Shown here in pieces: positions 1 through 64,000 of a DNA stretch of 64,000 nucleotides. Under the pieces are notes generated by a model. The model made no database searches. It worked only from the letters and a program-made list of their open reading frames with translations, and was not told the origin of the DNA. Every line of letters starts with the position of its first letter. The stretch's first letter is position 1. Origin of the DNA: Acidobacteriota bacterium (lineage in GTDB: Bacteria; Acidobacteriota; Blastocatellia; UBA7656); assembly GCA_038040445.1 (NCBI GenBank), contig JBBPIG010000017.1, positions 1 to 64,000 on the forward strand. Reading direction: 5' to 3'. The translations under genes and the position numbers were made by a program.

Positions 1-2901
1 CTATTCTTCGGGCGCGACGGACAGAGCGAACAGTTGATTGGAAAGCTTGGTCGCACCCGCTTCCTGGCTGTCGTCGGCACCTCGGGCAGCGGCAAGTCCT
101 CACTTGTGCGGGCGGGACTGCGGCCCGCACTTCTGGGCGGCTTCATGACCAGCGCCGGTTCGGACTGGCGTGTCGCGATCATGCGGCCAGGCAACGACCC
201 TGTCGGCAATCTGGCGCAAGCCCTGAACGCTTCTGATGTGTTCGGATCGGAGATCGAAGAGAACGCAGCGATTCAGACCGCGATCGGCGAAGCAACTCTA
301 AGGCGCGGCAGCCTCGGACTTGTCGATGCCGTTCGTCAGGCCGCGATGCCTAAGAATGAAAACTTGCTTGTGCTGGTAGATCAGTTCGAGGAAATCTTCC
401 GGTTTGCCAGAGTAACTCAGGGCGAGGCATATCACAACGAAGCCGCAGCCTTCGTCAAGCTGATTCTCGAAGCGTCGCAACAACGCGAGGTTCCCATCTT
501 TGTCGTGCTGACGATGCGCTCCGACTACCTGGGCGATTGCTCCCAGTTCTGGGACTTGCCCGAAGCGATCAACGAAAGCCAGTATCTGATCCCTCGTCTC
601 ACCCGCGATCAACTCCGCGAAGCGATCACCGGGCCGGTAGCGGTGGGCGGCGCCACAATCGCACCGCGTCTGGTCAATCGCCTGCTGAACGATGTCGGTG
701 ACGACCAGGACCAACTACCCATTCTTCAGCATGCCCTCATGAGGACGTGGGACCAGTGGAAGGAAGACCATCAAGAAGACGAGCCGCTCGATCTAGCCGG
801 CTACGAAGCGATCGGCACAATGTCGAATGCGCTATCCGATCACGCTGATGAGGCCTACGCCGAGCTGACGGACGAAAGAAGCAAAGAGATTGCCGAAAAG
901 ACTTTCAAGGGACTTACCGAAAAGGGTTCGGACAATCGAGAGGTTCGCCGTCCAATCGAGTTAAAGGAACTTTGCGCGCTCGGGGATGCTAGCGAGGCGG
1001 AAGTGATCGCGGTAATCGAGGTATTTCGGAAAGAGGGCCGGTCGTTTCTAATGCCTGCCGGAGTTGGTCTTACTGGAGCATCGCTGATCGATATTTCGCA
1101 CGAGAGCCTGATCAGAAACTGGAAACGATTGAAGGAGTGGGTCGAGCAGGAATCACGATCCGCAAGGATCTACGGTCGATTGGCGGAGACGGCCGTGCTG
1201 CATAGCGAGGGTCGAGCGGGTCTGTGGCGCGACCCCGACTTGCAGATCGCGTTGACGTGGCGCGAGCAAAGCAAACCGAATCAGGTTTGGGCGCAGCGTT
1301 ACCATCGTGATTTTGGGTCGGCGATGAGTTTCCTTGATCAAAGTGTGGCTGCGCGTGATGCCGAGATCCGCGACAAGGAAAAGGAACGTAAGAGAGGAAT
1401 CAAACGAACGCGTATTACCGCGAGCGTGTTTGCCTTTCTATTCCTTGTGTCGTTGGTTGCTCTCATCTTCGCCATTCAACAGAGCGCAACTGCCAAGCAA
1501 CAGACTGTAAGAGCGAATGACCTTCTGGAGTTAGTAACGCTGAACGCCGAGGAGGCTAAGAACAATGCGGTAAAGGAAGCACAGGCACGCCTCGCTAGGG
1601 AACAAGCGGAGCAGGAGCAGATGGTCGCCCGAAGGCAGGGTCAGGAGGCCAGACGTCTGCAACTCATTGCCGATGATCAGCGACGGGAAGCAATAAAACA
1701 AAAGGGCATTGCCATGCAATTCGCAAAAGAGGCCATGAGCTTGATGGGCAACGCACAGCAGTCCGAGTCAAATACCCTAGCGGCTTTGAAGCAACTAACA
1801 GAACAAAAGCTAAAGACCGAAGCCGCCCTAAAACAGAAAAGCGACTTAGTAGTGGCTCTGGAAAAGGAGAAGGTCGCCGCCGAACAAGCCAGGCTCGCTG
1901 CTGATAGAGCCAGGGACACCGCTGAGCAGGCATTGGCCGATCTTAAGAATGAGCAGCAAAAGTCCGCCTCCATAGCCGCGGAACAGAAGACGCTGCTGAC
2001 GTCGATCGAAGACGCATCATCGGCTCCCGCAACCAGCACTGGGAAGCTGAGACTGCGATTGAAAAATGCCTACGGCGAATTCCTGAATGAGCAAGTTGAG
2101 ATATCCTTGCGAAACCAGTCGGGCTCGGGCGTAAGTGCTTTTCGAAACCTGGACGCATCCAAAGCCATCCTGATCAGTGATCTTGTGGCCGCTGCTCCAA
2201 AGGGAATCTACCAGATCAACATAGCCTCTCCCTCGTATCTGCCGGTGACTCGATTCGTGAGTGTGAAGCCAAACGGAATCTCGGAAACCACGATCACTCT
2301 TGCCCTTGACCCTACCAAGGTTGGTAAGGTTGAATTCCCCAAATACGAGGACTTGCCAGCCGAAGCTCAAACCCTACTGAAGGTGAGCAAGAATGTTGAT
2401 GGCAACGAAGGCAAAATGGGAGAGGGCCTCTATGAATCGCTGGACGACGTTCGGCGAGCAGGACTGTTAAACCTCATCGCAAAGTGTAAGGCCATCAGTC
2501 TTGAAGGCCCGAAATCTGTTCTTTCATACCTTCGGGAGCTAAGGGAAATTCGCGGAGATCGAATCTTCGCAGTGGTTGACCAGGATCTTCGCGGCTTAGT
2601 CAAGAGCAGTCAGATCACTGAGTTCATTCAAGTTTCGCAGAGTCTGTTTAAGCCGTCTCCTGGCTACTTCACGGACGCGGGCAGTTTTAAGACTCAAGAC
2701 CAATACGCGAAGCTGCAGTTGACTTTCTTTACGAACGAGAAAACCTGGCTTGCGGACCTCAGTATCGATAGCGGCGGAGGCTTGGCGCAGGTTTTTCTCG
2801 TATCGAGGGACAAGCTGACGGGTCGGGGTACTCACCCGTATGAAATCCAGCAACTGCTGATGACTCAAGGTGTCGATCCAGGCTATCGATTGAGGCGTTA
2901 A
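1..2901 (+). CDS. STAND-family NTPase (nSTAND1-like), 5' truncated by window edge
   Basis: The reading frame is open to base 1, so the true start and any N-terminal effector domain lie outside. Near the edge it reads FFGR, the motif that usually precedes the P-loop of nSTAND1 proteins. Counting from the TTG at base 34, Walker A is GTSGSGKSS (about residues 15-23) and Walker B is LLVLVDQFEE (111-120). A transmembrane helix follows at about 462-484, then a long Gln/Ala/Glu-rich coiled coil (485-665), a beta-rich carboxypeptidase-regulatory-like segment (670-762) and a C-terminal region I do not recognise. STAND proteins are signal-responsive ATPases, often in defence or programmed death. The TIR and DUF4231 genes nearby fit a conflict role (inference). 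The TM plus coiled coil suggests a membrane-anchored version. Confidence 0.8.
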   Translation, partial: LFFGRDGQSEQLIGKLGRTRFLAVVGTSGSGKSSLVRAGLRPALLGGFMTSAGSDWRVAIMRPGNDPVGNLAQALNASDVFGSEIEENAAIQTAIGEATLRRGSLGLVDAVRQAAMPKNENLLVLVDQFEEIFRFARVTQGEAYHNEAAAFVKLILEASQQREVPIFVVLTMRSDYLGDCSQFWDLPEAINESQYLIPRLTRDQLREAITGPVAVGGATIAPRLVNRLLNDVGDDQDQLPILQHALMRTWDQWKEDHQEDEPLDLAGYEAIGTMSNALSDHADEAYAELTDERSKEIAEKTFKGLTEKGSDNREVRRPIELKELCALGDASEAEVIAVIEVFRKEGRSFLMPAGVGLTGASLIDISHESLIRNWKRLKEWVEQESRSARIYGRLAETAVLHSEGRAGLWRDPDLQIALTWREQSKPNQVWAQRYHRDFGSAMSFLDQSVAARDAEIRDKEKERKRGIKRTRITASVFAFLFLVSLVALIFAIQQSATAKQQTVRANDLLELVTLNAEEAKNNAVKEAQARLAREQAEQEQMVARRQGQEARRLQLIADDQRREAIKQKGIAMQFAKEAMSLMGNAQQSESNTLAALKQLTEQKLKTEAALKQKSDLVVALEKEKVAAEQARLAADRARDTAEQALADLKNEQQKSASIAAEQKTLLTSIEDASSAPATSTGKLRLRLKNAYGEFLNEQVEISLRNQSGSGVSAFRNLDASKAILISDLVAAAPKGIYQINIASPSYLPVTRFVSVKPNGISETTITLALDPTKVGKVEFPKYEDLPAEAQTLLKVSKNVDGNEGKMGEGLYESLDDVRRAGLLNLIAKCKAISLEGPKSVLSYLRELREIRGDRIFAVVDQDLRGLVKSSQITEFIQVSQSLFKPSPGYFTDAGSFKTQDQYAKLQLTFFTNEKTWLADLSIDSGGGLAQVFLVSRDKLTGRGTHPYEIQQLLMTQGVDPGYRLRR

Positions 2902-3041
2902 CCCCGATCAACAACCTCCGAATACCGCGCAACATCGCCCCTTGCCGCCGGCACGTGGCGAAAGAGATGTGAGCCCTAGCTGAGACGGCTTTTCAGTGCG
3001 CGAGCCACGAAGAACCTGGACTTCCAGTTCAACCTGGGAAC

Positions 3042-3500
3042 CTAGCGCTTTTGCGAGTTGTTCGCGGGTTCTTCCTTTTGCTGATGCACGTTGGTCCAAA
3101 TCGCGTTCTCGCGCGAGATCAACGACTCAACGTGGTCGACAAACATCGCGCGCTTGTCAGCCGCGGTTGCGTAACTGCCAAGCTCTGCTTCGTAGAAATA
3201 CTTTTCCTGCTTGAGCGTCTCCGCCAGTTGGCGGTAGTTCAACCAGTTCTCCTGAAACTTGAAAGCCTTCAGCGCCGAGGTGCCTATGGCCAGCAATAAC
3301 GAGAGTCCCGCCGTTGCCCACTTGATGTACTCTGTCTCGAATCTAGAAACAATTAGCACTGGCATCACCGCCGAAACAACAATGACGCTCCACTGAAACC
3401 AGTTGTAAATTCTCTTGTTCCATCCGGCCTTACCACCGTAGTAGTTGATCTGGTCGCGGTAGCGCTCTTTTAAGTACTCATCGAACTGCTCGTCGGTCAT
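3042..3500 (-). CDS. DUF4231 / SLATT-like two-TM protein
   Basis: Small protein of 152 residues with two hydrophobic helices (about residues 34-54 and 61-81) separated by a short loop, flanked by a charged N-terminal helix (DEYLKERYRDQI) and a C-terminal helical tail with LNYRQLAETLKQEKYFYEAE. This pattern is characteristic of DUF4231, a member of the SLATT group of 2-TM proteins; some SLATT proteins act as membrane effectors beside nucleotide-sensing modules (family knowledge). ATG 3500 was preferred over an in-frame GTG nine bases upstream because GGTGA lies 5 nt before it. It converges on the STAND gene, 140 bp away, and is divergent from the TIR gene, so it is not an operon with either. 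Confidence 0.7.
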   Translation of the reverse strand: MTDEQFDEYLKERYRDQINYYGGKAGWNKRIYNWFQWSVIVVSAVMPVLIVSRFETEYIKWATAGLSLLLAIGTSALKAFKFQENWLNYRQLAETLKQEKYFYEAELGSYATAADKRAMFVDHVESLISRENAIWTNVHQQKEEPANNSQKR

Positions 3501-3613
3501 AACGTTCACCAGTGTGTGGCGGCGTCACTTTGATCAGCCACAGTCCTTTCGAGAATGTCCGGGCAACCTTCAGTTTGTCGTGGACCTGCGAATGCGGCGC
3601 ATCAACTACTCAT

Positions 3614-3859
3614 CGACGAACTAAAGTTCTTCGCTGGAGTCTGGACCGTTCAGCGAAGCGCTTCATCGCGGAACTCCGTAGGAGTTTGATGTTTGTAGAA
3701 TGATGTCGGCACACGGGCCAACTCCGTTAGGAGTTGTGTGTGCGATCAGACGACGACGACACCAGCGGACATTTCACCCCTCCGGGGGTGAGGACCTGTC
3801 GCCGCCACTACTACAAACATTCAACCCCTACGTGGTTGCTCGACGAACTAAAGTTCGTC
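3614..3859. repeat. cluster of short perfect palindromes between DUF4231 and TIR genes
   Basis: The 650-bp gap between the DUF4231 and TIR genes has no convincing gene. It carries five short palindromes: GAACTAAAGTTC (3618-3629), AACTCC/GGAGTT around 3671-3687 and again at 3720-3735, TCACCCC/GGGGTGA at 3774-3791, and GACGAAC-TAAA-GTTCGTC at 3842-3859. The first and last are copies of one motif, the second and third of another. They look like REP-type intergenic repeats. Confidence 0.6.
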
Positions 3860-4100
3860 ATAGATCGCCGCCGCAATTTCATCGTTTCACAAGAAACTCC
3901 CAAGCCTTACGACTCCTTGTAGAGGATCAAACATCATTGCAACCCCAGTTATGAAGCCTGAACCGCGTTTCTCTCTTGCGCCGGGGCCTGTCAGATACCG
4001 GTTAGATGCCCGTCAGATGCGGCGAACTCTAATCGGCATCGCCCGCTTTGTCAATTGTGCTCCGTCCCACTTTGTTCGCGCCGATTGGCATGAGCACTAC

Positions 4101-4130
4101 TTGCGCGAGACTAACGTTGGACGGTACAAT
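4101..4130 (+). promoter_or_regulatory. candidate promoter of the TIR gene
   Basis: TTGCGC (4101-4106), an 18-bp spacer and TACAAT (4125-4130) lie 24 bp before the TIR start. The ribosome-binding site AGAGGT (4141-4146) is 7 nt before ATG 4154. Confidence 0.4.
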
Positions 4131-4153
4131 GCGCGCGCGTAGAGGTAACCACC

Positions 4154-4609
4154 ATGCCTGAACAGGCCCGCGATCAGGTCTTCATCAGCTACAGTCACAA
4201 AGACAAGACTTGGCTGCAGAAGCTCCACACCACGCTGAAGCCACTCGTGCGGCACGGAGCGGTCAGCGTCTGGGCTGACACGAATATCCAAACTGGCGCA
4301 AAGTGGAAGGATGAGATCGAAAAGGCGCTGGCGTCGGCGAAGGTAGCCGTGCTTCTAGTCAGCCAGAATTTTCTCGCCTCGGATTTCATCGTCGAGCAGG
4401 AGCTGCCGCCGCTTCTCGCTGCTGCCGAGCAGCAAGGCGCGACCATTATCTGGGTGGCCGTCAGCGCGAGCCTTTACGACGAAACCGACATCGCCAAGTA
4501 TCAGGCAGCCAACGATCCGACTCGCCCGCTCGATAGCTTGAAGGGCGCTGACTTGAACAAAGAGCTTGTCAGCATCGCCCGCAAGATCAAGGCGGCCGCA
4601 AACCCTTAG
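4154..4609 (+). CDS. stand-alone TIR-domain protein
   Basis: 151 residues, essentially one TIR domain. It opens with [13 protein letters not shown] (TIR box 1, residues 8-20), then [15 protein letters not shown] (box 2 region) and [21 protein letters not shown]. The acidic residue of the SDFIVEQEL segment (Glu83, or Glu81) is in the place of the catalytic glutamate of NAD-cleaving TIRs. There is no signal peptide or TM, so it is probably cytosolic. Bacterial TIRs often hydrolyse NAD or make signalling nucleotides in anti-phage systems (family knowledge). Whether this one works with the STAND or DUF4231 genes is inference. Strong Shine-Dalgarno AGAGGT before ATG. Confidence 0.85.
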
Positions 4610-4692
4610 CCGGCCCGCCGTCCCTTCCTTGCACTCATCATTCCTTAAGCGAGACGGGCAGGCAGGGATGCCTGCGCCTCCAGGAATAATAG

Positions 4693-4719
4693 TTGACATA
4701 GAGATAGTTCATATATAAA
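4693..4719 (+). promoter_or_regulatory. promoter of the marR-type gene
   Basis: TTGACA (4693-4698) with TATAAA (4714-4719) at 15-bp spacing, or TAAACT (4716-4721) at 17-bp spacing. Initiation would fall near 4726, giving a leader of only about 15 nt that still includes the GGTGAG ribosome site. Confidence 0.55.
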
Positions 4720-4721
4720 CT
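4706..4721. promoter_or_regulatory. palindromic operator candidate for the MarR-type regulator
   Basis: AGTTCATATATAAACT is a 16-bp inverted repeat matching its reverse complement at 14 of 16 positions, centred on the -10 region of the promoter just upstream of the regulator. Size and position fit autorepression by a MarR dimer (inference). Confidence 0.5.
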
Positions 4722-4739
4722 GTCGCGGTGAGAACAACT

Positions 4740-5216
4740 ATGAGACTGCAACAGGAACTCAAGTTAAAACAACCGCTGGCGAGCGTTAATCACGAAGCGC
4801 TGCTGAGCCTCGTGCGCACTTCCTCGCTGATGCAAAAGCTATCCGATCGGTTCTTCTCTCAATTTGGCCTGACCGATGTTCAGTTCAACATACTTATGAT
4901 CCTCAAGGAGCACTCCGGCGAAGGGTTGAGCCAGCAGCAGCTCAGCGAACACCTGATAGTCACCAAATCAAACGTCGTAGGCTTGATAGACAGGCTCGAA
5001 CGCGCCGACTACGTCAAGCGCGCCTCGCACCGTTCCGACAGGCGCTTCAATCAGATCGTGCTAACCCCCAGGGGTCAGAAGCTGGAAGCCAAAGTCGAGA
5101 AGTCGTACTTCAAAGAGGTCGACAAAATGATGAACGCGCTGACCGCATCGGAGAAGCGAGGGGTGATCAAGGCCATGAATACAATTCGCCAATACATCAT
5201 TACCAATGGAGCGTGA
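4740..5216 (+). CDS. MarR-family transcriptional regulator
   Basis: About 158 residues with the MarR winged-helix pattern: helix FGLTDVQFNILMILKEH, recognition region LSQQQLSEHLIVTKSNVVGLIDRLERADYVKR and wing HRSDRRFNQIVLTPRG, followed by a dimerisation helix. These are homodimeric repressors that often respond to phenolics or oxidative stress. ATG 4740 is chosen because GGTGAG (4727-4732) sits 7 nt upstream; the GTG at 4728 lies inside that ribosome-binding site. The operator-like palindrome over its promoter suggests autoregulation. The DUF2339 gene begins 106 bp downstream and may be co-transcribed; no separate promoter was recognised. Confidence 0.88.
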   Translation: MRLQQELKLKQPLASVNHEALLSLVRTSSLMQKLSDRFFSQFGLTDVQFNILMILKEHSGEGLSQQQLSEHLIVTKSNVVGLIDRLERADYVKRASHRSDRRFNQIVLTPRGQKLEAKVEKSYFKEVDKMMNALTASEKRGVIKAMNTIRQYIITNGA

Positions 5217-5322
5217 CCCCGCAACCACAGCAATCGCGCCGTCATCTATAGCCGCTAGCTGTGCATAGTCGACTCTACGTCCGTCGCGGCTCGCCCATCG
5301 CGGCCCGAAATGGAGGCCTCTT

Positions 5323-8274
5323 ATGGCTGAAGATAATTCCTCGCCCGACAAGATCAAGCACCTCGATGATCGCCTGAATTACCTTGAGTTGGTGGCGCGT
5401 GACACTGCCGCTCGCCTGTACGAAATCGAGAAGAAGCTTGGCCTCGTCTTTCGCGCAGTGCCGCGCGAGTTCGAGGCAACGACCGAGGTCGATCGCGAAG
5501 CTCAGCTTTCTCGCCTGCGCGCCGCCGAAGAGGCGCTCAAACCGAACGCAACACCCAGGCCGCCTGCCACGCGCGTCAATGATCAGACAAAGGGTGAGGC
5601 TTCGACGCTTGCGCCGCCAACTTCGACCAAGGACCCGACAGAGAGTCCTCGTCCGCGCGCGGATGCGCCGCCGTCTCGGCCTTCCGACCGGCGCGTAATC
5701 GGCGTGCCCGTGCCGCAGGGCCCGCCGCCTGTCATTCCGCGAACGCCCGTTGAGCGGCAGCCTCGCGCGACGATGTCTACGATCTCAGTCAGCAGACCGC
5801 GGCAGGGCGAAGACCTTGAAGCTCGCATAGGCGGGAACTGGTTCAACCGCATAGGCGTCCTCGCTATCTTCCTGGGCGTCGCCTTCTTCTTGAAATACGC
5901 CGTCGACAATCAATGGATTGGGCCGGCAGGAAGAGTGCTGATTGGCGGGGCGATCGGCATCGCGTTTTTGATAGCTGGGGAACGACTGCGCAAACGATAT
6001 GCGAGCTACGCCTACGGTCTGACCGGCGGGGGCATCGCCGTGTTGTACGCGTCGATATGGTTCGCGTCGTTCAAGGTTTACGGCCTGCTCGCTCCGCCTG
6101 TCGCCTTCGCGTTGATGGCCGCGGTGACCGCAACGGCATCGCTGCTAGCCGCGAGATACAACGCTTTGCCAATCGCGGTGCTTGGACTGATCGGGGGATT
6201 CCTGACGCCGATCTTGCTTTCGACCGGCGTCGATAACCAAGCCGCCTTTTTCAGCTACATCGCACTGTTGGACCTCGGAGTGCTGGCGCTTGCCTATTCG
6301 AAACAATGGCGCAGCTTGAACTACCTGTCATTCATCGCCACGGTTCTAATGTTCGCCGCATGGATCGACGAGTGGTACCGGCCCGAGAAGCTGTGGACAA
6401 CAATTCTCTTTCTGACGCTGTTCTTCATTATCTTTGCGTTGCTGGCTGTGCTGTACAACGTAGTGAACCGCCGCGCGACCGGGTGGCTCGATCTGGCGAT
6501 GGTGTTCTCAAACGCGTTGCTCTACTTTGGAACGAGCTACTTGCTGCTCGATGATAAACACCACAACGATAGGTACCACGACGCGCTCGGTCTGTTTGCT
6601 TTGTTGGTGGCCGCGTTTTACCTGGGGCTGGGCTACTTCACCTATCGCCGCGACCGCGAAGACCGGCTGCTGGTATTCACCTTCCTCGGTCTGGGCCTTC
6701 TGTTCTCGATCCTCGCAGTGCCGATTCAATTCGATCAGCACTGGGTGACGATGGGCTGGGCAGTCGAAGGCGCGGTGATGACCTGGATCGGGCTGCGGGC
6801 AAACGACCGGACGTCGCGCTACGCCGGGCTCGTAGTATTCGTTATCGCCTTATCGCACTGGGTCCTGGTAGACGTACACGACTTTGCGTACGCTGAGCAG
6901 CTCGATTTCGTACCGCTGTTGAATCGCCGCGCGCTGTCGTGTGCTGTTCTTGTTGGTGCGCTCGCGGCTGCGGCGCTGTTCTACAAACGATACGGCGACA
7001 AGGCCGAGGAGCGGACGAGCTTCGCGGGACTCTTGATCCTGGCCGCGAACGGACTGGCCATCGCGTTGTTGACGATCGACGCGAACGATTTCTTCGAGCA
7101 ACGGAAGGCGCTCGAATCTGGCCGCGAGGCTGTTAGCTCGCTCGCCAATACCAAGGCGCTGACGTTGACCGCGCTGTGGGCGATCTATGGCCTGGCGACT
7201 CTGTTTGTCGGAATAACGCGCAAGCTGAAGCCGCTGCGGTTCCTTGCACTTGTTTTGCTAGCGGGCGCAACCATCAAAGTTCTGGCAGTTGATCTGAGGT
7301 ACTACGACGCGTCGTGGCACACGCTGATCGTGAATCAGACGTTCGCCGCTTTCGCAATAATAGTCTTCGCGCTCGCTCTTGCCGCTTCGTTCTACGCGCG
7401 CCCTCAGTACGCCGATGTCGAAGAGCGAGACGTGGTGCTTCCTCTCCTGATAGGCGCAGCGAACGGGCTTGCGATCGTTGCGTTGAGCGCTGAAGTCATG
7501 GGTCATTTCACCAGGATGAGAGCGGAACTTGGCGGTCAGGAAGCCGATCGCATCGAGAACACCAAGCAGTTCGTTCTCTCGGCTCTGTGGACGGTCTACG
7601 CGGCGGCGGCGCTGTTGATTGGGATCAAGCGAGGAGCGCGAGCGCTGAGAATAGGCTCGTTGCTGTTGCTTGCCTTCACAGTCGCGAAAGTACTGGTCGT
7701 CGATTTGTCTTACTACGATGCGCCGTGGCACACGTTGCTGTTCAATCAGACGTTCGCGACGTTCGCGGTGCTCGTGTACGCACTCGCCTCGAGTGCCAGG
7801 TTCTACGCTCATTCGGAGGTTGCTGACGACGACGAGCGCTCCATTCTAGTGCCGGTGCTGGTCGCAAGCGCGAACCTGCTGGCACTGGTCGCGCTCTCTG
7901 CCGAAGCGCTGGGTTACTACGCGGCGCAGATGAGCGCGGGCGGGGTGACGTCAGTGGCGCTGAGTGACTTGCGGCTGCCGCAACAGCTCTCGCTTTCGAT
8001 GGTGTGGGCGATCTACGGCGGCGCGATGCTGACTGTCGGAATCGCGCGTCGTAGCAAGCTGCTTCGAGTGATGGCGCTGTTGCTGCTGGGGCTGACGATC
8101 TTCAAGGTGTTTCTGTTTGATCTGTCGTCGCTCGTGAAACTGTACCGGATAATTTCGTTTATCGTGCTGGGCGCGATTCTGCTGGCGGTGTCGTTCCTGT
8201 ATCAACGCTATCGGCAACGTATGGCGGAGTTGATCGGGGACTCGGAGACACCGGAGCCGATGAGTGCGGAGTGA
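5323..8274 (+). CDS. DUF2339 polytopic membrane protein
   Basis: 983 residues. The N-terminus has a coiled-coil start (KIKHLDDRLNYLELVARDTAARLYEIEKKLG) and a Pro/Arg-rich disordered stretch to about residue 165. Then come the DUF2339 hallmark LEARIGGNWFNRIGVLAIFLG and more than 20 predicted hydrophobic helices. The C-terminal half contains a module repeated nearly three times, each with an ALWAIYG-like helix, a KVL-VDL motif and a YYDA-WHTL motif (the last copy is partial). DUF2339 proteins are widespread inner-membrane proteins of unknown function. GGAGG precedes the ATG. Confidence 0.85.
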   Translation: MAEDNSSPDKIKHLDDRLNYLELVARDTAARLYEIEKKLGLVFRAVPREFEATTEVDREAQLSRLRAAEEALKPNATPRPPATRVNDQTKGEASTLAPPTSTKDPTESPRPRADAPPSRPSDRRVIGVPVPQGPPPVIPRTPVERQPRATMSTISVSRPRQGEDLEARIGGNWFNRIGVLAIFLGVAFFLKYAVDNQWIGPAGRVLIGGAIGIAFLIAGERLRKRYASYAYGLTGGGIAVLYASIWFASFKVYGLLAPPVAFALMAAVTATASLLAARYNALPIAVLGLIGGFLTPILLSTGVDNQAAFFSYIALLDLGVLALAYSKQWRSLNYLSFIATVLMFAAWIDEWYRPEKLWTTILFLTLFFIIFALLAVLYNVVNRRATGWLDLAMVFSNALLYFGTSYLLLDDKHHNDRYHDALGLFALLVAAFYLGLGYFTYRRDREDRLLVFTFLGLGLLFSILAVPIQFDQHWVTMGWAVEGAVMTWIGLRANDRTSRYAGLVVFVIALSHWVLVDVHDFAYAEQLDFVPLLNRRALSCAVLVGALAAAALFYKRYGDKAEERTSFAGLLILAANGLAIALLTIDANDFFEQRKALESGREAVSSLANTKALTLTALWAIYGLATLFVGITRKLKPLRFLALVLLAGATIKVLAVDLRYYDASWHTLIVNQTFAAFAIIVFALALAASFYARPQYADVEERDVVLPLLIGAANGLAIVALSAEVMGHFTRMRAELGGQEADRIENTKQFVLSALWTVYAAAALLIGIKRGARALRIGSLLLLAFTVAKVLVVDLSYYDAPWHTLLFNQTFATFAVLVYALASSARFYAHSEVADDDERSILVPVLVASANLLALVALSAEALGYYAAQMSAGGVTSVALSDLRLPQQLSLSMVWAIYGGAMLTVGIARRSKLLRVMALLLLGLTIFKVFLFDLSSLVKLYRIISFIVLGAILLAVSFLYQRYRQRMAELIGDSETPEPMSAE

Positions 8275-8288
8275 CCAGCAGGGAGCGA

Positions 8289-8371
8289 CGATTGCCGATT
8301 GCCGACCTAGCAGCGCACCTCTGAAATCGGCAATCGCAAATCGGCAATCGCAAATCGGCAATCGGAAATCG
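8289..8371. repeat. heptamer inverted repeat (GATTGCC / GGCAATC)
   Basis: Two or more copies of GATTGCC on the left are answered by three copies of the reverse complement in degenerate 7-nt periodicity on the right, forming a potential long hairpin between the DUF2339 and transaldolase genes. The same heptamer recurs at 41095-41182. Confidence 0.75.
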
Positions 8372-8529
8372 TCACTCCCTACCCCTATCGCAGGAGTGGG
8401 TGGTTGCGCTCAGCCGGTCGCGTGCAGATAATAGCCGCGTGACGGCAGACGAATCCCCACCAGGACGCTCGATACTCACTTTGCGCGCTCAACGCCGTTA
8501 GCTGCATACTTCTCGAGGAGGGATAAACC

Positions 8530-9693
8530 ATGAGCACTAATCCATTGATTGAACTGACCAGGCTTGGCCAGTCGGTCTGGAACGACAACATCGAGCGAAA
8601 GCTCATCACGTCGGGAGAACTGAAACGACTGATCGACGAAGATGGACTGAGCGGAGTGACTTCGAACCCGGCGATATTCGAGAAGGCCATCGCCGGGTCT
8701 GAGCTGTACGCCGATCAGTTACGCGATCTGGCATCCGAGGGCAAGAGCGCCCAGGAGATTTACGAAGCGCTTGCCATCCGCGACATACAGATGGCCGCCG
8801 ACGTCCTCGCCGGCGTATACGACCAGACTGGCGGCGCCGACGGATTCGTAAGCCTCGAGTGCTCGCCGCTGCTGGCAAACGACACCGACGGGACTGTTGA
8901 AGAGGCCCGCCGGCTCTGGCGACTGGTCGATCGCAGAAACGTGATGATCAAGATTCCGGGCACCGAAGCCGGAATCCCAGCCATCGAGCAATGCACCTAC
9001 GAGGGCATCAATATCAACATCACTCTGCTGTTCTCTCTCCACGCCTACGACCAGACGATGGAAGCTTACATTCGCGGCCTCGAAAGACGCGCCGCCGAGA
9101 ACAAACCGGTCGATAAGATCTCGTCAGTCGCAAGCTTCTTCGTAAGCCGAATCGATTCGGCGGTAGATAAGGAACTCGAGCGGCGCATAAGCCAGAGCAC
9201 TGACGAAGAAGAAAACACCAAGCTCCAATCTCTGCTCGGCCGAATCGCAATCGCCAATGCCAAGATCGCTTATCAGCGATACAAGAAAGTGTTTCACGGC
9301 GAGCGATTCGCCGCACTGAAACAGCAAGGCGCGCAGGTGCAGCGGCCGCTCTGGGCTTCGACCTCGACCAAGAACCCCGTCTACCCAGATGTCTACTACG
9401 TCGAAGCGCTCATCGGCCCCGAGACGGTTGACACCCTTCCGCCGGCGACCATCGTCGCGTTCCGCGACCACGGCCGCGCGCAAGTGACGATAGAAGACAA
9501 TCTCGACGAGGAACGCGCGCTGCTGGCTCGGCTCGAGAAAGTCGGGATCAGCCTCGATCAGGTGACCGCGCACGTGCTGGCCGACGGCGTCAGGTTGTTC
9601 GTCGAGCCGTTCGAAAAGCTGCTCAAGACGATTGAGTCTCGCGCGGCCGAGATCGTTAGTCGTTCGCAAACGAGCGGCGCCGCAACGGACTAA
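8530..9693 (+). CDS. tal: transaldolase
   Basis: 387 residues, the long transaldolase type also found in bacterial Tal-Pgi fusions. It transfers the dihydroxyacetone unit from sedoheptulose 7-phosphate to glyceraldehyde 3-phosphate in the non-oxidative pentose phosphate pathway, in the cytosol. Visible signatures: GVTSNPAIFEKAI near residue 40, SLECSPLLANDT, and VMIKIPGTEAG containing the Schiff-base lysine (Lys141), then NINITLLFS and ASFFVSRID. GGAGGG lies 8 nt before the ATG. It stands alone between two heptamer hairpins; no other pentose-phosphate genes are in the window. Confidence 0.95.
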   Translation: MSTNPLIELTRLGQSVWNDNIERKLITSGELKRLIDEDGLSGVTSNPAIFEKAIAGSELYADQLRDLASEGKSAQEIYEALAIRDIQMAADVLAGVYDQTGGADGFVSLECSPLLANDTDGTVEEARRLWRLVDRRNVMIKIPGTEAGIPAIEQCTYEGININITLLFSLHAYDQTMEAYIRGLERRAAENKPVDKISSVASFFVSRIDSAVDKELERRISQSTDEEENTKLQSLLGRIAIANAKIAYQRYKKVFHGERFAALKQQGAQVQRPLWASTSTKNPVYPDVYYVEALIGPETVDTLPPATIVAFRDHGRAQVTIEDNLDEERALLARLEKVGISLDQVTAHVLADGVRLFVEPFEKLLKTIESRAAEIVSRSQTSGAATD

Positions 9694-9694
9694 A

Positions 9695-9772
9695 GTCAGA
9701 GATCAGAAGGCAGAAGGCAGAAAGCAGAAGGCAGCCTTCTGCCTTCTGCCTTCTGCCTTCTGACTTCTGACC
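9695..9772. repeat. heptamer inverted repeat (AGAAGGC / GCCTTCT)
   Basis: About four tandem copies of AGAAGGC run directly into about four copies of the reverse complement with almost no loop, giving a near-perfect hairpin immediately after the transaldolase stop codon. It could act in transcript termination or stability (inference), although no T tract follows. The same heptamer recurs at 23942-24007. Confidence 0.8.
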
Positions 9773-9784
9773 TCAGGAGACTTC

Positions 9785-10330
9785 ATGCCCGCGTTTTCTA
9801 GAGCAGTGAGTGTTGAGATGGACTGGCTCGATCCTTCGAGCTTCGAGATTCGCGGCACTCTCAACGATAACGTCCATTCGCTTGCGGCGCGATTCGTCGT
9901 CGGCTTTCCGGACTTTCTCATTCGCGAAGCGACCGGCGATATCACCGCGATGCCTTATCCAGGCTTCTGCCAGGGATCGCTCGCGGCGCTCGGTGGCCTG
10001 GTCGGCGAACGAATTGGACGCGGGTTTCGAAAGCGCGCTGGTGAGGTCGTTGGCGGATCATCAAGCTGTAGTCATCTTCATACCCTGGTGACCAACATGG
10101 CAGCCTCCGCATTTCAGATGAACTACGTCGCGGCGAAGGAGAAGCCCGAAGCCGCAGCCGCGATGCGTGACGCCCGCGACGACGCGCGGCTTCGCCGCGA
10201 GATGGTGCTCGGGTGGATGCCCGGGCTTCGCAACTCGTGCTTTGTCTTTAGCGAAGCAGCCGATCCGCTGTTCCAACTCACGATCGAAAAGAAAGACGAT
10301 GGCTCAACCTTAAACCTCAACGAGGAGTGA
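9785..10330 (+). CDS. DUF2889 domain protein
   Basis: 181 residues. It shows the DUF2889 pattern: an N-terminal beta segment (MDWLDPSSFEIRGTLNDNVH), a central motif VGGSSSCSHLHTLVTNMA and a C-terminal segment with MLGWMPGLRNSCFVFSEA-like residues. The function of the family is unknown. The invariant-looking Cys/His motif SCSHLH might bind a metal (inference). The gene ends inside the ribosome-binding site of the following MaoC gene, so the two are almost certainly co-transcribed. DUF2889 genes often occur near acyl-CoA metabolism genes, which fits the MaoC partner. Confidence 0.75.
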   Translation: MPAFSRAVSVEMDWLDPSSFEIRGTLNDNVHSLAARFVVGFPDFLIREATGDITAMPYPGFCQGSLAALGGLVGERIGRGFRKRAGEVVGGSSSCSHLHTLVTNMAASAFQMNYVAAKEKPEAAAAMRDARDDARLRREMVLGWMPGLRNSCFVFSEAADPLFQLTIEKKDDGSTLNLNEE

Positions 10331-10335
10331 TCGCG

Positions 10336-10776
10336 ATGGGAAAATACTTTGAGGACTTCGAAGTCGGTGAAGAATCGACAACCGCAGGGCGCACGGTGAC
10401 CGAAACCGACATCGTGAACTTCGCAGGCATAACCGGAGACTGGAACGAGATACACACCAACAAGGAGCTCGCCGAGCGCGGACCTTTCAAACAGCGCATC
10501 GCTCACGGCGCGCTGGTCTTCTCCATCGCAACCGGGCTGTCGGTGCGGATGGGGCAGACGGCCGACACGGTGATCGCGTTTTACGGACTCGACCGCTTGC
10601 GCTTCGTAAAGCCCACGTTCATCGGCGACACGATTCGCGTCAAGCAGAAGGTCGAAGGAAAGAGCGAGCGAGATGAACACAGCGGCATCGTCACCATGCT
10701 CAACGAAGTCATCAATCACCGTGACGAGGTCGTTGTGAGCTACACGGCGAAGGTTTTACTCAAACGCCGGCGCTAG
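10336..10776 (+). CDS. MaoC-family (R)-enoyl-CoA hydratase-like protein
   Basis: 146 residues with a single hot-dog fold. The hydratase-2 motif is present: DIVNFAGITGDWNEIH followed by FKQRIAHGAL, which supplies the catalytic Asp and His of R-specific enoyl-CoA hydratases. Such enzymes hydrate trans-2-enoyl-CoA in fatty-acid oxidation or polyester supply; the substrate here is not known. ATG 10336 is preferred over the in-frame GTG at 10327 because GAGGAG (10322-10327) lies 8 nt upstream. It follows the DUF2889 gene with essentially no gap. Confidence 0.85.
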   Translation: MGKYFEDFEVGEESTTAGRTVTETDIVNFAGITGDWNEIHTNKELAERGPFKQRIAHGALVFSIATGLSVRMGQTADTVIAFYGLDRLRFVKPTFIGDTIRVKQKVEGKSERDEHSGIVTMLNEVINHRDEVVVSYTAKVLLKRRR

Positions 10777-10880
10777 TTTCGAATTCGCGTTGCGATTGGA
10801 CCCCCGATCCCAGTTAGTTCATCAAGGCTGTAAACACCGGCGCTAGCCACGCTGCCCGATAGACAGATTCGTTACTACTG

Positions 10881-12176
10881 ATGAAAATCGATGAAGTAGC
10901 CCCGCTAAGTTCTCAACCGAAGCGCCCGCCTTCTCACATCCGGCGATTCTTCGCCGAGCTCGGTCCCGGCCTGATCACCGGCGCGGCCGACGACGATCCC
11001 TCAGGCATTTCCACCTATTCGGTCACCGGTGCGGCATTCGGATTCGCGCAATTGTGGACGGTGTTCTTCGCGTTCCCGCTGATGATCGCCGTCCAGATCA
11101 TGTGCGCGCGCCTCGGGCTAGTGTCGGGGCAGGGACTTGCGGGCGTGATCCGGCGACGTTATCCGAAGTGGGTGCTGCTTGGCGCGTGCACGTTGCTCGT
11201 GGTCGCCAACACGGTGAACATCGGCGCTGACCTTGGCGGCATGGCTGAAGCGATGGAGATGATGACCGGGCTTCCATCTCTGATATGGCTGCCGGTGTTC
11301 GCCGGGTTGATAGTGGTGCTGCTGATATGGTCCAGCTACCGGCACATGGCCCGCGTGTTTAAGTGGCTCACGCTGGTGCTGTTCGCATACGTGGCCGCGG
11401 CGTTCATGGCGCACCCGAAATGGAGCGAAGTCCTGCGCGCGACCTTCGTGCCGCACGTCGAATGGACCGCGAGCTACATAGCGACTTTCGTCGCGATACT
11501 GGGCACAACCATATCGCCATATCTTTTCTTCTGGCAGGCGGCGCAGGAAGTCGAAGAAGAACGCGCAAGAGGCCGCAAGACTGTGCACGCTCGACGCGGC
11601 GCGACCGACGAAGAGTTGCGAGCGGCGCGCACGGATGTGTTAACGGGCATGGTGTTCGCCGGAGTGGCGATGTATTTCATCATTCTGACGACGGGCGCGA
11701 CTCTGTATGAACAAGGCCACCGCGACATCGAGACCGCCCGCGAGGCCGCTGAAGCTTTGCGTCCACTTGCAGGCAATGCTGCATACTTGCTGTTCACGAT
11801 TGGGCTGGTCGGAACGGGCATGCTGGGGATTCCGGCGCTCGCCGGATCGGCGGCTTACGCGGTTGCCGAAGCGATGCACTGGCGCGGCTCGCTTAACGAT
11901 AGGCCTCGCGTAGCAAGAAAGTTCTATGGCGTGCTGGCGGCGGCAGTGGCGCTGGGACTTGCGTTAAACCTCTTGAAGCTCAACGCGGTGAAGATGTTGT
12001 TCTATGCGGCGGTGATAAACGGGGTGCTAGCGCCTCCATTGATCGTTTTGGTCACAATGCTCACGAGCGATAAGAAGGTCATGGGCGAGCGAGTCAATCC
12101 CTGGCTGTTGAAATGGGCGGGCTGGGTGACCGCTGCAGTAATGGCCGCAGCTACGTTAGCGATGATTGTGGTGTGA
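10881..12176 (+). CDS. NRAMP-like divalent metal transporter
   Basis: 431 residues with about 11 hydrophobic helices. TM1 reads LGPGLITGAADDDPSGIST, aligning with the metal-binding DPGN of classical NRAMP transporters but carrying DPSG. TM6 reads ILGTTISPYLFFWQAAQ in place of the usual MPHN region. The methionine that coordinates transition metals in TM6 is not evident, so ion selectivity may differ (for example Mg2+, as in NRAMP-related transporters); this is inference. The loop after TM6 has an Arg/Glu-rich stretch (EEERARGRKTVHARRG). Inner-membrane location. It is 104 bp from the MaoC gene and probably separate. Confidence 0.82.
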   Translation: MKIDEVAPLSSQPKRPPSHIRRFFAELGPGLITGAADDDPSGISTYSVTGAAFGFAQLWTVFFAFPLMIAVQIMCARLGLVSGQGLAGVIRRRYPKWVLLGACTLLVVANTVNIGADLGGMAEAMEMMTGLPSLIWLPVFAGLIVVLLIWSSYRHMARVFKWLTLVLFAYVAAAFMAHPKWSEVLRATFVPHVEWTASYIATFVAILGTTISPYLFFWQAAQEVEEERARGRKTVHARRGATDEELRAARTDVLTGMVFAGVAMYFIILTTGATLYEQGHRDIETAREAAEALRPLAGNAAYLLFTIGLVGTGMLGIPALAGSAAYAVAEAMHWRGSLNDRPRVARKFYGVLAAAVALGLALNLLKLNAVKMLFYAAVINGVLAPPLIVLVTMLTSDKKVMGERVNPWLLKWAGWVTAAVMAAATLAMIVV

Positions 12177-12264
12177 TGAGTGAAGCGAGCCAGCGGGCTC
12201 TTGCGCCGGATTGGCTCTGTCATGCTAAGCTACCGCCCAAGACATTCCCAAGGAGGTCCGCACG

Positions 12265-12585
12265 ATGGATGTCGAGAAGACGATTCAATTCTTGCTTGAA
12301 CAGCAGGCGAGGTTCGACACTCGTCAAGCTCAGTTCGAGGAGCGCATGGCGCAGATAGAAAGCGTGTTACTCGATGTCGCCACTGCCCAGCAAAATGAGA
12401 ATGCGATACTCGCGACGTTGACAGAACAACATGTAGAGTTGGCGCAGAGCCACGAGGCGCTGTTCCAGGCGCAGAGAGTCACCGAGCAAAACCTCAGCGC
12501 ATTGTCCGAGGCGCAGAGAGTCACCGAGCAGAGTCTCAACGCCCTGATCATTACGCTCGAACGTCACATCGCAAACCACAAGTGA
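12265..12585 (+). CDS. small coiled-coil protein, function unknown
   Basis: 106 residues, predicted almost entirely helical, with heptad spacing of Leu/Ile and many Gln/Glu. It contains an internal duplication around EAQRVTEQNLSAL and EAQRVTEQSLNAL. No signal peptide or TM. AAGGAGGT lies 8 nt before the ATG, supporting expression. Similar low-complexity coiled-coil proteins are common orphans; I do not recognise a function. The HigA-like gene starts 29 bp after its stop on the same strand, so they may form an operon. Confidence 0.65.
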   Translation: MDVEKTIQFLLEQQARFDTRQAQFEERMAQIESVLLDVATAQQNENAILATLTEQHVELAQSHEALFQAQRVTEQNLSALSEAQRVTEQSLNALIITLERHIANHK

Positions 12586-12614
12586 AGTCTCGATTGGAGG
12601 CGCCGAAGACCAGC

Positions 12615-12875
12615 ATGAAGACCGCGCTTCGCCCATTCAGACCGATCAAGCCAGGCGAGATTCTCCAGGAAGAACTCGACGTTAGAGAATGGAGCGCCGG
12701 TCACTTCGCGGACATCACGGGGCGATCCAATGAGGAAATCAATGAGATCATCGAGGGGAAGAAGACCATAACACCCACCTTCGCCGTCGTGTTTTCAGGA
12801 GTGCTTGGCACCAGTGCCGAGTATTGGTCCAACCTCGAAGCGACCTACCGGTTAGATTTTGCTCGGCAGGCATAA
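12615..12875 (+). CDS. HigA-like antitoxin / XRE-family HTH protein (no toxin seen)
   Basis: About 86 residues from ATG 12615. It begins RPFRPIKPGEILQEEL, the typical HigA/VapI opening, followed by the helix-turn-helix region SAGHFADITGRSNEEINEIIEGKKTITP and the conserved tail LGTSAEYWSNLEATYRLD. HigA antitoxins bind the HigB mRNA interferase and repress their own operon. No HigB-like ORF lies on either side: upstream is a coiled-coil protein, downstream a membrane-anchored unknown. It therefore looks solitary. The start is uncertain: GGAGG lies 14 nt upstream of this ATG, and an in-frame GTG exists at 12582. Confidence 0.75.
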   Translation: MKTALRPFRPIKPGEILQEELDVREWSAGHFADITGRSNEEINEIIEGKKTITPTFAVVFSGVLGTSAEYWSNLEATYRLDFARQA

Positions 12876-12941
12876 CCGGGATGGCGCTGACAAGAGCGAA
12901 GGATGACCCCCACGAGGCGCTGAGAAAGGAGTCCTACACAA

Positions 12942-13556
12942 ATGAATGGTTGGTCACGAGCAGAGAAACTTACATTCTATGCTTTGATTGTTGCAATCAT
13001 AGGGGTCATGGCTGCTCTGTTTGTTGCGCCAGAGTTCCGGCTGATGATCGGCTTAGACACCCAGAAAGAGAAAGCGGGACAAACTCTCCAGAATACGTCG
13101 CAGACTCCACCGCAGCCTGAGAATCAGACCACGTCACATAGTACAACTGCGCCACCTCCATCTAATATTGAAGTTGTGTTAACTGGACGAGAACCAACAG
13201 GAGTAAAACTTGGTTATCTTCAGCCGGGGGAAACAGGAACAATTAGATACTTGAGTGGCAAGATTATCAGCAATACCAAAAATGGATTTACGTCTCCGAT
13301 TTGGGGCGTGCCGCTTGAAGCCACTGATGAATCATGGATACCACTTATGCCCTATGCAAAAGACGGTTTGTGGACCAACGCCGTATTCATAGAAATGGCA
13401 GGTAGGCGGATACCATTCCATGAGGGGCATTATGAAATTAAAGTAAGAAATGACACCTCTACACAGCAAGAGGTTCGACTCAATTTCCACGAGGCTATAG
13501 GCTTTTACTCTGATAATGATGGTGATGCAAAATTCCTTTTCAGAAATGGGCTTTAA
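12942..13556 (+). CDS. membrane-anchored protein of unknown function
   Basis: 204 residues. A single N-terminal TM (LTFYALIVAIIGVMAALFVA, about residues 9-28) is followed by a Gln/Thr/Pro-rich linker (40-75) and a beta-rich domain of about 130 residues with several aromatic residues. The base composition is visibly more AT-rich than its neighbours, consistent with recent transfer (seen by eye, not computed). AAAGGAG lies 12 nt before the ATG. I do not recognise the domain. It follows the HigA-like gene by 66 bp. Confidence 0.6.
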   Translation: MNGWSRAEKLTFYALIVAIIGVMAALFVAPEFRLMIGLDTQKEKAGQTLQNTSQTPPQPENQTTSHSTTAPPPSNIEVVLTGREPTGVKLGYLQPGETGTIRYLSGKIISNTKNGFTSPIWGVPLEATDESWIPLMPYAKDGLWTNAVFIEMAGRRIPFHEGHYEIKVRNDTSTQQEVRLNFHEAIGFYSDNDGDAKFLFRNGL

Positions 13557-13635
13557 ACCAAATGCAGACTTTTTCACCTGGAGGCGGGTCCTAACAACGG
13601 GATCGACCGGAGCGCGCGAAGCGAGTCTCTTAACA

Positions 13636-13938
13636 TTACTTTGAGTGCTGCTCTTGAGTGCTGCTCGCGCGCCCGGTCATCCCAACCGAGGACTGCACGA
13701 TCGTTCCAGTACATCGGTACTCCACCTTCACGGATCCTATTGGATCAACCCCCGCGAGTTCGACTATGTGCAAAGGAGCGCAGGTGCGATGAATCGAATC
13801 GACATACAGGCAAGGGAAGAACCCTGCTTCGACCTCGAGGTGACACATCCAGAGCACTTCCTCCGGGCACCCGTTAAGAATGTGAAAGCCAGCGTGGATC
13901 GAGTAACAGCCTAGCGCCGCCAATCCAAGTTTCTTCAT
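13636..13938 (-). pseudogene. possible decayed small membrane-protein gene
   Basis: An ORF of 100 codons starting ATG 13938 has a plausible N-terminal part (MKKLGLAALGCYSIHAGFHI, then CPEEVLWMCHL) resembling small integral-membrane proteins with a His-x-LW-x-CHL pattern. The remainder is not hydrophobic and looks out of frame. There is no clear ribosome-binding site. A 13-bp tandem duplication (TTGAGTGCTGCTC) lies at its 3' end near 13641-13666. It could be a frameshifted remnant or chance. Confidence 0.25.
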
Positions 13939-14035
13939 TGTCGTTTCTAATTCAGGGCCGCTCGTGCCGGCCGAGCGCCTGCCTCTGGCAGAGGATGAAC
14001 GTTTCATTGATGAAGACCGGCGTGCCAGGCGATCA

Positions 14036-14335
14036 TCACTCAATCTCGCACGCGGCGGCCAGCGCGTCGGCACGACGGCGGAACTCGGCCGCGTCCGGGG
14101 AGCCCGCAACCGCGCCGGTAGCGGCATGGAGGTAGACATCTCCGAGCACTCCCAGCGTGCCTGTCGCGGGATAGGCCAGTTCGATGGGCAAGTGCCAAAA
14201 GAATGTGTCCGGATCAAAGGTGGCAGTAGTCACATGAACGGCTAGACCGACTTCACGATGCAACCAGCGATTGACAACCGCTATGGCATCCTCAGCGGTT
14301 GGGATAGCGAGTTGCGGAGCAGTCATTACTTCCAT
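14036..14335 (-). CDS. small conserved-looking protein, function unknown
   Basis: 99 residues from ATG 14335, which has a perfect AAAGGAGGT ribosome-binding site 6 nt upstream on the minus strand; this is the main reason for calling it. The sequence has an N-terminal helix PTAEDAIAVVNRWLHREVG, a beta segment with VHVTTATFDPDTFFWHLPIELAYP, then LGDVYLHAATGAVAGSP and a helical tail. The order of a helix followed by two strands ending in a VYLHAATG-like phrase recalls PepSY-like or plasmid-maintenance small domains, but I cannot assign it. It is divergent from the ThDP enzyme gene. Confidence 0.6.
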   Translation of the reverse strand: MEVMTAPQLAIPTAEDAIAVVNRWLHREVGLAVHVTTATFDPDTFFWHLPIELAYPATGTLGVLGDVYLHAATGAVAGSPDAAEFRRRADALAAACEIE

Positions 14336-14634
14336 CTTGATACCTCCTTTCACCCGAGCCAACTTTCAATTGATGAGATTCTACTCTCGGAGATTGCAGC
14401 CCGCCACATTCGAGCCAAGAATTGTGGTTGCCCCGCCTTGCTCGTTTCGCCGATGAAGACGTTTGCGTCTAGCGGTGACGATCAGGCCGTCGAGCCGGAC
14501 CAACCAAGCCTTTGGGCCGTGTGGTTCTCGCTCCTTTGGCGAATGAGCCTGCCGGCTGGCCACTTCTGGCCGCGTCTCTCCTTCGGATATAATCTCGCGG
14601 CGTTGAACCGCAGTTGAATACCACGGAGGATACC

Positions 14635-16317
14635 ATGCCAGAAATGACCGGTGCGCAAGCGATGTTTGAGTTCATGGTGCGCGAAGGCGTCCGCTACGTC
14701 TTCGGCAATCCAGGCACCACTGAGCTGCCGTTAATGGACCTCTTCGCCGCGCGGGACGAGATCAAGTACATACTCGCGCTGCACGAAGATTCGGCGCTCG
14801 GCATAGCCGCCGGTTACGCCGAAGCTACGGGTAAGCCCGCGGTGGTCAACCTGCACACGAATCCGGGTCTGGCTCACGCGTTGGGGAATCTCTACAACGT
14901 CTATCGCGCGGGAACTCCGCTCATAGTAACCGCGGGACAACAAGACACTCGATCGATGATCGATGAGCCGCTGTTGTATGCCGACATGCTCGAGCTTGCG
15001 CGGCAACACACCAAGTGGTGCTGGGAGGTTCATCACGCGGCCGAAATACCCAGGGCGATGGCGCGAGCATTCAAGATCGCGCAGACCCCGCCGACCGGCC
15101 CGGTGTTTCTGTCGCTCCCGGTGAACGTTATGGAAGAGCGCGCCGAGATCGAATTGCCGCCGGTCACCCGAATCGGCTCGCGCATCCGAGGCGACCTGTC
15201 GAAGATCAAAGAAGCGGCGGCGGTGCTCTCGAACGCCACAAACCCCGTGATCATTTCCGGCGACGGCTGTGCCCGGTCAGGCGGGCTGGCGGAACTTGCC
15301 AGGCTTGCGGAGATGATTGCCGCGCGAGTTCACGCTGAGCCGTTGAACTCGCTGCTAGTCTTTCCAACCGGCCACCCGCTGTATGCCGGGCCGCTGTTCC
15401 CGAATGCGAAACAAACCCGAGCTTTGCTTGAAGGCGTCGACGTGATTTTGGCGATAGGCGTCAACAATCTCGCGCCTCTCGTCTACACGGGAACTCAGAT
15501 GATTCCCGAGGGCGTGCGAATGATTCAGATCGATGCCGGCGATCACGAGCTTGGCAAGACCTACCCGGCGGAGGTTGCGATACTGGCCGACCCGAGATCG
15601 GCGATCGAAGAGTTGATCGAAGCGCTGGTTCCGTTCACGACCAGCCCTGCCGCGGAAATGATCTCACGCCGTCGCGAGATGATAACCGCGCACATTGCCC
15701 AAGCTCGGGCTAAGTTCGTTGAGCACGCTTCGGCGCCCTCAGGAGACGGACCGATGTCGCCTGCTTATGTGGCTCGCGAGATGCGCCAGGCTGCCGCGCA
15801 AGATGCAGTACTGGTCGACGAATCCGTAACGTCAACGGCATTCGTCAGGACGATCTTCCAATTGAACGAGCCGAACTCATTCTTCTACGCGAAGGGCGGC
15901 TCGCTCGGGTTGGGCTTGCCCGAAGCGGTCGGCGTAAAGCTGGCGATGCCCGGCCGGCAAGTCATATGCGCCGTCGGGGATGGAACGGCGCTTTACACGA
16001 TTCAAGGGTTGTGGACCGCGGCCCGATATGGGCTTGCGGTCACGTTCGTGGTGTTCAACAACGCGAGCTACATGATTTTGAAAGGCGGGCTCGTTGCGAT
16101 GAAAGGCGAGTCGGCTGAGCGAGGAGTCTTCGTCGGAATGGATATAACTGAACCTGAGATTGATTTCGTGAAGCTGGCGGAATCGATGGGCCTCGCGGCG
16201 CGGCGTGTCTCGAAGGCTGCGGAGCTTCGGCCGGCATTGGATTGGGCGCTTAGTGAAGGTGGTCCAACGTTGATTGATGTCGCGATAGCTCGAGATGTGC
16301 GCAGCGTGTTGCGCTGA
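14635..16317 (+). CDS. thiamine-diphosphate-dependent enzyme, benzoylformate decarboxylase-like
   Basis: 560 residues with the three-domain plan of ThDP enzymes: N-terminal Pyr domain (VFGNPGTTELPLMD, then ALHEDSALGIAAGYAEATG with the cofactor-activating Glu), a central domain (residues 190-330), and a C-terminal PP domain containing GDG followed by about 25 residues and FVVFNNASY, the Mg/ThDP-binding motif. The closest families are benzoylformate decarboxylase and acetolactate synthase-like proteins; the real substrate is unknown. ATG 14635 is chosen because GGAGGA is 4-5 nt upstream; the TTG at 14614 lacks a site. TATAAT at 14588-14593 is a good -10 box. It stands alone. Confidence 0.85.
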   Translation: MPEMTGAQAMFEFMVREGVRYVFGNPGTTELPLMDLFAARDEIKYILALHEDSALGIAAGYAEATGKPAVVNLHTNPGLAHALGNLYNVYRAGTPLIVTAGQQDTRSMIDEPLLYADMLELARQHTKWCWEVHHAAEIPRAMARAFKIAQTPPTGPVFLSLPVNVMEERAEIELPPVTRIGSRIRGDLSKIKEAAAVLSNATNPVIISGDGCARSGGLAELARLAEMIAARVHAEPLNSLLVFPTGHPLYAGPLFPNAKQTRALLEGVDVILAIGVNNLAPLVYTGTQMIPEGVRMIQIDAGDHELGKTYPAEVAILADPRSAIEELIEALVPFTTSPAAEMISRRREMITAHIAQARAKFVEHASAPSGDGPMSPAYVAREMRQAAAQDAVLVDESVTSTAFVRTIFQLNEPNSFFYAKGGSLGLGLPEAVGVKLAMPGRQVICAVGDGTALYTIQGLWTAARYGLAVTFVVFNNASYMILKGGLVAMKGESAERGVFVGMDITEPEIDFVKLAESMGLAARRVSKAAELRPALDWALSEGGPTLIDVAIARDVRSVLR

Positions 16318-16359
16318 GCATGGTGTCCAGACAACAAAACAGAAGTTCAGGTTGGGAAC

Positions 16360-16434
16360 GGTGGCTTGCCCCCGCTCTTCTTGATGTGATCAGGATATCC
16401 AGGGTTGGACCACCAAGAGCGGGGGCAAGCCACC
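16360..16434. repeat. 20-bp perfect inverted repeat (hairpin element)
   Basis: A 20-bp arm (16360-16379) and its exact reverse complement (16415-16434) flank a 35-nt loop in the convergent gap between the ThDP enzyme and the phosphatase gene. Core of the arm: GGCTTGCCCCCGCTC. It may act as a bidirectional terminator or be a MITE-like element; neither side has a long T tract. Nothing else is recognised in this 250-bp gap. Confidence 0.7.
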
Positions 16435-16569
16435 CTTCCAGACCCGTGATCCTGAGTCTCATGTCTTTACTTGGCGATTCTCTTTGCGGCGCGAAGACCG
16501 GCATGAAAGTATTCGGCCTTCCCAGAAGTTCTTCTCGGCGAAGCGGCCCCGTTGGTCCGGTAGGTCGGC

Positions 16570-17541
16570 TCACGCGGCCCGCTGGATCACCATCACCGTC
16601 AAGTCATCTCCCTTGGGTTGGCCCGCGCGGAATGATCGCGCATCGTCAAGACATGCCAGGGTCAGGGCTTGCGGCGCGAACGAGTGTTTGGCGCCGACCA
16701 TTGTGGTCAACCGCTCCATCCCATATTCCGTGTCCAACGGATCGCTCGACTCGGTCAGCCCGTCGGTGTAAAGCAACAAGCTGTCACCCGGCTCCAATTG
16801 CAGCTCGCGGGCCGAGTACTGCTCACGGCAGAAGATTCCGATGGGAAGGCCCGTCGCCTCGATGCTCGTGACTTCACCCTTACGAATCAACAGCGGTGGA
16901 CAATGACCCGCGTTGCATAGCTCGATCGCGCCCGACCGCCGCGCCCTCCCGCACACCAGCGTCGCGTAGTATGCCGGCATAGTCGCATCAGCAAAAACGT
17001 GGTTCGCTCGTTCAACCAATTGATCGACCGGCAAGTCGAGCGTTATCAGGCTGCGAAAGATAGCGTGAAGGTGGGCCATCAGCATCGACGCGGCTATGCC
17101 TTTCCCTGATACGTCGCCCAGGAGAAAGAACAGATCTCCGCTTTCGTTGGTAACCAGATCGCAGTAGTCGCCGCTCACCGGACCCGCCGCCTCGTAGTGG
17201 TAATAGGCTCGCCAGCCGTCCACGCTCAGGTCCTGAGTCGGAAGCAGCGAGTACTGCACCAGCGAGACGTTATCCAGATCGTTCTGGAGCGCGCGCTGTT
17301 CCTTGGCGTTCAAGCAATCGAGACAAAAGCGCGCGATGGGATCTTTGATCGCATCATCCTCGATCTCCTCATTACACGCTTCGCATATCCCGGCTGACCC
17401 GGCCTCCATTCTGTGCAGCGCTGAATCTACTTCTGAAAGGAGCGGGACAAGGTGAGAGCTGTCATCAAACTCAACGATGGCGGTTTCGAGCCTCTTGCGC
17501 CAATCGAGCAAATCCGAGCGAAGGTCTATTTGAGTAGACAT
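16570..17541 (-). CDS. PP2C/SpoIIE-type phosphatase with N-terminal DksA/TraR-like zinc finger
   Basis: 323 residues. The N-terminal part has a helical segment and a four-cysteine finger: Cys53 and Cys56 in ICEACNEEI, Cys73 and Cys76 in FCLDCL, matching the C-x2-C-x16-C-x2-C layout of DksA/TraR proteins. From about residue 100 there is an RsbU/SpoIIE phosphatase domain with the metal-binding motifs GDYCD (124-128), GDVSGKG (142-148), LLYTDGLTES and GDDLTVMV. Such phosphatases dephosphorylate anti-anti-sigma factors in partner-switching control of sigma factors. No anti-sigma or anti-anti-sigma gene is adjacent. A GGGAG site precedes the ATG. The finger may sense redox state or contact RNA polymerase (inference). 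Confidence 0.85.
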   Translation of the reverse strand: MSTQIDLRSDLLDWRKRLETAIVEFDDSSHLVPLLSEVDSALHRMEAGSAGICEACNEEIEDDAIKDPIARFCLDCLNAKEQRALQNDLDNVSLVQYSLLPTQDLSVDGWRAYYHYEAAGPVSGDYCDLVTNESGDLFFLLGDVSGKGIAASMLMAHLHAIFRSLITLDLPVDQLVERANHVFADATMPAYYATLVCGRARRSGAIELCNAGHCPPLLIRKGEVTSIEATGLPIGIFCREQYSARELQLEPGDSLLLYTDGLTESSDPLDTEYGMERLTTMVGAKHSFAPQALTLACLDDARSFRAGQPKGDDLTVMVIQRAA

Positions 17542-17832
17542 TATTCTTTACTCCCTTCGAGGCAGTCGTTCTTCTGAGCTCAATCTCATTCGGGCGGCCC
17601 TTAATCTCGGCTGAATTTCCTCGGCTGAATTTCTTGAAGTCCGCTGTGTCGATTAAAACGAAAAAACGCGCTTAGCTGTTCCGCCCTAGGCACGATAAAG
17701 TCAAAGAATTTAGCGGTCGCGCAACCGCTGTGGGCGGCACAATTCCGGCTTCGCTAGAATGCTACGTCAGGGCTGAAATTGAGTCTATCCGCACCTTGCG
17801 CTCAAACCCGTGAGCCAGCCGTTTGCCGCGCG

Positions 17833-17994
17833 CTATTCCTCGACCAGACGCCTGGGGTCCTTCTTGTGTTTCGCGCGGCGGTCCTCGCGGGATTTCTTGT
17901 CTTCAAACTTTTTCGACGGCAAGATAGGCGCGCGCGGACGCGGCCGAAACTTGTCCTTTTCGATCGTTATCTTGTCCGTTTTCTTCTTTGGCAC
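17833..17994 (-). CDS. small basic protein, 53 residues, probably leaderless
   Basis: A GTG-initiated ORF of 53 codons whose product is rich in Lys, Arg, Asp and Pro: it begins MPKKKTDKITIEKDKF, has a middle RPRPRAPILPSKKFEDKKS and ends KKDPRRLVEE. The even charge pattern and lack of rare residues argue for a real gene rather than chance. TATAAT lies 8 nt upstream of the GTG and there is no ribosome-binding site, suggesting a transcript starting at or very near the start codon. Function unknown; small highly charged proteins like this are sometimes ribosome- or nucleic-acid-associated (inference). Confidence 0.55.
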   Translation of the reverse strand: MPKKKTDKITIEKDKFRPRPRAPILPSKKFEDKKSREDRRAKHKKDPRRLVEE

Positions 17995-18037
17995 CGAGTC
18001 ACATTATACGTCTCCGAAACACAATCAGGAATGCGGC

Positions 18038-18062
18038 GCGGTCCATATGGACTGCGGCGGCC
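18038..18062. repeat. fragment of the dispersed repeat seen at 46146 and 60366
   Basis: A CATATGGACTGCGGCGGC core, embedded in a GTCCATATGGAC palindrome, matches one end of the ~185-bp repeat found at 46146-46334 and 60366-60549. Only this end is present here, just upstream of the M24 peptidase. Confidence 0.5.
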
Positions 18063-18124
18063 CACCTCGACTCCTGAGTCGGCGAGCTTCCGCGTCTCTC
18101 TCCCTCCTGCTATGCTCTAGCACT

Positions 18125-19507
18125 ATGAAACGCAATGCCACTCAACGTACGTTGATACTCGCGACGCTTGCGCTGATCGTCGCCGGGCTCGCGATCCCCG
18201 GTGTGGCCGCCGGCAACGACAAGCTCGCGAACATACCAAGGTCTGAGTATCGCGCTCGCCGTCAGAAGCTGCTCGAGCAAATCAAAGATGGCATCGTTGT
18301 TATGACAGGCGCACGCGAAGAAGATCTCGGCGAGGTCGGACGCTTCCGCCAGCGCAACGATTTTATGTACTTGACTGGCGTTCAGACTCCCGCGGCATAT
18401 TTGATCTTCGTTCCCGCTGGCGTGATTCCGGGCAAGCCGCAACACGAGACGGTCTTTATTCCAGCGCGTGATATCAGACACGAACAGTGGACGGGCGTTC
18501 AACTCGGTCCGGGCCAGGACGCCGAACGTCTGTTCGGTCTCGAAGAAGTTGCGGCCTCAACTGCATTCAAAGAGCGGCTGAATCAGTTGCTCGCCGTGCC
18601 CGCCTCGGAAGGCAAGCCCTCGCCCAAGGTCTATACCGTGATTCCAGCCGGGCCGGGTTCGGATATCAGCCGCGAGAGCCGCTTTGTCGAGATGCTCCGC
18701 CAGACTTATCCGAAGAACGAAGTTACGGACGTGGCGAGGATCATCGCCGAGATGCGCAAGGTCAAATCGCCTTCCGAAGTCGAGCTGCTCCAGAAGGCTG
18801 TCGATGTTTCGATCGAAGGCCATCGTGAGCTGTTCCGCGTCATCAAGCCGGGGGCTTACGAATACGAAGCGCAGGCGGCCCTGGAGGCCGAGTGGACGCG
18901 GCGGGGCTCTGAACGACCGGGCTATCCCTCGATCGTCGGTTCCGGCATCAACGGCACGATCCTTCACTACAACGAGAACCGAAAGCGCATCGAGAACGGC
19001 GAGTTGGTCGTTGTTGACGCGGCGGCCGAGTACAGCTACTACACGGCGGACATCACCCGCACGTTTCCGGCTTCGGGTAAGTTCACACCGCGACAGCGCG
19101 AGGTATATCAACTGGTGCTCGACGCGCAGCGGGCAGCCGAAAAGGCGTTTGTGCCGGGCAAATCGAGCCTGGCCGATCTTCAACGCGCAGCGCGGGACGT
19201 GATGAAGTCCAGCCCCCTGCGCGACAAGCAGGGCAACACGCTCGACAAGTATTTCATTCACGGCCTTGGTCACTGGATCGGCATGGACGTGCACGACGTT
19301 GGGAGCTACGGTGTGTTGCCGGTCGGCTCGGTCTTCACTATCGAGCCCGGGATTTATCTCCCTGAGGAAGCCTTCGGAGTCAGGATTGAAGACGACTACT
19401 TGGTAACCGAGAAGGGGCTGGTGAAAATGAGCGCGAAGCTGCCGTCGGAGCCTGATGAGATCGAGCGACTGATGTCGTCGCGCGCGCGAGCGACCTCGCC
19501 GCGATAG
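18125..19507 (+). CDS. secreted M24-family metallopeptidase (Xaa-Pro aminopeptidase type)
   Basis: 460 residues from ATG 18125, where a signal peptide begins (LILATLALIVAGLAIPGVAAG). The creatinase-like N-terminal domain (RRQKLLEQIKDGIVVMTGAREE, FLYLTG-like) is followed by a pita-bread catalytic domain with the expected metal ligands: Asp in VVDAAAEYSYYTADITRTFP (two Asp), His in HGLGHWIGMDVHD, Glu in TIEPGIY and Glu in VRIEDDYLVT. It removes N-terminal residues preceding proline, here in the periplasm. The frame is open upstream, but that part has no protein-like features and contains the antisense small basic gene, so the upstream starts were rejected. Confidence 0.9.
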   Translation: MKRNATQRTLILATLALIVAGLAIPGVAAGNDKLANIPRSEYRARRQKLLEQIKDGIVVMTGAREEDLGEVGRFRQRNDFMYLTGVQTPAAYLIFVPAGVIPGKPQHETVFIPARDIRHEQWTGVQLGPGQDAERLFGLEEVAASTAFKERLNQLLAVPASEGKPSPKVYTVIPAGPGSDISRESRFVEMLRQTYPKNEVTDVARIIAEMRKVKSPSEVELLQKAVDVSIEGHRELFRVIKPGAYEYEAQAALEAEWTRRGSERPGYPSIVGSGINGTILHYNENRKRIENGELVVVDAAAEYSYYTADITRTFPASGKFTPRQREVYQLVLDAQRAAEKAFVPGKSSLADLQRAARDVMKSSPLRDKQGNTLDKYFIHGLGHWIGMDVHDVGSYGVLPVGSVFTIEPGIYLPEEAFGVRIEDDYLVTEKGLVKMSAKLPSEPDEIERLMSSRARATSPR

Positions 19508-19535
19508 GCTCGTGAACCGATATCCACTTTTATTA

Positions 19536-19564
19536 TTGACCTCCGACTTTCATCTCATTAAGAT
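19536..19564 (+). promoter_or_regulatory. promoter of the V4R-like gene
   Basis: TTGACC (19536-19541), 17-bp spacer and TAAGAT (19559-19564), about 100 bp before ATG 19664. The leader contains a GC-rich stretch but no recognised riboswitch. Confidence 0.45.
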
Positions 19565-19663
19565 TTCCGCAGTCGAAAGGCTCTCAAAGCCCCGCCAGTT
19601 AAGCCCCGGCTAAAAATCCAATGCAAGCTGTTCCGTCGCGAATCAGTTTGCCAGTGAGATCAC

Positions 19664-20218
19664 ATGGAAATCAAAGGCAGCATTCTCGAATCTCGTCTGC
19701 ACTTCGTAAGAGACCGGTTCGGTCCAAAAGCGGTAGAGGACGTTTTATCCGCATTGCCCGCTTCGGACCAGGCCACGCTTCGAAAGCCGCTCAACTCCGC
19801 CGGCTGGTATCATTTTCAAACCGGCCAACACCTGGACGATGCCATCGTGCAAGTGATAGGGAGGGGCGACGCGCGGCTGTTTGAAGACATGGGTGCGGCA
19901 TCGGCTCAGCAGAACCTGAGCGGCATACAGAAGTTCTACCTCGACCCCGGCAATCCGCAAGGCTTCATGCTGCGGGCGCCTTTGATCTACCACGTGTACT
20001 ACGATAAGGGCTGGCGCGACTACAAACCCACCGGGCCGGCCACAGGCGTGATGACTACCTACGAAGCGGAAACCTACTCAGCGGCTGATTGCATGACCGT
20101 AATGGGCTGGTACAAGCAAGCTTTGAAGATGTGTGGCGCGAAGGACGTCGACATTGTGGAGGAAACCTGTCGAGCCAGGGGCGGAGAGTACTGCCGGTAT
20201 TTGGTGAGCTGGCGATAG
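19664..20218 (+). CDS. V4R / TIGR02265-like sensory domain protein
   Basis: 184 residues. The N-terminus (SILESRLHFVRDRFGPKAVEDVLSAL) resembles the start of heme-NO-binding/TIGR02265-type proteins. The C-terminal half has the 4-vinyl-reductase (V4R) pattern, ending in ALKMCGAKDVDIVEETCRARGGEYCRYLVSW, with Cys spaced as in V4R small-molecule-binding domains. These domains bind small hydrophobic ligands and usually act in signalling. There is no attached output domain and no partner gene. No TM or signal peptide. Two hydrophobic/aromatic-rich segments in the middle fit an alpha/beta domain. Confidence 0.6.
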   Translation: MEIKGSILESRLHFVRDRFGPKAVEDVLSALPASDQATLRKPLNSAGWYHFQTGQHLDDAIVQVIGRGDARLFEDMGAASAQQNLSGIQKFYLDPGNPQGFMLRAPLIYHVYYDKGWRDYKPTGPATGVMTTYEAETYSAADCMTVMGWYKQALKMCGAKDVDIVEETCRARGGEYCRYLVSWR

Positions 20219-20275
20219 AAGCCAACCAATCTCACACGGATGACCCTCAATATGAGCGTCATCCGTGTTCCATTG

Positions 20276-20824
20276 CTACCCAACCGAAACGCCGGGTTCT
20301 TCCATGAACAGATACTTGCGCCACTCCCATCGCGACTCGGCAGCGTGGCGCATCGAAGCTCGCTCGATGCCGTAGGTCAAAGCAGCCGGATTTGCCAGCA
20401 GTGGCATCCGTGCTTCCTCGGGAGTGCGGTTGCCCTTGCGCTGGTTGCAAGCGAAGCAAGCGGCGCACAGATTGTCAGCCACGGTTCGTCCGCCGCGCGA
20501 ACGCGGCAGAATGTGGTCGATCGTCAGGTCGAAAGGACCGCCCTTCATTCCGCAATATTGGCAGCGGTACCGGTCGCGCGCGAGAATTCGCGAGCGTTTG
20601 GTGCTCGAGCGTCCCTGTCGTCCTCTCACGTCCACATACGCGATCAGTCGAATGACGCTCGGCGCAGGAAAGACGAAGTGCTGCGAGCGAAGCACACGGT
20701 CGCCGTCCAGCTCGACCACCTCAGCCGAGCCTTTCCAGACCAGGCGGACTGCGCGAGGAGTGTTGACGATGCCCAGCGCCTCGTAAGAGGCGTTTAGCAG
20801 CAGAACTCTTCGTGTTAGCAACAT
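20276..20824 (-). CDS. HNH endonuclease
   Basis: 182 residues from ATG 20824 (GGAAG upstream; an in-frame GTG lies 6 nt earlier). The HNH core is clear: RCQYCGMKGGPFDLTIDHILPRSRGG, then NLCAACFACNQRKGNRTPEEA, giving two C-x2-C zinc pairs and the DH catalytic dyad. The N-terminal part (VLLLNASYEALGIVNTPRAVRLV) is typical of the broad stand-alone HNH family found in many bacteria, whose substrate is generally unknown. It is the last gene of the tRNA/RNA-repair island on the minus strand, separated from the first tRNA by a heptamer hairpin; a link with the tRNAs is possible but not shown. Confidence 0.88.
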   Translation of the reverse strand: MLLTRRVLLLNASYEALGIVNTPRAVRLVWKGSAEVVELDGDRVLRSQHFVFPAPSVIRLIAYVDVRGRQGRSSTKRSRILARDRYRCQYCGMKGGPFDLTIDHILPRSRGGRTVADNLCAACFACNQRKGNRTPEEARMPLLANPAALTYGIERASMRHAAESRWEWRKYLFMEEPGVSVG

Positions 20825-20832
20825 AATCACTT

Positions 20833-20947
20833 CCGCTCAGGGTTCAGGGTTCCGAGTTCAGGGTTCAGAGTTCAGGGTGGGTTGAACCACCACCAATCAT
20901 CAACCCTGAACTCGGGACCCTGAACTCGGAACCCTGAACCCTGAACC
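20833..20947. repeat. heptamer inverted repeat (GTTCAGG / CCTGAAC)
   Basis: Runs of GTTCAGG-like heptamers (some GTTCCGA variants) are answered by CCTGAAC-like heptamers across a short loop containing TTGAACCACC. The same heptamer builds the hairpins at 36387-36473 and 40574-40650. Confidence 0.75.
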
Positions 20948-20956
20948 ATTACATCG

Positions 20957-21031
20957 TGGAGCCGGCGACCAGATTCGAACTGATGTCTACTGCTTACGAG
21001 ACAGTCGCTCTTCCCATTGAGCTACGCCGGC
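20957..21031 (-). tRNA. tRNA-Thr (CGT)
   Basis: Full cloverleaf with acceptor GCCGGCG/CGCCGGC, anticodon loop CTCGTAA, T loop TTCGAAT, encoded CCA (TCCA end). Last tRNA of the array in the transcription direction. Confidence 0.9.
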
Positions 21032-21091
21032 AAATCTGACCGACGACCGGAGACAACAGACCGTCGTCGGTCTTCGGTCGTCTGTCGTTAG

Positions 21092-21163
21092 TAGTCGGGG
21101 AAGGAATCGAACCTTCAACATCCGGTTTGTAGGACCGGCGCCATACCATTAGGCCACCCGACC
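21092..21163 (-). tRNA. tRNA-Val (TAC), with C33
   Basis: Acceptor GGTCGGG/CCCGACT (one G-T pair), D arm GCC/GGC, anticodon stem CCGGT/ACCGG, loop CCTACAA: position 33 is C instead of the near-universal U. No encoded CCA. The body resembles Gln-type tRNAs. Confidence 0.75.
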
Positions 21164-21172
21164 AGAAAGAGC

Positions 21173-21254
21173 CTGGGAGCGCTGGCATCCTTGACTGCTT
21201 CTGTTTCGTTACTCCTCGCGCCAAACGGGCAGACAAGGATGCCTGCGCTCCCAG
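21173..21254. repeat. long inverted repeat between tRNA genes
   Basis: Arms reading GGGAGCGC(T)GGCATCCTTG and the near-complementary CAAGGATGCCTGCGCTCCC flank about 40 nt. A related GCAGGCA/TGCCTGC hairpin occurs at about 4650-4675, before the MarR gene. MITE-like or REP-like element inserted in the spacer between tRNA-Val and tRNA-Gly. Confidence 0.6.
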
Positions 21255-21256
21255 AG

Positions 21257-21328
21257 AGCCTCGTGTGAGAGTCGAACTCACGCTATCGGTTTGGAAGACC
21301 GAGGTCATAGCCGCTAGACCAACGAGGC
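21257..21328 (-). tRNA. tRNA-Gly (TCC)
   Basis: Acceptor GCCTCGT/ACGAGGC, anticodon stem TCGGT/ACCGA with loop CTTCCAA, T arm GTGAG-TTCGACT-CTCAC. No encoded CCA. Confidence 0.9.
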
Positions 21329-21339
21329 TTGAGGTTCAT

Positions 21340-21452
21340 AGTTCAAGCTTCAGCTTGCCCACGCACTGTGCAGCCTGAAGGCGGAACTCTGAACTTGCAT
21401 ATGGTTTAGAGTTCAAGCTTCAGCTTGCCCGTGCCCGCAGCCTGAACTCTGA
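21340..21452. repeat. two direct copies of a short palindromic repeat
   Basis: AGTTCAAGCTTCAGCTTGCC occurs at about 21340-21359 and 21410-21429, each followed by a complementary CAGCCTGAA...GAACTCTGAAC tail. A third copy lies at 25862-25918 in the same tRNA array. Confidence 0.65.
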
Positions 21453-21462
21453 ACTTCTCGAG

Positions 21463-21535
21463 AGCTTCGTGCTGGATTCGAACCAGCGCTGCCGGTTTAC
21501 AGGACCGGAGTCATAACCAACTAGACCAACGAAGC
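21463..21535 (-). tRNA. tRNA-Thr (TGT), with C33
   Basis: Acceptor GCTTCGT/ACGAAGC, anticodon stem CCGGT/ACCGG, loop CCTGTAA with C at position 33. No encoded CCA. Confidence 0.8.
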
Positions 21536-21539
21536 GCAG

Positions 21540-21615
21540 TGACTCCGGCGAGACTCGAACTCGCGCCCTTCGCTTTCGGAGAGCGACGCTCTTGATCCAT
21601 CTGAGCTACGGAGCC
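21540..21615 (-). tRNA. tRNA-Arg (CCG)
   Basis: Acceptor GGCTCCG/CGGAGTC, D stem GCTC/GAGC, anticodon stem TCGCT/AGCGA with loop CTCCGAA. No encoded CCA. Only 4 nt from the preceding tRNA. Confidence 0.88.
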
Positions 21616-21626
21616 GTATTCAAAAG

Positions 21627-21699
21627 CGCGGACGGCAGGACTCGAACCCGCATAGACTTGTTCCGAAGACAAGCGCCTGATCCATTCGGCCACGTCCGC
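21627..21699 (-). tRNA. tRNA-Arg (TCG)
   Basis: Acceptor GCGGACG/CGTCCGC, anticodon stem CTTGT/ACAAG with loop CTTCGGA. No encoded CCA. Confidence 0.88.
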
Positions 21700-21702
21700 A
21701 AG

Positions 21703-21775
21703 CTGCGAAGCCAGGGGTCGAACCTGGAGTCTCTCGGGTCAAAGCCGAGCGTGTTGCCAGTTACACCACTTCGCA
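21703..21775 (-). tRNA. tRNA-Gln (TTG)
   Basis: Acceptor TGCGAAG/CTTCGCA, D arm GTGT/ACAC, anticodon stem CTCGG/CCGAG with loop CTTTGAC. The first 10 nt of the gene (GCGAAGTGGT) are repeated in tandem just upstream at 21776-21785. No encoded CCA. Confidence 0.88.
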
Positions 21776-21790
21776 CCACTTCGCAAATAT

Positions 21791-21866
21791 TGGTGGTTGG
21801 GGCCGGATTCGAACCGGCTTCCTCTGGAGCTTCACACCAGCGCTCTTCCTAATGAGCTTCCCAACC
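21791..21866 (-). tRNA. tRNA-Phe (GAA)
   Basis: Acceptor GGTTGGG/CCCAACC, loop GTGAAGC giving anticodon GAA, encoded ACCA. The anticodon stem has a T-T mismatch at its loop-proximal pair. Its first 19 nt recur exactly at 22767-22785, in the leader of the neighbouring RNA ligase gene. Confidence 0.82.
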
Positions 21867-21978
21867 CTGATTCGAGGATTGAAGATCGAGGATGGACGAT
21901 CGAGCATGGGTCTCGGGCAATCTTCCATCCTCCATCTTCTATCCTCGATCCTCAATCCTCTATCCTCCATCCTCAGTT
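21867..21978. repeat. heptamer inverted repeat (GGATCGA-like / TCCTCCA-like)
   Basis: GAGGATTGAAGATCGAGGATGGACGATCGAG-type heptads on the left are answered by about eight TCCTCNA heptads on the right, forming a long imperfect hairpin between tRNA-Phe and the RNA ligase stop codon. Confidence 0.7.
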
Positions 21979-22002
21979 TTCGGCATGGAACGGCAGCGCG
22001 GA

Positions 22003-22749
22003 TCACGGCCGCCAGTTCCACACTGCTTCATTGCCGGACATCTCCGGCAAGTAAACTCCATCCACCTTGTCGCGCCGGACGAACTTCGCCAGGAAGTCGA
22101 CCTCATTGCGACGCTCGCTTCCGCGGCCTTCGTTCGCCAACCGATTTCGCTCGACGCGCCACACAGCGCCTTCCACCTTATCCAGCGCGCCGTGAAACCC
22201 GAACTCACCGAGCCGCAGCAGGGCTCTCTCGATGCTCAGCGGCCCTCCCCGGTGGATCACCGCCGGCGTGATGAACCCGGCGGAATTGACCCGCGACACC
22301 AGTTCGTCGTAGATCGCGCGGCGGCTCCCAGTCATCAAGTCAAACGCGACGAATGGCTCGTGCCTCAACGAGTAGCGAGTGCCATGTGCTTGCATCAGCC
22401 ATTCACCGCACAGACGCTCGCCGTCTTGCAGCACGAGCATGAAGCGGTCTTGATTCGCGTAAACCCACTCTGCGAATCTCCAGTGCTGTTCGTAAGGCGA
22501 ACTGCCGGCCAGGTAGCCCGCCCGCGACAGCGGAAAAAGCATTCCATCAAGCCTCGCAACCGCGACGTTCGATCCATCCAGCTTCTCTTGAACGATGACC
22601 ACGTCGTGGCGGTCACGAGGCTTCTCAGTCGCGATGCGCTTCTGACCCTCGTGGCACTTGTGATCGCCGGGGCCCATTCGCGAGCCGGGCAGATGCGCGA
22701 TGTGACCGTAGCTCTTACCGCCAAGCGGCTTTCTGTTTTCTAAGTTCAT
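22003..22749 (-). CDS. RNA ligase family protein (T4 Rnl2-like nucleotidyltransferase)
   Basis: 248 residues. Covalent nucleotidyltransferase motifs are in order: motif I QEKLDGSN with the AMP-accepting Lys56, motif III FVAFDL, motif IV VEGAVWRV, motif V DFLAKFVR. Such enzymes adenylate the 5'-phosphate and seal 3'-OH/5'-PO4 RNA ends. A His/Cys-rich segment before motif I (MGPGDHKCHEGQKR) may bind metal (inference). GGAGGGAG lies 8 nt before ATG 22749. Directly upstream of that site is a 19-nt copy of the 5' end of tRNA-Phe. It lies inside the tRNA array, on the same strand and between two heptamer hairpins, so it is probably produced from the array transcript or a local promoter and acts on cleaved tRNAs (inference). 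Confidence 0.85.
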   Translation of the reverse strand: MNLENRKPLGGKSYGHIAHLPGSRMGPGDHKCHEGQKRIATEKPRDRHDVVIVQEKLDGSNVAVARLDGMLFPLSRAGYLAGSSPYEQHWRFAEWVYANQDRFMLVLQDGERLCGEWLMQAHGTRYSLRHEPFVAFDLMTGSRRAIYDELVSRVNSAGFITPAVIHRGGPLSIERALLRLGEFGFHGALDKVEGAVWRVERNRLANEGRGSERRNEVDFLAKFVRRDKVDGVYLPEMSGNEAVWNWRP

Positions 22750-22766
22750 CGCTGCGTCTCCCTCCC

Positions 22767-22785
22767 CCTAATGAGCTTCCCAACC
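22767..22785 (-). repeat. duplicated 5' end of tRNA-Phe (19 nt) in RNA ligase leader
   Basis: Exactly matches positions 1-19 of tRNA-Phe (21848-21866): acceptor 5' strand plus the first half of the D arm (GGTTGGGAAGCTCATTAGG). The flanks beyond the match are also similar, so the two form direct repeats bracketing the ligase gene. It sits 3-15 nt upstream of the ligase ribosome-binding site. Confidence 0.85.
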
Positions 22786-22965
22786 GTGATCGAGAATCGA
22801 GGATTAAGGATCGAGGATCGAGGATCGAGGATCGAGGATCGAGGATCGAGGATCGAGGATTGAAGATCGAGCACCGACCTCGGGCAATCATTCTATTTTC
22901 AATCTTTCTATCGTCTATCCTCAATCCTCGATCCTCCATCCTAATCCTCGATCCTCTATCCTCGA
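22786..22965. repeat. heptamer inverted repeat (GATCGAG)n / (CTCGATC-like)n
   Basis: At least seven perfect tandem GGATCGA heptads (about 22805-22860) are followed, after a spacer with TCTATTTTCAATC, by complementary TCCTCGA/TCCTCAA heptads to 22965. This is the longest heptamer hairpin in the window and separates the two RNA ligase genes. Confidence 0.85.
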
Positions 22966-23927
22966 GCCTTCTCCAGGTACCCGTTTGATACGACCTTCAA
23001 GCAGACACGGCCAATCTCAAGGTCGGTCCTCTCGCGCAAAGGTTTGACCACAATCCCTTCGCGAAAGTGTTGAGCTCCCGGAATCAAGCTCGGCCCTTCC
23101 GCAAGCGCAAACACCCGCTCCGCTTCGAACGGGATGTGAGTCGCGACCCGCGGCACCCAGGGCAACTCGGGCGCCAGATCGCAAGCCGCTTCAGCATCGA
23201 CCCACTCGGCGCGATCGAGAATGTCGAATAAGGCCACTCTTATCTCGCCGGGTCTCGTGCCGTACTTCAAACGCTGCACGCTGCCGTAGACCTCGCCGTA
23301 AACCGTCATCTCCGGATTCCGTTCACAGAAGCCGGCGATCTCCGGACACTGGCCGAGAGCCTTCCACCAGAGGTTGTTCTCGTCGTACTTCTTCCACGTG
23401 CCCCGGCTGCCGGCGCGCATGCGGCCGCCGGCGTAGCAGAACCGTGCGTTCGCCCCGTGAATCTTCTCGGTGACCCACACCGGCTCGCCCTCGACGAACA
23501 CGTGAGCGAATCGCCGTAGCGAGTCCACATCGTAGCTCGGATGGAATCCGGCGGGCGCGCCCTCTTCGTCGCCGCGAGCCATCAAAGGCAGCGGCGGCTC
23601 GTAGTGCGACACGCCGAGCAATTCCGCGACATCTTCGCCGAGTTGTGTGCCGTCGGGCGCCGGCATCAACAGACCCATCGACACAACCCCACGCAGCCGC
23701 TTGACTCGGATGCGTTCATGGCCGGCCAGAAAGGCGAACTCAGGCCGCGCGCTGTCTACAACCGAGTCCGGCGGTATGTAAGCGCCCAGCTCTATGCCGC
23801 GCCAATCCTCCGTGCGAACGCAGACGGTGTAGCCACCGAAGACCCGCACGACAGAGAGGCTATCCGCGTTAGGGTGCGGCTCGAGAATGACTCGAACCAC
23901 TTCAACTTTGTGTGTGCTCTTTTCCAT
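22956..23927 (-). CDS. RNA ligase, DRB0094 (Rnl5)-like, with N-terminal OB domain
   Basis: 323 residues from ATG 23927 (GGGGAT upstream); the upstream extension of the frame is tRNA sequence and was rejected. Residues 1-100 form an OB-like domain (VEVVRVILEPHPNADSLSVVRVFGG) with the HPNADSL phrase typical of tRNA-binding OB folds. The catalytic domain has motif I VTEKIHGANAR with Lys155 and the KxHG variant typical of Deinococcus DRB0094-type ligases, YGEVYGSVQ, motif III VALFDIL, motif IV REGIVVKP and motif V VCLKVVS. Characterised relatives seal nicked RNA with 3'-OH/5'-PO4 ends. The gene is embedded in the tRNA array next to a second, different ligase, pointing to tRNA repair (inference). 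Confidence 0.88.
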   Translation of the reverse strand: MEKSTHKVEVVRVILEPHPNADSLSVVRVFGGYTVCVRTEDWRGIELGAYIPPDSVVDSARPEFAFLAGHERIRVKRLRGVVSMGLLMPAPDGTQLGEDVAELLGVSHYEPPLPLMARGDEEGAPAGFHPSYDVDSLRRFAHVFVEGEPVWVTEKIHGANARFCYAGGRMRAGSRGTWKKYDENNLWWKALGQCPEIAGFCERNPEMTVYGEVYGSVQRLKYGTRPGEIRVALFDILDRAEWVDAEAACDLAPELPWVPRVATHIPFEAERVFALAEGPSLIPGAQHFREGIVVKPLRERTDLEIGRVCLKVVSNGYLEKARG

Positions 23928-23941
23928 GACTTCTATCCCCG

Positions 23942-24007
23942 TTCCGCGCTGCCTTCTCGGCTCTGCCTTCCGCCTTCTGCCTTCTGCCTTCTGACTTCTG
24001 ACTTCTG
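23942..24007. repeat. heptamer repeat (CTTCTGC)n
   Basis: Tandem CTTCTGC/CTTCCGC/CTTCTGA heptads between the Rnl5-like gene and tRNA-Ala; one-sided, without an opposing arm. The same unit forms the right arm of the hairpin at 9695-9772. Confidence 0.7.
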
Positions 24008-24081
24008 GTGGAGCGCTAGGGAATCGAACCCTACTCACCTTGCTTGCAAGGCAAAGTCGCCACCTTGGTACATGGCGCCCC
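24006..24081 (-). tRNA. tRNA-Ala (TGC), atypical D arm
   Basis: Acceptor GGGGCGC/GCGCTCC, anticodon stem TTTGC/GCAAG with loop CTTGCAA, encoded ACCA. The D arm pairs only as CCA/TGG with the two linker bases 8-9 apparently consumed, so folding is unusual. Confidence 0.8.
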
Positions 24082-24090
24082 ATTTTCAAG

Positions 24091-24163
24091 TCGGGGTCCC
24101 GAGAGTCGAACTCGGACTCTCCTGCTCCCAAGGCAGGCGGCTTTCCATCAAGCCTTGACCCCG
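24091..24163 (-). tRNA. tRNA-Pro (TGG)
   Basis: Acceptor CGGGGTC/GACCCCG, anticodon stem CCTGC/GCAGG with loop CTTGGGA. No encoded CCA. Confidence 0.9.
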
Positions 24164-24168
24164 AAAAG

Positions 24169-24240
24169 CTCGGGCGGGAGGACTCGAACCTCCGCAAGTC
24201 CGGTTAACAGCCGGATGCTCTGCCTCTGAGCTACGCCCGA
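24169..24240 (-). tRNA. tRNA-Asn (GTT)
   Basis: Acceptor TCGGGCG/CGCCCGA, anticodon stem TCCGG/CCGGA with loop CTGTTAA, discriminator G. No encoded CCA. Only 5 nt from tRNA-Pro. Confidence 0.9.
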
Positions 24241-24246
24241 ATGAAC

Positions 24247-24462
24247 TCAAACGTCTACGTCCGACGGATTGGCGACATATCGCACTGTTCCGTGCGTCTC
24301 CTCGCTGATCCGCGACTCGCTTTCGGCAATCGCTCCATCGCACGACTCGTCCAACGAATCCCCGAACTCGGTTCGGCGTTCGTGTCGCGGATGGATCGCC
24401 TCGACATCCCACCGCCGGTCAGTCAGCAAGTCCACTATTCTGAATCGCGCCCCTTGTTTCAT
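24247..24462 (-). CDS. small unknown protein encoded inside the tRNA array
   Basis: 71 residues, starting ATG 24462 with an excellent GAGGTGAG ribosome-binding site immediately upstream. The product is charged: MKQGARFRIVDLLTDRRWDV at the start, a Glu/Asp/Ser-rich middle (FGDSLDESCDGAIAESESR) and a DVDV end. It stops 6 bp before tRNA-Asn. No known domain recognised. Its place between tRNA genes with a strong translation start suggests a real component of the island. It could be a small regulator or antitoxin-like protein, but nothing in the sequence proves this. Confidence 0.5.
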   Translation of the reverse strand: MKQGARFRIVDLLTDRRWDVEAIHPRHERRTEFGDSLDESCDGAIAESESRISEETHGTVRYVANPSDVDV

Positions 24463-24475
24463 CGCTCACCTCAAA

Positions 24476-24548
24476 TGGCTCGAGGCGGAATCGAACCGCC
24501 GGCGACCGACTTATGAGATCGGCGCTCTGCCGTCTGAGCTATCGAGCC
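24476..24548 (-). tRNA. tRNA-Met elongator or Ile2 (CAT)
   Basis: Acceptor GGCTCGA/TCGAGCC, D stem GCTC/GAGC, anticodon stem CCGAT/GTCGG with loop CTCATAA. It lacks initiator features. CAT could also be an Ile tRNA modified to lysidine; not distinguishable here. No encoded CCA. Confidence 0.85.
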
Positions 24549-24622
24549 GCAGAACACGACCGATGACCGATGACCAGCGACAGTAGCGGTCCCCCGTCTC
24601 CGGTCTCCCGTCGTCCCTTCAG

Positions 24623-24695
24623 AGCCCGCGGCGGGAATTGAACTCGCCACCTCTCGATTACCGATCGAGTGCTCCGCCATCTGAGCTTCGCGGGC
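24623..24695 (-). tRNA. tRNA-Thr (GGT), with C33
   Basis: Acceptor GCCCGCG/CGCGGGC, anticodon stem CTCGA/TCGAG, loop TCGGTAA with C at 33. The T stem has an A-C mismatch and the T loop is TTCAATT. No encoded CCA. Confidence 0.75.
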
Positions 24696-24699
24696 AAAA

Positions 24700-24783
24700 C
24701 TGATTTCGAATTGCGAATTTCGGATTTCGAATCTCTGGATTGGCCAAACCAATTCGCAATTCGAAATTCGCAATTACCAATCT
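24700..24783. repeat. AT-rich heptamer inverted repeat (GAATTGC-like)
   Basis: Degenerate heptads (GAATTGC, GAATTTC, GGATTTC, GAATCTC) then, after TTGGCCAAACC, the complementary series (AATTCGC, AATTCGA, AATTCGC). A potential hairpin between tRNA-Thr(GGT) and tRNA-Lys(TTT). Confidence 0.65.
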
Positions 24784-24788
24784 CCTCA

Positions 24789-24861
24789 TGGGCCGCGTGG
24801 GAGTCGAACCCACTACCTCTCGATTAAAAGTCGAGAACTCATCCTGATGAGCTTCCGGCCC
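24789..24861 (-). tRNA. tRNA-Lys (TTT)
   Basis: Acceptor GGGCCGG/GCGGCCC (one G-G mismatch at 7:66), anticodon stem CTCGA/TCGAG with loop CTTTTAA. No encoded CCA. Confidence 0.85.
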
Positions 24862-24864
24862 AAG

Positions 24865-24953
24865 TAGTCCCGCCGAGATTCGAACTCGGATCACGCGGTA
24901 ATCTGCCGCTTGCAGGGTATAAGGCTGCCGCTCTACCGTTGAGCTACGGGACT
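24865..24953 (-). tRNA. tRNA with Ile anticodon TAT and a long (class II) variable arm
   Basis: 89 nt. Acceptor AGTCCCG/CGGGACT, D stem GCTC/GAGC, anticodon stem GCAGC/CCTGC (one C-C mismatch) with loop CTTATAC. A 22-nt variable region contains its own stem GCGG/CCGC. T arm CCGAG-TTCGAAT-CTCGG. Long variable arms belong to Leu, Ser and Tyr tRNAs, so an Ile anticodon on this body is abnormal. Charging identity unknown. Confidence 0.65.
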
Positions 24954-24968
24954 GTTCTAGAACAACTG

Positions 24969-25042
24969 ATGCGCCCGTAGGGACTCGAACCCTCCTCCCA
25001 GGTTTAAGAAACCTGTGCTTCGCCATCAAAGCTTCGAGCGCA
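24969..25042 (-). tRNA. tRNA-Lys (CTT)
   Basis: Acceptor TGCGCTC/GGGCGCA, anticodon stem CAGGT/ACCTG with loop TTCTTAA. No encoded CCA. Confidence 0.85.
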
Positions 25043-25045
25043 CAG

Positions 25046-25120
25046 CGCTGGCGGCAGGATTCGAACCCGCGTTGACTGCTTTAGAAGAGCAGCGCCTTCG
25101 TTCCGCTCGGCCACGCCAGC
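25046..25120 (-). tRNA. tRNA-Arg (TCT)
   Basis: Acceptor GCTGGCG/CGCCAGC, anticodon stem CTGCT/AGCAG with loop CTTCTAA. No encoded CCA; 3 nt from tRNA-Lys(CTT). Confidence 0.9.
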
Positions 25121-25132
25121 ATTCATAAATCA

Positions 25133-25207
25133 GCGGGATCGACGAGATTCGAACTCGCGTAGTCTTGATCGACAATCAAGTGCCTGTGCCTCTCGGCCAC
25201 GACCCCG
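25133..25207 (-). tRNA. tRNA-Asp (GTC)
   Basis: Acceptor CGGGGTC/GATCCCG, anticodon stem CTTGA/TCAAG with loop TTGTCGA. The D arm GTGGCC/GGC is of the Arg/Leu-like type rather than a usual Asp body. No encoded CCA. Confidence 0.82.
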
Positions 25208-25211
25208 ATGG

Positions 25212-25285
25212 CGGCGATGGCGAGACTCGAACTCGCTAGGACTGAGTTGAGAACCCAGGCGCTCGACCGCTTTGCATTCATCGCC
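25212..25285 (-). tRNA. tRNA-Glu (CTC)
   Basis: Acceptor GGCGATG/CATCGCC, anticodon stem CTGGG/CTCAG with loop TTCTCAA. Shares its unusual D region (AATGCAAAGCGGTCGAGCG) with tRNA-Glu(TTC) at 25692, suggesting duplication within the array. No encoded CCA. Confidence 0.82.
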
Positions 25286-25290
25286 GTGTA

Positions 25291-25363
25291 TACCGCCTCC
25301 AGGAGTTGAACCTGGACTCTTCCGCTAATCGGGCGGACGTGTTGCCAGTTACACCAAGGCGGC
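25291..25363 (-). tRNA. tRNA-Ile (GAT), with C33
   Basis: Acceptor GCCGCCT/AGGCGGT, D arm GTGTAACTGGCAACAC shared with the Gln-type tRNAs here, anticodon stem TCCGC/GCGGA, loop CCGATTA with C at 33. No encoded CCA. Confidence 0.75.
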
Positions 25364-25375
25364 GTGCTTCTCTCG

Positions 25376-25457
25376 GACGTAGCGCACGCCGCCTGGCTTG
25401 CGTTTCTTGGTTTTGATCGCGGCCCTCCGGACGCAAGCCGGCGGCGTGCGCTACGTC
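25376..25457. repeat. long inverted repeat between tRNA-Ile and tRNA-Gln
   Basis: Arms starting GACGTAGCGCACGCCGCC and ending in its complement GGCGGCGTGCGCTACGTC flank about 30 nt; each arm is about 26 nt with one or two mismatches. MITE-like hairpin inside the array. Confidence 0.7.
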
Positions 25458-25472
25458 TGTGCTTCAAAGAAC

Positions 25473-25548
25473 TGGCTCCGGGAGAAGGCCTCGAACCTTC
25501 ACTCTCCGATTTCAGAGACCGGCGTGTTGCCACTTACACCATCCCGGA
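25473..25548 (-). tRNA. tRNA-Gln (CTG)
   Basis: Acceptor TCCGGGA/TCCCGGA, D arm GTGT/ACAC, anticodon stem CCGGT/ATCGG with loop CTCTGAA, encoded GCCA. Confidence 0.9.
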
Positions 25549-25612
25549 ACTAATAGCCTTGCATCATTCGTCCTATCGGTTCCTATTTCATCCTATGTCC
25601 CGCGAAACCAAG

Positions 25613-25684
25613 GGTGACTGGAGAGAGTCGAACTCTCTAAAAGCGGTTCCACAGACCGCCCCCGAGCCGTTTGGGTTCAGCCAC
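25613..25684 (-). tRNA. tRNA-His (GTG)
   Basis: Acceptor GTGGCTG/CAGTCAC, discriminator C73 with a G encoded at -1 (25685), both classic His determinants. Anticodon stem GCGGT/ACCGC with loop CTGTGGA. No encoded CCA. The D arm is C/G-rich and irregular. Confidence 0.85.
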
Positions 25685-25691
25685 CACTAAG

Positions 25692-25765
25692 CAGGGATGG
25701 AGAGACTTGAACTCTCTAAGCCAGGCTTGAAAAACCTGTCGCTCGACCGCTTTGCATTCATCCCC
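25692..25765 (-). tRNA. tRNA-Glu (TTC)
   Basis: Acceptor GGGGATG/CATCCCT, anticodon stem CAGGT/GCCTG with loop TTTTCAA, same D region as tRNA-Glu(CTC). No encoded CCA. Confidence 0.83.
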
Positions 25766-25779
25766 GTTTCAAACATCGA

Positions 25780-25853
25780 TGCGGGAGAGGAGAATCGAAC
25801 TCCTAAGACGCTCGGTTTAAGCGAGCGATGTCTGCCTGTTGCATCACTCCCGC
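25780..25853 (-). tRNA. tRNA with Leu anticodon TAA on a class I body
   Basis: 74 nt: acceptor GCGGGAG/CTCCCGC, weak 3-bp D stem, anticodon stem GCTCG/CGAGC with loop CTTAAAC, only 5 nt of variable loop (GTCTT). Bacterial tRNA-Leu normally has a long variable arm. No encoded CCA. Confidence 0.7.
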
Positions 25854-25861
25854 GAAAGTTC

Positions 25862-25918
25862 TGAGTTCAAGCTTCAGCTTGCCTTCTGCGCCAGTAACCT
25901 GAAGGTTGAACTCTAAAC
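25862..25918. repeat. third copy of the GTTCAAGCTTCAGCTTGCC repeat
   Basis: Same palindromic element as at 21340-21452, lying between tRNA-Leu(TAA) and the initiator-like tRNA. Confidence 0.6.
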
Positions 25919-25920
25919 GC

Positions 25921-25999
25921 TGGTAGCGGAGTCCGGAGTCTCACCGGATGATTTGCTGGTTATGAGCCAGCCGAGCCTGGTTCCTGCTCCATCTCCGCA
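25921..25999 (-). tRNA. initiator-like tRNA-Met (CAT), divergent T loop
   Basis: Initiator features: unpaired T1-T72 at the acceptor end, TGGAGCAG D-region phrase, loop CTCATAA and an encoded ACCA. Deviations: the anticodon stem is GCTGG/CCAGC, so only two of the three conserved G-C pairs remain. The T loop reads TGAGACT instead of TTCAAAT, and three bases separate the acceptor and D stems. Confidence 0.75.
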
Positions 26000-26004
26000 T
26001 CAAG

Positions 26005-26078
26005 AGCACGCGGTGAGATTCGAACTCACGATGACCGGTTTTGCAGACCGGCGCCTTAACCAACTTGGCTACGCGTGC
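26005..26078 (-). tRNA. tRNA-Cys (GCA)
   Basis: Acceptor GCACGCG/CGCGTGC, D arm GCC/GGC, anticodon stem CCGGT/ACCGG with loop CTGCAAA, discriminator T as expected for Cys. No encoded CCA. Confidence 0.9.
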
Positions 26079-26087
26079 GACAACGTT

Positions 26088-26161
26088 TGGAGCTTCGTGC
26101 GGGAATCGAACCCGCGCTTTCGCCATGGCAAGGCGACGTCATTCCACTAGACCAACGAAGC
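26088..26161 (-). tRNA. tRNA-Gly (GCC)
   Basis: Acceptor GCTTCGT/ACGAAGC, anticodon stem TCGCC/GGCGA with loop TTGCCAT, encoded TCCA. Acceptor stem identical to tRNA-Thr(TGT) at 21463. Confidence 0.9.
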
Positions 26162-26212
26162 GGCTTCCGAATCTCAAATCTGAAATCTGGAATCCGAAAC
26201 CTGCAATTGATG

Positions 26213-26289
26213 TGGTGCTGGCGGAAGGATTCGAACCTTCACCAAACTGGGTTTGAGCCAGTCACCTCTACCGATTGGGTCACGCCAGC
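26213..26289 (-). tRNA. tRNA with Leu anticodon CAA on a class I body
   Basis: Acceptor GCTGGCG/CGCCAGC, D stem ACC/GGT, anticodon stem ACTGG/CCAGT with loop CTCAAAC, 5-nt variable loop (TTGGT), encoded ACCA. The long variable arm of tRNA-Leu is missing. Confidence 0.75.
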
Positions 26290-26323
26290 ACACAATCACG
26301 CATCACGTTTCACGCATCAATGT

Positions 26324-26401
26324 TGGTACCGGCGGAGGGATTCGAACCCTCATCAACTGGTTTCTAAGACCAGTGCCTCTGCCAGGTTGGGCCACGCCGG
26401 T
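26324..26401 (-). tRNA. tRNA with Leu anticodon TAG on a class I body
   Basis: Acceptor ACCGGCG/CGCCGGT, D stem GCC/GGC, anticodon stem CTGGT/ACCAG with loop CTTAGAA, 5-nt variable loop (TTGAT), encoded ACCA. Confidence 0.75.
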
Positions 26402-26404
26402 ACA

Positions 26405-26442
26405 TTCGAGGACCGCCGTGTTGCCAGTTACACCATGCTCCC
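26405..26442 (-). pseudogene. 5' half of a tRNA (38 nt), abutting tRNA-Leu(TAG)
   Basis: Contains acceptor 5' strand GGGAGCA, D arm GTGTAACTGGCAACAC (identical to Gln/Ile relatives here), 5' anticodon stem GCGGT and a full loop CCTCGAA, then stops at position 38. No 3' half follows; after 3 nt the next tRNA begins. Confidence 0.75.
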
Positions 26443-26451
26443 GAGTAGCAC

Positions 26452-26535
26452 AGACTTCAGTCTGTAGTGGCGCAGGACTTCAGTCTGTGGACAGTCCGCC
26501 CGCTAACGAGATTCCACAGACTGAAGTCTGCGCCA
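26452..26535. repeat. ACTTCAGTCTGT direct and inverted repeats
   Basis: Two direct copies of GACTTCAGTCTGT and one inverted copy (ACAGACTGAAGTC) with complementary GTGGCGCAG/CTGCGCCAC flanks fill the spacer between the half-tRNA and tRNA-Tyr. Confidence 0.75.
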
Positions 26536-26539
26536 CGTA

Positions 26540-26623
26540 TGCTGAGCGAAGGAATCGAACCTCCAATGACCGCTCGGGTCGCCTGATCTACAGTCAGGTG
26601 CAATGCCACTCTGCCAGCTCAGC
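26540..26623 (-). tRNA. tRNA-Tyr (GTA)
   Basis: 84 nt with a long variable arm as expected for Tyr; acceptor GCTGAGC/GCTCAGC, anticodon stem CCTGA/TCAGG with loop CTGTAGA, discriminator A. First tRNA of the array in transcription order. No encoded CCA. Confidence 0.9.
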
Positions 26624-26651
26624 GTTTCGAAGATCTTGCTTCTATTCAATT

Positions 26652-26715
26652 GTCAAAAAACAAAAGGAGCGAGTCCTTCCGCACACAAAGCGCAGAAACG
26701 GCCCGCTCCTTTTGT
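26652..26715 (-). terminator. terminator-like hairpin upstream of the tRNA array
   Basis: On the minus strand a 12-bp stem (ACAAAAGGAGCG, 26704-26715 with 26660-26671) closes a ~32-nt loop and is followed by TTTTTT (26654-26659). It would stop read-through from rtcB into the tRNAs. TTGACA overlaps the T tract, so a new promoter for the array may start here, but no good -10 was found. Confidence 0.6.
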
Positions 26716-27105
26716 CTCTTTATCGAACTGGTCTTTGAGATTTTGGGAGCGGGAATCCGCTCCCGCTGGATCAACGCTGCCGTCGTGAACAATCGGAGAA
26801 CCTGTGTTCTGCCGATTTCGTGATACCTATGATATTCACGTAACTCAGCGTATTGACGCCTAATGATGGCGCGCTCGGGCAGGCGAGCCCAAAGGACGCA
26901 CGTGACCGCCACGCCGCAATGCGCGTCATCGATCTTGTGTTTTGTCCCTTGAACATCATCGAACTAATTCTCCTCAGCACGAATGAAACCATAAACGAGT
27001 CTTGCGGAATTTACAAGAACTATTTTTTCCGAAGTATCTTTTACGTTGCTCCTCGCGATAAGTTCCATCCGCAACGAACCTGTAGGGGCGTTCCGTTTAT
27101 CTCCT
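26716..27105. other. 390-bp gap between tRNA array and rtcB, no confident gene
   Basis: Contains a perfect GGGAGCGG-ATTC-CCGCTCCC hairpin (about 26745-26765) and several overlapping short ORFs on the minus strand with weak starts and biased composition. None was convincing enough to call. The part near 26930-27060 is AT-richer than its surroundings. Confidence 0.5.
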
Positions 27106-28614
27106 TTAATGGTGCTTGCTCGACTGTCGGTTCGAGCGCTTGCCCCGTCTTCCGCCTGCGCCCTCAGTTCCCTTCAACGAAGCAAGCGGCCACAAGCTGT
27201 ACTCAATCCTCGCGAGCCCAGCGCCGACAACCGCGCCGACTACTTCTGCCGACGGCTTGTAGCACAGCGCTGATTCATCAATCGGCACGTGGCCATCGAC
27301 GTTCACAAGGATTCCCGCAGCCGCGTACTCATCATCAATCTTGCGCTGATTCAAAGTTCTCCCAGCTTCGCCTCTCGACATTCGCCGGCCTGCGCCGTGG
27401 TTCACTGAGTAAGCGCTTCGCACCGCGCCCGCCTCGGGCCGCAGCACGTAGCTCCAGTCTTTGTTCGAGCCGGGAATCAACACCGGATGACCCGTGTGCT
27501 CCCACATCGTTCCTTCAAGCGCCGGATGCCCCGCGGGAAAAGCTCGAGTCGCGCCCTTGCGATGCACCCACACCTCGCCGAACTCCGGGTGCCATTCCTT
27601 CTGGACGAGATTGTGAGAAATTTCATAGATCAACTCCATCTCGCCGCCAAACACCTTCTCGAACGCTTCGGCTACCTGTTCGAAGATGATCAAGCGGTTG
27701 ATGATCGCAAAGTTGCCGCCCGCCGCCACCGCGTTCAAGTAGCTGCGATAGTGCTCCGACTCCGGTGTGAAGTAGCCAAGATCAAGATCCGTGATGACCT
27801 CAGGCTTCTCCGCGCGCGCCAAGTCGAAGTAGTTAGTCGCCAGTCCGTGTCCCCAGCCTCGCGAGCCGGTGTGCGCTTGCACGAACAGCGTGCCCGTCTC
27901 TTCGCAACGCTGCAGCTCGATGAAGTGGTTGCCACCACCGAGCGAGCCAAGCTGCGAGAACCCACGCTCGGGCCTGCCTCGGGCACCAATCGGCGGCTGC
28001 CAGTCATCATCAACCGGCAGACGGTGACGTTCAGCACGTGAGCGATCGAACGTTGCGCCGTACTTTTCGACGTAGCACTCGGCGCCTCCGTGAACAAGAT
28101 TATCGAACTCATGTCGATCAACAGTGCCAAGCTTGAAGCTCTTTCCGCCGGCGCCGAGGTCAACACGCTTCATCACCTCGCGATTGAACTCGAGTCTTCG
28201 CTCAGGCGTGGCGGCATCGACCGGAACGTCACTCTTTGCGCTGACCATCCCGCAGCCGATGTCGTAGCCTACGGGCCCCATCGCGATCGCCCCGTCCCGC
28301 GAGTCCGTCAAGATCACACAGCCCACGGGCACGCCGTAACCGTAGTGAACGTCGGGCGTGATGACCACGAGCTTCACGCCAGGGAACCGAGTCGCGTTGA
28401 TGATCTGGCGATAGAGAATGTCTTCGGCGTCTGCCAGAAGTCGCGGCGTAAGAAACATTCTCACCGGCACATCGCGAGTGTCCTCAGTGCGCAGTTCGTA
28501 GTAACCCTCGCCATTCCACCGAGCGAGAAGTTTCCAGTTGTGCGCATTTGCGAGGTCATTGCTTTCTTTCCTAGCCCCTCGCATAACCAGCCCGTTCTCT
28601 AGCGTGCCTCTCAT
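27106..28614 (-). CDS. rtcB: RtcB-type RNA-splicing ligase
   Basis: 502 residues. RtcB signatures are all present: VITPDVHYGYGVPVGCV, GYDIGCGM with the metal-binding Cys, SLGGGNHFIE, VQAHTGSRGWGH, YEISHN and SVNHGAGRRMSR containing the guanylated histidine. RtcB joins 2',3'-cyclic phosphate or 3'-phosphate ends to 5'-OH ends using GTP and Mn2+, i.e. the ends left by most tRNA-cleaving toxins. The C-terminal tail (about 20 residues) is a low-complexity Gly/Arg/Lys segment. No RtcA, archease or Ro60 gene is adjacent. It lies directly upstream of the tRNA array on the same strand, separated by a terminator-like hairpin. The start is uncertain: ATG 28614 or the Met ten residues in. Confidence 0.95.
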   Translation of the reverse strand: MRGTLENGLVMRGARKESNDLANAHNWKLLARWNGEGYYELRTEDTRDVPVRMFLTPRLLADAEDILYRQIINATRFPGVKLVVITPDVHYGYGVPVGCVILTDSRDGAIAMGPVGYDIGCGMVSAKSDVPVDAATPERRLEFNREVMKRVDLGAGGKSFKLGTVDRHEFDNLVHGGAECYVEKYGATFDRSRAERHRLPVDDDWQPPIGARGRPERGFSQLGSLGGGNHFIELQRCEETGTLFVQAHTGSRGWGHGLATNYFDLARAEKPEVITDLDLGYFTPESEHYRSYLNAVAAGGNFAIINRLIIFEQVAEAFEKVFGGEMELIYEISHNLVQKEWHPEFGEVWVHRKGATRAFPAGHPALEGTMWEHTGHPVLIPGSNKDWSYVLRPEAGAVRSAYSVNHGAGRRMSRGEAGRTLNQRKIDDEYAAAGILVNVDGHVPIDESALCYKPSAEVVGAVVGAGLARIEYSLWPLASLKGTEGAGGRRGKRSNRQSSKHH

Positions 28615-28668
28615 CCCTTTTCCAATCTCGCTGGGACCAACTCGCGTGCAGACGCAAAACAGCCTCGT

Positions 28669-29505
28669 TCACTCGGAGCGATTGCACCCAAGCTCAGCGA
28701 GCAGCGTCCTCACGCGTTCCTCCATTTCAGACTGTACCTCGACGGAATCTTCTAAGAGCAACTTCAAGTCCTGAGCCGCGTTAGTCATTTCTGGTGAATG
28801 TGTTCCAAAATCCTTAGAGATGAGAGCCACCTCGAGGCAGATCATCTCGTATCCTTTGCTAAGGACCTCAAGCTGGCCGCTCACCTCCTGTGCTTCGGGA
28901 TCACGCCGATTAATGAACAAGCATGAGAACTCAGTTGGGGTGAGCGAGCTGCTAGTAAGCTGCGACCCAGTGCCACCGTGCACATCAAAACTGCTCAAGA
29001 TGTCATATAGCAGCGAGGCAGCCTTATTTGTTTCGAACGCCTCGAATCTGTTCCCAAATCCGAAGGCCCTCCTGTACTCTTTGCTCTTCGGCCCCTTGGC
29101 TAGCGCCTCCACCTTTGCTGGATCGCGCCAGATATGCGCAAGTACTCCGGTGCTTTCCAGGCCCCGTCGCAGTACTGTCCCGGCTTCAGAAAGCACGCCG
29201 CGCAATGCTAGGTAAGGAATCAAGTTGATATCTTTCCAAAGTGCGACCATCAAAATACCCGTCCATAACTCAGCCATTTCCTGGCGCGCCCGGCCAAACC
29301 TGATTGGAATCTGCTCAAAGAGCGCCTGCTGACAATGCGGCAAGTACTCATTCGCCCAATGATAGTAAACCAGAATCTCTGCCCCCTTGTGGGCGTTGGC
29401 GGAGGCGAAGAGGCGATCACAAAACAGCCGGTCGGCTGAGAAAGTTCCAGTCAATTGATCGATTTGTCTGACAACGAACTCATGACATCTGACCTCCCTT
29501 AGCAA
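28669..29505 (-). CDS. unknown helical protein (DUF5677-like?), TTG start, coupled to upstream gene
   Basis: About 278 residues. TTG 29505 is chosen because GAGGA lies 5 nt upstream and no ATG precedes the conserved-looking part. It overlaps the upstream 95-residue gene by 26 nt in another frame, so translation is probably coupled. The body is mostly helical, with FGRARQEMAELWTGILMVALW and LRGVLSEAGTVLRRGLESTGVLAHIWRD; the Arg/Glu helix followed by a Trp-containing loop resembles DUF5677 and HEPN-like all-alpha proteins, but I do not see a definite R-x4-6-H nuclease motif. It lies 54 bp upstream of rtcB on the same strand and may be co-transcribed with it. Confidence 0.6.
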   Translation of the reverse strand: MLREVRCHEFVVRQIDQLTGTFSADRLFCDRLFASANAHKGAEILVYYHWANEYLPHCQQALFEQIPIRFGRARQEMAELWTGILMVALWKDINLIPYLALRGVLSEAGTVLRRGLESTGVLAHIWRDPAKVEALAKGPKSKEYRRAFGFGNRFEAFETNKAASLLYDILSSFDVHGGTGSQLTSSSLTPTEFSCLFINRRDPEAQEVSGQLEVLSKGYEMICLEVALISKDFGTHSPEMTNAAQDLKLLLEDSVEVQSEMEERVRTLLAELGCNRSE

Positions 29506-29767
29506 GTAAGTCCTCGACTAAACGTAGCGCCTCGTTGAGCTCGATCATTTCAGTACCATTTTGATCGGTGCGCCGCAACGCATTTAGGGCTTGCTTGATC
29601 GTCTCACAAGTGCGCCGCCTTTCGGCTCGCCTTACCTGTTGCCATGATTCTACGATCTTACCTCTCACGTGATGTTTGACTTCGTCGCGTTCCTGCTTGT
29701 TTGCTGGTTGGGCTTCCATCACCTCATCCATGATCTCCTGAGCGTAAACGTCAGCCATCTTTGACAT
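29480..29767 (-). CDS. small helical protein, overlapping partner of the 278-residue gene
   Basis: 95 residues with a strong GGGGAGGT ribosome-binding site 8 nt before ATG 29767. The product is charged and helical (MDEVMEAQPANKQERDEVKHHVRGKI, ETIKQALNALRRT) and ends LLAKGGQMS. It has the size and character of an antitoxin or a small regulatory subunit, and the 26-nt overlap with the following larger gene fits a two-gene module (inference). No known domain recognised. Confidence 0.6.
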   Translation of the reverse strand: MSKMADVYAQEIMDEVMEAQPANKQERDEVKHHVRGKIVESWQQVRRAERRRTCETIKQALNALRRTDQNGTEMIELNEALRLVEDLLAKGGQMS

Positions 29768-29949
29768 AGCTTCTTACCTCCCCTTATTCTTAATTTTCGC
29801 ATACTGGGGGAAGCGTTTCGGCTCGCGTGCCCTCCATGATCGTCCAAAACTCCTTCGCTCAACACTTACCGACCCTTGTCCCTCTTGATTCTTAAACGCT
29901 TGGCTCGAACGGTCTCTTGACGTACACTCACGACAAAGGAGCCCAAACC

Positions 29950-30165
29950 ATGATCGCACAGGAAGACACCATTGAAACCGAAACACCGACATCCCTAATT
30001 GAGATTCGCGAATTCATGAAACTCCCAATCGAAGAGCGGCGTCGAATCCTCGCACAGCAAGCCGAGCAAATGGTCGAACACTACGAGGAAGAATCGGCTC
30101 GCCGCGAACGCGAGCTATGGCAGGGTGGCGATATTGTCGAGTATGAACCGACTACAAACCGATGA
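29950..30165 (+). CDS. antitoxin-like small protein
   Basis: 71 residues from ATG 29950, with AAAGGAG 8 nt upstream; the earlier in-frame ATG lacks a site. It shows the pattern IREFMKLPIEERRRILAQQAEQMVEHYEE followed by ELWQGGDIVEY, common in short antitoxin-like proteins of cyanobacteria and related bacteria that precede a toxin gene. Here the next gene encodes a membrane coiled-coil protein, not a recognisable toxin. The divergent 180-bp region toward the 95-residue gene must hold both promoters. Confidence 0.6.
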   Translation: MIAQEDTIETETPTSLIEIREFMKLPIEERRRILAQQAEQMVEHYEEESARRERELWQGGDIVEYEPTTNR

Positions 30166-30200
30166 CTTTGAGCCGCCGAGCGTGCTATATTGCGTAAGCT

Positions 30201-30449
30201 ATGAGTCCGAGCATTGCAATTCTTTCGGCCGCAGTCACAGTGTTTGCGCTGGTGCTCTCCATTTTTGGCGCCTCGTGGCTCAATCAACGGAATACCGAAA
30301 AGCTCGTTGAGCATTTAGGTCAGCGTCTTGATCAGCGAATAGATTCATTGGAAAAACGTTTTGACCAGCGCCTGGACTCTATGGACCAACGCTTAGACCG
30401 TATTGAACGCCAGTTAGAAGCTATCTTCAAACCCTCGCTACCCAAATGA
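30201..30449 (+). CDS. small TM/coiled-coil protein, probably leaderless
   Basis: 82 residues: one N-terminal TM (IAILSAAVTVFALVLSIFGA) and then a regular coiled coil built from repeated RLDQRIDSLEKRFDQRLDS-like units of 7 to 11 residues. Similar proteins are frequent near small antitoxin genes. TATATT lies 9 nt before the ATG and there is no ribosome-binding site, which suggests a transcript with almost no leader. Function unknown. Confidence 0.6.
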   Translation: MSPSIAILSAAVTVFALVLSIFGASWLNQRNTEKLVEHLGQRLDQRIDSLEKRFDQRLDSMDQRLDRIERQLEAIFKPSLPK

Positions 30450-30499
30450 GTCTTGGGGATTAGTTAGCCGTCTGCTCGATCATTGAGCATCCCTAGCTT

Positions 30500-30540
30500 G
30501 TTTCGCGCAAAGACGCCAAGTCGCAAAGACCGCAAAGTTG
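30500..30540. repeat. CGCAAAG-type short repeat
   Basis: TTTCGCGCAAAGACGCC and CGCAAAGACCGCAAAG form a degenerate direct repeat of a type scattered in many bacterial genomes. The rest of the 330-bp gap holds the promoter listed next and a CCTGG-N5-CCAGG palindrome at 30632-30646. Confidence 0.45.
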
Positions 30541-30655
30541 CTGATTGAATTCTTCGAGCACGAAGTTCCACCTACCCCGCTGATAAACCCCGTCCTGCAG
30601 GGTCGAAGAATCCCTTGAACCCACCACGAGCCCTGGCAATTCCAGGCAGAGTCGC

Positions 30656-30683
30656 TTGACCTCTGCTGCTCACTCCGTATAGT
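30656..30683 (+). promoter_or_regulatory. promoter of the MFS transporter gene
   Basis: TTGACC (30656-30661), 16-bp spacer, TATAGT (30678-30683), about 100 bp before the ATG at 30785. A CCTGG-N5-CCAGG palindrome at 30632-30646 just upstream could be an operator. Confidence 0.5.
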
Positions 30684-30784
30684 AAGCAGACACCATACTG
30701 ATTGAAGAACAACCGGCCGAACTTCGACGGAGGATAGATCAACCGAAAGGGGCTGTTCTGAAAACCGCATCGGAGCATCACTAT

Positions 30785-32044
30785 ATGACAGCAGCCGCGC
30801 GGCAAATGACTATTCGCGAAGTTCTGCAACTGAAGCCTGTTCGGCGGCTCTGGTTGGCGCAGATGGTCAGCGTGTTCGGCGATTTTCTGGCGATATTCGC
30901 AGTGCTCAGCTACGTCTCATTCAACCTGCACGCTACGGCGGCCGAAGTCACCGGGATCAGTGTGGCATTCATGATCCCCTTCGCTGTGATCGGACCAGTG
31001 GCCGGCGTCTTCGTCGATCGATGGAACGTCAAACGCACGATGATCGCGAGCGATCTGATTCGCGCCGCGCTCGCAGTCGGGTTGGTCTTCACCGCGACCC
31101 TTGGCCAGGTTTACGCAATTCTTTTCCTTCTGAGCGTGGTTTCGGCATTCTTCTTCCCGGCGCAGACGGTCACCTTGCGGACGGTTGTCCCGCCTGAAGG
31201 TTTGTTGGCGGCAAACTCGCTAACTCAGCAGGCTTTCCAAATCATGCGCATAGTGAGTCCAGCCCTCGCGGGAGCTATGGTCGGGTGGTTTGGGGCAAGT
31301 TCGTGTTACTACATCGATAGCCTCAGCTTTATCGTTTCGGCATCCCTGATCGCGACGTTGGTGATCGCGCGCGCGCCGGTGGCGCCAACGAAAGACAGCC
31401 ACCCGCTCAAATCGGTGCTGAACGATTTGATGGCGGGAGTGACGTTCATCTTCACGGACGCGACAATTTCGTTCGTGATCATGGCGATGGCCGCCGGCAT
31501 GTTTGCAATCTCATGCTTTGGGCCGCTTATCGCAGTCTATGTCCGCGATGAATTGCATGCGGGTTCGTTAGCCTTCGGCATCATCAACGCGCTGATCGGC
31601 GTGGGAATGATCGCCGGGACGTTGCTGATGAGCCGTTTCGCTCAAAAGGTTTCGAAGACTCATCTGGCGCTGTGGGGTCTGTTGACGATGGGAGCGTTTG
31701 TGGTCGTGTTGGCGGCCTTCAAAAGCATCGCCGCTGCTTCAATCAGTATGTTCGGGGTTGGCGTCGGCGTGGTGTTCGTGTTCGTCTCGGCGCAAACGCT
31801 GATGCAGGGACATACGCCGATAGAGTTGATCGGACGCGTCAGCGGCAGTTTCATGGCGGTGTTATCGATTGCGCAACTGATAGGCTTGGTCTTCTCTGGT
31901 TCGCTGGCGCAGACGCTTGGCATCAGGAATCTGTTTTACCTCAGCGCGGCTATGCTCTTGTTGATTACAGTCTTCGGCTACTTCCGCCTGCCGCAGCAGC
32001 CGGCGATGAGCCCGGCAACGGCAGAGCAACAACACGGCGACTAG
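30785..32044 (+). CDS. MFS transporter (MFS_3 / EntS-like exporter)
   Basis: 419 residues with 12 predicted TM helices. It begins LQLKPVRRLWLAQMVSVFGDFLA, the typical start of MFS_3 exporters, and carries the A-like motif FVDRWNVKRTMIASDLIRA between TM2 and TM3. Relatives export siderophores, macrolides or other small molecules by proton antiport; the substrate is not deducible. Inner membrane. The DJ-1/PfpI gene starts 56 bp after its stop and probably shares its transcript. Confidence 0.88.
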   Translation: MTAAARQMTIREVLQLKPVRRLWLAQMVSVFGDFLAIFAVLSYVSFNLHATAAEVTGISVAFMIPFAVIGPVAGVFVDRWNVKRTMIASDLIRAALAVGLVFTATLGQVYAILFLLSVVSAFFFPAQTVTLRTVVPPEGLLAANSLTQQAFQIMRIVSPALAGAMVGWFGASSCYYIDSLSFIVSASLIATLVIARAPVAPTKDSHPLKSVLNDLMAGVTFIFTDATISFVIMAMAAGMFAISCFGPLIAVYVRDELHAGSLAFGIINALIGVGMIAGTLLMSRFAQKVSKTHLALWGLLTMGAFVVVLAAFKSIAAASISMFGVGVGVVFVFVSAQTLMQGHTPIELIGRVSGSFMAVLSIAQLIGLVFSGSLAQTLGIRNLFYLSAAMLLLITVFGYFRLPQQPAMSPATAEQQHGD

Positions 32045-32100
32045 CACGCGCTGACCCGCGGTCGCCAGGCGGCCGCAATGCGGTTCGGGAGACTCCGTTA

Positions 32101-32811
32101 ATGAATATTGCGATCCTCGTTTATCCTGGTATGACGGCACTCGATGCAATAGGTCCCTACGAAGTGCTAAATGGGATTCCGGATGTCGAGCTTCAGTTCG
32201 TGTGGAAAACAATCGGACCCGTCATGACCGATAGTGGAGTATTAGCCATCGGCGCCACGCATACTTTTGATGAAATTAAGCGGGCCGACATTGTGGTTGT
32301 GCCCGGCTCGTCTGCTGACACAGTGACGATGATGGCTGATTCGCAGGTTCTGATGTGGCTCAAAGAAATTCATTTGACGACTCGCTTCACGACATCCGTG
32401 TGTTCGGGAGCGCTCATTCTAGCGGCGGCTGGGCTCTTGAAAGGCTTGCCTGCGACAACCCATTGGGCAGCAATGTCCGCGCTTCGCAAGTTCGGGGCGG
32501 AACCAATGCCGAACGAACGAGTCGTTCAGTCTGGAAAGATCATCACCGCCGCGGGGGTGTCGGCCGGCATCGATATGGCGCTTCATCTGGTCGCACAGGT
32601 TTGCGGAGAGGAACGTGCGCGGATTATCCAACTGTTGATCGAATACGACCCGCGTCCCCCGTTCGATTCAGGGCACATGAGTAAGGCGGATACCAGGATA
32701 GCGGAGACTGCTCGATCGGAGATGTCCCGGCGCGCCGCCAATCCCAGGAATCTCGTTTCAGTCCCAAAATTGTTGGCTAGTCAATGGCTCGCCAGGATCA
32801 CACACCGATAG
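32101..32811 (+). CDS. DJ-1/PfpI family protein, isonitrile hydratase-like
   Basis: 236 residues. The class-I glutamine-amidotransferase-like fold is evident from MNIAILVYPGMTALDAIGPYEVL at the start, VVVPGS and the nucleophile elbow TTSVCSGALILAAAGLL with Cys101; THWAA and AAGVSAGIDMALHLV follow. This arrangement matches isonitrile hydratase and AraC-regulator N-domains; no HTH follows, so it is an enzyme-like stand-alone. The substrate is uncertain. It is 56 bp downstream of the exporter gene, and linkage suggests a shared small-molecule theme (inference). Confidence 0.85.
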   Translation: MNIAILVYPGMTALDAIGPYEVLNGIPDVELQFVWKTIGPVMTDSGVLAIGATHTFDEIKRADIVVVPGSSADTVTMMADSQVLMWLKEIHLTTRFTTSVCSGALILAAAGLLKGLPATTHWAAMSALRKFGAEPMPNERVVQSGKIITAAGVSAGIDMALHLVAQVCGEERARIIQLLIEYDPRPPFDSGHMSKADTRIAETARSEMSRRAANPRNLVSVPKLLASQWLARITHR

Positions 32812-32896
32812 ACTCGGCCAAAACGGAGATCGGCGCGCGCTCAAAAAGCGCGCCTGCGGTTGCCTTTGACTTGTTCGATCACTCAGGAGGACAAAG

Positions 32897-34366
32897 ATGC
32901 ACAGCCACAAACGCTTCGCTCTTACTGCATTCCTATTGTGCGCGCTTTTCGTCAACGGAGCCGTAGCGCGTCAGCCCGCGCTTGCCACTGATCCGATCGA
33001 GCAGGCATCTGCTCGACTGGTGGGTTCGATACTTGTGAATGGTTACTCGATGGACTATCTCCGGGGCCTGACCGATCAGTTCGGGGGACGACTCACCGGA
33101 TCGGCGGCTTATCAGCGCGCGGCCGAATGGGCGGCCGAACAGTTTCGAGCGGCGGGCATCAAAAACGTCAAGCTTGAGCCGTGGGCCATGCCTAGCGGAT
33201 GGGAGCGAGGCTGGGCGCGCGGGCGCATGACTAAACCGCTGGATCGGCCCCTCCATATCCAATCGCTTGGCTGGGCGCCTTCGACGCCGCCCGGTGGCGT
33301 AACCGCCGAAGTGATCATCTTCAGCGACCTCGATCCCAAAAAGATCAAAGCACAGGCCGACAAGCTCAAAGGCCGCGCGGTCATGCTCGATCTCGCAACT
33401 ATCTTTGCGGATGGCTTCAGTGCTTTCGCGAAACTCATCGACGCGCTTCCGCTCTTTAAAGAAATCGGTACCGCGGCGATCATCGTGTCTGATGGCGAGC
33501 GCAACAACGTCCTGAACGCGTTCGGGTTCACGTGGGGAGGTCAGATGAGCCCGTTGCCGATCGCCCAAGTTGGAATGGAAGACGGGAAGCTGATCGAGCG
33601 GCTGCTGGCAAAAGGTCCGGTGACGATCGAGTTCGCTTACGAGAACAAGACCAGCGGGCCGATGCAGGTCAACAACGTCATCGCCGAGATTCCGGGCCGC
33701 GAGAAACCCGATGAATGGATCATCATCGGCGCGCATCTGGATTCGTGGGACTACGGCACAGGCGCGCAGGACAACGGGTCCGGGTGCGCGATGGTGTTGG
33801 AAGCTGCTCGCGCGCTTGCGGCGATGAGTCCTCCGCGACGATCCATCAGATTTGCGTTGTGGGGCGGCGAAGAAGAAGGGTTGCTGGGCTCGGCCGCTTA
33901 TGTGAAAGCTCACAAGGCCGAGCTTGGCCTGTGCGTAGCGGCCCTCAACACCGACAACGGCGCCGGGCATCCCAAGGGTTGGAAGCTCGAAGGCCGAAAG
34001 GATCTGGCAGAGGCAATGACGACGATCAGCAATTCTCTGCTCGAAGGTCTCGGCGCAAGTGGAAGGTCGCAGGAGACGACGTTTGACACAGATCACGGGC
34101 ACTTCATGCTCGAAGGCATTCCGGCGCTCGACCTGTGGGTTGATATGTCGCACTACGGAGAGATTCATCATAAGAGCAGCGACACGATCGACAAGGTAGA
34201 CGCTCACAGCCTGGCGGCCGGCGCGGCGGTCATAGCAGTCACCGCGTACGCGATCGCGGAAAGACCCGAGCCCATTGCGCCCCGCATCGACCGGGCAGCA
34301 GTCACAGAGATACTCAAGAAAGCCAAGCTCGATGGTTTCCTGAAAGCGATTGGTCTTTGGAATTGA
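32897..34366 (+). CDS. secreted M28-family zinc peptidase
   Basis: 489 residues. Signal peptide HKRFALTAFLLCALFVNGAVA. A PA-like insert (about residues 135-245) precedes the catalytic domain, which has the zinc ligands in order: His and Asp in IIGAHLDSWDYGTGAQDNGSG, EE in ALWGGEEEGLLGS, Asp in ALNTDNGAGH and His in YGEIHHKSSDTID. Relatives are aminopeptidases or glutamate carboxypeptidases acting outside the cytoplasm. GGAGGAC lies 6-7 nt before the ATG. It is convergent with the nuo operon. With the M24 enzyme at 18125 it suggests use of external peptides. Confidence 0.9.
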   Translation: MHSHKRFALTAFLLCALFVNGAVARQPALATDPIEQASARLVGSILVNGYSMDYLRGLTDQFGGRLTGSAAYQRAAEWAAEQFRAAGIKNVKLEPWAMPSGWERGWARGRMTKPLDRPLHIQSLGWAPSTPPGGVTAEVIIFSDLDPKKIKAQADKLKGRAVMLDLATIFADGFSAFAKLIDALPLFKEIGTAAIIVSDGERNNVLNAFGFTWGGQMSPLPIAQVGMEDGKLIERLLAKGPVTIEFAYENKTSGPMQVNNVIAEIPGREKPDEWIIIGAHLDSWDYGTGAQDNGSGCAMVLEAARALAAMSPPRRSIRFALWGGEEEGLLGSAAYVKAHKAELGLCVAALNTDNGAGHPKGWKLEGRKDLAEAMTTISNSLLEGLGASGRSQETTFDTDHGHFMLEGIPALDLWVDMSHYGEIHHKSSDTIDKVDAHSLAAGAAVIAVTAYAIAERPEPIAPRIDRAAVTEILKKAKLDGFLKAIGLWN

Positions 34367-34403
34367 GGACTGGAATAGAGGAGTCGCGCAAAGATAAAAG
34401 ACT

Positions 34404-34688
34404 TTATTTGAATTGGCCGAATCGTTTTAGAAGCTGGTAGATGTCGAGCGCCGTGCCCACCAATCCCAGCACCAGCCCAACGATGAACCACAGAGGCGAA
34501 GTCACAAACTGCTTATCGATCCACCAGCCGATCAGTGCGGGGATACCTATCATCCACGGGATCGCCAGCGCCAACCCGACGGTTCCGACCGCTTGACGCC
34601 AGCTTATGCCGCCGCTTTGCGTTTGGCTATCGTCTGAGTCTTTGGGCTGCTCGGTTTGCGTCTCTGCCTCTTTGTCTTTGCGGTCCTC
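34404..34688 (-). CDS. AtpZ/AtpI-like small membrane protein (start codon unresolved)
   Basis: Directly after nuoN, overlapping its stop codon in the +1 frame, is an ORF whose product has an acidic/Lys/Gln linker and then GGISWRQAVGTVGLALAIPW, GIPALIGWWIDKQF and LWFIVGLVLGLVGTALDIYQL, i.e. two TM helices of the AtpZ/AtpI family normally found before F1Fo-ATPase operons. Stop TAA at 34404-34406. No ATG, GTG or TTG lies in frame before the first TM. A TTG overlapping the nuoN stop is in another frame and ends after 28 codons. A frameshift, rare start or sequence error is possible. No ATP synthase genes are in the window. Confidence 0.6.
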   Translation of the reverse strand, partial: EDRKDKEAETQTEQPKDSDDSQTQSGGISWRQAVGTVGLALAIPWMIGIPALIGWWIDKQFVTSPLWFIVGLVLGLVGTALDIYQLLKRFGQFK

Positions 34689-36381
34689 AACGAGGCGGCC
34701 TAATCGGCTCGTTGCCCGGCTCGTTGCCCGGCTCGTTGTCCGGCGCGTTCGGAAGGCCGCGCCGTTGATCGCTTCCAGATTTGCCGGCGCCTTGCTGGTA
34801 AGAGTAGGTCTTCAGTCCCGGGCTGATGCCCGCGCTTTGCGTCAGGCTGATGAGCCGCTGAGGGAATACGCCGATGTACAGCACCAACACAGCGGCCACA
34901 CCGAGGGCCAGGCGAAGCGAAGGCGCCAGCTTGACCGGTTGGGGATCGGTCTCATCCTCGATGTACATTGCTTTGATGAAACGGATGTAATAATACAACG
35001 ACACCACGCTCATCAACACCGCCAGTATTGCCAACCGCACGAGCCACGGGTTGCCCGTCTCGATCAGACCGGCGAACAAATAGAACTTGCCGATGAATCC
35101 CGCCGTCGGAGGTATGCCTCCAAGCGACAGCAAGAAGATCGTCATCATCACAGTCAGCCACGGGGCTTTCTTCATCAAGCCCTTCAGGTCGTCGATTCGA
35201 TCGCCGACGATGCCCCGACGCCGAAGCGCGATGATACAACCGAAAACACCCAGGTTCATGATCGTGTAAATGAAAAGATAGATGATGAAGCCGGTATAGC
35301 CGGTTTCATTGCCGGCGACGATTCCCAACAGCGTGTAGCCCGCGTGCGAGACCGATGAATAAGCCAGCAGCCGTTTGGTGTTGTTCTGGGTCAGCGCCGC
35401 GAGGTTGCCCCACACGATCGTGATAGCGGCCACCACTCCCAACAACACGGCCCAACCGGGAAGCCCGGGAATGTTGTTGGCCGCATCGCCCGCGAGTGAG
35501 CCGCGCAGATCGGGAAGACCATAAAGAAACAATCGGCCGAACATCGCGAAGCTTGCGGCTTTCACGCCGACAGACATGAAAGCAGTGATCGATGTAGGCG
35601 CGCCCTCGTACGCGTCGGGCGCCCACATGTGAAACGGAACGGCGGCGACTTTGAAGAACATTCCGGCGGCCATCAACACCACCGCCAGCATTAACAGGTA
35701 GCGCATGTCGGGTGCTGCCTGCGCGCCGAATGGATTGAAGGCTGGAGAAGCAACGATCGGAATCGCGGTGGCGATCTTGGCGAGATTTGTCGAGCCGGTC
35801 AGCCCGTACAACATCGAGATGCCGTACAACAACACGCCGGACGAAAAAGCTCCCAGCAGGAAGTACTTCATCGAGGCTTCGTTCGACTTCTGATCGCGGC
35901 GGAAGTAGCCGACCAGTATGTAGACCGATACGGCCATCAACTCGAGGGCGATGAACAACGTCAGCAAGTCCACGCCCGAGGCCATGAACATCATCCCGAT
36001 AACAGAGAAAAGTATCAGCGAATAGTACTCGCCTCGCTGTTCGCCTTCCAAATCGAGATACTTTATCGAGAGCAGTATCGACAGCGCCGCGCCGATCAGA
36101 AACATCGACTTGAACACGACTGCGTAGTTGTCGAGCACGATCATGTCGTAGAACGCAGTGCGCGGCGCGCCCTTGGTTACTATTTCGGTGTACAGGATCC
36201 AGAGTGAGACAAACGCGAAGCCTACTCCCGCCAGCGAGACCCACGCCACCACTCGCTTACGGTTGCGCGGGAGCATCACGTCGAGCACGAGCGCGGCGCA
36301 GGCGAACAGCGTGAGGATGCCTTCAGGCATGATGAACTGCGCAGCCTGCAGCGCGATGGTTTGAAAGTCAGTAGCCTGCAT
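34687..36381 (-). CDS. nuoN: NADH-quinone oxidoreductase subunit N
   Basis: 564 residues, 14 predicted TM helices of the antiporter-like family, with the conserved Lys-containing segment in the membrane arm (TM5/TM7 region around LLGAFSSGVLLYGISMLYG and AVPFHMWAPDAYEGAP). It is one of three proton-pumping antiporter-like subunits of respiratory complex I. The C-terminal tail is hydrophilic with a repeated NEPG unit. It is the last nuo gene here, preceded by nuoM across a heptamer hairpin and followed by the AtpZ-like ORF. Confidence 0.95.
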   Translation of the reverse strand: MQATDFQTIALQAAQFIMPEGILTLFACAALVLDVMLPRNRKRVVAWVSLAGVGFAFVSLWILYTEIVTKGAPRTAFYDMIVLDNYAVVFKSMFLIGAALSILLSIKYLDLEGEQRGEYYSLILFSVIGMMFMASGVDLLTLFIALELMAVSVYILVGYFRRDQKSNEASMKYFLLGAFSSGVLLYGISMLYGLTGSTNLAKIATAIPIVASPAFNPFGAQAAPDMRYLLMLAVVLMAAGMFFKVAAVPFHMWAPDAYEGAPTSITAFMSVGVKAASFAMFGRLFLYGLPDLRGSLAGDAANNIPGLPGWAVLLGVVAAITIVWGNLAALTQNNTKRLLAYSSVSHAGYTLLGIVAGNETGYTGFIIYLFIYTIMNLGVFGCIIALRRRGIVGDRIDDLKGLMKKAPWLTVMMTIFLLSLGGIPPTAGFIGKFYLFAGLIETGNPWLVRLAILAVLMSVVSLYYYIRFIKAMYIEDETDPQPVKLAPSLRLALGVAAVLVLYIGVFPQRLISLTQSAGISPGLKTYSYQQGAGKSGSDQRRGLPNAPDNEPGNEPGNEPIRPPR

Positions 36382-36386
36382 AAGAA

Positions 36387-36473
36387 TGGTTCCGAGTTCC
36401 GGGTTCCGAGTTCAGGGTTTCGGGTCAAGGATTCGCAGGCTCAACCCGGAACCCTAAACCCGGAACCCGGAAC
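36387..36473. repeat. heptamer inverted repeat between nuoM and nuoN
   Basis: GGTTCCGAGTTCCGG-type heptads on the left and GGAACCC/AAACCCG-type heptads on the right form a hairpin spanning the whole nuoM-nuoN spacer. Related to the GTTCAGG repeats at 20833 and 40574. Confidence 0.7.
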
Positions 36474-36474
36474 C

Positions 36475-38253
36475 TTACTTTTGTTGTTCTTCGGCGATCT
36501 GTGGCCGCTGTGCAGCATTCTTGAAATAATCCGGTTCAACCTGAGCCACGACCACGTTGGTTTGCGGCTCGATGTACGAGAGCAGCGGCTTCGGATAGAT
36601 GCCAATCCAGAAAATCAAAAGGATCAGCGGCGCGAACTGCCACGCCTCGCGCGCGTCCAGGTCCTTCAAGCCCTCGTTGGCTTTGCTTACCTGACCGAAG
36701 AACACTCGTTGGTAGAGCCAGAGCATATAGGCCGCGCCGAGGATAATTCCAACGGCCGCGAACACTGCCCACGCGGGCTTTGCTTCGAATGCGCCTCGAA
36801 TAGTCAGGAACTCGCCAATGAAGTTGTTCATCAGCGGCAAACCTAACGACGAAAGGGTGACGACCAGGAATATCGTCGAGAAAGTCGGCATCACGTGAGC
36901 CAGCCCGCCGAATTGGGCGATCTCATACGTGTGCCGCCGTTCGTACAGAATGCCCGCCAGCATGAACAGCGCGCCGGTCGAGATCCCGTGGTTGATCATC
37001 TGCAGCACCGCGCCGTTGATGCCGTGTGGATTGAACGCGAAGAGTCCCAACATCACGAAACCGAGATGCGAGACCGATGAGTAGGCGACCAGTTTCTTGA
37101 CGTCCTTCTGCGCCATCGCCACCAGCGCCCCGTAGATTATCCCGATGATCGAGAGCACAACCATCACTTGGCGCACGGTCGGATCTTTGGCGGCGTCGGG
37201 GAAGATCGGCAGCGAGAATCGCATGAAGCCATACGTGCCCATCTTCAGCAAGACGCCCGCCAGTATCACCGAACCCGCGGTGGGCGCGTCATAGTGCGCA
37301 TCCGGCAACCACGTGTGGAACGGGAACATCGGCACCTTGATCGCAAATGAAAGCCCGAAGCCTATGAACAGCCAGATCACAAGGCCGAGTCCGAACACCG
37401 CCTTGATGTGCGGCCCGATCGCGGTCATCGCGGTGATGTTGAATGAGCTGTGAACGTATCCGGACGCAAGCGGCCGATTCGTTTGCGGATCGATGCCGTC
37501 AGCGCGCTTCATCGCATCGAGCGCCATGTTGAGCATTGCCTCGTTCACCTGCCCCCGGCGTTCGGGATCGGCGACGCTGCACGCGGCAAGCTGGCGCGCG
37601 GTCGCTTCAACAGCGGGGCGCTGGGCTTTGACTACATCGGGGAAGATGAAGAAAAGCTTCAGCACCGCCAACAGCATCACCACCGAACCGGCTAGCGTAT
37701 ACAGGAAGAACTTGATTGCCGAGTATAGCCGGTTCTTGCCGCCCCAAATGCCGATCAGGAAGTACATCGGCACGAGCATCACTTCCCAAAAGATGAAGAA
37801 CAAAAACAGGTCGGCTGAGACGAACGCTCCGAGCATGCCGCTTTGAAGAAGCAGCATCATTATGTAGTACTCTTTTTCGCGGCCTTTTTCGCGGATGTAA
37901 GCCCACGAACAGATGACCGAGACTACTCCGAGCAGAGTCGTCAGCATTACCAGCACGAGCGCTAGCCCATCGACGCCGAGTTGATAACGCGCGCCGATCA
38001 GCGGGATCCAGTCGTGGTCCTCGATGAATTGCAATCCGCCGTAGGCGCGGTCGTATCCGTTGCCCCACCCGAAAAAGCCGGTAACAAGCGGAATCGAAAT
38101 CAAGAAGCACAGCCCGATCCACATGTTCGCGAACCCGCGGATGCTGTTGTTCTTGGCGCGGTTGAAAAACAGAAGCAAGATAGCGCCAACCGCCGGGAGC
38201 CACGTCACCCACGAGAGGATGCCGATGCCGAAAATTTGCATGCGACCAGGCAT
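36475..38253 (-). CDS. nuoM: NADH-quinone oxidoreductase subunit M
   Basis: 592 residues, antiporter-like membrane subunit of complex I. Conserved phrases: GVDGLALVLVMLTTLLG, YFLIGIWGG, FPFHTWLPDAHYDAPTAGSVILAGVLLKMGTYG and YSSVSHLGFVMLGLFAFN. Longer than usual because of a hydrophilic insert (about residues 210-270, VKAQRPAVEATARQLAACSV region) between TM helices, facing one side of the membrane. About 50 bp from nuoL; the spacer contains GGACCTAT-type repeats. Confidence 0.95.
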   Translation of the reverse strand: MPGRMQIFGIGILSWVTWLPAVGAILLLFFNRAKNNSIRGFANMWIGLCFLISIPLVTGFFGWGNGYDRAYGGLQFIEDHDWIPLIGARYQLGVDGLALVLVMLTTLLGVVSVICSWAYIREKGREKEYYIMMLLLQSGMLGAFVSADLFLFFIFWEVMLVPMYFLIGIWGGKNRLYSAIKFFLYTLAGSVVMLLAVLKLFFIFPDVVKAQRPAVEATARQLAACSVADPERRGQVNEAMLNMALDAMKRADGIDPQTNRPLASGYVHSSFNITAMTAIGPHIKAVFGLGLVIWLFIGFGLSFAIKVPMFPFHTWLPDAHYDAPTAGSVILAGVLLKMGTYGFMRFSLPIFPDAAKDPTVRQVMVVLSIIGIIYGALVAMAQKDVKKLVAYSSVSHLGFVMLGLFAFNPHGINGAVLQMINHGISTGALFMLAGILYERRHTYEIAQFGGLAHVMPTFSTIFLVVTLSSLGLPLMNNFIGEFLTIRGAFEAKPAWAVFAAVGIILGAAYMLWLYQRVFFGQVSKANEGLKDLDAREAWQFAPLILLIFWIGIYPKPLLSYIEPQTNVVVAQVEPDYFKNAAQRPQIAEEQQK

Positions 38254-38304
38254 AGCCAGAGTCTCCTCGTCACCTATTTATGGGACCTATAAGACCTAAA
38301 GGAC

Positions 38305-40566
38305 CTATTTCCCAGTAAAGCCCCTTATCGTCGTCGTTATCGCCGGGTAAACGTAGTAGAGCAAGATGACAAACAACCCCGCAGCGAACAGCAAAGCGTA
38401 GTTCTGCCAAAGGCCGGTCTGCGCCGCGCGCAGCACGTACGAGCCGGCCCTCGCGATCCAGCCCGTTGCATTCACCGCCAGGTCGATCACCCACTTGTCC
38501 CACAAGCCGGTGACCTTCGCCCAAAACCTGGTCATCCAGCCCGCGCCGTTCACGCCGCCATCGACTACCTTCGCGTCAACTGCCCAGAGCGCGTCGTCGA
38601 TCGTCTTGACCGCTTCGACTCCCTTCACGTCGAGCAGGTAGTCCCAATACCATTTGTTGAAACTGAGCGTGTAAAGCGGACGGAGTTTGGCGGCCCAAAT
38701 CCCTGGAAGGTCCGGCCGCTTAACGTAGAAAACGCGGCCCAGGTAGATGCCGCCAGCAGCAATCGCAAGCGATAGCAACATCAGCAAGTATTCTTTCGAG
38801 TCAACGGGTTCGTGAGCTGATTCGGCGTGAGCGGCACTCGATTCAGCGGCAGACGCGGCCGCAGGGTTCGTTCCAGGAGCCGCTGTTGTGCCGTGAGACG
38901 CGGTGGCCGGTGCTGCGTGTACTTTCACGATGACCGGTTCAAGCCAGCGCTCGAACAGGTTGAGGTTCGCTCCGCCAGTCAGCGCGTGCGGGATGCCGAC
39001 CCATCCTACGACCAGCGAGCCCACCGCCAAAACGATAAGCGGGAGCGTCATGCTGCGAGGCGATTCGCGCGGCTCAACAGGGCCGTGATGGTCACCGTGA
39101 GAGTCGTGGCCCTCGCCGTGAACCTTGCGGAATCGCTCTTCGCCCCAGAACGTCAGCCCCATCAAGCGAGTCATGTAAAACGCGGTCATTCCGGCGGTGA
39201 TGAATCCAACCAGCCATAGGATCCAGCCGCCCCCGAAGACGCTTGTGGAAAAAGTCTTCCAAAGAATTTCGTCTTTGGAGAAGAACCCGGCGAACGGAAT
39301 GATGCCGCATATCGCCAGCCATCCCATCAGCATAGTCTTGTAGGTAACCGGGAGATACTTCTTCAAACCTCCCATTCGCGGCATCTCTTGTTCGTGGTGC
39401 ATTGCGTGAATCACCGAGCCCGATCCGAGGAAGAGCAGCGCTTTGAAGAACGCGTGGGTGAACACGTGAAAAATCGCCCCGATGAACGCGCCTACTCCAG
39501 CGCCCAAAAACATGTAGCCGAGCTGCGAGACAGTCGAATAAGCCAGAACTTTCTTGATGTCGGTTTGGGTTATGCCAATCGTCGCGGCGATGAAAGCGGT
39601 CAGGCAGCCCACCAGCGCTACTATCATCATCATCGTGACCGATCGCTGAAAGATGAAGTTTGTGCGGGTCACCATGAACACGCCGGCGGTCACCATCGTC
39701 GCGGCGTGTATCAGCGCCGAGACCGGCGTAGGTCCGGCCATCGCATCCGGGAGCCAGATGTAGAGCGGTATCTGCGCGCTCTTGCCGGTCGCGCCGATGA
39801 ACAGACCAAGCGCAAGCCACGACATCAATCCGAATTGCCAGAGATGTTCTTGTGGATAAGCGGCCGAAAGATTGGCGACGTCGTGAAACTGAAGCGTGCC
39901 GAACGTCGCAAACACGCCGGCAATGGCTAACACCATTCCGAAGTCGCCGATGCGGTTGACGACAAATGCTTTCTTCGATGCCTCCGCGGCTTCCTGTCTG
40001 TCGAAGTAGTACCCGATCAAGAGGTATGAGCAAAGCCCGACGCCTTCCCACCCTATGAACATGATCATGAAGTTCGAGCCCATCACCAGCAGCAGCATCA
40101 TGAACATGAACAGGTTCAGGTAGGAAAAGAACCGATAGTAGCCTTTGTCGCCGCGCATGTAACCGGTGGCGAATACGTGAATCCAGAAGCCGACAAAGGT
40201 AACGATGAACATCATCACCAGCGAGAGCTGATCTATTTGGTAGCTCCACTCGATGTCGAAGTTGGAAAGCGAGCCGGCCTGCTGGCCCTGGGAGTTGCGC
40301 GCCAGGCCGCCCGGCAGCCACGTGAACGAATGCGGGAAGCCGCCGTCTTCTTTGCTGGTGATGTAGGGCTTGTCTTCGTTCGCCGGATTGTAGCTCCAGT
40401 GGTATTCGTAGAAGGCTCCAAGCGTGAGCAACAACGAAGCGAGGATCACGCCGCACGCGATAACCGAGACGGTCTTCTCGCTGAGCCGGAGCTTACGGCC
40501 CAAGAGGAAGTTGATCAAAAATCCCACGAGCGGAAGAACTGGAATGAGCCAGACAAGTTTCAGCAT
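38305..40566 (-). CDS. nuoL: NADH-quinone oxidoreductase subunit L
   Basis: 753 residues, the largest antiporter-like subunit; typical NuoL phrases include GWEGVGLCSYLLIGYY, NRIGDFGMVLAIAG, IPLYIWLPDAMAGPTPVSALIHAATMVTAGVFM and YSTVSQLGYMFLGAG. Compared with common NuoL (about 610 residues) it has hydrophilic insertions near residues 500-600 containing a His-rich stretch (HGEGHDSHGDHHG) and an Ala/Ser/Thr-rich linker before the C-terminal lateral helix region. Inner membrane. It is preceded by nuoK across a heptamer hairpin. Confidence 0.95.
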   Translation of the reverse strand: MLKLVWLIPVLPLVGFLINFLLGRKLRLSEKTVSVIACGVILASLLLTLGAFYEYHWSYNPANEDKPYITSKEDGGFPHSFTWLPGGLARNSQGQQAGSLSNFDIEWSYQIDQLSLVMMFIVTFVGFWIHVFATGYMRGDKGYYRFFSYLNLFMFMMLLLVMGSNFMIMFIGWEGVGLCSYLLIGYYFDRQEAAEASKKAFVVNRIGDFGMVLAIAGVFATFGTLQFHDVANLSAAYPQEHLWQFGLMSWLALGLFIGATGKSAQIPLYIWLPDAMAGPTPVSALIHAATMVTAGVFMVTRTNFIFQRSVTMMMIVALVGCLTAFIAATIGITQTDIKKVLAYSTVSQLGYMFLGAGVGAFIGAIFHVFTHAFFKALLFLGSGSVIHAMHHEQEMPRMGGLKKYLPVTYKTMLMGWLAICGIIPFAGFFSKDEILWKTFSTSVFGGGWILWLVGFITAGMTAFYMTRLMGLTFWGEERFRKVHGEGHDSHGDHHGPVEPRESPRSMTLPLIVLAVGSLVVGWVGIPHALTGGANLNLFERWLEPVIVKVHAAPATASHGTTAAPGTNPAAASAAESSAAHAESAHEPVDSKEYLLMLLSLAIAAGGIYLGRVFYVKRPDLPGIWAAKLRPLYTLSFNKWYWDYLLDVKGVEAVKTIDDALWAVDAKVVDGGVNGAGWMTRFWAKVTGLWDKWVIDLAVNATGWIARAGSYVLRAAQTGLWQNYALLFAAGLFVILLYYVYPAITTTIRGFTGK

Positions 40567-40573
40567 AAGAACG

Positions 40574-40650
40574 TTCGGGGTTCAGGGTTCAGGGTTCAGG
40601 GTTCAGGGTTTCAAACCCGGAACCACGAACCACGAACCCGGAACCGGGTT
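40574..40650. repeat. heptamer inverted repeat (GGTTCAG)n between nuoK and nuoL
   Basis: Four perfect TTCAGGG heptads followed by CCGGAACCACGAACC-type complementary heptads; fills the nuoK-nuoL spacer. Confidence 0.8.
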
Positions 40651-40653
40651 TTC

Positions 40654-41079
40654 TCACCACTTCAAAAGATCGATCTCGTCGATCGCGACCGTCTCGCGGT
40701 TGCGGAACATCGCGATGACTATGCCCAGCCCCACCGCCGCTTCTGCCGCCGCCACGACGATGATGAATATGGTGAACACCGGGCCGGAAAGCGGATTCAC
40801 CGCCAGACCCTTCGCCATGAGCACTTCCTTGTTCAACTCGAGATAGCGCGAGAACGCAATAAGGTTGAGGTTGACCGCGTTCAGAATCAGCTCGATAGAC
40901 ATGAAGATGATGATAATGTTGCGGCGCGACAGCACCCCGGCGACCCCAACGACGAACAGCAGAAAGCTGAGCATCAGGAAATTGATGAGCGTGGGTTCGA
41001 ACCGCTTGAGAAATGGTTGCTGGGCCTGTAAGAGCACCGGGGCAACATAGGCAATTGCGCCTATGATGATACTGATCAC
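40654..41079 (-). CDS. nuoK: NADH-quinone oxidoreductase subunit K
   Basis: 141 residues with the NuoK core [27 protein letters not shown] (conserved Glu in TM2) and TM3 [19 protein letters not shown] (second conserved Glu). Usual NuoK is about 100 residues; here an extra N-terminal hydrophobic segment ([20 protein letters not shown], about 35 residues) precedes the core. A start at the internal Met ([11 protein letters not shown]) would give a normal length; I keep the longer ORF but am not sure of it. Proton-translocating membrane arm subunit. Confidence 0.9.
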
Positions 41080-41094
41080 AGCGTCCCCCCCATT

Positions 41095-41182
41095 GAATTG
41101 CCGATTGCCGATTGCCGATCGCCGATTTCTGAGAAGTACGATTCTCTTTCAATCGGCAATCGGCAATCGGCAATCGGTAATC
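41095..41182. repeat. heptamer inverted repeat (GATTGCC)n between nuoJ and nuoK
   Basis: Three GATTGCC heptads plus a GATCGCC variant, a loop with GAGAAGTACGATTCTC (itself a palindrome), then four GGCAATC heptads. Confidence 0.85.
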
Positions 41183-41184
41183 TA

Positions 41185-41772
41185 TTATTCATAGTACTTC
41201 TCTTGTTTTGTTCCGCGCGCGAGGAGCACCGCGCCTACCATCGCAACCAGCAACAGCAGCGATGCTATCTCGAACGGTAAAGCCGCTTGCCGGTAGAGCT
41301 GTTCGCCTACTTCCTGGGTATCCTTGGACATGGTTGAGCCGGCGCCCGCGGACGTTCGCTCGCTGCTGTCAACTAGAGCCGCGGTGGTTGCGGCATCGGG
41401 CGGTCTGAAAGCCGCCTGAGCCGGGTTCATCGCGAAGTAGAACGATACCGCAAGCAGCAAAGCGATCATCACCGCCGGCCAGGTCTGCCCGGTGTAGAGC
41501 CTGACTCGGGACTCTTCTTCAGCGCGTGTCTGCACGAGCATGATCACAAACAGGAACAACACCATCACGCCGCCTACGTATACCAGTATCTGCACACCGG
41601 CTACGAACTCCGCGCGCAGAAGTATGAACAGCAGCGCTACGTTGACCAGGGTCGAGATAAGAAACAGGGCCGAGTGCACGGCTACGCGAGCCGTCACCAC
41701 GAAGACGGCCATGAACAAAGTCATGATGGCTAGCACGTAGAATAGCGCCGCTTCCCAACCGTGTAATTGCAT
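41185..41772 (-). CDS. nuoJ: NADH-quinone oxidoreductase subunit J
   Basis: 195 residues from ATG 41772; the upstream extension of the frame has no membrane-protein character. Five hydrophobic helices, with the NuoJ hallmark VGGVMVLFLFVIML (the pi-bulge helix TM3) and VGAVLLARG at the end. A hydrophilic insertion of about 40 residues (DAATTAALVDSSERTSAGAG region) lies between TM4 and TM5. Membrane arm subunit of complex I. Confidence 0.92.
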   Translation of the reverse strand: MQLHGWEAALFYVLAIMTLFMAVFVVTARVAVHSALFLISTLVNVALLFILLRAEFVAGVQILVYVGGVMVLFLFVIMLVQTRAEEESRVRLYTGQTWPAVMIALLLAVSFYFAMNPAQAAFRPPDAATTAALVDSSERTSAGAGSTMSKDTQEVGEQLYRQAALPFEIASLLLLVAMVGAVLLARGTKQEKYYE

Positions 41773-41810
41773 ATAGGACCTATAGGACCAATATGGCCAA
41801 TAACCAATGA

Positions 41811-42356
41811 CTATTTCGCATAGCGCACATAGTTGATGCCCTTCTCGAGCATCTCGCGGTCCCACCGGAAGCCTGCGCGATGATAGACCGCAAGCTCAAA
41901 GCTCTGCGTAAGCTCGAGGCAATCCGTCGGACAGGCTTCGACGCACAGGTTGCAAAACATGCATCGCGACGTGTCGAAGATAAAGGTGGTCAGCACCTTC
42001 TTCTTGTTCACTTTCTCGCCGTCGCGAACCTCGCGGCGCAACGAACCGACCTCGATGCAATCGACCGGGCATACGAGCGCGCAAAGATCGCACGCGATGC
42101 ACAGAGTCGTGCCGTTTTCAGGATCGAGATTCAACCGAGGCGCGCCGCGAAATCTCTCGGACACCCGCGCAGGCTCGAGCGGATACTGCTCGGTGTAGAT
42201 CGCCTGGTTAGGGTTGCCGCCGTCGCGCGGCTCATACAGCGCTCTGGCGTTGTACTTGAACGTGACCATCAAGCCCTTGAACAGATCGAGCAACAATAGC
42301 CTTCTGATCAACTGGCCGAGGGTGCGCTTCGCTGCTTGTGTCTTTACTGCTTGCAT
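41811..42356 (-). CDS. nuoI: NADH-quinone oxidoreductase subunit I
   Basis: 181 residues. Two 4Fe-4S ferredoxin motifs, CIACDLCALVCPVDC and CMFCNLCVEACPTDC, bind clusters N6a and N6b that pass electrons from the peripheral arm towards N2. The N-terminal amphipathic helix (RRLLLLDLFKGLMVTFKY) contacts the membrane. Length and order as usual. About 25 bp downstream of nuoH. Confidence 0.96.
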   Translation of the reverse strand: MQAVKTQAAKRTLGQLIRRLLLLDLFKGLMVTFKYNARALYEPRDGGNPNQAIYTEQYPLEPARVSERFRGAPRLNLDPENGTTLCIACDLCALVCPVDCIEVGSLRREVRDGEKVNKKKVLTTFIFDTSRCMFCNLCVEACPTDCLELTQSFELAVYHRAGFRWDREMLEKGINYVRYAK

Positions 42357-42380
42357 AAAATTACCTGCTAAGAAATAGTG

Positions 42381-43733
42381 CTATTGGCCGCCGGTTTCTG
42401 CCGGTTGGGCCTCGCCGCCTTGTTGCAGCATCTTCTCCAGCCGCTCGCGCCGAAGCTGCATCTGAAGCTGGCGCTGGTCGTGCAAGTTGAAGTCACGCGA
42501 CCGGCGGTTGATCGTCGCCAGCAGTCCCCAAACAATTGGAACGGTAATGACGAAGCCGGTGACGATGAAATAAATAATGCCCGCATACCTGGTCGGGATC
42601 AACCGGCCTTTTTCCTCGTGCATCAACCCGAGCAGGCCGCCTTGCGACTTCGGCATCGCGAGCACGAACCAGATTCCGGTCAATACTATGTTAGCGAGGC
42701 CGGCGGGTATCATCCACTTCCACCCGAGCTCCATCAACTGGTCATAGCGGTAGCGCGGCCACGTCCAGCGGAACCACATATACACATAGATCAAAGCGAA
42801 TATCTTCGCCGCGAATACCAGGATGCTCAGGAACACAAACAGAGTCGGGTTCGTTATCAGGCTTAGCCCTGGAAACTGCCATCCGCCGAGAAAGACCGTC
42901 ACCGCGACCGCTGACGTGACGATCATCGCCGAGTATTCGGCCATGAAAAAGAGCGCCCACCGGAAACCCGAATACTCGGTGTGATAACCGGCGACCAGTT
43001 CCGATTCGGCTTCCGGTAAATCAAACGGCGCCCGGTTGGTTTCGCCCAGCGCGCTGATGGCATAAACAAGAAAACCGAGCGGCTGAAAGAGGATGTACCA
43101 GACGCCGTCAGCCTTCTGAGCGTCGATGATGCCCGACATCGAAAGCGTCCTTGCAAACATCAATGCTCCGATGAGCGAAAGGCCCATCCCGATTTCGTAG
43201 CTTACCATCTGAGCCGATGAGCGAAGCGCGCCAAGCAACGAGTACTTCGAGTTCGACCCCCAACCCGCGAGCACCAGACCTAACACGCCGACCGATGACA
43301 CCGCGAGTATGAACAGGAGTCCGATGTTGACGTTGGCGATTGTAGCCCAGGCGGCGCCCCACGGGATAACCGCCAGCACCACCAGCGCCGCGACAACCGA
43401 AACGATCGGGGCGATGATGAATACGGCGCGGTCCGCTTTGATCGGGATGATGTCCTCTTTGAGCAGAAGCTTGATTCCGTCCGCAAGCGGCTGAAGCAAT
43501 CCCCACGGCCCCACGCGCATCGGCCCGAGCCGCGCCTGCATGAACGCCGACACCTTGCGCTCGAGATAGACAAGGTATGCAACCAGAGTCAGGACGATGA
43601 ACAGTACGACTACGATCTGAATGGCTGGCCACACTATGTACTCGGCCAAGAACGCATTTGGCCGCCGCTCGCCGGTCAAGCTCACGACCCAATCGGGCGC
43701 GACGAAAAGCAGAGTTGCTAGGATGGCTTGCAT
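42381..43733 (-). CDS. nuoH: NADH-quinone oxidoreductase subunit H
   Basis: 450 residues from ATG 43733; the extra upstream residues of the longer frame are translated GTGATCC repeats and were rejected. It shows NuoH quinone-site phrases ERKVSAFMQARLGPMRVGPWGLLQPLADGIKLLLKED and ETNRAPFDLPEAESELVAGYHTEYSG. Eight TM helices. The C-terminus has an additional charged helix (HDQRQLQMQLRRERLEKMLQQGGE) not usual for NuoH. Forms the quinone channel of complex I. Confidence 0.95.
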   Translation of the reverse strand: MQAILATLLFVAPDWVVSLTGERRPNAFLAEYIVWPAIQIVVVLFIVLTLVAYLVYLERKVSAFMQARLGPMRVGPWGLLQPLADGIKLLLKEDIIPIKADRAVFIIAPIVSVVAALVVLAVIPWGAAWATIANVNIGLLFILAVSSVGVLGLVLAGWGSNSKYSLLGALRSSAQMVSYEIGMGLSLIGALMFARTLSMSGIIDAQKADGVWYILFQPLGFLVYAISALGETNRAPFDLPEAESELVAGYHTEYSGFRWALFFMAEYSAMIVTSAVAVTVFLGGWQFPGLSLITNPTLFVFLSILVFAAKIFALIYVYMWFRWTWPRYRYDQLMELGWKWMIPAGLANIVLTGIWFVLAMPKSQGGLLGLMHEEKGRLIPTRYAGIIYFIVTGFVITVPIVWGLLATINRRSRDFNLHDQRQLQMQLRRERLEKMLQQGGEAQPAETGGQ

Positions 43734-43745
43734 ATTGAACCCCAA

Positions 43746-43872
43746 GTGATGCGTGATCCGTGATCCGTGATGCGTGATCCGTGATCCGTGATGCGTGATT
43801 CGTGATAGCTTCCTCGGAGCGTCACCCATCACTCGTCACGCATCACTCTTCACGCATCACGCTTCACTCTTC
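43746..43872. repeat. heptamer inverted repeat (GTGATCC/GTGATGC)n between nuoD and nuoH
   Basis: Eight GTGATNC heptads on the left, a loop, then about nine TCACGCA/TCACTCT-type heptads on the right: a very long imperfect hairpin filling the spacer. Confidence 0.85.
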
Positions 43873-43877
43873 ACGCG

Positions 43878-45011
43878 TCACCTATCCACTTCCCCAAGCA
43901 CTATATCGAGCGTCCCGATGAGGGCTACGACATCGGCTACCAGGTGGCCGATGGACATTCGCTTTAGCGATTGCAGATTGATGTAAGACGGCGGACGAAT
44001 GCGCATCCGGTAAGGCTTGCCCGTTCCATCGCTCACCATGTACACGCCGAGCTCGCCCTTGGGCCCTTCGATCGAGTGATATATCTCGCCGACCGGCGGC
44101 TTTATTATCTTTGGCACCTTGGCCATCACCGGACCATCGGGCAATCCGTCGAGCGCCTGCTCGATGATCAGCGCCGACTGCTTCAGCTCTTCCATGCGAA
44201 CAAGGTAGCGATCGTATGTATCGCCGTTCTCGCCGATGGGTATTTCAAAATTGAAATCGGCGTACGCTGAGTAGGGCTGCGCTTTTCGCACATCATACTT
44301 GACTCCCGATCCGCGCAACGCCGGGCCGGTCAAGCTGAGGTTGATGGCTTCTTCGGCCGGAAGAATGCCGATGCCGACGGTTCGCTGCAGCCAGATTCGA
44401 TTTGCGTTCAACAGCGTCTCATACTCGTCTATGCGTCCGGGCAGTATTTTGAGAAACGCACGCACTCGCGCTTCGAACTCCGGGTACGCGTCCCACCACA
44501 AGCCGCCTATGCGGAACGCATGCGCGGTGAGCCGCGCGCCGATGAAGTCTTCGAATATCTTGAGTATCTCTTCGCGCTCGCGAAAGCAGTAAAGCAGCAC
44601 GGTGACCGCGCCGATGTCCATCGCGTGCGTTCCCAACCAAAGAAGGTGCGACGCGATGCGCTGAAGCTCGGTGAGGATGACCCGCAGGTATTCGGCTCGC
44701 TTGGGCACTTCCACCTGGAGCATTTTCTCGACGCCTTCGACGTAGCAAAGATCGTTGGATACCGCGGCTACGTAATCGAGCCGGTCCCAGTAAGGCGTGA
44801 TCATAGCGTAGGTGTCGTGCTCGCCGATCTTCTCGACGCCTCGATGGAGGAAGCCGATATCACAGTCGAGACCAACTACTGTCTCGCCGTCGAGCTTCAA
44901 GATCACTCGCAGCACTCCGTGAGTAGACGGGTGCTGCGGGCCCATGTTGAGCACCATCTCTTCGGCGTCGAAGAGCGTTTCTTGTCCTTTTGGTACTTGC
45001 TGTTCCTGCAT
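43878..45011 (-). CDS. nuoD: NADH-quinone oxidoreductase subunit D (49-kDa)
   Basis: 377 residues. Conserved phrases [43 protein letters not shown] and [10 protein letters not shown], then GGLPDGPV- and [12 protein letters not shown]-like segments near the end. It forms the quinone-binding pocket with NuoB and contains the His (in STHG) and Tyr used in quinone binding. Cytosolic peripheral arm. Adjacent to nuoC with a 63-bp gap containing TCTTCTA heptads. Confidence 0.95.
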
Positions 45012-45074
45012 ATCGTCTGGAAGAGCGGTTGGGGAAACTCACCCGCGACCTTACTATCCTCCATCTTCCATCTT

Positions 45075-45941
45075 CTATCTTCTTTCAGCGTACTTCACAT
45101 CAATCAGGCTCGTATCGTAGTCGATCTCGCGATAGTCAAGATGCTCATCGGTCCATGCGTTGTCTCGATATTCAATCGGGTACTCTTTGCGAAGCGGATG
45201 GCCCGGCCAGTCCGATGGAAGCAGTATGCGCCTGAGATCCGGATGGCCTTCGAAGATTATGCCGAACATATCGAAGACCTCGCGCTCCATCCAGTTCGCG
45301 CCCGCCCATATCGGGGTCAAGCTCGGGCAAATTTCGCCGTCGGCCAGCGAGACCTTCACTCGAAGCCGGCGATTCTTTGGCACCGAATATAGGAGTATAA
45401 CGACATCGAACTCCTGGCCCGCGCGCTCCGGCCAGTGAATGGCGGTCAGATCGGTGCACATATCGAAGAGCGCCTCCTGGTCATCGTGCAGGAAGCGGCA
45501 AAGCTCGACGAGCGTTTCCTTTTTGACGCGAATAATCTGCTGGCCGAGCGTTGCCACGGCCTCGGTGACCGCGCCGGCGAACCGCTCGCGGATCCGGTCG
45601 ATTAACGGATCACTGGCGATGTCGACTGTGACTACCGGACCCTTCTTCGGTGGAGGAGCCGGCTTGTGACCCGCTGCAGGAGCGGCTTTCGGGGGAGCGG
45701 GCTTCGCGGCAGCAGCAGGCGGAGGAGACGGTTTCGCGGTTCCAGCCTCCTCGGAGGTGGGTTCTTTCTCTTGTCCGCTGGCGGCGTCAGGCTGGGAAGT
45801 GCGCTGTGATTCAGCGCCTTCACCGGCTCCGGTCGCCTGCTCCTTGCTTCCCGAGATGTCTGGTTGGCCCGCGTCTGACTTATCCGTGGAAGACCCTTTG
45901 TCAGCGCTTTGATTGGATGTGTCCTTAGTCTCGTCTCCCAT
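45075..45941 (-). CDS. nuoC: NADH-quinone oxidoreductase subunit C with long disordered N-terminal extension
   Basis: 288 residues. The NuoC fold covers about residues 105-288: FDMCTDLTAIHWP, VKVSLADGEICPSLTPIWAGANWMEREVFDMFGI and the C-terminal RRILLPSDWPGHPLRKEYPIEY. The first ~100 residues are low-complexity: Ser/Gln/Asp/Glu-rich, then Ala/Pro/Lys-rich (AKPSPPPAAAAKPAPPKAAP). Such an extension is not part of the family core. It is the first complex I gene here, and nuoA/nuoB are not upstream. The 460-bp gap before it contains a dispersed repeat. Confidence 0.93.
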   Translation of the reverse strand: MGDETKDTSNQSADKGSSTDKSDAGQPDISGSKEQATGAGEGAESQRTSQPDAASGQEKEPTSEEAGTAKPSPPPAAAAKPAPPKAAPAAGHKPAPPPKKGPVVTVDIASDPLIDRIRERFAGAVTEAVATLGQQIIRVKKETLVELCRFLHDDQEALFDMCTDLTAIHWPERAGQEFDVVILLYSVPKNRRLRVKVSLADGEICPSLTPIWAGANWMEREVFDMFGIIFEGHPDLRRILLPSDWPGHPLRKEYPIEYRDNAWTDEHLDYREIDYDTSLIDVKYAERR

Positions 45942-46145
45942 GTTTTACCCAACAACAGCGCACAGACGTTTCCGTGCGTTTAACTGGTAACAGGACGGCT
46001 ATGACTGCTTTGAAAAAGAAGTGCTGCCGGTCAAACCAAAGCTTATTATCGAGAGATGCTTTTAGCATAGCGCCGAAAGTATTGTCAATCTGGGGGTAGA
46101 GGATGAGTCTCGGCGCAAATGTCCGACAAACTTCAGTTTGTCGAT

Positions 46146-46334
46146 GGCGCAGTACATATGGACTGCGCCGCCTTTGAGTGAGAAATGGACGGCACTGGCA
46201 GCAGCGCCCCTTTGGCTTTGGCGGAGGCTGGATCGCCCTTTGAAAGTGGACCGTCTCGACTGCGAAGCGAAAGCGGCGGCGTAGTTGTCGCCCAAGCGAA
46301 GTGTCGCCGGGTGCCGCCGCAGTCCATATGCGCG
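46146..46334 (-). repeat. dispersed repeat element, copy A (~190 bp)
   Basis: Read on the minus strand it runs from CATATGGACTGCGGCGGCACC to GGCGCAGTCCATATG and matches copy B (60366-60549, plus strand) along its length, including an almost identical core CTTTCGCTTCGCAGTCGAGA. Ends carry CATATGGACTGCG in opposite orientation, so the element has terminal inverted repeats. No protein-coding potential was judged credible. Confidence 0.8.
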
Positions 46335-46360
46335 ACATGGACAGCGCCCTCTCAACTGAC

Positions 46361-46388
46361 TTGAATTCGTAGAGGACTGCGGTATAGT
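46361..46388 (+). promoter_or_regulatory. promoter of the NTF2-like gene, nearly leaderless
   Basis: TTGAAT (46361-46366), 16-bp spacer, TATAGT (46383-46388). The ATG is only 12 nt after the -10 box and there is no ribosome-binding site, so the transcript would have a leader of about 5 nt. Confidence 0.55.
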
Positions 46389-46400
46389 CTTGCCCGGCTT

Positions 46401-46826
46401 ATGAGTACTGAAAGCAAAATCTCTGTCGAAGAGGCTAACACGGCCTTCTATCGCGCGCTCGAATCCGGAGTGCTTGGGCGGATGGACGACGTGTGGGCTC
46501 ACGAAGACTGGGTGAGGTGCGTGCACCCCGGATGGGACTTGTTGACTGGCTGGAATCGCGTGCGAGAAAGCTGGGAAATGATATTTGAGAGTGGACAGAA
46601 ACTGCGGGCGACGCCGTCAGACGTATGGGTCCACACCGATGGGGACTTCGCCTGGGTGACCTGCACTGAAAACATCACGGTCTTCAATGAATCAAGCTTT
46701 GACTCCGCGCTGGCTGCGGCAACCAACCTTTTTATTCGAAGCGAGGGTCGCTGGCTGATGGTCCACCATCATGCGTCCCCGATCCCCATCGTCGTTCCCG
46801 ACAACGCTTCGGACACGATTCAGTAG
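46401..46826 (+). CDS. NTF2-like (SnoaL/DUF4440-type) protein
   Basis: 141 residues with the compact alpha+beta NTF2 pattern: N-terminal helix ISVEEANTAFYRALESGVLGRMDDVWA, HPGWDLLTGWNRVRESWEMIFE, then the beta-sheet part DFAWVTCTENITVF and RSEGRWLMVHHHASPI. Proteins of this sort are small cytosolic ligand-binding or isomerase-like proteins of varied function. Likely leaderless translation. Stand-alone gene between the repeat element and the receptor gene. Confidence 0.8.
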   Translation: MSTESKISVEEANTAFYRALESGVLGRMDDVWAHEDWVRCVHPGWDLLTGWNRVRESWEMIFESGQKLRATPSDVWVHTDGDFAWVTCTENITVFNESSFDSALAAATNLFIRSEGRWLMVHHHASPIPIVVPDNASDTIQ

Positions 46827-47055
46827 TTCCGAGTTTTCGGAAGAAATCCAGAATTTCATCTCCAATATTTTGAGGAAAATCCTGCCTAATTGCTCGTGCC
46901 GGGTTTAAGTAACCGGACGAGAAAAGTTTAGGAGTTGTACGAAATCTGCGCTTAACGAAGGAACCCCGCTTGCTAGCGTAGGGTCAGACGTTGAGGAGTG
47001 TGCCAGTCCGTAAACAATCACTGAAACCGAAGGGTTAGGAAAAGGAGAGACCAGT

Positions 47056-50000
47056 ATGACAAGACGTATCACAAGTCTACTGATGCTGGCTGCGTTGTTG
47101 ACATCGTCACTCGCCGTCAGCCACGCCCAAACGGCCACTGCTACGATCGTAGGCACGGTTCTCGATCCACAGGGTGGCGTAGTAGCCAATGCCACCGTTG
47201 TAGCAAGGAACGTTGACACGGGGATCGAACGAACAACCAAATCGACCTCCGAAGGATTGTACAGGTTCGGCAACTTGCCGCCTGGTGTTTATGACGTGCG
47301 AGTTGATGCGCAGGGCTTTTCCAAAGCAGAAGTCAAAGCGGTCAAACTTCAGGTGGGGGAACAGCGAGATGTGAATTTCGCCCTGCTTGTCTCCGGCGCA
47401 ACAGCGACTGTGGACATAACCGCGAGCGACGCTCTGGTAGAGACAGGGAAGACCGATGTTTCAAGTGTCATTGACAGCAAACAGGTTGCGACCCTTCCCA
47501 CTACCACAAGCTTCAACGGCATTGGCGGCGTCGCCAACGACTACGCCGGCCTCGCAGCGATCGCACCGGGGGTCAAGTACGACTTGACCACCATCTCAAG
47601 CGACCTGATAGGTCCGGGAGCCGTGAACAACCGCGGTATCCAGGTAAACGTTGACGGCGGAACCATATCCGACCAGGTTGTCTCAGGGCGCGACTCGCTT
47701 GGGGCGTCGGTTGAAGAAGTGAAAGAGTTCCAGGTGCTGACCAACAGCTACAACGCCGAATATGGCCAGTCGGGCGGCGTCGTGCTCAACGTGATTACCA
47801 AGTCGGGAACGAACGGCTTTCACGGCGACGGGCATTACTACACCCGCGGCCGGAACTTGACGGCTTCCAACTTCTTCTACAACACAAGCGACGCCGCTAA
47901 TTTCCGCCGCGCGCCGTTCCACAAGTACGAAGGCGGATTCACCGCGGGCGGGCCATTCATCAAGGACCGGACCTTCTGGTTCACCAGCTATGAGCAGACC
48001 CGCCAGGCAACGCCGCTTCAGTTGACCCCGCCGGGCGGCTCCATCAATCTCACAGTGCCGACAAAGGAATTGTTGTGGTCCGCGAAAGTTGACCATAAGC
48101 TTTCGACCAACAATAGCATCTCGGCGCGCTTCAATTTGCAGCGAGACTTGACCGACAACATACTGGTGCAGATTGCCAACTTTGCCGCGCCAGAGTCGCT
48201 GGTTTCCGCGGTAATCCACGATCACACGCTCAACGTCTCGTTGACCTCCACGCCGACGACACACATAGTCAACGAAGCGCGATTCTTCTGGCACCACCTC
48301 TTGAGCGCGACCCCAACAAAGAGCGAACAGCCCGGCCAGTTGGGCGCGAACTTTTATGTTGGAGCGGCGTTCTGCTGCCCGCAGGGCGCGGATCAGGATC
48401 GCTATCAGTTCATAGATAACCTGTCGTGGACGCGTGGTGCGCATACGGTGAAAACCGGCGTCAACATAAGCCACTTCCCGTATGCCTCACTGTTCACACA
48501 GTTCGCCTTTGGCCTGTACAGAGGCTTCCCGCGGCCTGCACCTAATCCCGGACTGCCGACTCAGTTCCAGGTCGGAATTGGCCCGGCGCGAGTCAACGCG
48601 AGCGATAACATCTACGGCTTCTACGTACAGGATACCTGGAAGCTGAAGTCGAACCTGACGCTCAACTATGGCGTGCGGTACGACCTCGAAGACGGTGCGT
48701 TCAAGGGCGGCACAATAAAGGCCGATGTGAAAGGCGGTTGTCTGCAAGGAAACGGGATCGTTCCAGCTTGCTCGTCGGATCACAATAACTTCCAGCCGCG
48801 GGTAGGCCTGGCGTGGAGCCCACATTATGAGAACGGTTTCATGCACACGCTGTTCGGCAACCCGGAGCAAACCGTAATACGAGGTTCATTCGCCGAAGTC
48901 ACTCAGCTTGCCTATCTCAACGTGTCTCTCGATTCGTTGAACTTCGACGGTGTGAATCTGTTCACGACTACGTTCACCCAGCCGTCGGTTCTTGCCTTCT
49001 TCCCGAACCGGCCACCGGACAGCCTTCTCTCGACGCTAAGGGCACCCGGCTTCTTTGGCCGGCTGCGTCCGATTTCAAATGATCTGCGCAATCCGGAAGT
49101 CCGCCATTTCAATGCGTCGATCACTCGGCAGATCGGCCGGCGCCTCGTGTTGGATGTTGGCTACATTGGCGTGCTCGGATTCGGGCTGTTCGGCGAGCGC
49201 GACACAAACTTCCCGATTATCAAGGCCGACCCGCGACATCCGGGCTTCTTCTATTTCGGCCAGAGACCGGATGAGCGGCTCGACGCGGTGCGCACAAACG
49301 AGAACTCGCGCACCTCTGCCTATCACGGACTGGTGGTGAGCGCCACGAAGCGGCTGTCCCATCACTTCCAATTTCAGGGAGGCTACGTGCTCTCGAAGCA
49401 GCTTTCCTCATCCGAGGACTTCTTCGGTCTTTCTGAGCCTGGCGATGTGGCCAATATTCGCGCAGAGCGCGCGTTGGCGCAGAGCGACACACGGCATCAG
49501 GGGAACTTTGGCTTTGTGTTTGATACCGAGCGGCTCTCCGGCAGATCGGTCGTCAAACACATAGTCAATAACTGGACGATTGGCGCCATCGGGCAACTCC
49601 AGTCAGGACGGCCTTACCCAGTATCGACAGGAGACGTGCCGTTCGCTACATCGGCCTTCTTCGGCGCCGGCAACGAGAGTCAGCAGCGCCCGAACGTGCT
49701 GCCGGACGGGACTCTTATTTCGACCAACATTGCCTCAGCTTTCCAGACTAACTTGAATGTGAGCGAGGCGGGCCGCGCCATATGCAACTGCCCGCAGACA
49801 ACATTCCTGGCTCCGGCGGATGCAGACCCGCGTGGCTCCGTCGACACGTTCAGCGGCGACCTCGTTGACTTCCAATTCGTCAACGGCAACCTGGTCAGGA
49901 ACGCCGGCAAGGGCAGTCCCTACATTCGCTTCGATATGTCGTTTATCAAGGCGTTTCCGATCCGGGAGAGGATGCGTCTGGAGGTGAAGGCCGACGTCTT

Positions 50001-50283
50001 CAACATCTTCAACCATCCGCTCTTCCTCCTGTTCAACACTAACGACGTGCTTAGCCTGATGGCGCCTTCCGCTGATCCGAACTGCCGCGTGTGCCTCAAC
50101 GCGCACACCGGCCGGTACATCGGCCGCGATGGCCGTGAGCTGAAGATTCAGGACTTGCAGAACGGTCGTGTAAGTCGCGATTTGCTGACCCCAAACTTCG
50201 GCCCATCCCTCCAGGGTCTCGGGGATCCGGCTGCGACCGACATATCGCGGACGGTTCAGGTGTCCATGCGATTCAGGTGGTAA
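47056..50283 (+). CDS. TonB-dependent receptor-type outer membrane protein with carboxypeptidase-regulatory-like domain (1)
   Basis: 1075 residues. Signal peptide (LLMLAALLTSSLAVSHAQT), then a carboxypeptidase-regulatory-like/Ig-like domain (TIVGTVLDPQGGVVANATVVARNVDTG, residues 30-120), a plug region (DALVETGKTDVSSVIDSKQVATLPTT..., VNVDGGTISD, YNAEYGQSGGVVLNVITKSG) and a long beta-barrel ending in VQVSMRFRW, with a C-terminal aromatic as expected for outer-membrane barrels. No clear TonB box. These proteins import oligomeric nutrients in acidobacteria and bacteroidetes; the substrate is unknown. AAAGGAGAG before the ATG. Paralogous to the receptor at 51069. Confidence 0.9.
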   Translation: MTRRITSLLMLAALLTSSLAVSHAQTATATIVGTVLDPQGGVVANATVVARNVDTGIERTTKSTSEGLYRFGNLPPGVYDVRVDAQGFSKAEVKAVKLQVGEQRDVNFALLVSGATATVDITASDALVETGKTDVSSVIDSKQVATLPTTTSFNGIGGVANDYAGLAAIAPGVKYDLTTISSDLIGPGAVNNRGIQVNVDGGTISDQVVSGRDSLGASVEEVKEFQVLTNSYNAEYGQSGGVVLNVITKSGTNGFHGDGHYYTRGRNLTASNFFYNTSDAANFRRAPFHKYEGGFTAGGPFIKDRTFWFTSYEQTRQATPLQLTPPGGSINLTVPTKELLWSAKVDHKLSTNNSISARFNLQRDLTDNILVQIANFAAPESLVSAVIHDHTLNVSLTSTPTTHIVNEARFFWHHLLSATPTKSEQPGQLGANFYVGAAFCCPQGADQDRYQFIDNLSWTRGAHTVKTGVNISHFPYASLFTQFAFGLYRGFPRPAPNPGLPTQFQVGIGPARVNASDNIYGFYVQDTWKLKSNLTLNYGVRYDLEDGAFKGGTIKADVKGGCLQGNGIVPACSSDHNNFQPRVGLAWSPHYENGFMHTLFGNPEQTVIRGSFAEVTQLAYLNVSLDSLNFDGVNLFTTTFTQPSVLAFFPNRPPDSLLSTLRAPGFFGRLRPISNDLRNPEVRHFNASITRQIGRRLVLDVGYIGVLGFGLFGERDTNFPIIKADPRHPGFFYFGQRPDERLDAVRTNENSRTSAYHGLVVSATKRLSHHFQFQGGYVLSKQLSSSEDFFGLSEPGDVANIRAERALAQSDTRHQGNFGFVFDTERLSGRSVVKHIVNNWTIGAIGQLQSGRPYPVSTGDVPFATSAFFGAGNESQQRPNVLPDGTLISTNIASAFQTNLNVSEAGRAICNCPQTTFLAPADADPRGSVDTFSGDLVDFQFVNGNLVRNAGKGSPYIRFDMSFIKAFPIRERMRLEVKADVFNIFNHPLFLLFNTNDVLSLMAPSADPNCRVCLNAHTGRYIGRDGRELKIQDLQNGRVSRDLLTPNFGPSLQGLGDPAATDISRTVQVSMRFRW

Positions 50284-50290
50284 CCAACCC

Positions 50291-50353
50291 GAGACAACAC
50301 AGGCGGTTGTCTCAATCAAACCGAGAGGCGGGCCAAGGCGGCCCGCCTCTTTG
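50291..50353 (+). terminator. double hairpin terminator after the first receptor gene
   Basis: GAGACAAC/GTTGTCTC (50291-50313) followed by an 11-bp stem AGAGGCGGGCC/GGCCCGCCTCT (50324-50350) with a short T run (TTTGG). Second stem is terminator-like though the U tract is weak. Confidence 0.6.
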
Positions 50354-50668
50354 GTCAGGTATCGACAATCGATTCACCTCCGGGCAGACTCTTTTGCTTT
50401 TCTTTCGAGTCTACGCGCCGGTGGCCACAGCAGCTCACGTGTGTTGATTGTCGCAGCGGGGTTCTACAAGGACGGCAAGCTCGCGCAACGGACTCCCACC
50501 GTTCGTATCACTCAATCGCCTATCTCACCCGGCGCGGGTTTTCCATTAGCCACGCCATTCAAGCTGGCCCACCTCGAACCCGGCGAGTACACGGTAAGAG
50601 TCGAGTTGGTGGACGAAGCTACGAAGCAAAAAGAAGCCAAGGAAGCGCGCTTCACGCTGACAAAGTAG
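50351..50668 (+). pseudogene. C-terminal remnant of a VWFA-related acidobacterial protein
   Basis: The open frame gives VLIVAAGFYKDGKLAQRTPTVRITQSP and then FKLAHLEPGEYTVRVELVDEATKQKEAKEARFTLTK, resembling the C-terminal beta domain of VWFA-related acidobacterial proteins. The preceding ~30 codons are unrelated low-complexity sequence, and no VWA domain or start codon with a ribosome site is present. Probably a truncated relic. Confidence 0.45.
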
Positions 50669-51068
50669 GCCCGCAATGACCCCGCGATCGCGCCGGGAAT
50701 GGCACAGGCGCCGGTCGACCCCAGCGTTTTCCCCACTCAGGGGATTCAAAAATATGAAATAAAATCCAAATTTTCATATCTCCCGGTGCCGAATGGGTTA
50801 TAATGCGGCTTCAACTCTGAACCTAAGTGGGGAATATAAGAGCTTTCGCCGGTCTTGGGCGGTAGGCTTCGTGCTGGTATATGACTTGCCCCTGTATTAC
50901 GTCCTCAACCAGTCTTTTCAAGAGAGGTAGCGCGGCAAACCCATGCACATAAGGAGCACTTAGGCGCGTGAAGCACTCTCTAGCGCATACTTGGCCAAGC
51001 TCTCGATCGTGCGGGCTTCGGTGTAAACAACGATGTCTAGATGATCCAATCCGAATCAGGAGGTTCAA

Positions 51069-54000
51069 ATGAGAAATCAGTACAAGCGACTGCTGGTGAG
51101 TATGGTCTCGCTGGCATTGATAGTGATGAGTCTTGCGCCGCTTACGTTAGCGGCCCAAGAGCCTACCGGAGGTATCGAAGGAACCGTGACCGACCCGCAG
51201 GGCGCGGTTATTCCGAACGCGACGATTAGTATCCGCAATACCGGCACGAATGCTACCCGCACCGCCACCGCCGGTGATGACGGTCATTATAAGGCTTCGT
51301 CCCTGCCCCCCGGCGTCTATGAAGTAAAAGTGACCGGGCAGGGTTTCAAATCGCAAGTGGCCACCGGGGTGACCGTTGAAGTCGGCAGAACCACGCCTCT
51401 CGATGTGAAGCTTGAAATCGGTGGCAGTTCCGAAACGATCACCGTCACTGGCGGCGGCGAAGCGCAGATCGACCGAACCGATAACACCGTATCCGGCGTC
51501 GTCGGCACTGTGCAGATCCAGAACCTGCCGCTCAACGGCCGCAACTTCCTGGACCTTGCGCGACTGCAGCCTGGGGCCGAAACCGTTGACGGGGGAAGCT
51601 TCGATCCGACCAAGGCAAACTACACCGGTGTTTCAATCGGAGGCCAGGCCGGCCGGTCGACCCAGATCACGGTAGACGGCGGCTCGGTAGTTGACAACGT
51701 CGTCGGCACGACCGTTCAGAACTTCTCGCAGGAGATCGTGCAGGAGTTTCAGGTCGGCCTATCGAACGTTGATCTTTCAACCGGAGCATCGGCGGCTGGC
51801 TCGGTTAACATCGTCACCAAGGGCGGCACGAACCAGTATCATGGCAATGGCTACTTTTACTGGAGAGATGCGAGATTTGCATCGTTCCCGGCGCTCGATC
51901 GCCTGGACGCGGCACACGGCTTACCGCCTGACTTGCAGAGGGCTCGAATACCGTTTGACCGCGAGCAGTTCGGCGGGACCTTCGGCGGCCCGCTCAAGAA
52001 AGACAAAGCCTTCTTCTTTGCCAACGTCGAATACAACAACCAGGACGACATCTCCATACACAATCAGACCCCTGGCCTGGTCGGCTTTAACGGCTTCACC
52101 GGCAAACCGTTCAACGGGCTACTGGCAACAGGCCGGGTCGATTACAAATGGAACGACAAGACGTCACTGTTCTTCCGCTACTCGCATGACAACAATGATC
52201 AACAGGCGCCTTTCGCGCCTGGCACCGGCATCCTGCCGAGGGATAGTGCCAGCGGGATCTTCCAAACAAACGATCAAATTGATCTCAATCGCTCGGATGG
52301 CGGCGTTTTTGGCATGACGCGAAGCCTCTCGGCGACTATGATCAATGACTTCCGTTACTCCATCAACGACTTCCACAACCGGATTGATCCGGCGTCGCCG
52401 GGCGTCCCCGAGCTGCGGGTAATCAACCCCGATCAGAACTGGAAGTCGGGCGCGAACTACATCACGCCCCAGGTGACCGATCAGCGCCGCAACCAGATTC
52501 GGGATGACTTGACCTGGTCGAAGGGCAAGCACTCAATTCGTTTCGGCATCGACTGGGAGCGCACAACAATCGATGGTCAGTTTGCATTTGCCAAACCGTC
52601 TCGCGTCCGAATCTATGGGCCTGGCTTTGGCAGCCCGATACCGGTGCTCGCGACAGAGGCAGACTTCCTCAATTCTCCTGCGTACGACATCACCCTCGGC
52701 GTCGGCGACGACCTGTTGCCCTTCAACACGTCTGCGGGTGTGACCGCCAACAACCGCTTCCAGTTCTACGGAACCGACGCTTGGAAGATCTCTCGCAACG
52801 TCACATTCAACTTCGGTCTGGCATATCGCTATGACACAAACCTGTGGAATCACGATCAGGGTCATCCTGCGATAGTGGCCCCGCTGTTTGGCAAGGGAAC
52901 CAGCGCAAGCCCGCCCGATAAGAACAACATCGCTCCGCGCTCGGGTTTTGCGTGGGACATCGGCGGCAATGGCCACACAGTCATACGTGGCGGCGTCGGG
53001 ATATACTACGACACTGCGATTGACAACCTTCGGTTGTTTGAGCGCGCAGACCTCGGCCCTGCAGGGGCGGAACTGTTCCTCGTCGGCGCTGCGATCACCA
53101 GCAACCTGCTGCCGGGTGGCGACGGTCGTTTTGCCCTCAGCCCGACCTCGACCAGCTACATAACGCTGGGCAACTTGTTGCCGAAACTCGCCGCGATTCG
53201 CAAAGACGTCGAGTCACGCGCGTTTAACTGCACGCTCCCGACGTCGATCGAATGCTTCCACGCCGTATCAGGGCCGCTCTTCTCGACCGAATTCCAGATA
53301 CCGTACTCATTGCAGTACGCTATCGGCATTCAGAAACAGTTGCCCGGCAAGATGGTGTTGCAGGCAGACTTCAACTATCGGAAGGGCGTGCACGAGGTAC
53401 TTGTGTACGACGCCAACTTCTTCTCCGCGGTAAACAAGGCTGGTAATCCGTCGCCGACCGTCTCAAGCATTGATTTCGCTGTGCCTTATGCGGACTCGTC
53501 AGCTTTCTCAGTCTACAAAGCGCTGTTGGTCCGGCTGGACCGCCGGTTCGACCAGGGCTTCCAAATGACCGCCAGCTACACGATGTCGCGTCTTAGGAAC
53601 TTTGGGGGTGATGCCCTGGGTCTTGGCCAGACTATTTCCAACCGAAATGATTTCGCCGCAGAGTATGGCCCGGGCGGACTCGATCGAACGCATCGCCTGG
53701 TAGTCAGCGCCGTGTGGGAGATGCCCTACTTCAAGGACAGTTCCTCAGCGTTCAAGAAGCAGGTTCTGGGGGGATGGACTGCATCGGTCATCTCGACGGC
53801 CATGAGCGGGCTGCCATTCAGCGCGTTCCTACCAGACGGAGTAGATCTGTTCGGGAGCGGCTCGTTCTTCTCCTACCTGCCCGGGACCAAACCTGGAGAC
53901 ATAGGGCGCGATATCAATTCTCTGAGCAAGCTAAATGAGATCATCAGCAACTACAATGCGAACAGGAATTCGTTTGCGGCTCGCATTGAAGGCGGTGTGC

Positions 54001-54329
54001 CGGTTGATCCTCAGGGCACCGAGCTACGCGAGCTTGCGCTGCTTCCCGAGGGAACGCGGATGGGCGGCGACTCGGTCCTCTCGCAGGATGTTCGTTTGAC
54101 CAAGACATTCCGAATGTCCGAGTCCAAACATTTGGACCTCATTGGCGAGGTCTTCAATCTTTTCAATGTTGCAAACTTGACCAACATAGCATCCACCACC
54201 ATTCCGGCTAAAGATGACATATCGGGCCCTGGGGACTTCGTCACGTACAAACCGACCCAGCGCACGACGAACATCTTCGGCACGGGCGGCTCTCGATCCT
54301 TCCAGTTCGCATTGAAGTTCACCTTCTAA
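51069..54329 (+). CDS. TonB-dependent receptor-type outer membrane protein with carboxypeptidase-regulatory-like domain (2)
   Basis: 1086 residues, same plan as the receptor at 47056: signal peptide (SMVSLALIVMSLAPLTLAAQ), regulatory-like domain (GGIEGTVTDPQGAVIPNATISIRNTGTN), plug with DRTDNTVSGVVGTVQIQNLPLNGRNFLDL, VDGGSVVDNVVGT and GSVNIVTKGGTNQYHG, and a barrel ending SRSFQFALKFTF (C-terminal Phe). The LPLNGRNF phrase is typical of this acidobacterial receptor group. GGAGG lies 7 nt before the ATG. A strong terminator follows, then two TPR genes which may handle the imported material or assist barrel function (inference). Confidence 0.9.
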   Translation: MRNQYKRLLVSMVSLALIVMSLAPLTLAAQEPTGGIEGTVTDPQGAVIPNATISIRNTGTNATRTATAGDDGHYKASSLPPGVYEVKVTGQGFKSQVATGVTVEVGRTTPLDVKLEIGGSSETITVTGGGEAQIDRTDNTVSGVVGTVQIQNLPLNGRNFLDLARLQPGAETVDGGSFDPTKANYTGVSIGGQAGRSTQITVDGGSVVDNVVGTTVQNFSQEIVQEFQVGLSNVDLSTGASAAGSVNIVTKGGTNQYHGNGYFYWRDARFASFPALDRLDAAHGLPPDLQRARIPFDREQFGGTFGGPLKKDKAFFFANVEYNNQDDISIHNQTPGLVGFNGFTGKPFNGLLATGRVDYKWNDKTSLFFRYSHDNNDQQAPFAPGTGILPRDSASGIFQTNDQIDLNRSDGGVFGMTRSLSATMINDFRYSINDFHNRIDPASPGVPELRVINPDQNWKSGANYITPQVTDQRRNQIRDDLTWSKGKHSIRFGIDWERTTIDGQFAFAKPSRVRIYGPGFGSPIPVLATEADFLNSPAYDITLGVGDDLLPFNTSAGVTANNRFQFYGTDAWKISRNVTFNFGLAYRYDTNLWNHDQGHPAIVAPLFGKGTSASPPDKNNIAPRSGFAWDIGGNGHTVIRGGVGIYYDTAIDNLRLFERADLGPAGAELFLVGAAITSNLLPGGDGRFALSPTSTSYITLGNLLPKLAAIRKDVESRAFNCTLPTSIECFHAVSGPLFSTEFQIPYSLQYAIGIQKQLPGKMVLQADFNYRKGVHEVLVYDANFFSAVNKAGNPSPTVSSIDFAVPYADSSAFSVYKALLVRLDRRFDQGFQMTASYTMSRLRNFGGDALGLGQTISNRNDFAAEYGPGGLDRTHRLVVSAVWEMPYFKDSSSAFKKQVLGGWTASVISTAMSGLPFSAFLPDGVDLFGSGSFFSYLPGTKPGDIGRDINSLSKLNEIISNYNANRNSFAARIEGGVPVDPQGTELRELALLPEGTRMGGDSVLSQDVRLTKTFRMSESKHLDLIGEVFNLFNVANLTNIASTTIPAKDDISGPGDFVTYKPTQRTTNIFGTGGSRSFQFALKFTF

Positions 54330-54360
54330 GCGGGCTCGGATAAAGCTGCTTTCTTTGAAT

Positions 54361-54398
54361 GTGGTGGAGCCCTGGTCCGGCTCCACCACTTTTTCTTT
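54361..54398 (+). terminator. intrinsic terminator after the second receptor gene
   Basis: 11-bp perfect stem GTGGTGGAGCC (54361-54371) / GGCTCCACCAC (54379-54389), 7-nt loop, followed by TTTTTCTTT. Classic Rho-independent terminator. Confidence 0.9.
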
Positions 54399-54443
54399 GT
54401 GCTGGTTTGTGGACCGCTTCAAACACGCTGGAGGGTCTATGCC

Positions 54444-55424
54444 ATGACGGTGCGATCCAAAAACGTTTTGCTGGCCGCGACGCTTTGCTTTCTGTTTTTG
54501 GCGCCCGAGGTACGCCCGCAAACCTCTGATGGAAACATACTGATAGGCAAAGTGCGCACAGAATCGGGCCGGCCCCTGTCGAACGTCTTCGTCGAGCTTC
54601 AGACGGGAAATGGTGTGTTGTTCGCTCAAACCGTCACCACAAATGAAGGCGACTACGCATTCTCAGGATTGGCGGGGGCATCTTTCATTCTTATAGTCAA
54701 CGAGCCAGGTCACGAGGCGTTTTCTGAGAGGGTGGAACTGACTCGCACGGCGACGACGCGCCCCGGTGAAAGGGTGCGGGTTGATCTCGTGCTTAAGCCA
54801 AAGGACAAAGAGATGACGCCGCGCGCCGGCACGGTGTTTCAGCAGGAAGTTCCCGAGGCTGCGCTGAAAGCCTACCGCCACGGCTTGAGACTGCTGGCCG
54901 AACGCAAGAGCGATGAAGGCACGGCGGCGCTACGAGAAGCGATTAAGATCCTGCCGAAATACTTCGACGCTCACTTCGCCCTCGCGCTCGAGTTTGTCCG
55001 CCTTCGCCGACCGACTGAGGCTACGGAGGAGCTGGAGCGGGCGCGAGCGATCAATCCTAAAGACGGCCGGCTGTATCACACGTTTGGCCTCGTGCTGTAT
55101 GAACAGAAGAAATACGGGCTGGCCGCCACGGTATTTGAAGCGGCGGTGAAACTAAACCCAGCCAACGCAGAAGCGCGCTTGATGCATGGCGCGGCGCTCA
55201 TCGAGACCGGGCGGCTCAAGGAGGCTGAAGACGAAATCGCGCGCGCGGATCAGATCAGCTCGCACAAGCTTGCGATCGTGCATCTGCACCTGGCCCGCGT
55301 GTTCGAGAAGCGCGGAGACCGCGCACGGGCTGCTGATGAGCTTGAGTCTTACTTGCGCCAGAAGCCTGGCGTCGATAACGGCCCGGCGATTCGCGAAGCA
55401 ATTAAGAAACTCAGAACAGACTAG
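54444..55424 (+). CDS. secreted/periplasmic TPR protein with N-terminal regulatory-like domain (1)
   Basis: 326 residues from ATG 54444 (GGAGGG 8 nt upstream; the earlier in-frame start was rejected). Signal peptide VLLAATLCFLFLAPEVRPQ, a carboxypeptidase-regulatory-like domain (NILIGKVRTESGRPLSNVFVELQTGNG, residues 30-125) and four or five TPR units (ALREAIKILPKYFDAHFALALEF, ELERARAINPKDGRLYHTFGLVLYEQKKYGLA, and so on). Probably a periplasmic scaffold. Paralogue of the next gene, with which it shares about the same domain order. Confidence 0.8.
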   Translation: MTVRSKNVLLAATLCFLFLAPEVRPQTSDGNILIGKVRTESGRPLSNVFVELQTGNGVLFAQTVTTNEGDYAFSGLAGASFILIVNEPGHEAFSERVELTRTATTRPGERVRVDLVLKPKDKEMTPRAGTVFQQEVPEAALKAYRHGLRLLAERKSDEGTAALREAIKILPKYFDAHFALALEFVRLRRPTEATEELERARAINPKDGRLYHTFGLVLYEQKKYGLAATVFEAAVKLNPANAEARLMHGAALIETGRLKEAEDEIARADQISSHKLAIVHLHLARVFEKRGDRARAADELESYLRQKPGVDNGPAIREAIKKLRTD

Positions 55425-55448
55425 ATCAATATCTCGAAAGGAATTTCT

Positions 55449-56513
55449 GTGAAGGCAAATCGGATCTTAGAGCTCTCAACGTTAACTTTGGTCCTGTGCC
55501 TCGCAGTATCGGCGAGCACGCGGCGACAGGGTAACTCCATAACCGGCAAGGTTAGTAATTCGGCCGGTAAGAACTTATCCCAGATAATGGTAGAGCTTGA
55601 GACCGGCAACGGCCAACCGGCCAACACTACCATCACAAACAACGAAGGAGATTTCTACTTCTCCGGCTTGACGTCAACAAGCTACATCATTGTTATCCGA
55701 CAGATAGACTATGAACCGGTCAGCGAGCACGTGGATTTTGTAAGGACGGTCGGTGCGGAAGACCCCGGAGAGCGACGTGCGGTGCAAATCACGCTGGTCC
55801 CAAAAGGCGCGAGCGTCGCCATTCCATCGAATAGAGTAGTGTCCTACCAGACCTTGCCCAAAGGGGCACGCGAAGCGCTCGATCGCGCTATGAAGCTCGC
55901 GAAAGAGAACAAATCATCCGAAGTGGTCGCGGCCTTGAACGAAGCCATCAAAGCTTATCCAGACTACTTCGAAGCGCACATGCTCTTAGGGGGCGAATAT
56001 CTGAAGATGGAGCGTTTCAATGATGCGATTGCTGAGTTTGAGCAGTCGCGCAGAATCAACCCCAAAGACGATCGCGTCTATCGCGGCTTTGGGCAGGTGC
56101 TGATGATGCAGAAAAAGTACGCGCTGGCGTCTCAGGTTCTCGGCGAGGCAGCGCGATTGAATCCCACCGATCCTGGAATTCCGCTGATGCGCGCTACTGC
56201 GCTTATTGAACACGCGGCTGCCATCAACCCTACAACGTCAAAGGAGGCGGCCGCGGAGCGAAAAACTGCATTCGAGCTGGCGGAAAAGGACCTCGCAAAA
56301 GCCCTCGAGTTGAGCGGCAAGAAGCTAACAGCCGTTCATCTCCAACTCGCGCGGCTGTACGAAAAGAAAGGTGACCGCGCGCGCGCCGCCGATGAGTTGG
56401 AACAATATCTAAGAATGGCGCCGGACGACAAAAAAGCAGATGCCATCCGTGCGGCGATAAAAACGCTTCGCAGCCCCGCCGTCGAAAAGAAGCCGATGCC
56501 GCCGAAGCAATAA
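55449..56513 (+). CDS. secreted/periplasmic TPR protein with N-terminal regulatory-like domain (2)
   Basis: 354 residues. GTG 55449 with AAAGGA 6 nt upstream. Signal peptide (RILELSTLTLVLCLAVSAS), regulatory-like domain (NSITGKVSNSAGKNLSQIMVELETGNG) and TPR units (ALNEAIKAYPDYFEAHMLLGGEYLKMERFNDAIAEFEQSRRINPKDDRVY...). It matches its neighbour along most of its length (for example LELETGNG and EKKGDRARAADELE-YLR), so the pair arose by tandem duplication. 24 bp separate the genes; co-transcription likely. Confidence 0.8.
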   Translation: MKANRILELSTLTLVLCLAVSASTRRQGNSITGKVSNSAGKNLSQIMVELETGNGQPANTTITNNEGDFYFSGLTSTSYIIVIRQIDYEPVSEHVDFVRTVGAEDPGERRAVQITLVPKGASVAIPSNRVVSYQTLPKGAREALDRAMKLAKENKSSEVVAALNEAIKAYPDYFEAHMLLGGEYLKMERFNDAIAEFEQSRRINPKDDRVYRGFGQVLMMQKKYALASQVLGEAARLNPTDPGIPLMRATALIEHAAAINPTTSKEAAAERKTAFELAEKDLAKALELSGKKLTAVHLQLARLYEKKGDRARAADELEQYLRMAPDDKKADAIRAAIKTLRSPAVEKKPMPPKQ

Positions 56514-56526
56514 ACCACAATAGAAT

Positions 56527-56760
56527 TTGAGCGACATCAACTATGCAATTAACGCTATGCGTCACGGCGCATTCGACTACCTAACCAAGCCGTTCGACCT
56601 GTCACAGGTGTTGATGGCCGTGGACCGCGCGCTGCGCTATCAAGTTCTGAATGTGCCCGAGAGTGAGTGGCGCGAGATACGCGAGAGCGCCGAGTCCGAG
56701 GACTACAGCGAGCAGATGATAGACAGACGCGAACTTCGCTCATTCATCGTTTCGATCAAG
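56527..56760 (+). pseudogene. response-regulator receiver-domain fragment
   Basis: The frame encodes SDINYAINAMRHGAFDYLTKPFDLSQVLMAVDRALRYQVL, the C-terminal third of a CheY/NtrC-type receiver domain (GAFDYLTKPFD includes the conserved Lys-Pro). The phosphoacceptor Asp and all earlier parts are missing, there is no start site, and the preceding gene ends 14 bp before. Downstream it runs into unrelated sequence antisense to the BNR gene. A decayed relic. Confidence 0.6.
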
Positions 56761-56886
56761 CCAAACCATGGCTTTACCGGCCCGCGCCTGAGCCCGCTAC
56801 GCGCGCAGCGAGCTAGAGCCGCAAATCTTAGCGCCACCCTGGCGAATGGGCGCAGGATCTTTCCGAGCCCACTCGGGGTTAGGTAT

Positions 56887-59800
56887 TCACTGCGGCGGCG
56901 CGACTCGCTGACCCGGGTTCACAAACGAAACGCCACTATCCCTAATCTGCTTATTCAAGTTCGGCACTGCCTCATCGATCAGTTTGTTCAACTGAGTAAT
57001 AAGCATGTTCAACTCGCTTGCCAGCCCTCCTAGCTTCGCCGTTTGATCGGGAGTCGGGGCGGCCGTGTAGCTATCGAGCCCGTTGAAGAGCTGACCTATC
57101 CTGCCAAGCACTGGACGCGGCGCTTCCGGCAGAGGAGGACCCGCACTACCTGATTGGTCGAACACCGGGACGATCTTTTTCTGAACATCATCAACTTGAT
57201 CAGAAACTGATTTTACTGCGTCGTTTACCTCCTTCGACACATTCGGAGTTCGCCTCAACGACTCTTGAAGGGATGTTATCTGCGTCCTCAGGTTCTGTAC
57301 CGCACGTTGGGCTGCGCCGGCCGATCGCTGAAGCTCGTACGCCGTCATTACCGCATCGCTCCACTTGACGCGGTCAGCTTCGGAGATCTGTATGCGCGGG
57401 TCTTCCTGAACGCGCACGGTGGTCGTAGCTTCCTTGCCCGCAGCGGAAACTTTCACGTTGTATTCGCCCGGAGGCACGCGCGGTCCCCGTCCACCCCCGC
57501 CAAATCCCCCGCCGCCGCCGCCACCCAACTGCGGGGCGGCTTGCGGTTGGGACGCCGCGGCTGCCGTTTCACCCGCCGCTGCTTGCGGCGCTTGTTGGCC
57601 ACCGCCACCACGTCCGCCTCCTCCACCGCCGCCGCCACGTCCGCCTCCGGGTCCACCCTGGTTCGGCGCGACGAGCCTAAGATCCCATACTGCGCGATTG
57701 ACTCCGGCCTCTTTCGGGCCGGTCATCTCACGTACGACCTTGCCGCTCTTATCGGTGATCGTGATGCTGACATTTCCTTGAGGCGCCGCTTTTAAGTAGT
57801 AGTCAATTATCGCGCCATAAGGAGGATTCGGAGATGAAAACCATTTGTGGCCGGTGTTGCCCTTGCGAGTGTACACTCGGAACTGGACAGCGGGCGGCGC
57901 ATCAAACACGGCGATGTCAGTCGACATCACGGCGTCCGACATTTTTTCAAGCGCGCCGATGTTGTCGAGCACCCACACCGATCGCCCGTGAGTCCCAAGC
58001 ACCAGGTCGTTGTCGCGAGCCTGTATCTGAATGTCGTCAACTCGCACCATCGGCAAGTTGCCCTTCAGTCTCGACCAGTGTCCGCCGTGATCCAGTGAGG
58101 CAAATGCGCCGAACTCGGTGCCCAGAAACAACAGGTTCTGGTTGCGCGGGTGCTCCCGTATGACGCGACAAGTCACGCCCGCCGGCAAATCGCTCTTCAA
58201 AGATTTCCAGGTCGCGCCGTAGTCGGTCGAGACAAAGACGTAGGTGCTGTAGTCGTCTCCGCGGTGGCCATCAAACGTCGCGTAGACCGCGCCCTCGGCG
58301 AAACGCGACGGAACGACGCGGCTAACGTGAGTGTTCTTTGGCACTCCGGGAACATTGTCGATTACGTTCTTCCAGGTCTTGCCGCCGTCGCGCGACACGT
58401 GAAGGTTGCCGTCGTCGGTGCCCGCATACAGCAAGCCTTCTTTGATCGTCGATTCGGCGAGCGTGACTACCTGGCCGAAGGTCTGCACCCCGTCGTGCCG
58501 CGAAAGCATGTTTCGGTCTGGAAGCACTCCCATGATCGGGAGTTTGTCGCGGTCCTGGTCCTTCGACAGATCCTCGCTTCGGGTCCACGAATCACCGCGA
58601 TCGGTGGATCTGAAGACGCGATTTCCGCCGAAGTAGATGGTGCGGTTTTTGTGAGGAGAGATAACGATGGGCGAGTTCCAATCGAATCGATAAGGCTTCT
58701 CACCCGCCGAGGGTTCGGGTCTTATGTTGCGCCGCTCGCCGGTCTTAAGCTCCAATCGCCCGACGTTGCCGTCCTGCGACTCGACGTAGACGATGCTCGG
58801 GTCACTGGTGTCTATTACAGAATAGAATCCATCACCCCCGCCAGTGCGAAACCATTCATCGTTGGTGATGCCTTCCTGGTTCAGTGTGCCGCTCGGGCCG
58901 GCCCAACTCCCGTTGTCCTGAAGCCCGCCGTAAACCATGTAGGGCTTTTGATTGTCGACCGAGATTTCGTAGAACTGTCCAAGCGGAATCGTATTGATGA
59001 AATCCCACGAGCGCCCTCGATCGTATGACTGATGAATACCGCCGTCCGAGCCCACAACCATGTGATTCGAGTTCGCAGGGTTGATCCACATCGCGTGATA
59101 GTCGCCGTGGATTCGGGTGACAAGGTTTTGAACCCAGGTTTTTCCGCCGTCGTCGGAAGTGAACATGTTGGCGGCTAACTGCCAGAGGCGCTGGTCGTTG
59201 TTCGGATCGATTCGGATCTGGCTGTAGTACATCGGCCGGGAATTCACCTCGCTCATCTTCCTCCACGTGTTGCCGCGGTCTTCCGATCTAAACACGCCGC
59301 CTTTTGCATTTTCAATTATGGCGTAGACGATGTTCGGATCGCCGCGGTAAATGTCCAGGCCTATCCGTCCGGTGATGCCTTCGGGAAGGTCCCTGGTGAG
59401 CCTGCTCCAGGTCGCCCCGCCGTCAATCGTCCTGTGGATTCCGCTGCCCGGTCCGCCCCCGTTGAAGCCCCACGGGGTGCGCCGCCTCTGATATGCGGCG
59501 GCGTAGAGCGTTCCCGGGCTCCGCGGATCCATCGCGATATCTATTACGCCGGTGTCTTCGTTGACGAACAGCGACTGCGCCCAGGTCTTTCCGCCGTCGG
59601 TTGTCTTGTAGACCCCACGCTCGCGATTGGGTCCCCACAGATGCCCGGCCACCGCCACATAGACGACGTTGGGATCGCGCGGGTCGATGACGATCCGGCC
59701 TATGTGCTTCGAGTCCTTCAGCCCCATGTTCTGCCAGGTCTTGCCGCCGTCCAGCGAGCGATAAACGCCGTCGCCCCACGACGAGCTTTGGCGATTGTTG

Positions 59801-60186
59801 GGCTCGCCGGTTCCGACCCAGACAATGTTCGGATCTGAAGGCGCGATGGAGACGTCACCGATCGACGCCGATCCCTGATCGTCGAAGATGGGCTCGAAGG
59901 TCGTGCCGGCGTTGGTCGTCTTCCACAACCCGCCGGTCGCCGCTCCAACGTAAAAGGTTGAAGGGTTGGTTTCGATCACCGCGACGTCGTCGATGCGTCC
60001 GCCCATGATTGCGGGACCGATCGCGCGCCACTGCAAATTCTTTAGCGCCGCTTCTTCCGGTCTCAGCTTGCCGTTCTGTCCATACACGCTTCCGCTGGTG
60101 GCAAGAACGACTGCCGCAAGTAGAACTAATAGGCGAAGGCAGATCGCCTTGCCCGATGTGTTCAGGCGAATGCTGGTTGTTTTCAT
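56887..60186 (-). CDS. secreted BNR/VPS10-like repeat protein
   Basis: 1099 residues. Signal peptide LRLLVLLAAVVLATSGSVYG. Residues about 45-750 consist of many repeats with the Asp-box / VPS10 style pattern (STDGGKTW-like: KTTDGGKTWAQSL, RTIDGGATWSRL, RSEDRGNTWRKM, YDRGRSWDF, VSRDGGKTWKNV), forming beta-propellers of the sortilin/photosystem assembly-factor type. Then a Gly-rich stretch (about 820-900), a beta domain (GEYNVKVSAAGKEATTTVRV) and a helical end with several conserved-looking Asn/Gln motifs. Extracytoplasmic; related proteins are often annotated as glycosyl hydrolases without proof. Gene stands alone, opposite to its neighbours. Confidence 0.82.
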   Translation of the reverse strand: MKTTSIRLNTSGKAICLRLLVLLAAVVLATSGSVYGQNGKLRPEEAALKNLQWRAIGPAIMGGRIDDVAVIETNPSTFYVGAATGGLWKTTNAGTTFEPIFDDQGSASIGDVSIAPSDPNIVWVGTGEPNNRQSSSWGDGVYRSLDGGKTWQNMGLKDSKHIGRIVIDPRDPNVVYVAVAGHLWGPNRERGVYKTTDGGKTWAQSLFVNEDTGVIDIAMDPRSPGTLYAAAYQRRRTPWGFNGGGPGSGIHRTIDGGATWSRLTRDLPEGITGRIGLDIYRGDPNIVYAIIENAKGGVFRSEDRGNTWRKMSEVNSRPMYYSQIRIDPNNDQRLWQLAANMFTSDDGGKTWVQNLVTRIHGDYHAMWINPANSNHMVVGSDGGIHQSYDRGRSWDFINTIPLGQFYEISVDNQKPYMVYGGLQDNGSWAGPSGTLNQEGITNDEWFRTGGGDGFYSVIDTSDPSIVYVESQDGNVGRLELKTGERRNIRPEPSAGEKPYRFDWNSPIVISPHKNRTIYFGGNRVFRSTDRGDSWTRSEDLSKDQDRDKLPIMGVLPDRNMLSRHDGVQTFGQVVTLAESTIKEGLLYAGTDDGNLHVSRDGGKTWKNVIDNVPGVPKNTHVSRVVPSRFAEGAVYATFDGHRGDDYSTYVFVSTDYGATWKSLKSDLPAGVTCRVIREHPRNQNLLFLGTEFGAFASLDHGGHWSRLKGNLPMVRVDDIQIQARDNDLVLGTHGRSVWVLDNIGALEKMSDAVMSTDIAVFDAPPAVQFRVYTRKGNTGHKWFSSPNPPYGAIIDYYLKAAPQGNVSITITDKSGKVVREMTGPKEAGVNRAVWDLRLVAPNQGGPGGGRGGGGGGGGRGGGGQQAPQAAAGETAAAASQPQAAPQLGGGGGGGFGGGGRGPRVPPGEYNVKVSAAGKEATTTVRVQEDPRIQISEADRVKWSDAVMTAYELQRSAGAAQRAVQNLRTQITSLQESLRRTPNVSKEVNDAVKSVSDQVDDVQKKIVPVFDQSGSAGPPLPEAPRPVLGRIGQLFNGLDSYTAAPTPDQTAKLGGLASELNMLITQLNKLIDEAVPNLNKQIRDSGVSFVNPGQRVAPPQ

Positions 60187-60365
60187 AGGGTCCTCTTTAA
60201 GGCTGCTCCACTGGTGGTAGGAAGGAAATTGCTTTATTGCGCCGGGAAACTATCACCGGAGTACGCCGGAGTCAAGCGACCAGTTGCCTGCCGAATGCGC
60301 GTCAGATTTTCGCGCATGACCATCTCGTCAGAGATTGTGTGAAATCCCCCGCCGGCAGTTTAGGG

Positions 60366-60549
60366 GGCGCAGTTCATATGGACTGCGGCGGCACCCTGCT
60401 ACATTTCGCTCAGGCGACACCTACGCCGCCGCTTTCGCTTCGCAGTCGAGACGGTCCACTCTCAAAGAGCGATCCAGCGCCCATCGAAGCCAAAGCGCCG
60501 CCGCTGCCAGCGCCAGTCCACTCCTCACTCAAAGACGCAGTCCAAACAA
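60366..60549 (+). repeat. dispersed repeat element, copy B (~185 bp)
   Basis: Plus-strand copy of the element at 46146-46334, with the same ends (CATATGGACTGCG... to GCAGTCC) and core. Its presence extends the glycosyltransferase frame artificially upstream. Confidence 0.8.
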
Positions 60550-60649
60550 TCCCCCCAACGGTTTTCTTGACGCACCCAAAACGATCCACGGTGCAAAACT
60601 TGTCATCAGCCGCAGCCGTTGGGATAATCAGCCTTCGTTAACCGAACGG

Positions 60650-62170
60650 ATGCGGAGCAAAAGAGTTTTATTGATGGAACCCGCGGAACAACTTGTCGGA
60701 GAATTCTTGACCGAGTATCGGGCAACGGGCGGCTACCTGCGCGAACACGTAGCGCAGCTCGCGGAGTTTGCCCTATCGGAAGATGAGGCGGTCGCGGAAG
60801 GGGCCACCAGAGCCGTTTTTACGTCGCTGGTCGAACCACTGGCGGATTCATTCGAGCCCGACGCGGTGAAGCTCTACAACCGAGCGTTTGCGCAAGTCAT
60901 TCAGATCTGCCGGCGGGACGCTCGCGCCGCGGCGCTCGATGACCAGTTGCAAAAGTTCGGACTGCTAAGCGAAGACGATTTGATTGCTCGCGCGGAGACG
61001 CTCCGGATTGTGTCAGGTCTGACTGTGCCGCGCGGCAGTCTCCGGCGCGTAATCGTCCTGTCGCGAGTGACGCTGGGCGCCGATGTCGCGATAACCAGCG
61101 TCATAATCGAGCGGTTGAAGCGCGACTTCCCGCAAGCTGACATCGTGCTGGTGGGCGGAAGCAAAGTAGCACAGTTGTTCGGCGGCGACCCGAGGCTAAG
61201 CTTTGCGGAGAACAGCTATCGTCGCACCGGCGCCACCATCGCGCGATTGCTCGGCTGGATCGACCTGCTCGAATGCGTGAACGATCTGACGGCCGGCCTG
61301 AAGCAGGGCGAGTATTTGATCGTCGATCCGGATACCAGGCTCACCCAGCTTGGGCTCCTGCCGATTACACCGGCTGCCGGCCAGGCCCAACGCGGCCCAG
61401 CTTCGGATCAACCGTATCTCGCGGCAGCGCCACAGCGCGACTATCTATTTTTCCCGAGCCGCGAATACGGCTGCGGCACATCGCGCTCGCTCGGCGAATT
61501 GACCTCTGCCTGGCTTGACGAGGTGTTCGGAGGGAGCGCTACAACTTTTCCCCGGCTTAGCCTGAGTCGCGAGGACATCGAGACGGCCCGCGCGCTCATC
61601 GATCGAATGAAGCACCGCTTGCGGCCGATCATCGCGATCAACTTCGGCGTTGGAGAGAACCAGCTCAAGCGAGTCGGCGGCGATTTCGAAGCATCGCTGG
61701 TCGCGCGTTTGATTCAGGACGGCAACCACATAGTTCTCGACAAAGGCGCGGGCGAAGATGAGATCGGCCGGGCCGACGCGGTCATCGCCCGAGCGACTCA
61801 AATCGAACGCGACGGCCGGCGTGTGCGAGCGGTCGAGATCGACGAGCAGAGCTTGGTGGGCGCGACCGGTTTCAAAGTAACCGACGCCGAAATCCTGGTG
61901 TGGAACGGCGGCGTCGGAATGCTCGCGGCGTTGATTGCCGCAAGCAATCTCTATGTGGGATACGACTCTGCTGGACAGCACATCGCGGCGGCGCTTGGGG
62001 TCCCGAGTATTGATGTGTTCGCCGGCTTCAGCTCGCCGCGCATGATTGAGCGCTGGCGACCGACCGGACAAGCCGAGACGCGCGTCTTGGCGGTCGATAG
62101 TTCGCGCGGCGATCGTGCCAGCGACGTGGTTGAGAAAGTGTTGGGCTACGCCAGCGAGTTGTTGAAGTGA
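60650..62170 (+). CDS. glycosyltransferase family 9-like protein
   Basis: About 506 residues from ATG 60650 (ATG 60674 is an alternative; ribosome sites are weak for both). The frame extends upstream through a dispersed repeat element, and those codons are rejected. The N-terminal ~120 residues are helical and unassigned (LLMEPAEQLVGEFLTEYRATGG). From about 125 a GT-B fold resembling heptosyltransferases follows: VIVLSRVTLGADVAITSVIIERLKRDFPQADIVLVGG, a central linker, IIAINFGVGENQLKR, and the acceptor-site end YVGYDSAGQHIAAALGVPSIDVFAG. It probably transfers a sugar to a cell-surface polymer. No other LPS genes nearby. Confidence 0.72.
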   Translation: MRSKRVLLMEPAEQLVGEFLTEYRATGGYLREHVAQLAEFALSEDEAVAEGATRAVFTSLVEPLADSFEPDAVKLYNRAFAQVIQICRRDARAAALDDQLQKFGLLSEDDLIARAETLRIVSGLTVPRGSLRRVIVLSRVTLGADVAITSVIIERLKRDFPQADIVLVGGSKVAQLFGGDPRLSFAENSYRRTGATIARLLGWIDLLECVNDLTAGLKQGEYLIVDPDTRLTQLGLLPITPAAGQAQRGPASDQPYLAAAPQRDYLFFPSREYGCGTSRSLGELTSAWLDEVFGGSATTFPRLSLSREDIETARALIDRMKHRLRPIIAINFGVGENQLKRVGGDFEASLVARLIQDGNHIVLDKGAGEDEIGRADAVIARATQIERDGRRVRAVEIDEQSLVGATGFKVTDAEILVWNGGVGMLAALIAASNLYVGYDSAGQHIAAALGVPSIDVFAGFSSPRMIERWRPTGQAETRVLAVDSSRGDRASDVVEKVLGYASELLK

Positions 62171-62214
62171 CGCGGTAGTCGCAACGGAGTTAACCTCTGC
62201 GCTTATTCCTTCAA

Positions 62215-62727
62215 TCATCGGCCATCACGCCTTCCGCTCACCCTCTCGAGCAACTTGAAAGTGAACGCGTACTGATTTGTCTCGTCGGCCGGATGATGAG
62301 TTTGCTGTGTCTCGATCCATCCCTCGTTGTCCAACTCAGGAAAGAAGGTGTCGGCGTCTACTTCTGCATGAACCTGGGTCAGGTAAACCCGATCGGCTGC
62401 GTCGAGCGTTTGAGCGTAGATCTGGGCGCCGCCGATAACGAAGACTTCGGTTTCTTTGCGCTCGCGCGCCATTGCGATTGCGTCTTGAACTGAGCCGGCG
62501 ACAAGGCATCCTTCGGGTTTGAAGCTTGCGTTGCTAGTAACGACGATGGTCTGTCTTCCGGGAAGCGGCTTGCCGATGGATTCGAAAGTCTTGCGCCCCA
62601 CGATCATATGGTGACCCATGGTCAGCGCGCGAAACTTCTTCAAGTCCGCGGAAAGATGCCACGGCAACTTGCCGGCCTTGCCAATCCCCCGCTTCTCATC
62701 CATCGCTACAATGAGAGAAATGATCAC
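62215..62727 (-). CDS. folA: dihydrofolate reductase
   Basis: 170 residues with the DHFR pattern: [31 protein letters not shown] (active-site Trp and the acidic Asp at KK-containing helix), [24 protein letters not shown] and [10 protein letters not shown]. Reduces dihydrofolate to tetrahydrofolate with NADPH. Its ATG overlaps the thyA stop by 4 nt (ATGA), so the two are translationally coupled in the classical thyA-folA order. Confidence 0.96.
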
Positions 62728-63518
62728 ACCGCCACCTCGGCTTTGATATGCGGATGAGCCCGGTAGCCCTCGAGCTCAAAGTCGTCATAGTCAAACTCGA
62801 ATATCGAATGAACCGCCGCGTTGATTTTCATCCGCGGCAGCGTGAGCGGCTCGCGCGCGAGCTGAAGCCGCGCCTGCTCGAGATGATTAGAGTAGAGGTG
62901 CGCGTCTCCGAGCGTGAGAATGAAATCGCCCGGCTCCAGCTCGCACGCTCGAGCAACCATCAACGTGAGCAGCGCATAAGAAGCGATGTTGAAAGGAAGC
63001 CCAAGGAAAATATCGGCCGATCGCTGATAGAGCTGACACGACAGCTTTCCGCCGGCCACATAGAACTGAAAGAGAAGGTGACACGGCGGCAATGCCATTT
63101 TCGGAATCTCACCCACGTTCCAGGCGCTGACGATCAATCGGCGAGAGTTGGGATTGGTTTTGATCTGATCGATCACCTGGCTGATCTGATCGATCGAGCG
63201 CGCATCCGCACTCTTCCACGATCTCCACTGCGCTCCGTAGACCGGACCGAGTTCGCCGTTCTCATCGGCCCATTCGTTCCAGATGTTCACACCATGTTCT
63301 TGAAGGTATCTGACGTTGGTCTCGCCCCGCAGAAACCAGAGCAGCTCATAGATGATCGACTTGACGTGGAGCTTCTTGGTCGTCAGAAGCGGAAAGCCTT
63401 CGGCGAGGTTGAACCGCATCTGATAGCCGAAGACTGACGCAGTTCCGGTTCCTGTGCGGTCTTCCCTATTCGCGCCATTCTCGAGAACGTGCCTCATCAG
63501 GTCCAGATATTGTTTCAT
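62724..63518 (-). CDS. thyA: thymidylate synthase
   Basis: 264 residues, standard length. Conserved phrases: [20 protein letters not shown] (folate/FdUMP site), [47 protein letters not shown] with the catalytic Cys, [19 protein letters not shown] and GDAHLYSNH. It makes dTMP from dUMP using methylene-tetrahydrofolate, regenerated by the following folA product. Cytosolic. Confidence 0.97.
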
Positions 63519-63552
63519 AGCTTGACCATCAGACTGCCCGGATTAAAGCCGT

Positions 63553-63579
63553 ATTCTAAGTGTAGCGCTGTGCCATCAA
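63553..63579 (-). promoter_or_regulatory. candidate promoter of thyA-folA
   Basis: On the minus strand TTGATG (63574-63579) and TAGAAT (63553-63558) at 15-bp spacing, about 35 bp before the thyA ATG. Spacing is short, so only moderate support. Confidence 0.35.
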
Positions 63580-63623
63580 CAAGAGTACACATTAATTAAG
63601 TAATCTGCTGGCTCTCACTGTTT

Positions 63624-63642
63624 CTGCTAATATCGTTAGCAG
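63624..63642. promoter_or_regulatory. 19-bp palindrome between thyA and the last gene
   Basis: CTGCTAA-TATCG-TTAGCAG, perfect 7-bp arms. It lies in the divergent gap and could be an operator or a small hairpin. Confidence 0.4.
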
Positions 63643-63777
63643 GCTTCGGCCGTTGAGTCATAAGAAGTACACGCGCCCTCCATACACCTTCGTATCAACA
63701 GGATTTCGTATTCACAGCTATGACCAGACTAGATCGAAGTGTGGTATCATCGGGACCAAGAGTAGAGGATACTGCCG

Positions 63778-64000
63778 ATGTCACAGAAGAGTATTGATAA
63801 TCCGGAGATCAATGACGATGTTTCGGTCTGGGGTATGCTCCTGGAGGAGACAAAGGCTGAGATCCGGGCAAGCGAGAAACTCACCGATGAGGAAAAGCGG
63901 CTCCTTGATGAAATGGATGAGTTCTCAGATGACGAATGGGAGCCGATAACCGTTTCAGAGAGTCCCCTATCGGAGACGATAATTGCGGATCGTGGAGAGC
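63778..64000 (+). CDS. acidic protein of unknown function, 3' truncated by window edge
   Basis: At least 74 residues, open to the last base. ATG 63778 has AGAGGAT 8 nt upstream. The product is strongly acidic and helical (SIDNPEINDDVSVWGMLLEE, SEKLTDEEKRLLDEMDEFSDDEWEP). Such acidic openings occur in small antitoxin-like or regulatory proteins, but the gene is incomplete and I do not recognise it. Confidence 0.5.
   Translation, partial: MSQKSIDNPEINDDVSVWGMLLEETKAEIRASEKLTDEEKRLLDEMDEFSDDEWEPITVSESPLSETIIADRGE

Follow-up and report, generated by a model that had tools for sequence, protein, structure and literature searches.

The window (the whole stretch of 64,000 nt from an Acidobacteriota bacterium that was analysed) carries a dense tRNA array of ~30 genes at 20957..26623, recognized with ARAGORN and Rfam, with 27 ARAGORN tRNAs in 5.7 kb. 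Two extra array tRNAs (25212-25285 and 25692-25765) scored above the Rfam cut-off, and another one (25613-25685) was a weak Rfam match. All genes, spacers, and tRNA fragments of the locus given here are on the minus strand. A gene for an RtcB-family RNA ligase (27106..28614) lies upstream of the array, and an HNH endonuclease gene (20276..20830) is at its downstream end. Forty further tRNAs were found elsewhere in the genome. Array and housekeeping tRNAs with the same anticodon were 53-74% identical in the 12 pairs compared, with about 64% identity for tRNA-Phe, and seven array anticodons have no counterpart in the list of housekeeping tRNAs found, which may be incomplete. With at least 20 densely placed tRNAs that cover many isotypes and are redundant with those of the chromosome, and with an adjoining HNH gene, the locus has the features of a tRNA array unit. 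Homologues of the HNH endonuclease are present in 146 of the 162 genomes of the class, and at least five tRNAs were located within about 1.5 kb at 14 of the 30 HNH loci inspected (L139-L168). The gene is often found where a tRNA array ends.

Coded within the array are two predicted ATP-dependent RNA ligases. RNA ligase A (248 aa, 22003..22749) matched the PF09414 profile with 71.8 bits at a cut-off of 27, and its nucleotidyltransferase motifs EKLDG, FVAFD, EGAVWR, and KFVR are intact. Residues K56-D58-G59, E193-G194, and K222 were invariant among 31 aligned sequences, and the lysine nucleophile of KxDG is present. By profile and motifs, ligase A is an ATP-dependent RNA ligase, with the activity predicted from its sequence. 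Its structure model (pLDDT 96) consists of the nucleotidyltransferase domain, with no additional C-terminal domain in the 248 aa. In the fold search, the model was similar to T4 Rnl2 and to Naegleria RNA ligase alike (Z about 15, 187-194 aligned residues), at about 13-18% identity; a phmmer search of the PDB with ligase A alone gave no match. The predicted nucleotidyltransferase fold is like that of both ligases, but full-length T4 Rnl2 has a C-terminal part, whereas ligase A has hardly more than the nucleotidyltransferase domain. The second enzyme, RNA ligase B (323 aa, 22956..23927), is of the DRB0094/Naegleria type (Rnl5-like) and ATP-dependent by prediction. Its score of 140 bits against an equivalog cut-off of 151 places it near the DRB0094/Naegleria ligases, with which it probably belongs, rather than formally among them.

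The intact tRNA-Phe(gaa) gene lies at 21791..21866 (ARAGORN; Rfam RF00005, 57 bits). Its nt 1-19, GGTTGGGAAGCTCATTAGG (21848..21866), recur exactly at 22767-22785 in the leader of ligase A, beside the ribosome-binding site, as the earlier note had read from the letters alone; both copies were confirmed by genome-wide search and alignment. The leader 19-mer ends 17 nt 5' of the ligase A ATG (22749) and overlaps the ribosome-binding site of the ligase. When extended to 24 nt (22762..22785), the leader copy differs from tRNA-Phe by two mismatches (AA to GG), while the next-best 24-mer of the window has five mismatches to nt 1-24 and belongs to another tRNA. With up to three mismatches allowed, the 19-mer was found at only these two places in the 6.7-Mb genome, the reversed control gave 0 matches, and the chance expectation from base counting is ~5e-5, which rules out a chance match. 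A class-wide search for the tRNA-Phe 5' end yielded only one match, with two mismatches, in genome G023, and no tRNA gene was found around it. In frame with ligase A, the fragment has a TAG (22768-22770) that six codons separate from the downstream ATG. It runs into the Shine-Dalgarno-like GGGGGAGGGAG (22758-22768) and supplies part of this motif, a good match that precedes the ATG by 8 to 11 nt.

Further similarity beyond the 19 nt had also been noted; it is real but extends mainly on the 5' side, where it corresponds to a duplicated spacer with a heptamer hairpin. In the alignment, a collinear direct repeat of ~130-180 nt (21843-21974 on the Phe side, 22762-22942 on the ligase side), which includes the hairpin spacer upstream of tRNA-Phe, has the 19-mer at its 3' end. 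Both copies have the order heptamer arm, apex GATTGCCCGAG-N-TGCTCGATC, opposite arm, ATCA, and then the tRNA 5' end. The spacer upstream of tRNA-Phe is at 21867..21974 and its duplicate upstream of ligase A at 22786..22942, the latter with one block of extra heptamers of ~48 nt. The 104-nt core of the repeat is 84% identical, and the spacers differ from each other by about 16%, which speaks against an assembly artefact. Heptamer arms of this type are dispersed through the genome and its relatives, and similarity of the arms alone is therefore little proof. The apex GATTGCCCGAG..N..GCTCGATC together with these arms was found only at the two spacer sites genome-wide, further exact matches of the apex motif being unrelated sequence with no arms, so the likeness of the spacers is not merely that of dispersed heptamers. 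The collinear repeat and the apex with arms at two places only point to a local duplication of the spacer and the tRNA start. Rfam microRNA matches in the spacers were below the cut-off and represent the heptamer hairpins. Several families of heptamer-type repeats and short hairpins, dispersed in this genome and in relatives, were also seen in the intergenic spacers at 21340-21360, 21410-21430, 25864-25883, 20837-20944, 8324-8364, 9734-9771, and 40578-40610.

Ligase A is present in only three of the 162 genomes of the class, and at the other two class loci there is no tRNA nearby. A quick tree, in which many forks were weak, did not group ligase A of the window with the other two class members; ligase A is close to rows from Chloroflexota, Cyanobacteriota, and viral contigs. 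Arrays of the same family have no ligase A, and their tRNA-Phe genes are without the spacer hairpin. The order is HNH-ligB-Thr-Phe-Arg-Ala in genome G006 (two contigs that share an exact 120-nt overlap), Arg-Phe-Gln-ligB-Gly in G005, and Gln-Phe-Arg in both G002 and G004. The position of the ligase B gene differs between these arrays, so it too moves about within the array. No tRNA-array match was found in G001, the only genome of the same genus, which is 92% complete. As for the same arrangement or an empty site in relatives, related arrays without ligase A do exist, but no exact empty site was found among them, and the order around tRNA-Phe is different in every one. RtcB and RtcA genes are directly upstream of the G006 array (L112 2541-3992), and in the G005 array two tRNA-Arg genes flank a 372-aa reading frame with no Pfam match (L113 4207-5325).

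The repeat is most readily explained, with a probability of about 0.78, as a local duplication of the spacer and tRNA-Phe, of which the truncated copy became linked to a ligase A gained by horizontal transfer. A segment with the hairpin spacer and tRNA-Phe would have been duplicated locally in the spare tRNA array, the upstream tRNA-Phe copy would have been cut after about nt 24, and the cut copy would then have been joined to the ribosome-binding site of a ligase A gene from outside the lineage. This would have led to the order now present on the transcribed strand: ligase B, spacer, tRNA-Phe nt 1-24, ligase A, spacer, intact tRNA-Phe. We infer both the order of these events and the horizontal origin of ligase A. 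Since the gene order around tRNA-Phe varies across related arrays, duplication with truncation, a one-step insertion with a long duplication, and recombination between heptamer arrays are not distinguishable from each other. The fragment in the leader is most likely a pseudo-tRNA scar in the tRNA array; any co-option would go no further than a contribution to the Shine-Dalgarno region. That the array gives rise to truncated tRNAs in any case is seen from a second orphan tRNA 5' half with a Gln/Ile-like D arm (about 26407..26444), which is directly upstream of tRNA-Leu(tag), has an exact 19-nt match to tRNA-Gln, lacks the 3' half, and does not adjoin any coding gene. For a leader copy that alone drifted, at half the divergence of the spacers, no change in 19 nt would have a probability of about 0.20 and two or fewer changes in 24 nt one of about 0.69; with both copies drifting freely, 19/19 identity would have a probability of about 0.03. 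The intact tRNA-Phe is expected to be under constraint, and with the value of about 0.20 for drift of the leader copy alone, the identity of the 19-mer needs no selection.

The earlier note had proposed recombination at the 5' end of the tRNA, and in this general form the proposal gains support from the collinear duplication, from the absence of the ligase in related arrays, and from its patchy distribution. A specific version, in which a ligase cassette was integrated site-specifically at the tRNA-Phe 5' end and element-borne sequence regenerated the tRNA, is modelled on genomic islands that regenerate tRNA 3' ends and appears unlikely. Direct repeats on both sides of ligase A, its patchiness, and its closeness to rows from other phyla and viral contigs would fit such an event. 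Yet the interval between the repeats is filled by the ligase A reading frame only, with no integrase seen there, and the repeat takes in the whole heptamer-rich, diverged spacer of ~110-160 nt rather than an att core of short length. Neither a related cassette with ends of this kind nor an exact empty site was found. The plasmid and phage collections gave only distant ligase homologues (<60%). A role of the leader in cis is about equally improbable. Here the hairpin and the tRNA fragment would control translation of ligase A, through base pairs between the C-rich heptamers and the purine-rich Shine-Dalgarno region; the hairpin in the ligase-side spacer is predicted to be far more stable than shuffled sequences (z -5.6, 0 of 200 shuffles), and the minimum-energy model pairs a part of the leader adjoining the Shine-Dalgarno region. 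This stability, however, comes from the inverted repeat of dispersed heptamers, which intact tRNA-Phe has upstream too, and taken by itself the short leader does not stand out (z -1.5). By inspection, none of the ~80 homologues of ligase A from bacteria and viral contigs has a similar leader.

It is still less probable that the hairpin and the fragment form a co-opted leader coupling ligase A translation to tRNA-Phe status or to that of the array transcript. Least credible is the mimic or sensor put forward in the earlier note, in which the fragment would bind the ligase, a tRNA-processing enzyme, or tRNA 3' halves and so sense cleaved tRNA. Nothing but the closeness of a tRNA fragment to an RNA ligase favours it. 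The 19-24 nt of the fragment comprise just the 5' acceptor strand and half of the D arm, with the anticodon arm, the T arm, and the acceptor strand of the 3' side all missing, and no acceptor partner strand CC(C/T)AA(C/T)C was found between 22301 and 22960. A fragment without the 3' acceptor, anticodon, and T arms should not qualify for substrate recognition by tRNA enzymes. No T-box was found at Rfam E <= 10, and inspection of the ~80 homologues revealed no conserved structured leader of the T-box or mimic kind. In the Calothrix array, the ligase is behind a complete tRNA instead. With parts of the tRNA missing, no homologue carrying the fragment, the other orphan half beside no gene, and drift sufficing for the identity, the idea of a functional mimic finds no support.

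The tRNA array units known from mycobacteria and from mycobacterial phages and plasmids likewise carry dense, diverse, and redundant tRNAs together with an HNH endonuclease, which is their most widespread gene (PMC5966550, PMC12803027). Here, in contrast, the array is from Acidobacteriota, two ATP-dependent RNA ligases are predicted in it, and RtcB is upstream; the words "ligase" and "RtcB" are absent from the main text of both papers. The trn operon of Anabaena PCC 7120 is also a spare array, of 26 tRNAs, tied to rtcB and HNH: according to the portions of PMC10272220 available, it is repressed by TrcR, and the rtcB and HNH genes belong to the TrcR regulon too, induced by translational stress. 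In Anabaena, however, rtcB is elsewhere in the genome, and those portions describe no ligase inside the array. Homologues of ligase A with 63-65% identity are also located inside tRNA arrays of Calothrix and relatives (L013-L018), with 20-28 tRNAs at five of the six loci and seven at L014. In L013, the one annotated array, HNH and PARG-like genes are within the array and EF-Tu is beside it. The Calothrix ligase lies between complete tRNA-Arg and tRNA-Ala genes, behind tRNA-Arg, and its leader, unlike that of ligase A in the window, is without a tRNA fragment. In L017, pieces similar to tRNA-Leu(tag) were seen apart from each other, at 5953-5972 and 6153-6200. Partial, non-functional tRNA copies also arise beside the inserted DNA of integrated genetic elements, as stated in the accessible part of PMC9897764. 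The leader fragment resembles them in being a partial tRNA copy, but at this locus the duplication takes in the upstream spacer as well as the 5' end, and no integrase accompanies it.

Under the preferred reading of a local duplication followed by truncation, coding genes may enter tRNA arrays via duplication of a tRNA and its spacer and subsequent loss of most of the spare copy, and this loss can leave tRNA sequence as the leader of a gene. The locus adds an Acidobacteriota array carrying its own RNA-repair enzymes, as in the Calothrix arrays. By analogy with tRNA array units, the Anabaena trn operon, and studies on phage tRNAs and ligases (PMC10264068, PMC7824862), the array may supply spare tRNAs together with repair enzymes when stress damages tRNAs, and the presence of RNA-repair genes within it would be in line with arrays being back-up tRNA sets during tRNA damage.

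What the first reader, a model, noticed from the sequence alone, without database searches (positions are those of the whole stretch)
25780..26401. Three tRNAs with Leu anticodons lack the long variable arm
tRNAs with anticodons TAA (25780), CAA (26213) and TAG (26324) all fold with 5-nt variable loops. Bacterial tRNA-Leu is normally class II, and the variable arm and D-loop matter for discrimination. Three independent cases in one array argue against an error. These could be charged by another synthetase, or by LeuRS relying on other features, or be decoys for anticodon-specific nucleases.
Basis: partly seen in the sequence, partly recalled or inferred. Interest (0 to 1): 0.75.

Follow-up and report, generated by a model that had tools for sequence, protein, structure and literature searches.

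The report
Leucine tRNAs without the long arm
Three leucine tRNAs in a bacterial tRNA array really have lost the long side arm that textbooks give to bacterial leucine tRNAs, but they keep the features the leucine-charging enzyme reads, and the same armless type occurs in viruses, plasmids and even as the only UUA-reading tRNA of other bacteria, so they are most likely ordinary working leucine tRNAs.

Summary
In detail: the tRNAs at 25780 (TAA), 26213 (CAA) and 26324 (TAG) have 5-nt variable loops and no hidden arm, while the same genome keeps five long-armed Leu tRNAs and one LeuRS. 'Another synthetase' and 'decoy' are not supported. All three keep the leucine determinants known from E. coli (A73, A14, A15-U48, G18G19, A20a, 3-bp D stem); a signature built from these passed all three, none of the other 23 scorable array tRNAs and 4 of about 2,840 non-Leu tRNAs. 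E. coli LeuRS does not need the arm (PMC9976931). Short-arm Leu tRNAs recur in cyanobacterial plasmid arrays (14/14 Leu; Ser and Tyr all long) and phage arrays (8/43 Leu versus 0/60 Ser+Tyr), and are the sole Leu(UAA) gene in full tRNA sets of a same-order genome and of Microbacterium maritypicum, so they must work there. The locus, about 30 tRNAs with RtcB, two RNA ligases and an HNH gene, resembles the stress-induced Anabaena trn operon; that role is inferred. Side find: a long-armed tRNA-Ile(UAU) with a conserved CAGAUWA arm loop.

The parts
25780..25853 (-). tRNA-Leu(TAA), 5-nt variable loop
26213..26289 (-). tRNA-Leu(CAA), 5-nt variable loop, encoded CCA
26324..26401 (-). tRNA-Leu(TAG), 5-nt variable loop, encoded CCA
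20957..26623 (-). tRNA array of about 30 genes in two blocks (20957-21866 and 24006-26623), about one gene per isoacceptor; no Ser or Trp found
24864..24953 (-). tRNA-Ile(TAT) with a long variable arm (22 nt), loop CAGATTA
26540..26623 (-). tRNA-Tyr(GTA), keeps its long variable arm; first gene of the array
27106..28614 (-). RtcB RNA ligase
   Evidence: Pfam PF01139, E 4.8e-94
22956..24149 (-). ATP-dependent RNA ligase, DRB0094-like; the part conserved in relatives begins about residue 72 of this frame, so the true start is probably near 23930
   Evidence: Pfam PF09414; TIGR02306 139 bits, below its cut-off of 151
22003..22749 (-). second RNA ligase-fold protein
   Evidence: Pfam PF09414, E 9.9e-20
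20276..20830 (-). HNH endonuclease at the end of the array; relatives lie in other loci with tRNA arrays
   Evidence: Pfam PF14279/PF01844

Best explanation
The three are genuine leucine tRNAs of a class-I-like (short variable loop) type. The host's single LeuRS charges them because it reads A73, the A15-U48 and D-loop/T-loop tertiary core and G18G19/A20a, not the anticodon or the long arm. They belong to a laterally acquired auxiliary tRNA set that lies on one strand with RtcB, two further RNA ligases and an HNH gene, and most likely serves as a spare set when housekeeping tRNAs are damaged or translation is stressed. Shown here: structure, intact determinants, single LeuRS, distribution, and use of the same type as sole UUA decoder elsewhere. 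Inferred: charging in this organism, expression, lateral acquisition and the stress role.
For: V = 5 nt and intact cloverleaf arms; Leu signature met by all three and by none of the other 23 scorable array tRNAs, 0.1% false positives overall; E. coli determinants from review PMC9976931; one LeuRS; sole Leu(UAA) gene is short in fully listed tRNA sets of G007 and Microbacterium maritypicum and by pattern in 3 further Actinomycetota and 3 further genomes of the phylum, with G000 as positive control; Leu-only arm loss in arrays; array tRNAs mostly 59-74% identical in the core to host isotypes; RtcB/ligase/HNH neighbours repeated in related arrays; Anabaena trn operon co-regulated with rtcB and HNH genes and induced by translation stress (PMC10272220).
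Against: No aminoacylation or expression data. Without short Leu tRNAs in the reference set, a whole-sequence nearest-neighbour test calls only TAG as Leu (TAA as Gly, CAA as Arg; overall accuracy 0.82). The array lacks Ser and Trp, so it is not a complete spare set. Some array members look degenerate (Met 25921, His 25613).
Confidence: 0.78

Rival explanations
1. They carry Leu anticodons but are charged with another amino acid by another synthetase, a local recoding device.
For: Whole-sequence neighbours of TAA and CAA are mixed when short Leu tRNAs are removed from the reference.
Against: A73, A15-U48, GG.AGA and the 3-bp D stem are all kept; the same type must decode UUA as Leu in other bacteria; no unusual synthetase gene was recognised near the array.
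Confidence: 0.05
2. Decoys or sacrificial targets for anticodon nucleases or tRNA toxins; the lost arm hides them from, or presents them to, such enzymes.
For: RNA ligases flank the array; a toxin that reads the variable loop is known for tRNASer (MenT3, PMC11541572).
Against: All isotypes are present, not Leu only; anticodon loops are mostly the same as or close to the host's; short-arm Leu is also housekeeping elsewhere.
Confidence: 0.1
3. Decaying pseudo-tRNAs that lost the arm by neutral deletion and no longer work.
For: Some neighbours are degenerate (Met 25921-25999 with an odd T loop; weak His).
Against: Stems intact, encoded CCA in two, tertiary core conserved, and the same short form kept across phyla and in the related array of G006.
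Confidence: 0.07

Closest known systems
Anabaena sp. PCC 7120 trn operon / TrcR regulon (PMC10272220) and related Nostocales plasmid arrays
   Same: About 26 diverse tRNA genes in one run, an HNH gene next to the related plasmid arrays, rtcB and HNH genes in the same regulon; short-arm Leu tRNAs in the Nostocales plasmid arrays read here.
   Different: On plasmids there; here near nuoN/nuoM, probably chromosomal; here RtcB and two RNA ligases are at the locus itself; regulation here unknown. The Anabaena array itself could not be read.
Horizontally acquired tRNA clusters of Mycobacterium mucogenicum and relatives (PMC6582537)
   Same: Cluster tRNALeu(TAG) described in one sentence as having a short variable loop unlike the housekeeping one; HNH gene in the cluster; tRNA-Ile(TAT) present.
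   Different: 11-14 tRNAs; no RNA ligases mentioned in the passages read; the trait was not followed up there.
Phage tRNA arrays (Gordonia phage Phendrix, Vibrio phage KVP40, many IMG/VR contigs)
   Same: Short-arm Leu tRNAs with the same D arm; Phendrix Leu(TAG) 87.5% identical over 63 nt.
   Different: In viral genomes; in an unselected viral sample most Leu tRNAs (35/43) keep the long arm.
Short-armed housekeeping tRNALeu(UAA) of Actinomycetota
   Same: Same D arm (CCCAA..GGNAGAGG) as the window's CAA and TAG, 5-6 nt variable loop.
   Different: Single housekeeping genes, not arrays.
Mammalian mitochondrial tRNALeu(UUR)
   Same: Leucylated without a long arm, specified by A73 and A14 (PMC9976931).
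   Different: Organellar synthetase. The same review gives animal mitochondria as the only exception to long-armed tRNALeu/tRNASer; the bacteria found here are a further exception for Leu.

Membership tests
Standard class II bacterial tRNALeu | Variable region of 10 or more nt forming an arm | tested here: not met
   5 nt in all three
LeuRS substrate (E. coli-type leucine identity) | A73, A14, A15-U48, G18G19, A20a, 3-bp D stem | tested here: met
   determinants from PMC9976931
LeuRS substrate (E. coli-type leucine identity) | C2-G71 (blocks SerRS in E. coli) | tested here: met
   second acceptor pair C-G in all three; not specific, other array tRNAs share it
LeuRS substrate (E. coli-type leucine identity) | Leucylated in vitro or in vivo | not testable with these tools
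   needs an aminoacylation assay; indirect support from sole UUA decoders elsewhere
trn-type tRNA array (Anabaena) | Twenty or more diverse single-copy tRNA genes on one strand | tested here: met
   27 by ARAGORN plus two Glu and a weak His
trn-type tRNA array (Anabaena) | HNH gene beside the array, related to those of Nostocales plasmids | tested here: met
   34-36% identity to the HNH genes in Kovacikia and Nostoc array loci
trn-type tRNA array (Anabaena) | Plasmid location | tested here: inconclusive
   150-kb contig carrying nuoN and nuoM, so probably chromosomal; the mycobacterial clusters show location varies
trn-type tRNA array (Anabaena) | Silent in normal growth and induced by translational stress via TrcR | not testable with these tools
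   no expression data; no TrcR homologue was sought

The most novel reading that the evidence does not exclude
Variable-arm length is an evolvable trait that mobile tRNA arrays and phages switch under selection in both directions: Leu tRNAs drop the arm because LeuRS ignores it, and tRNA-Ile(UAU) gains one with a conserved CAGAUWA loop, to escape arm-reading tRNA toxins or to recruit a dedicated factor. Short-arm tRNALeu in the housekeeping sets of Actinomycetota would then have spread from, or into, such arrays.
Probability: 0.15. Interest if true: 0.75.

Novelty: new variant of a known kind. Interest (0 to 1): 0.45.

Why it matters
[quoted passage not shown] The data show a short-arm bacterial tRNALeu that is the sole UUA decoder of some bacteria and recurs in phage, plasmid and chromosomal tRNA arrays. 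It is natural evidence for the in vitro result that bacterial LeuRS ignores the arm, while Ser and Tyr tRNAs almost always keep it. It also warns that arm length alone should not be used to call such tRNAs mis-annotated or recoded, and gives ready substrates for testing LeuRS recognition.

Tried and rejected
Whole-sequence nearest-neighbour isotype calling is noisy (leave-one-out accuracy 0.82) and ambiguous for two of three, so a determinant-based signature was used. A first, looser signature also let the long-armed Ile(UAU) through because of a shift in D-loop numbering; a D-stem criterion was then added, after seeing this, and removed it. The pattern scans select short Leu tRNAs by construction, so frequencies were taken from tRNAs not matching the pattern or from a viral sample chosen by tRNA-Asn. 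The 2021 NAR paper on the Anabaena array was not held and the Anabaena delta plasmid was not found under the accession tried; related Nostocales plasmids were used instead. The promoter and terminator scans were no better than shuffles.

Full report
Observation. The three genes exist at the stated places on the minus strand and have 5-nt variable regions, with all other arms present and end-to-end alignment to Rfam's tRNA model. Minimum-energy folds give acceptor, anticodon and T stems for TAA and TAG; the bare CAA sequence folds differently by energy alone, so its cloverleaf rests on ARAGORN and the covariance model. No long arm was missed.

Host background. The genome (6.7 Mb, 72 contigs) has its own Leu set TAG, CAA, TAA, CAG and GAG elsewhere, all with long arms, and Ser tRNAs with long arms. 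One LeuRS passes the NCBIfam cut-off; the weaker hits look like related class I synthetases (that reading is mine).

Are they leucine tRNAs? Published E. coli determinants are A73, the A15-U48 pair, G18G19 and A20a; anticodon and long arm are not crucial, and variants lacking the arm remain active (PMC9976931). The 13 short Leu tRNAs aligned first share A14, A15, G18, G19 and U48. In 65 further short Leu tRNAs not matching the search pattern, A73 was 65/65, A14 63/65 and A15-U48 61/65. A combined signature separates Leu from other isotypes almost completely: 125/161 long Leu, 65/112 short Leu outside the pattern, 4 of about 2,840 non-Leu tRNAs. The window's three pass and no other scorable window tRNA does. 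One criterion of the signature (unpaired 13-22) was added after a looser version let the Ile(UAU) tRNA through. The three also have C2-G71, described as a block against SerRS. Whole-sequence similarity is less clear: without short Leu tRNAs in the reference only TAG is called Leu; with them all three are.

Is the type functional anywhere? In four such genomes the only Leu(UAA) gene matching an anticodon-to-T-loop pattern that accepts both arm lengths was short. Four genomes of the window's phylum behaved the same, while the positive control G000 returned both its long and its short gene. Two genomes were then checked in full. G007, same order and 100% complete, has 46 tRNAs with exactly five Leu genes, of which TAA and TAG are short. 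Microbacterium maritypicum has 51 listed tRNAs with exactly five Leu genes, of which TAA is short. Since UUA is read by a UAA anticodon, these must be charged and working (established knowledge of decoding). A study of M. tuberculosis names tRNALeu-2, -3 and -5 as the long-looped ones (PMC11541572), which fits.

Rule of arm loss. In viral arrays chosen for a tRNA-Asn, Leu was 8 short/35 long, Ser 0/39 and Tyr 0/21 (Leu versus Ser, Fisher p 0.006). In arrays chosen for one short Leu, the Leu tRNAs outside the pattern were 57 short/32 long, Ser 2/84 and Tyr 2/30. In seven cyanobacterial plasmid arrays, Leu was 14/0, Ser 0/12 and Tyr 0/2. A Priestia plasmid array keeps long Leu tRNAs, and the same-family array of G005 is mixed. 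So arm loss is tolerated mainly for Leu, as expected if SerRS and bacterial TyrRS need the arm and LeuRS does not (the SerRS and TyrRS part is general knowledge, not tested here).

Locus. On one strand lie rtcB (27106-28614), the first array block, two RNA ligases (22956-24149, DRB0094-like; 22003-22749), the second block and an HNH gene (20276-20830). Relatives of the HNH gene lie in loci with cyanobacterial, viral and other arrays, and RtcB lies near several. Array tRNAs are mostly 59-74% identical in the core to host tRNAs of the same amino acid (Asn 83%) and usually closer to array tRNAs of other lineages (the latter comparison draws on many more sequences). With nuoN and nuoM on the same contig, the locus is probably chromosomal. 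The nearest studied system is the Anabaena trn operon, silent in normal growth, induced by translation inhibitors, and under the same repressor as rtcB and HNH genes (PMC10272220). The stress or spare-set role here is by analogy.

Side finding. The array's tRNA-Ile(UAU) has a long variable arm. The same is seen in same-family arrays and in an Elusimicrobia array. The loop core AGATWA was part of that pattern; in a sample taken by length instead, most also carry CAGATTA or CAGATAA. Nematode nev-tRNA-Ile(UAU) with a long arm is leucylated in vitro (PMC4300185), but the bacterial and viral ones lack the Leu D-arm signature (0/100).

Verdict. Real, unusual by textbook standards, but most likely functional leucine tRNAs of a recurrent short-arm type that, in the literature held here, was noted only in passing (PMC6582537).

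Noticed in passing
window 24864-24953; L059:7601-7696; L061:1042-1131; L210; viral L093, L166, L402, L415 and about 60 more viral loci: A tRNA-Ile(UAU) with a long (class II) variable arm whose 7-nt hairpin loop is CAGAU(U/A)A on stems of varied sequence, in phage contigs and bacterial arrays. No description of it in bacteria or phages was met in the few paper searches made; no mechanism proposed beyond a possible recognition or anti-recognition element.
   Followed up: partly
L185-L301 (mostly Actinomycetota), G007, G303, G165, G402: Housekeeping tRNALeu(UAA), and sometimes CAA or TAG, lacks the long arm in many Actinomycetota and in several genomes of the window's phylum, contrary to a recent review.
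   Followed up: partly
window 25921-25999: tRNA-Met(CAT) with an atypical T loop (no TTC motif) that Rfam's gathering scan does not report; possibly degenerate or an odd initiator-like tRNA.
   Followed up: no
window 26405-26445: A stretch that reads like a leftover part of a Gln-type tRNA next to Leu(TAG), suggesting gene loss within the array (seen by eye).
   Followed up: no
window 26456-26538: Repeated 'acttcagtctg' units in direct and inverted orientation between the Leu(TAG) and Tyr genes, looking like a small mobile palindromic repeat (seen by eye).
   Followed up: no
window 22003-24149: Two adjacent RNA_ligase (PF09414) genes split the array; the larger has 66-83% identical relatives in G005, G006 and G019, and in G019 without ARAGORN tRNAs nearby.
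   Followed up: partly
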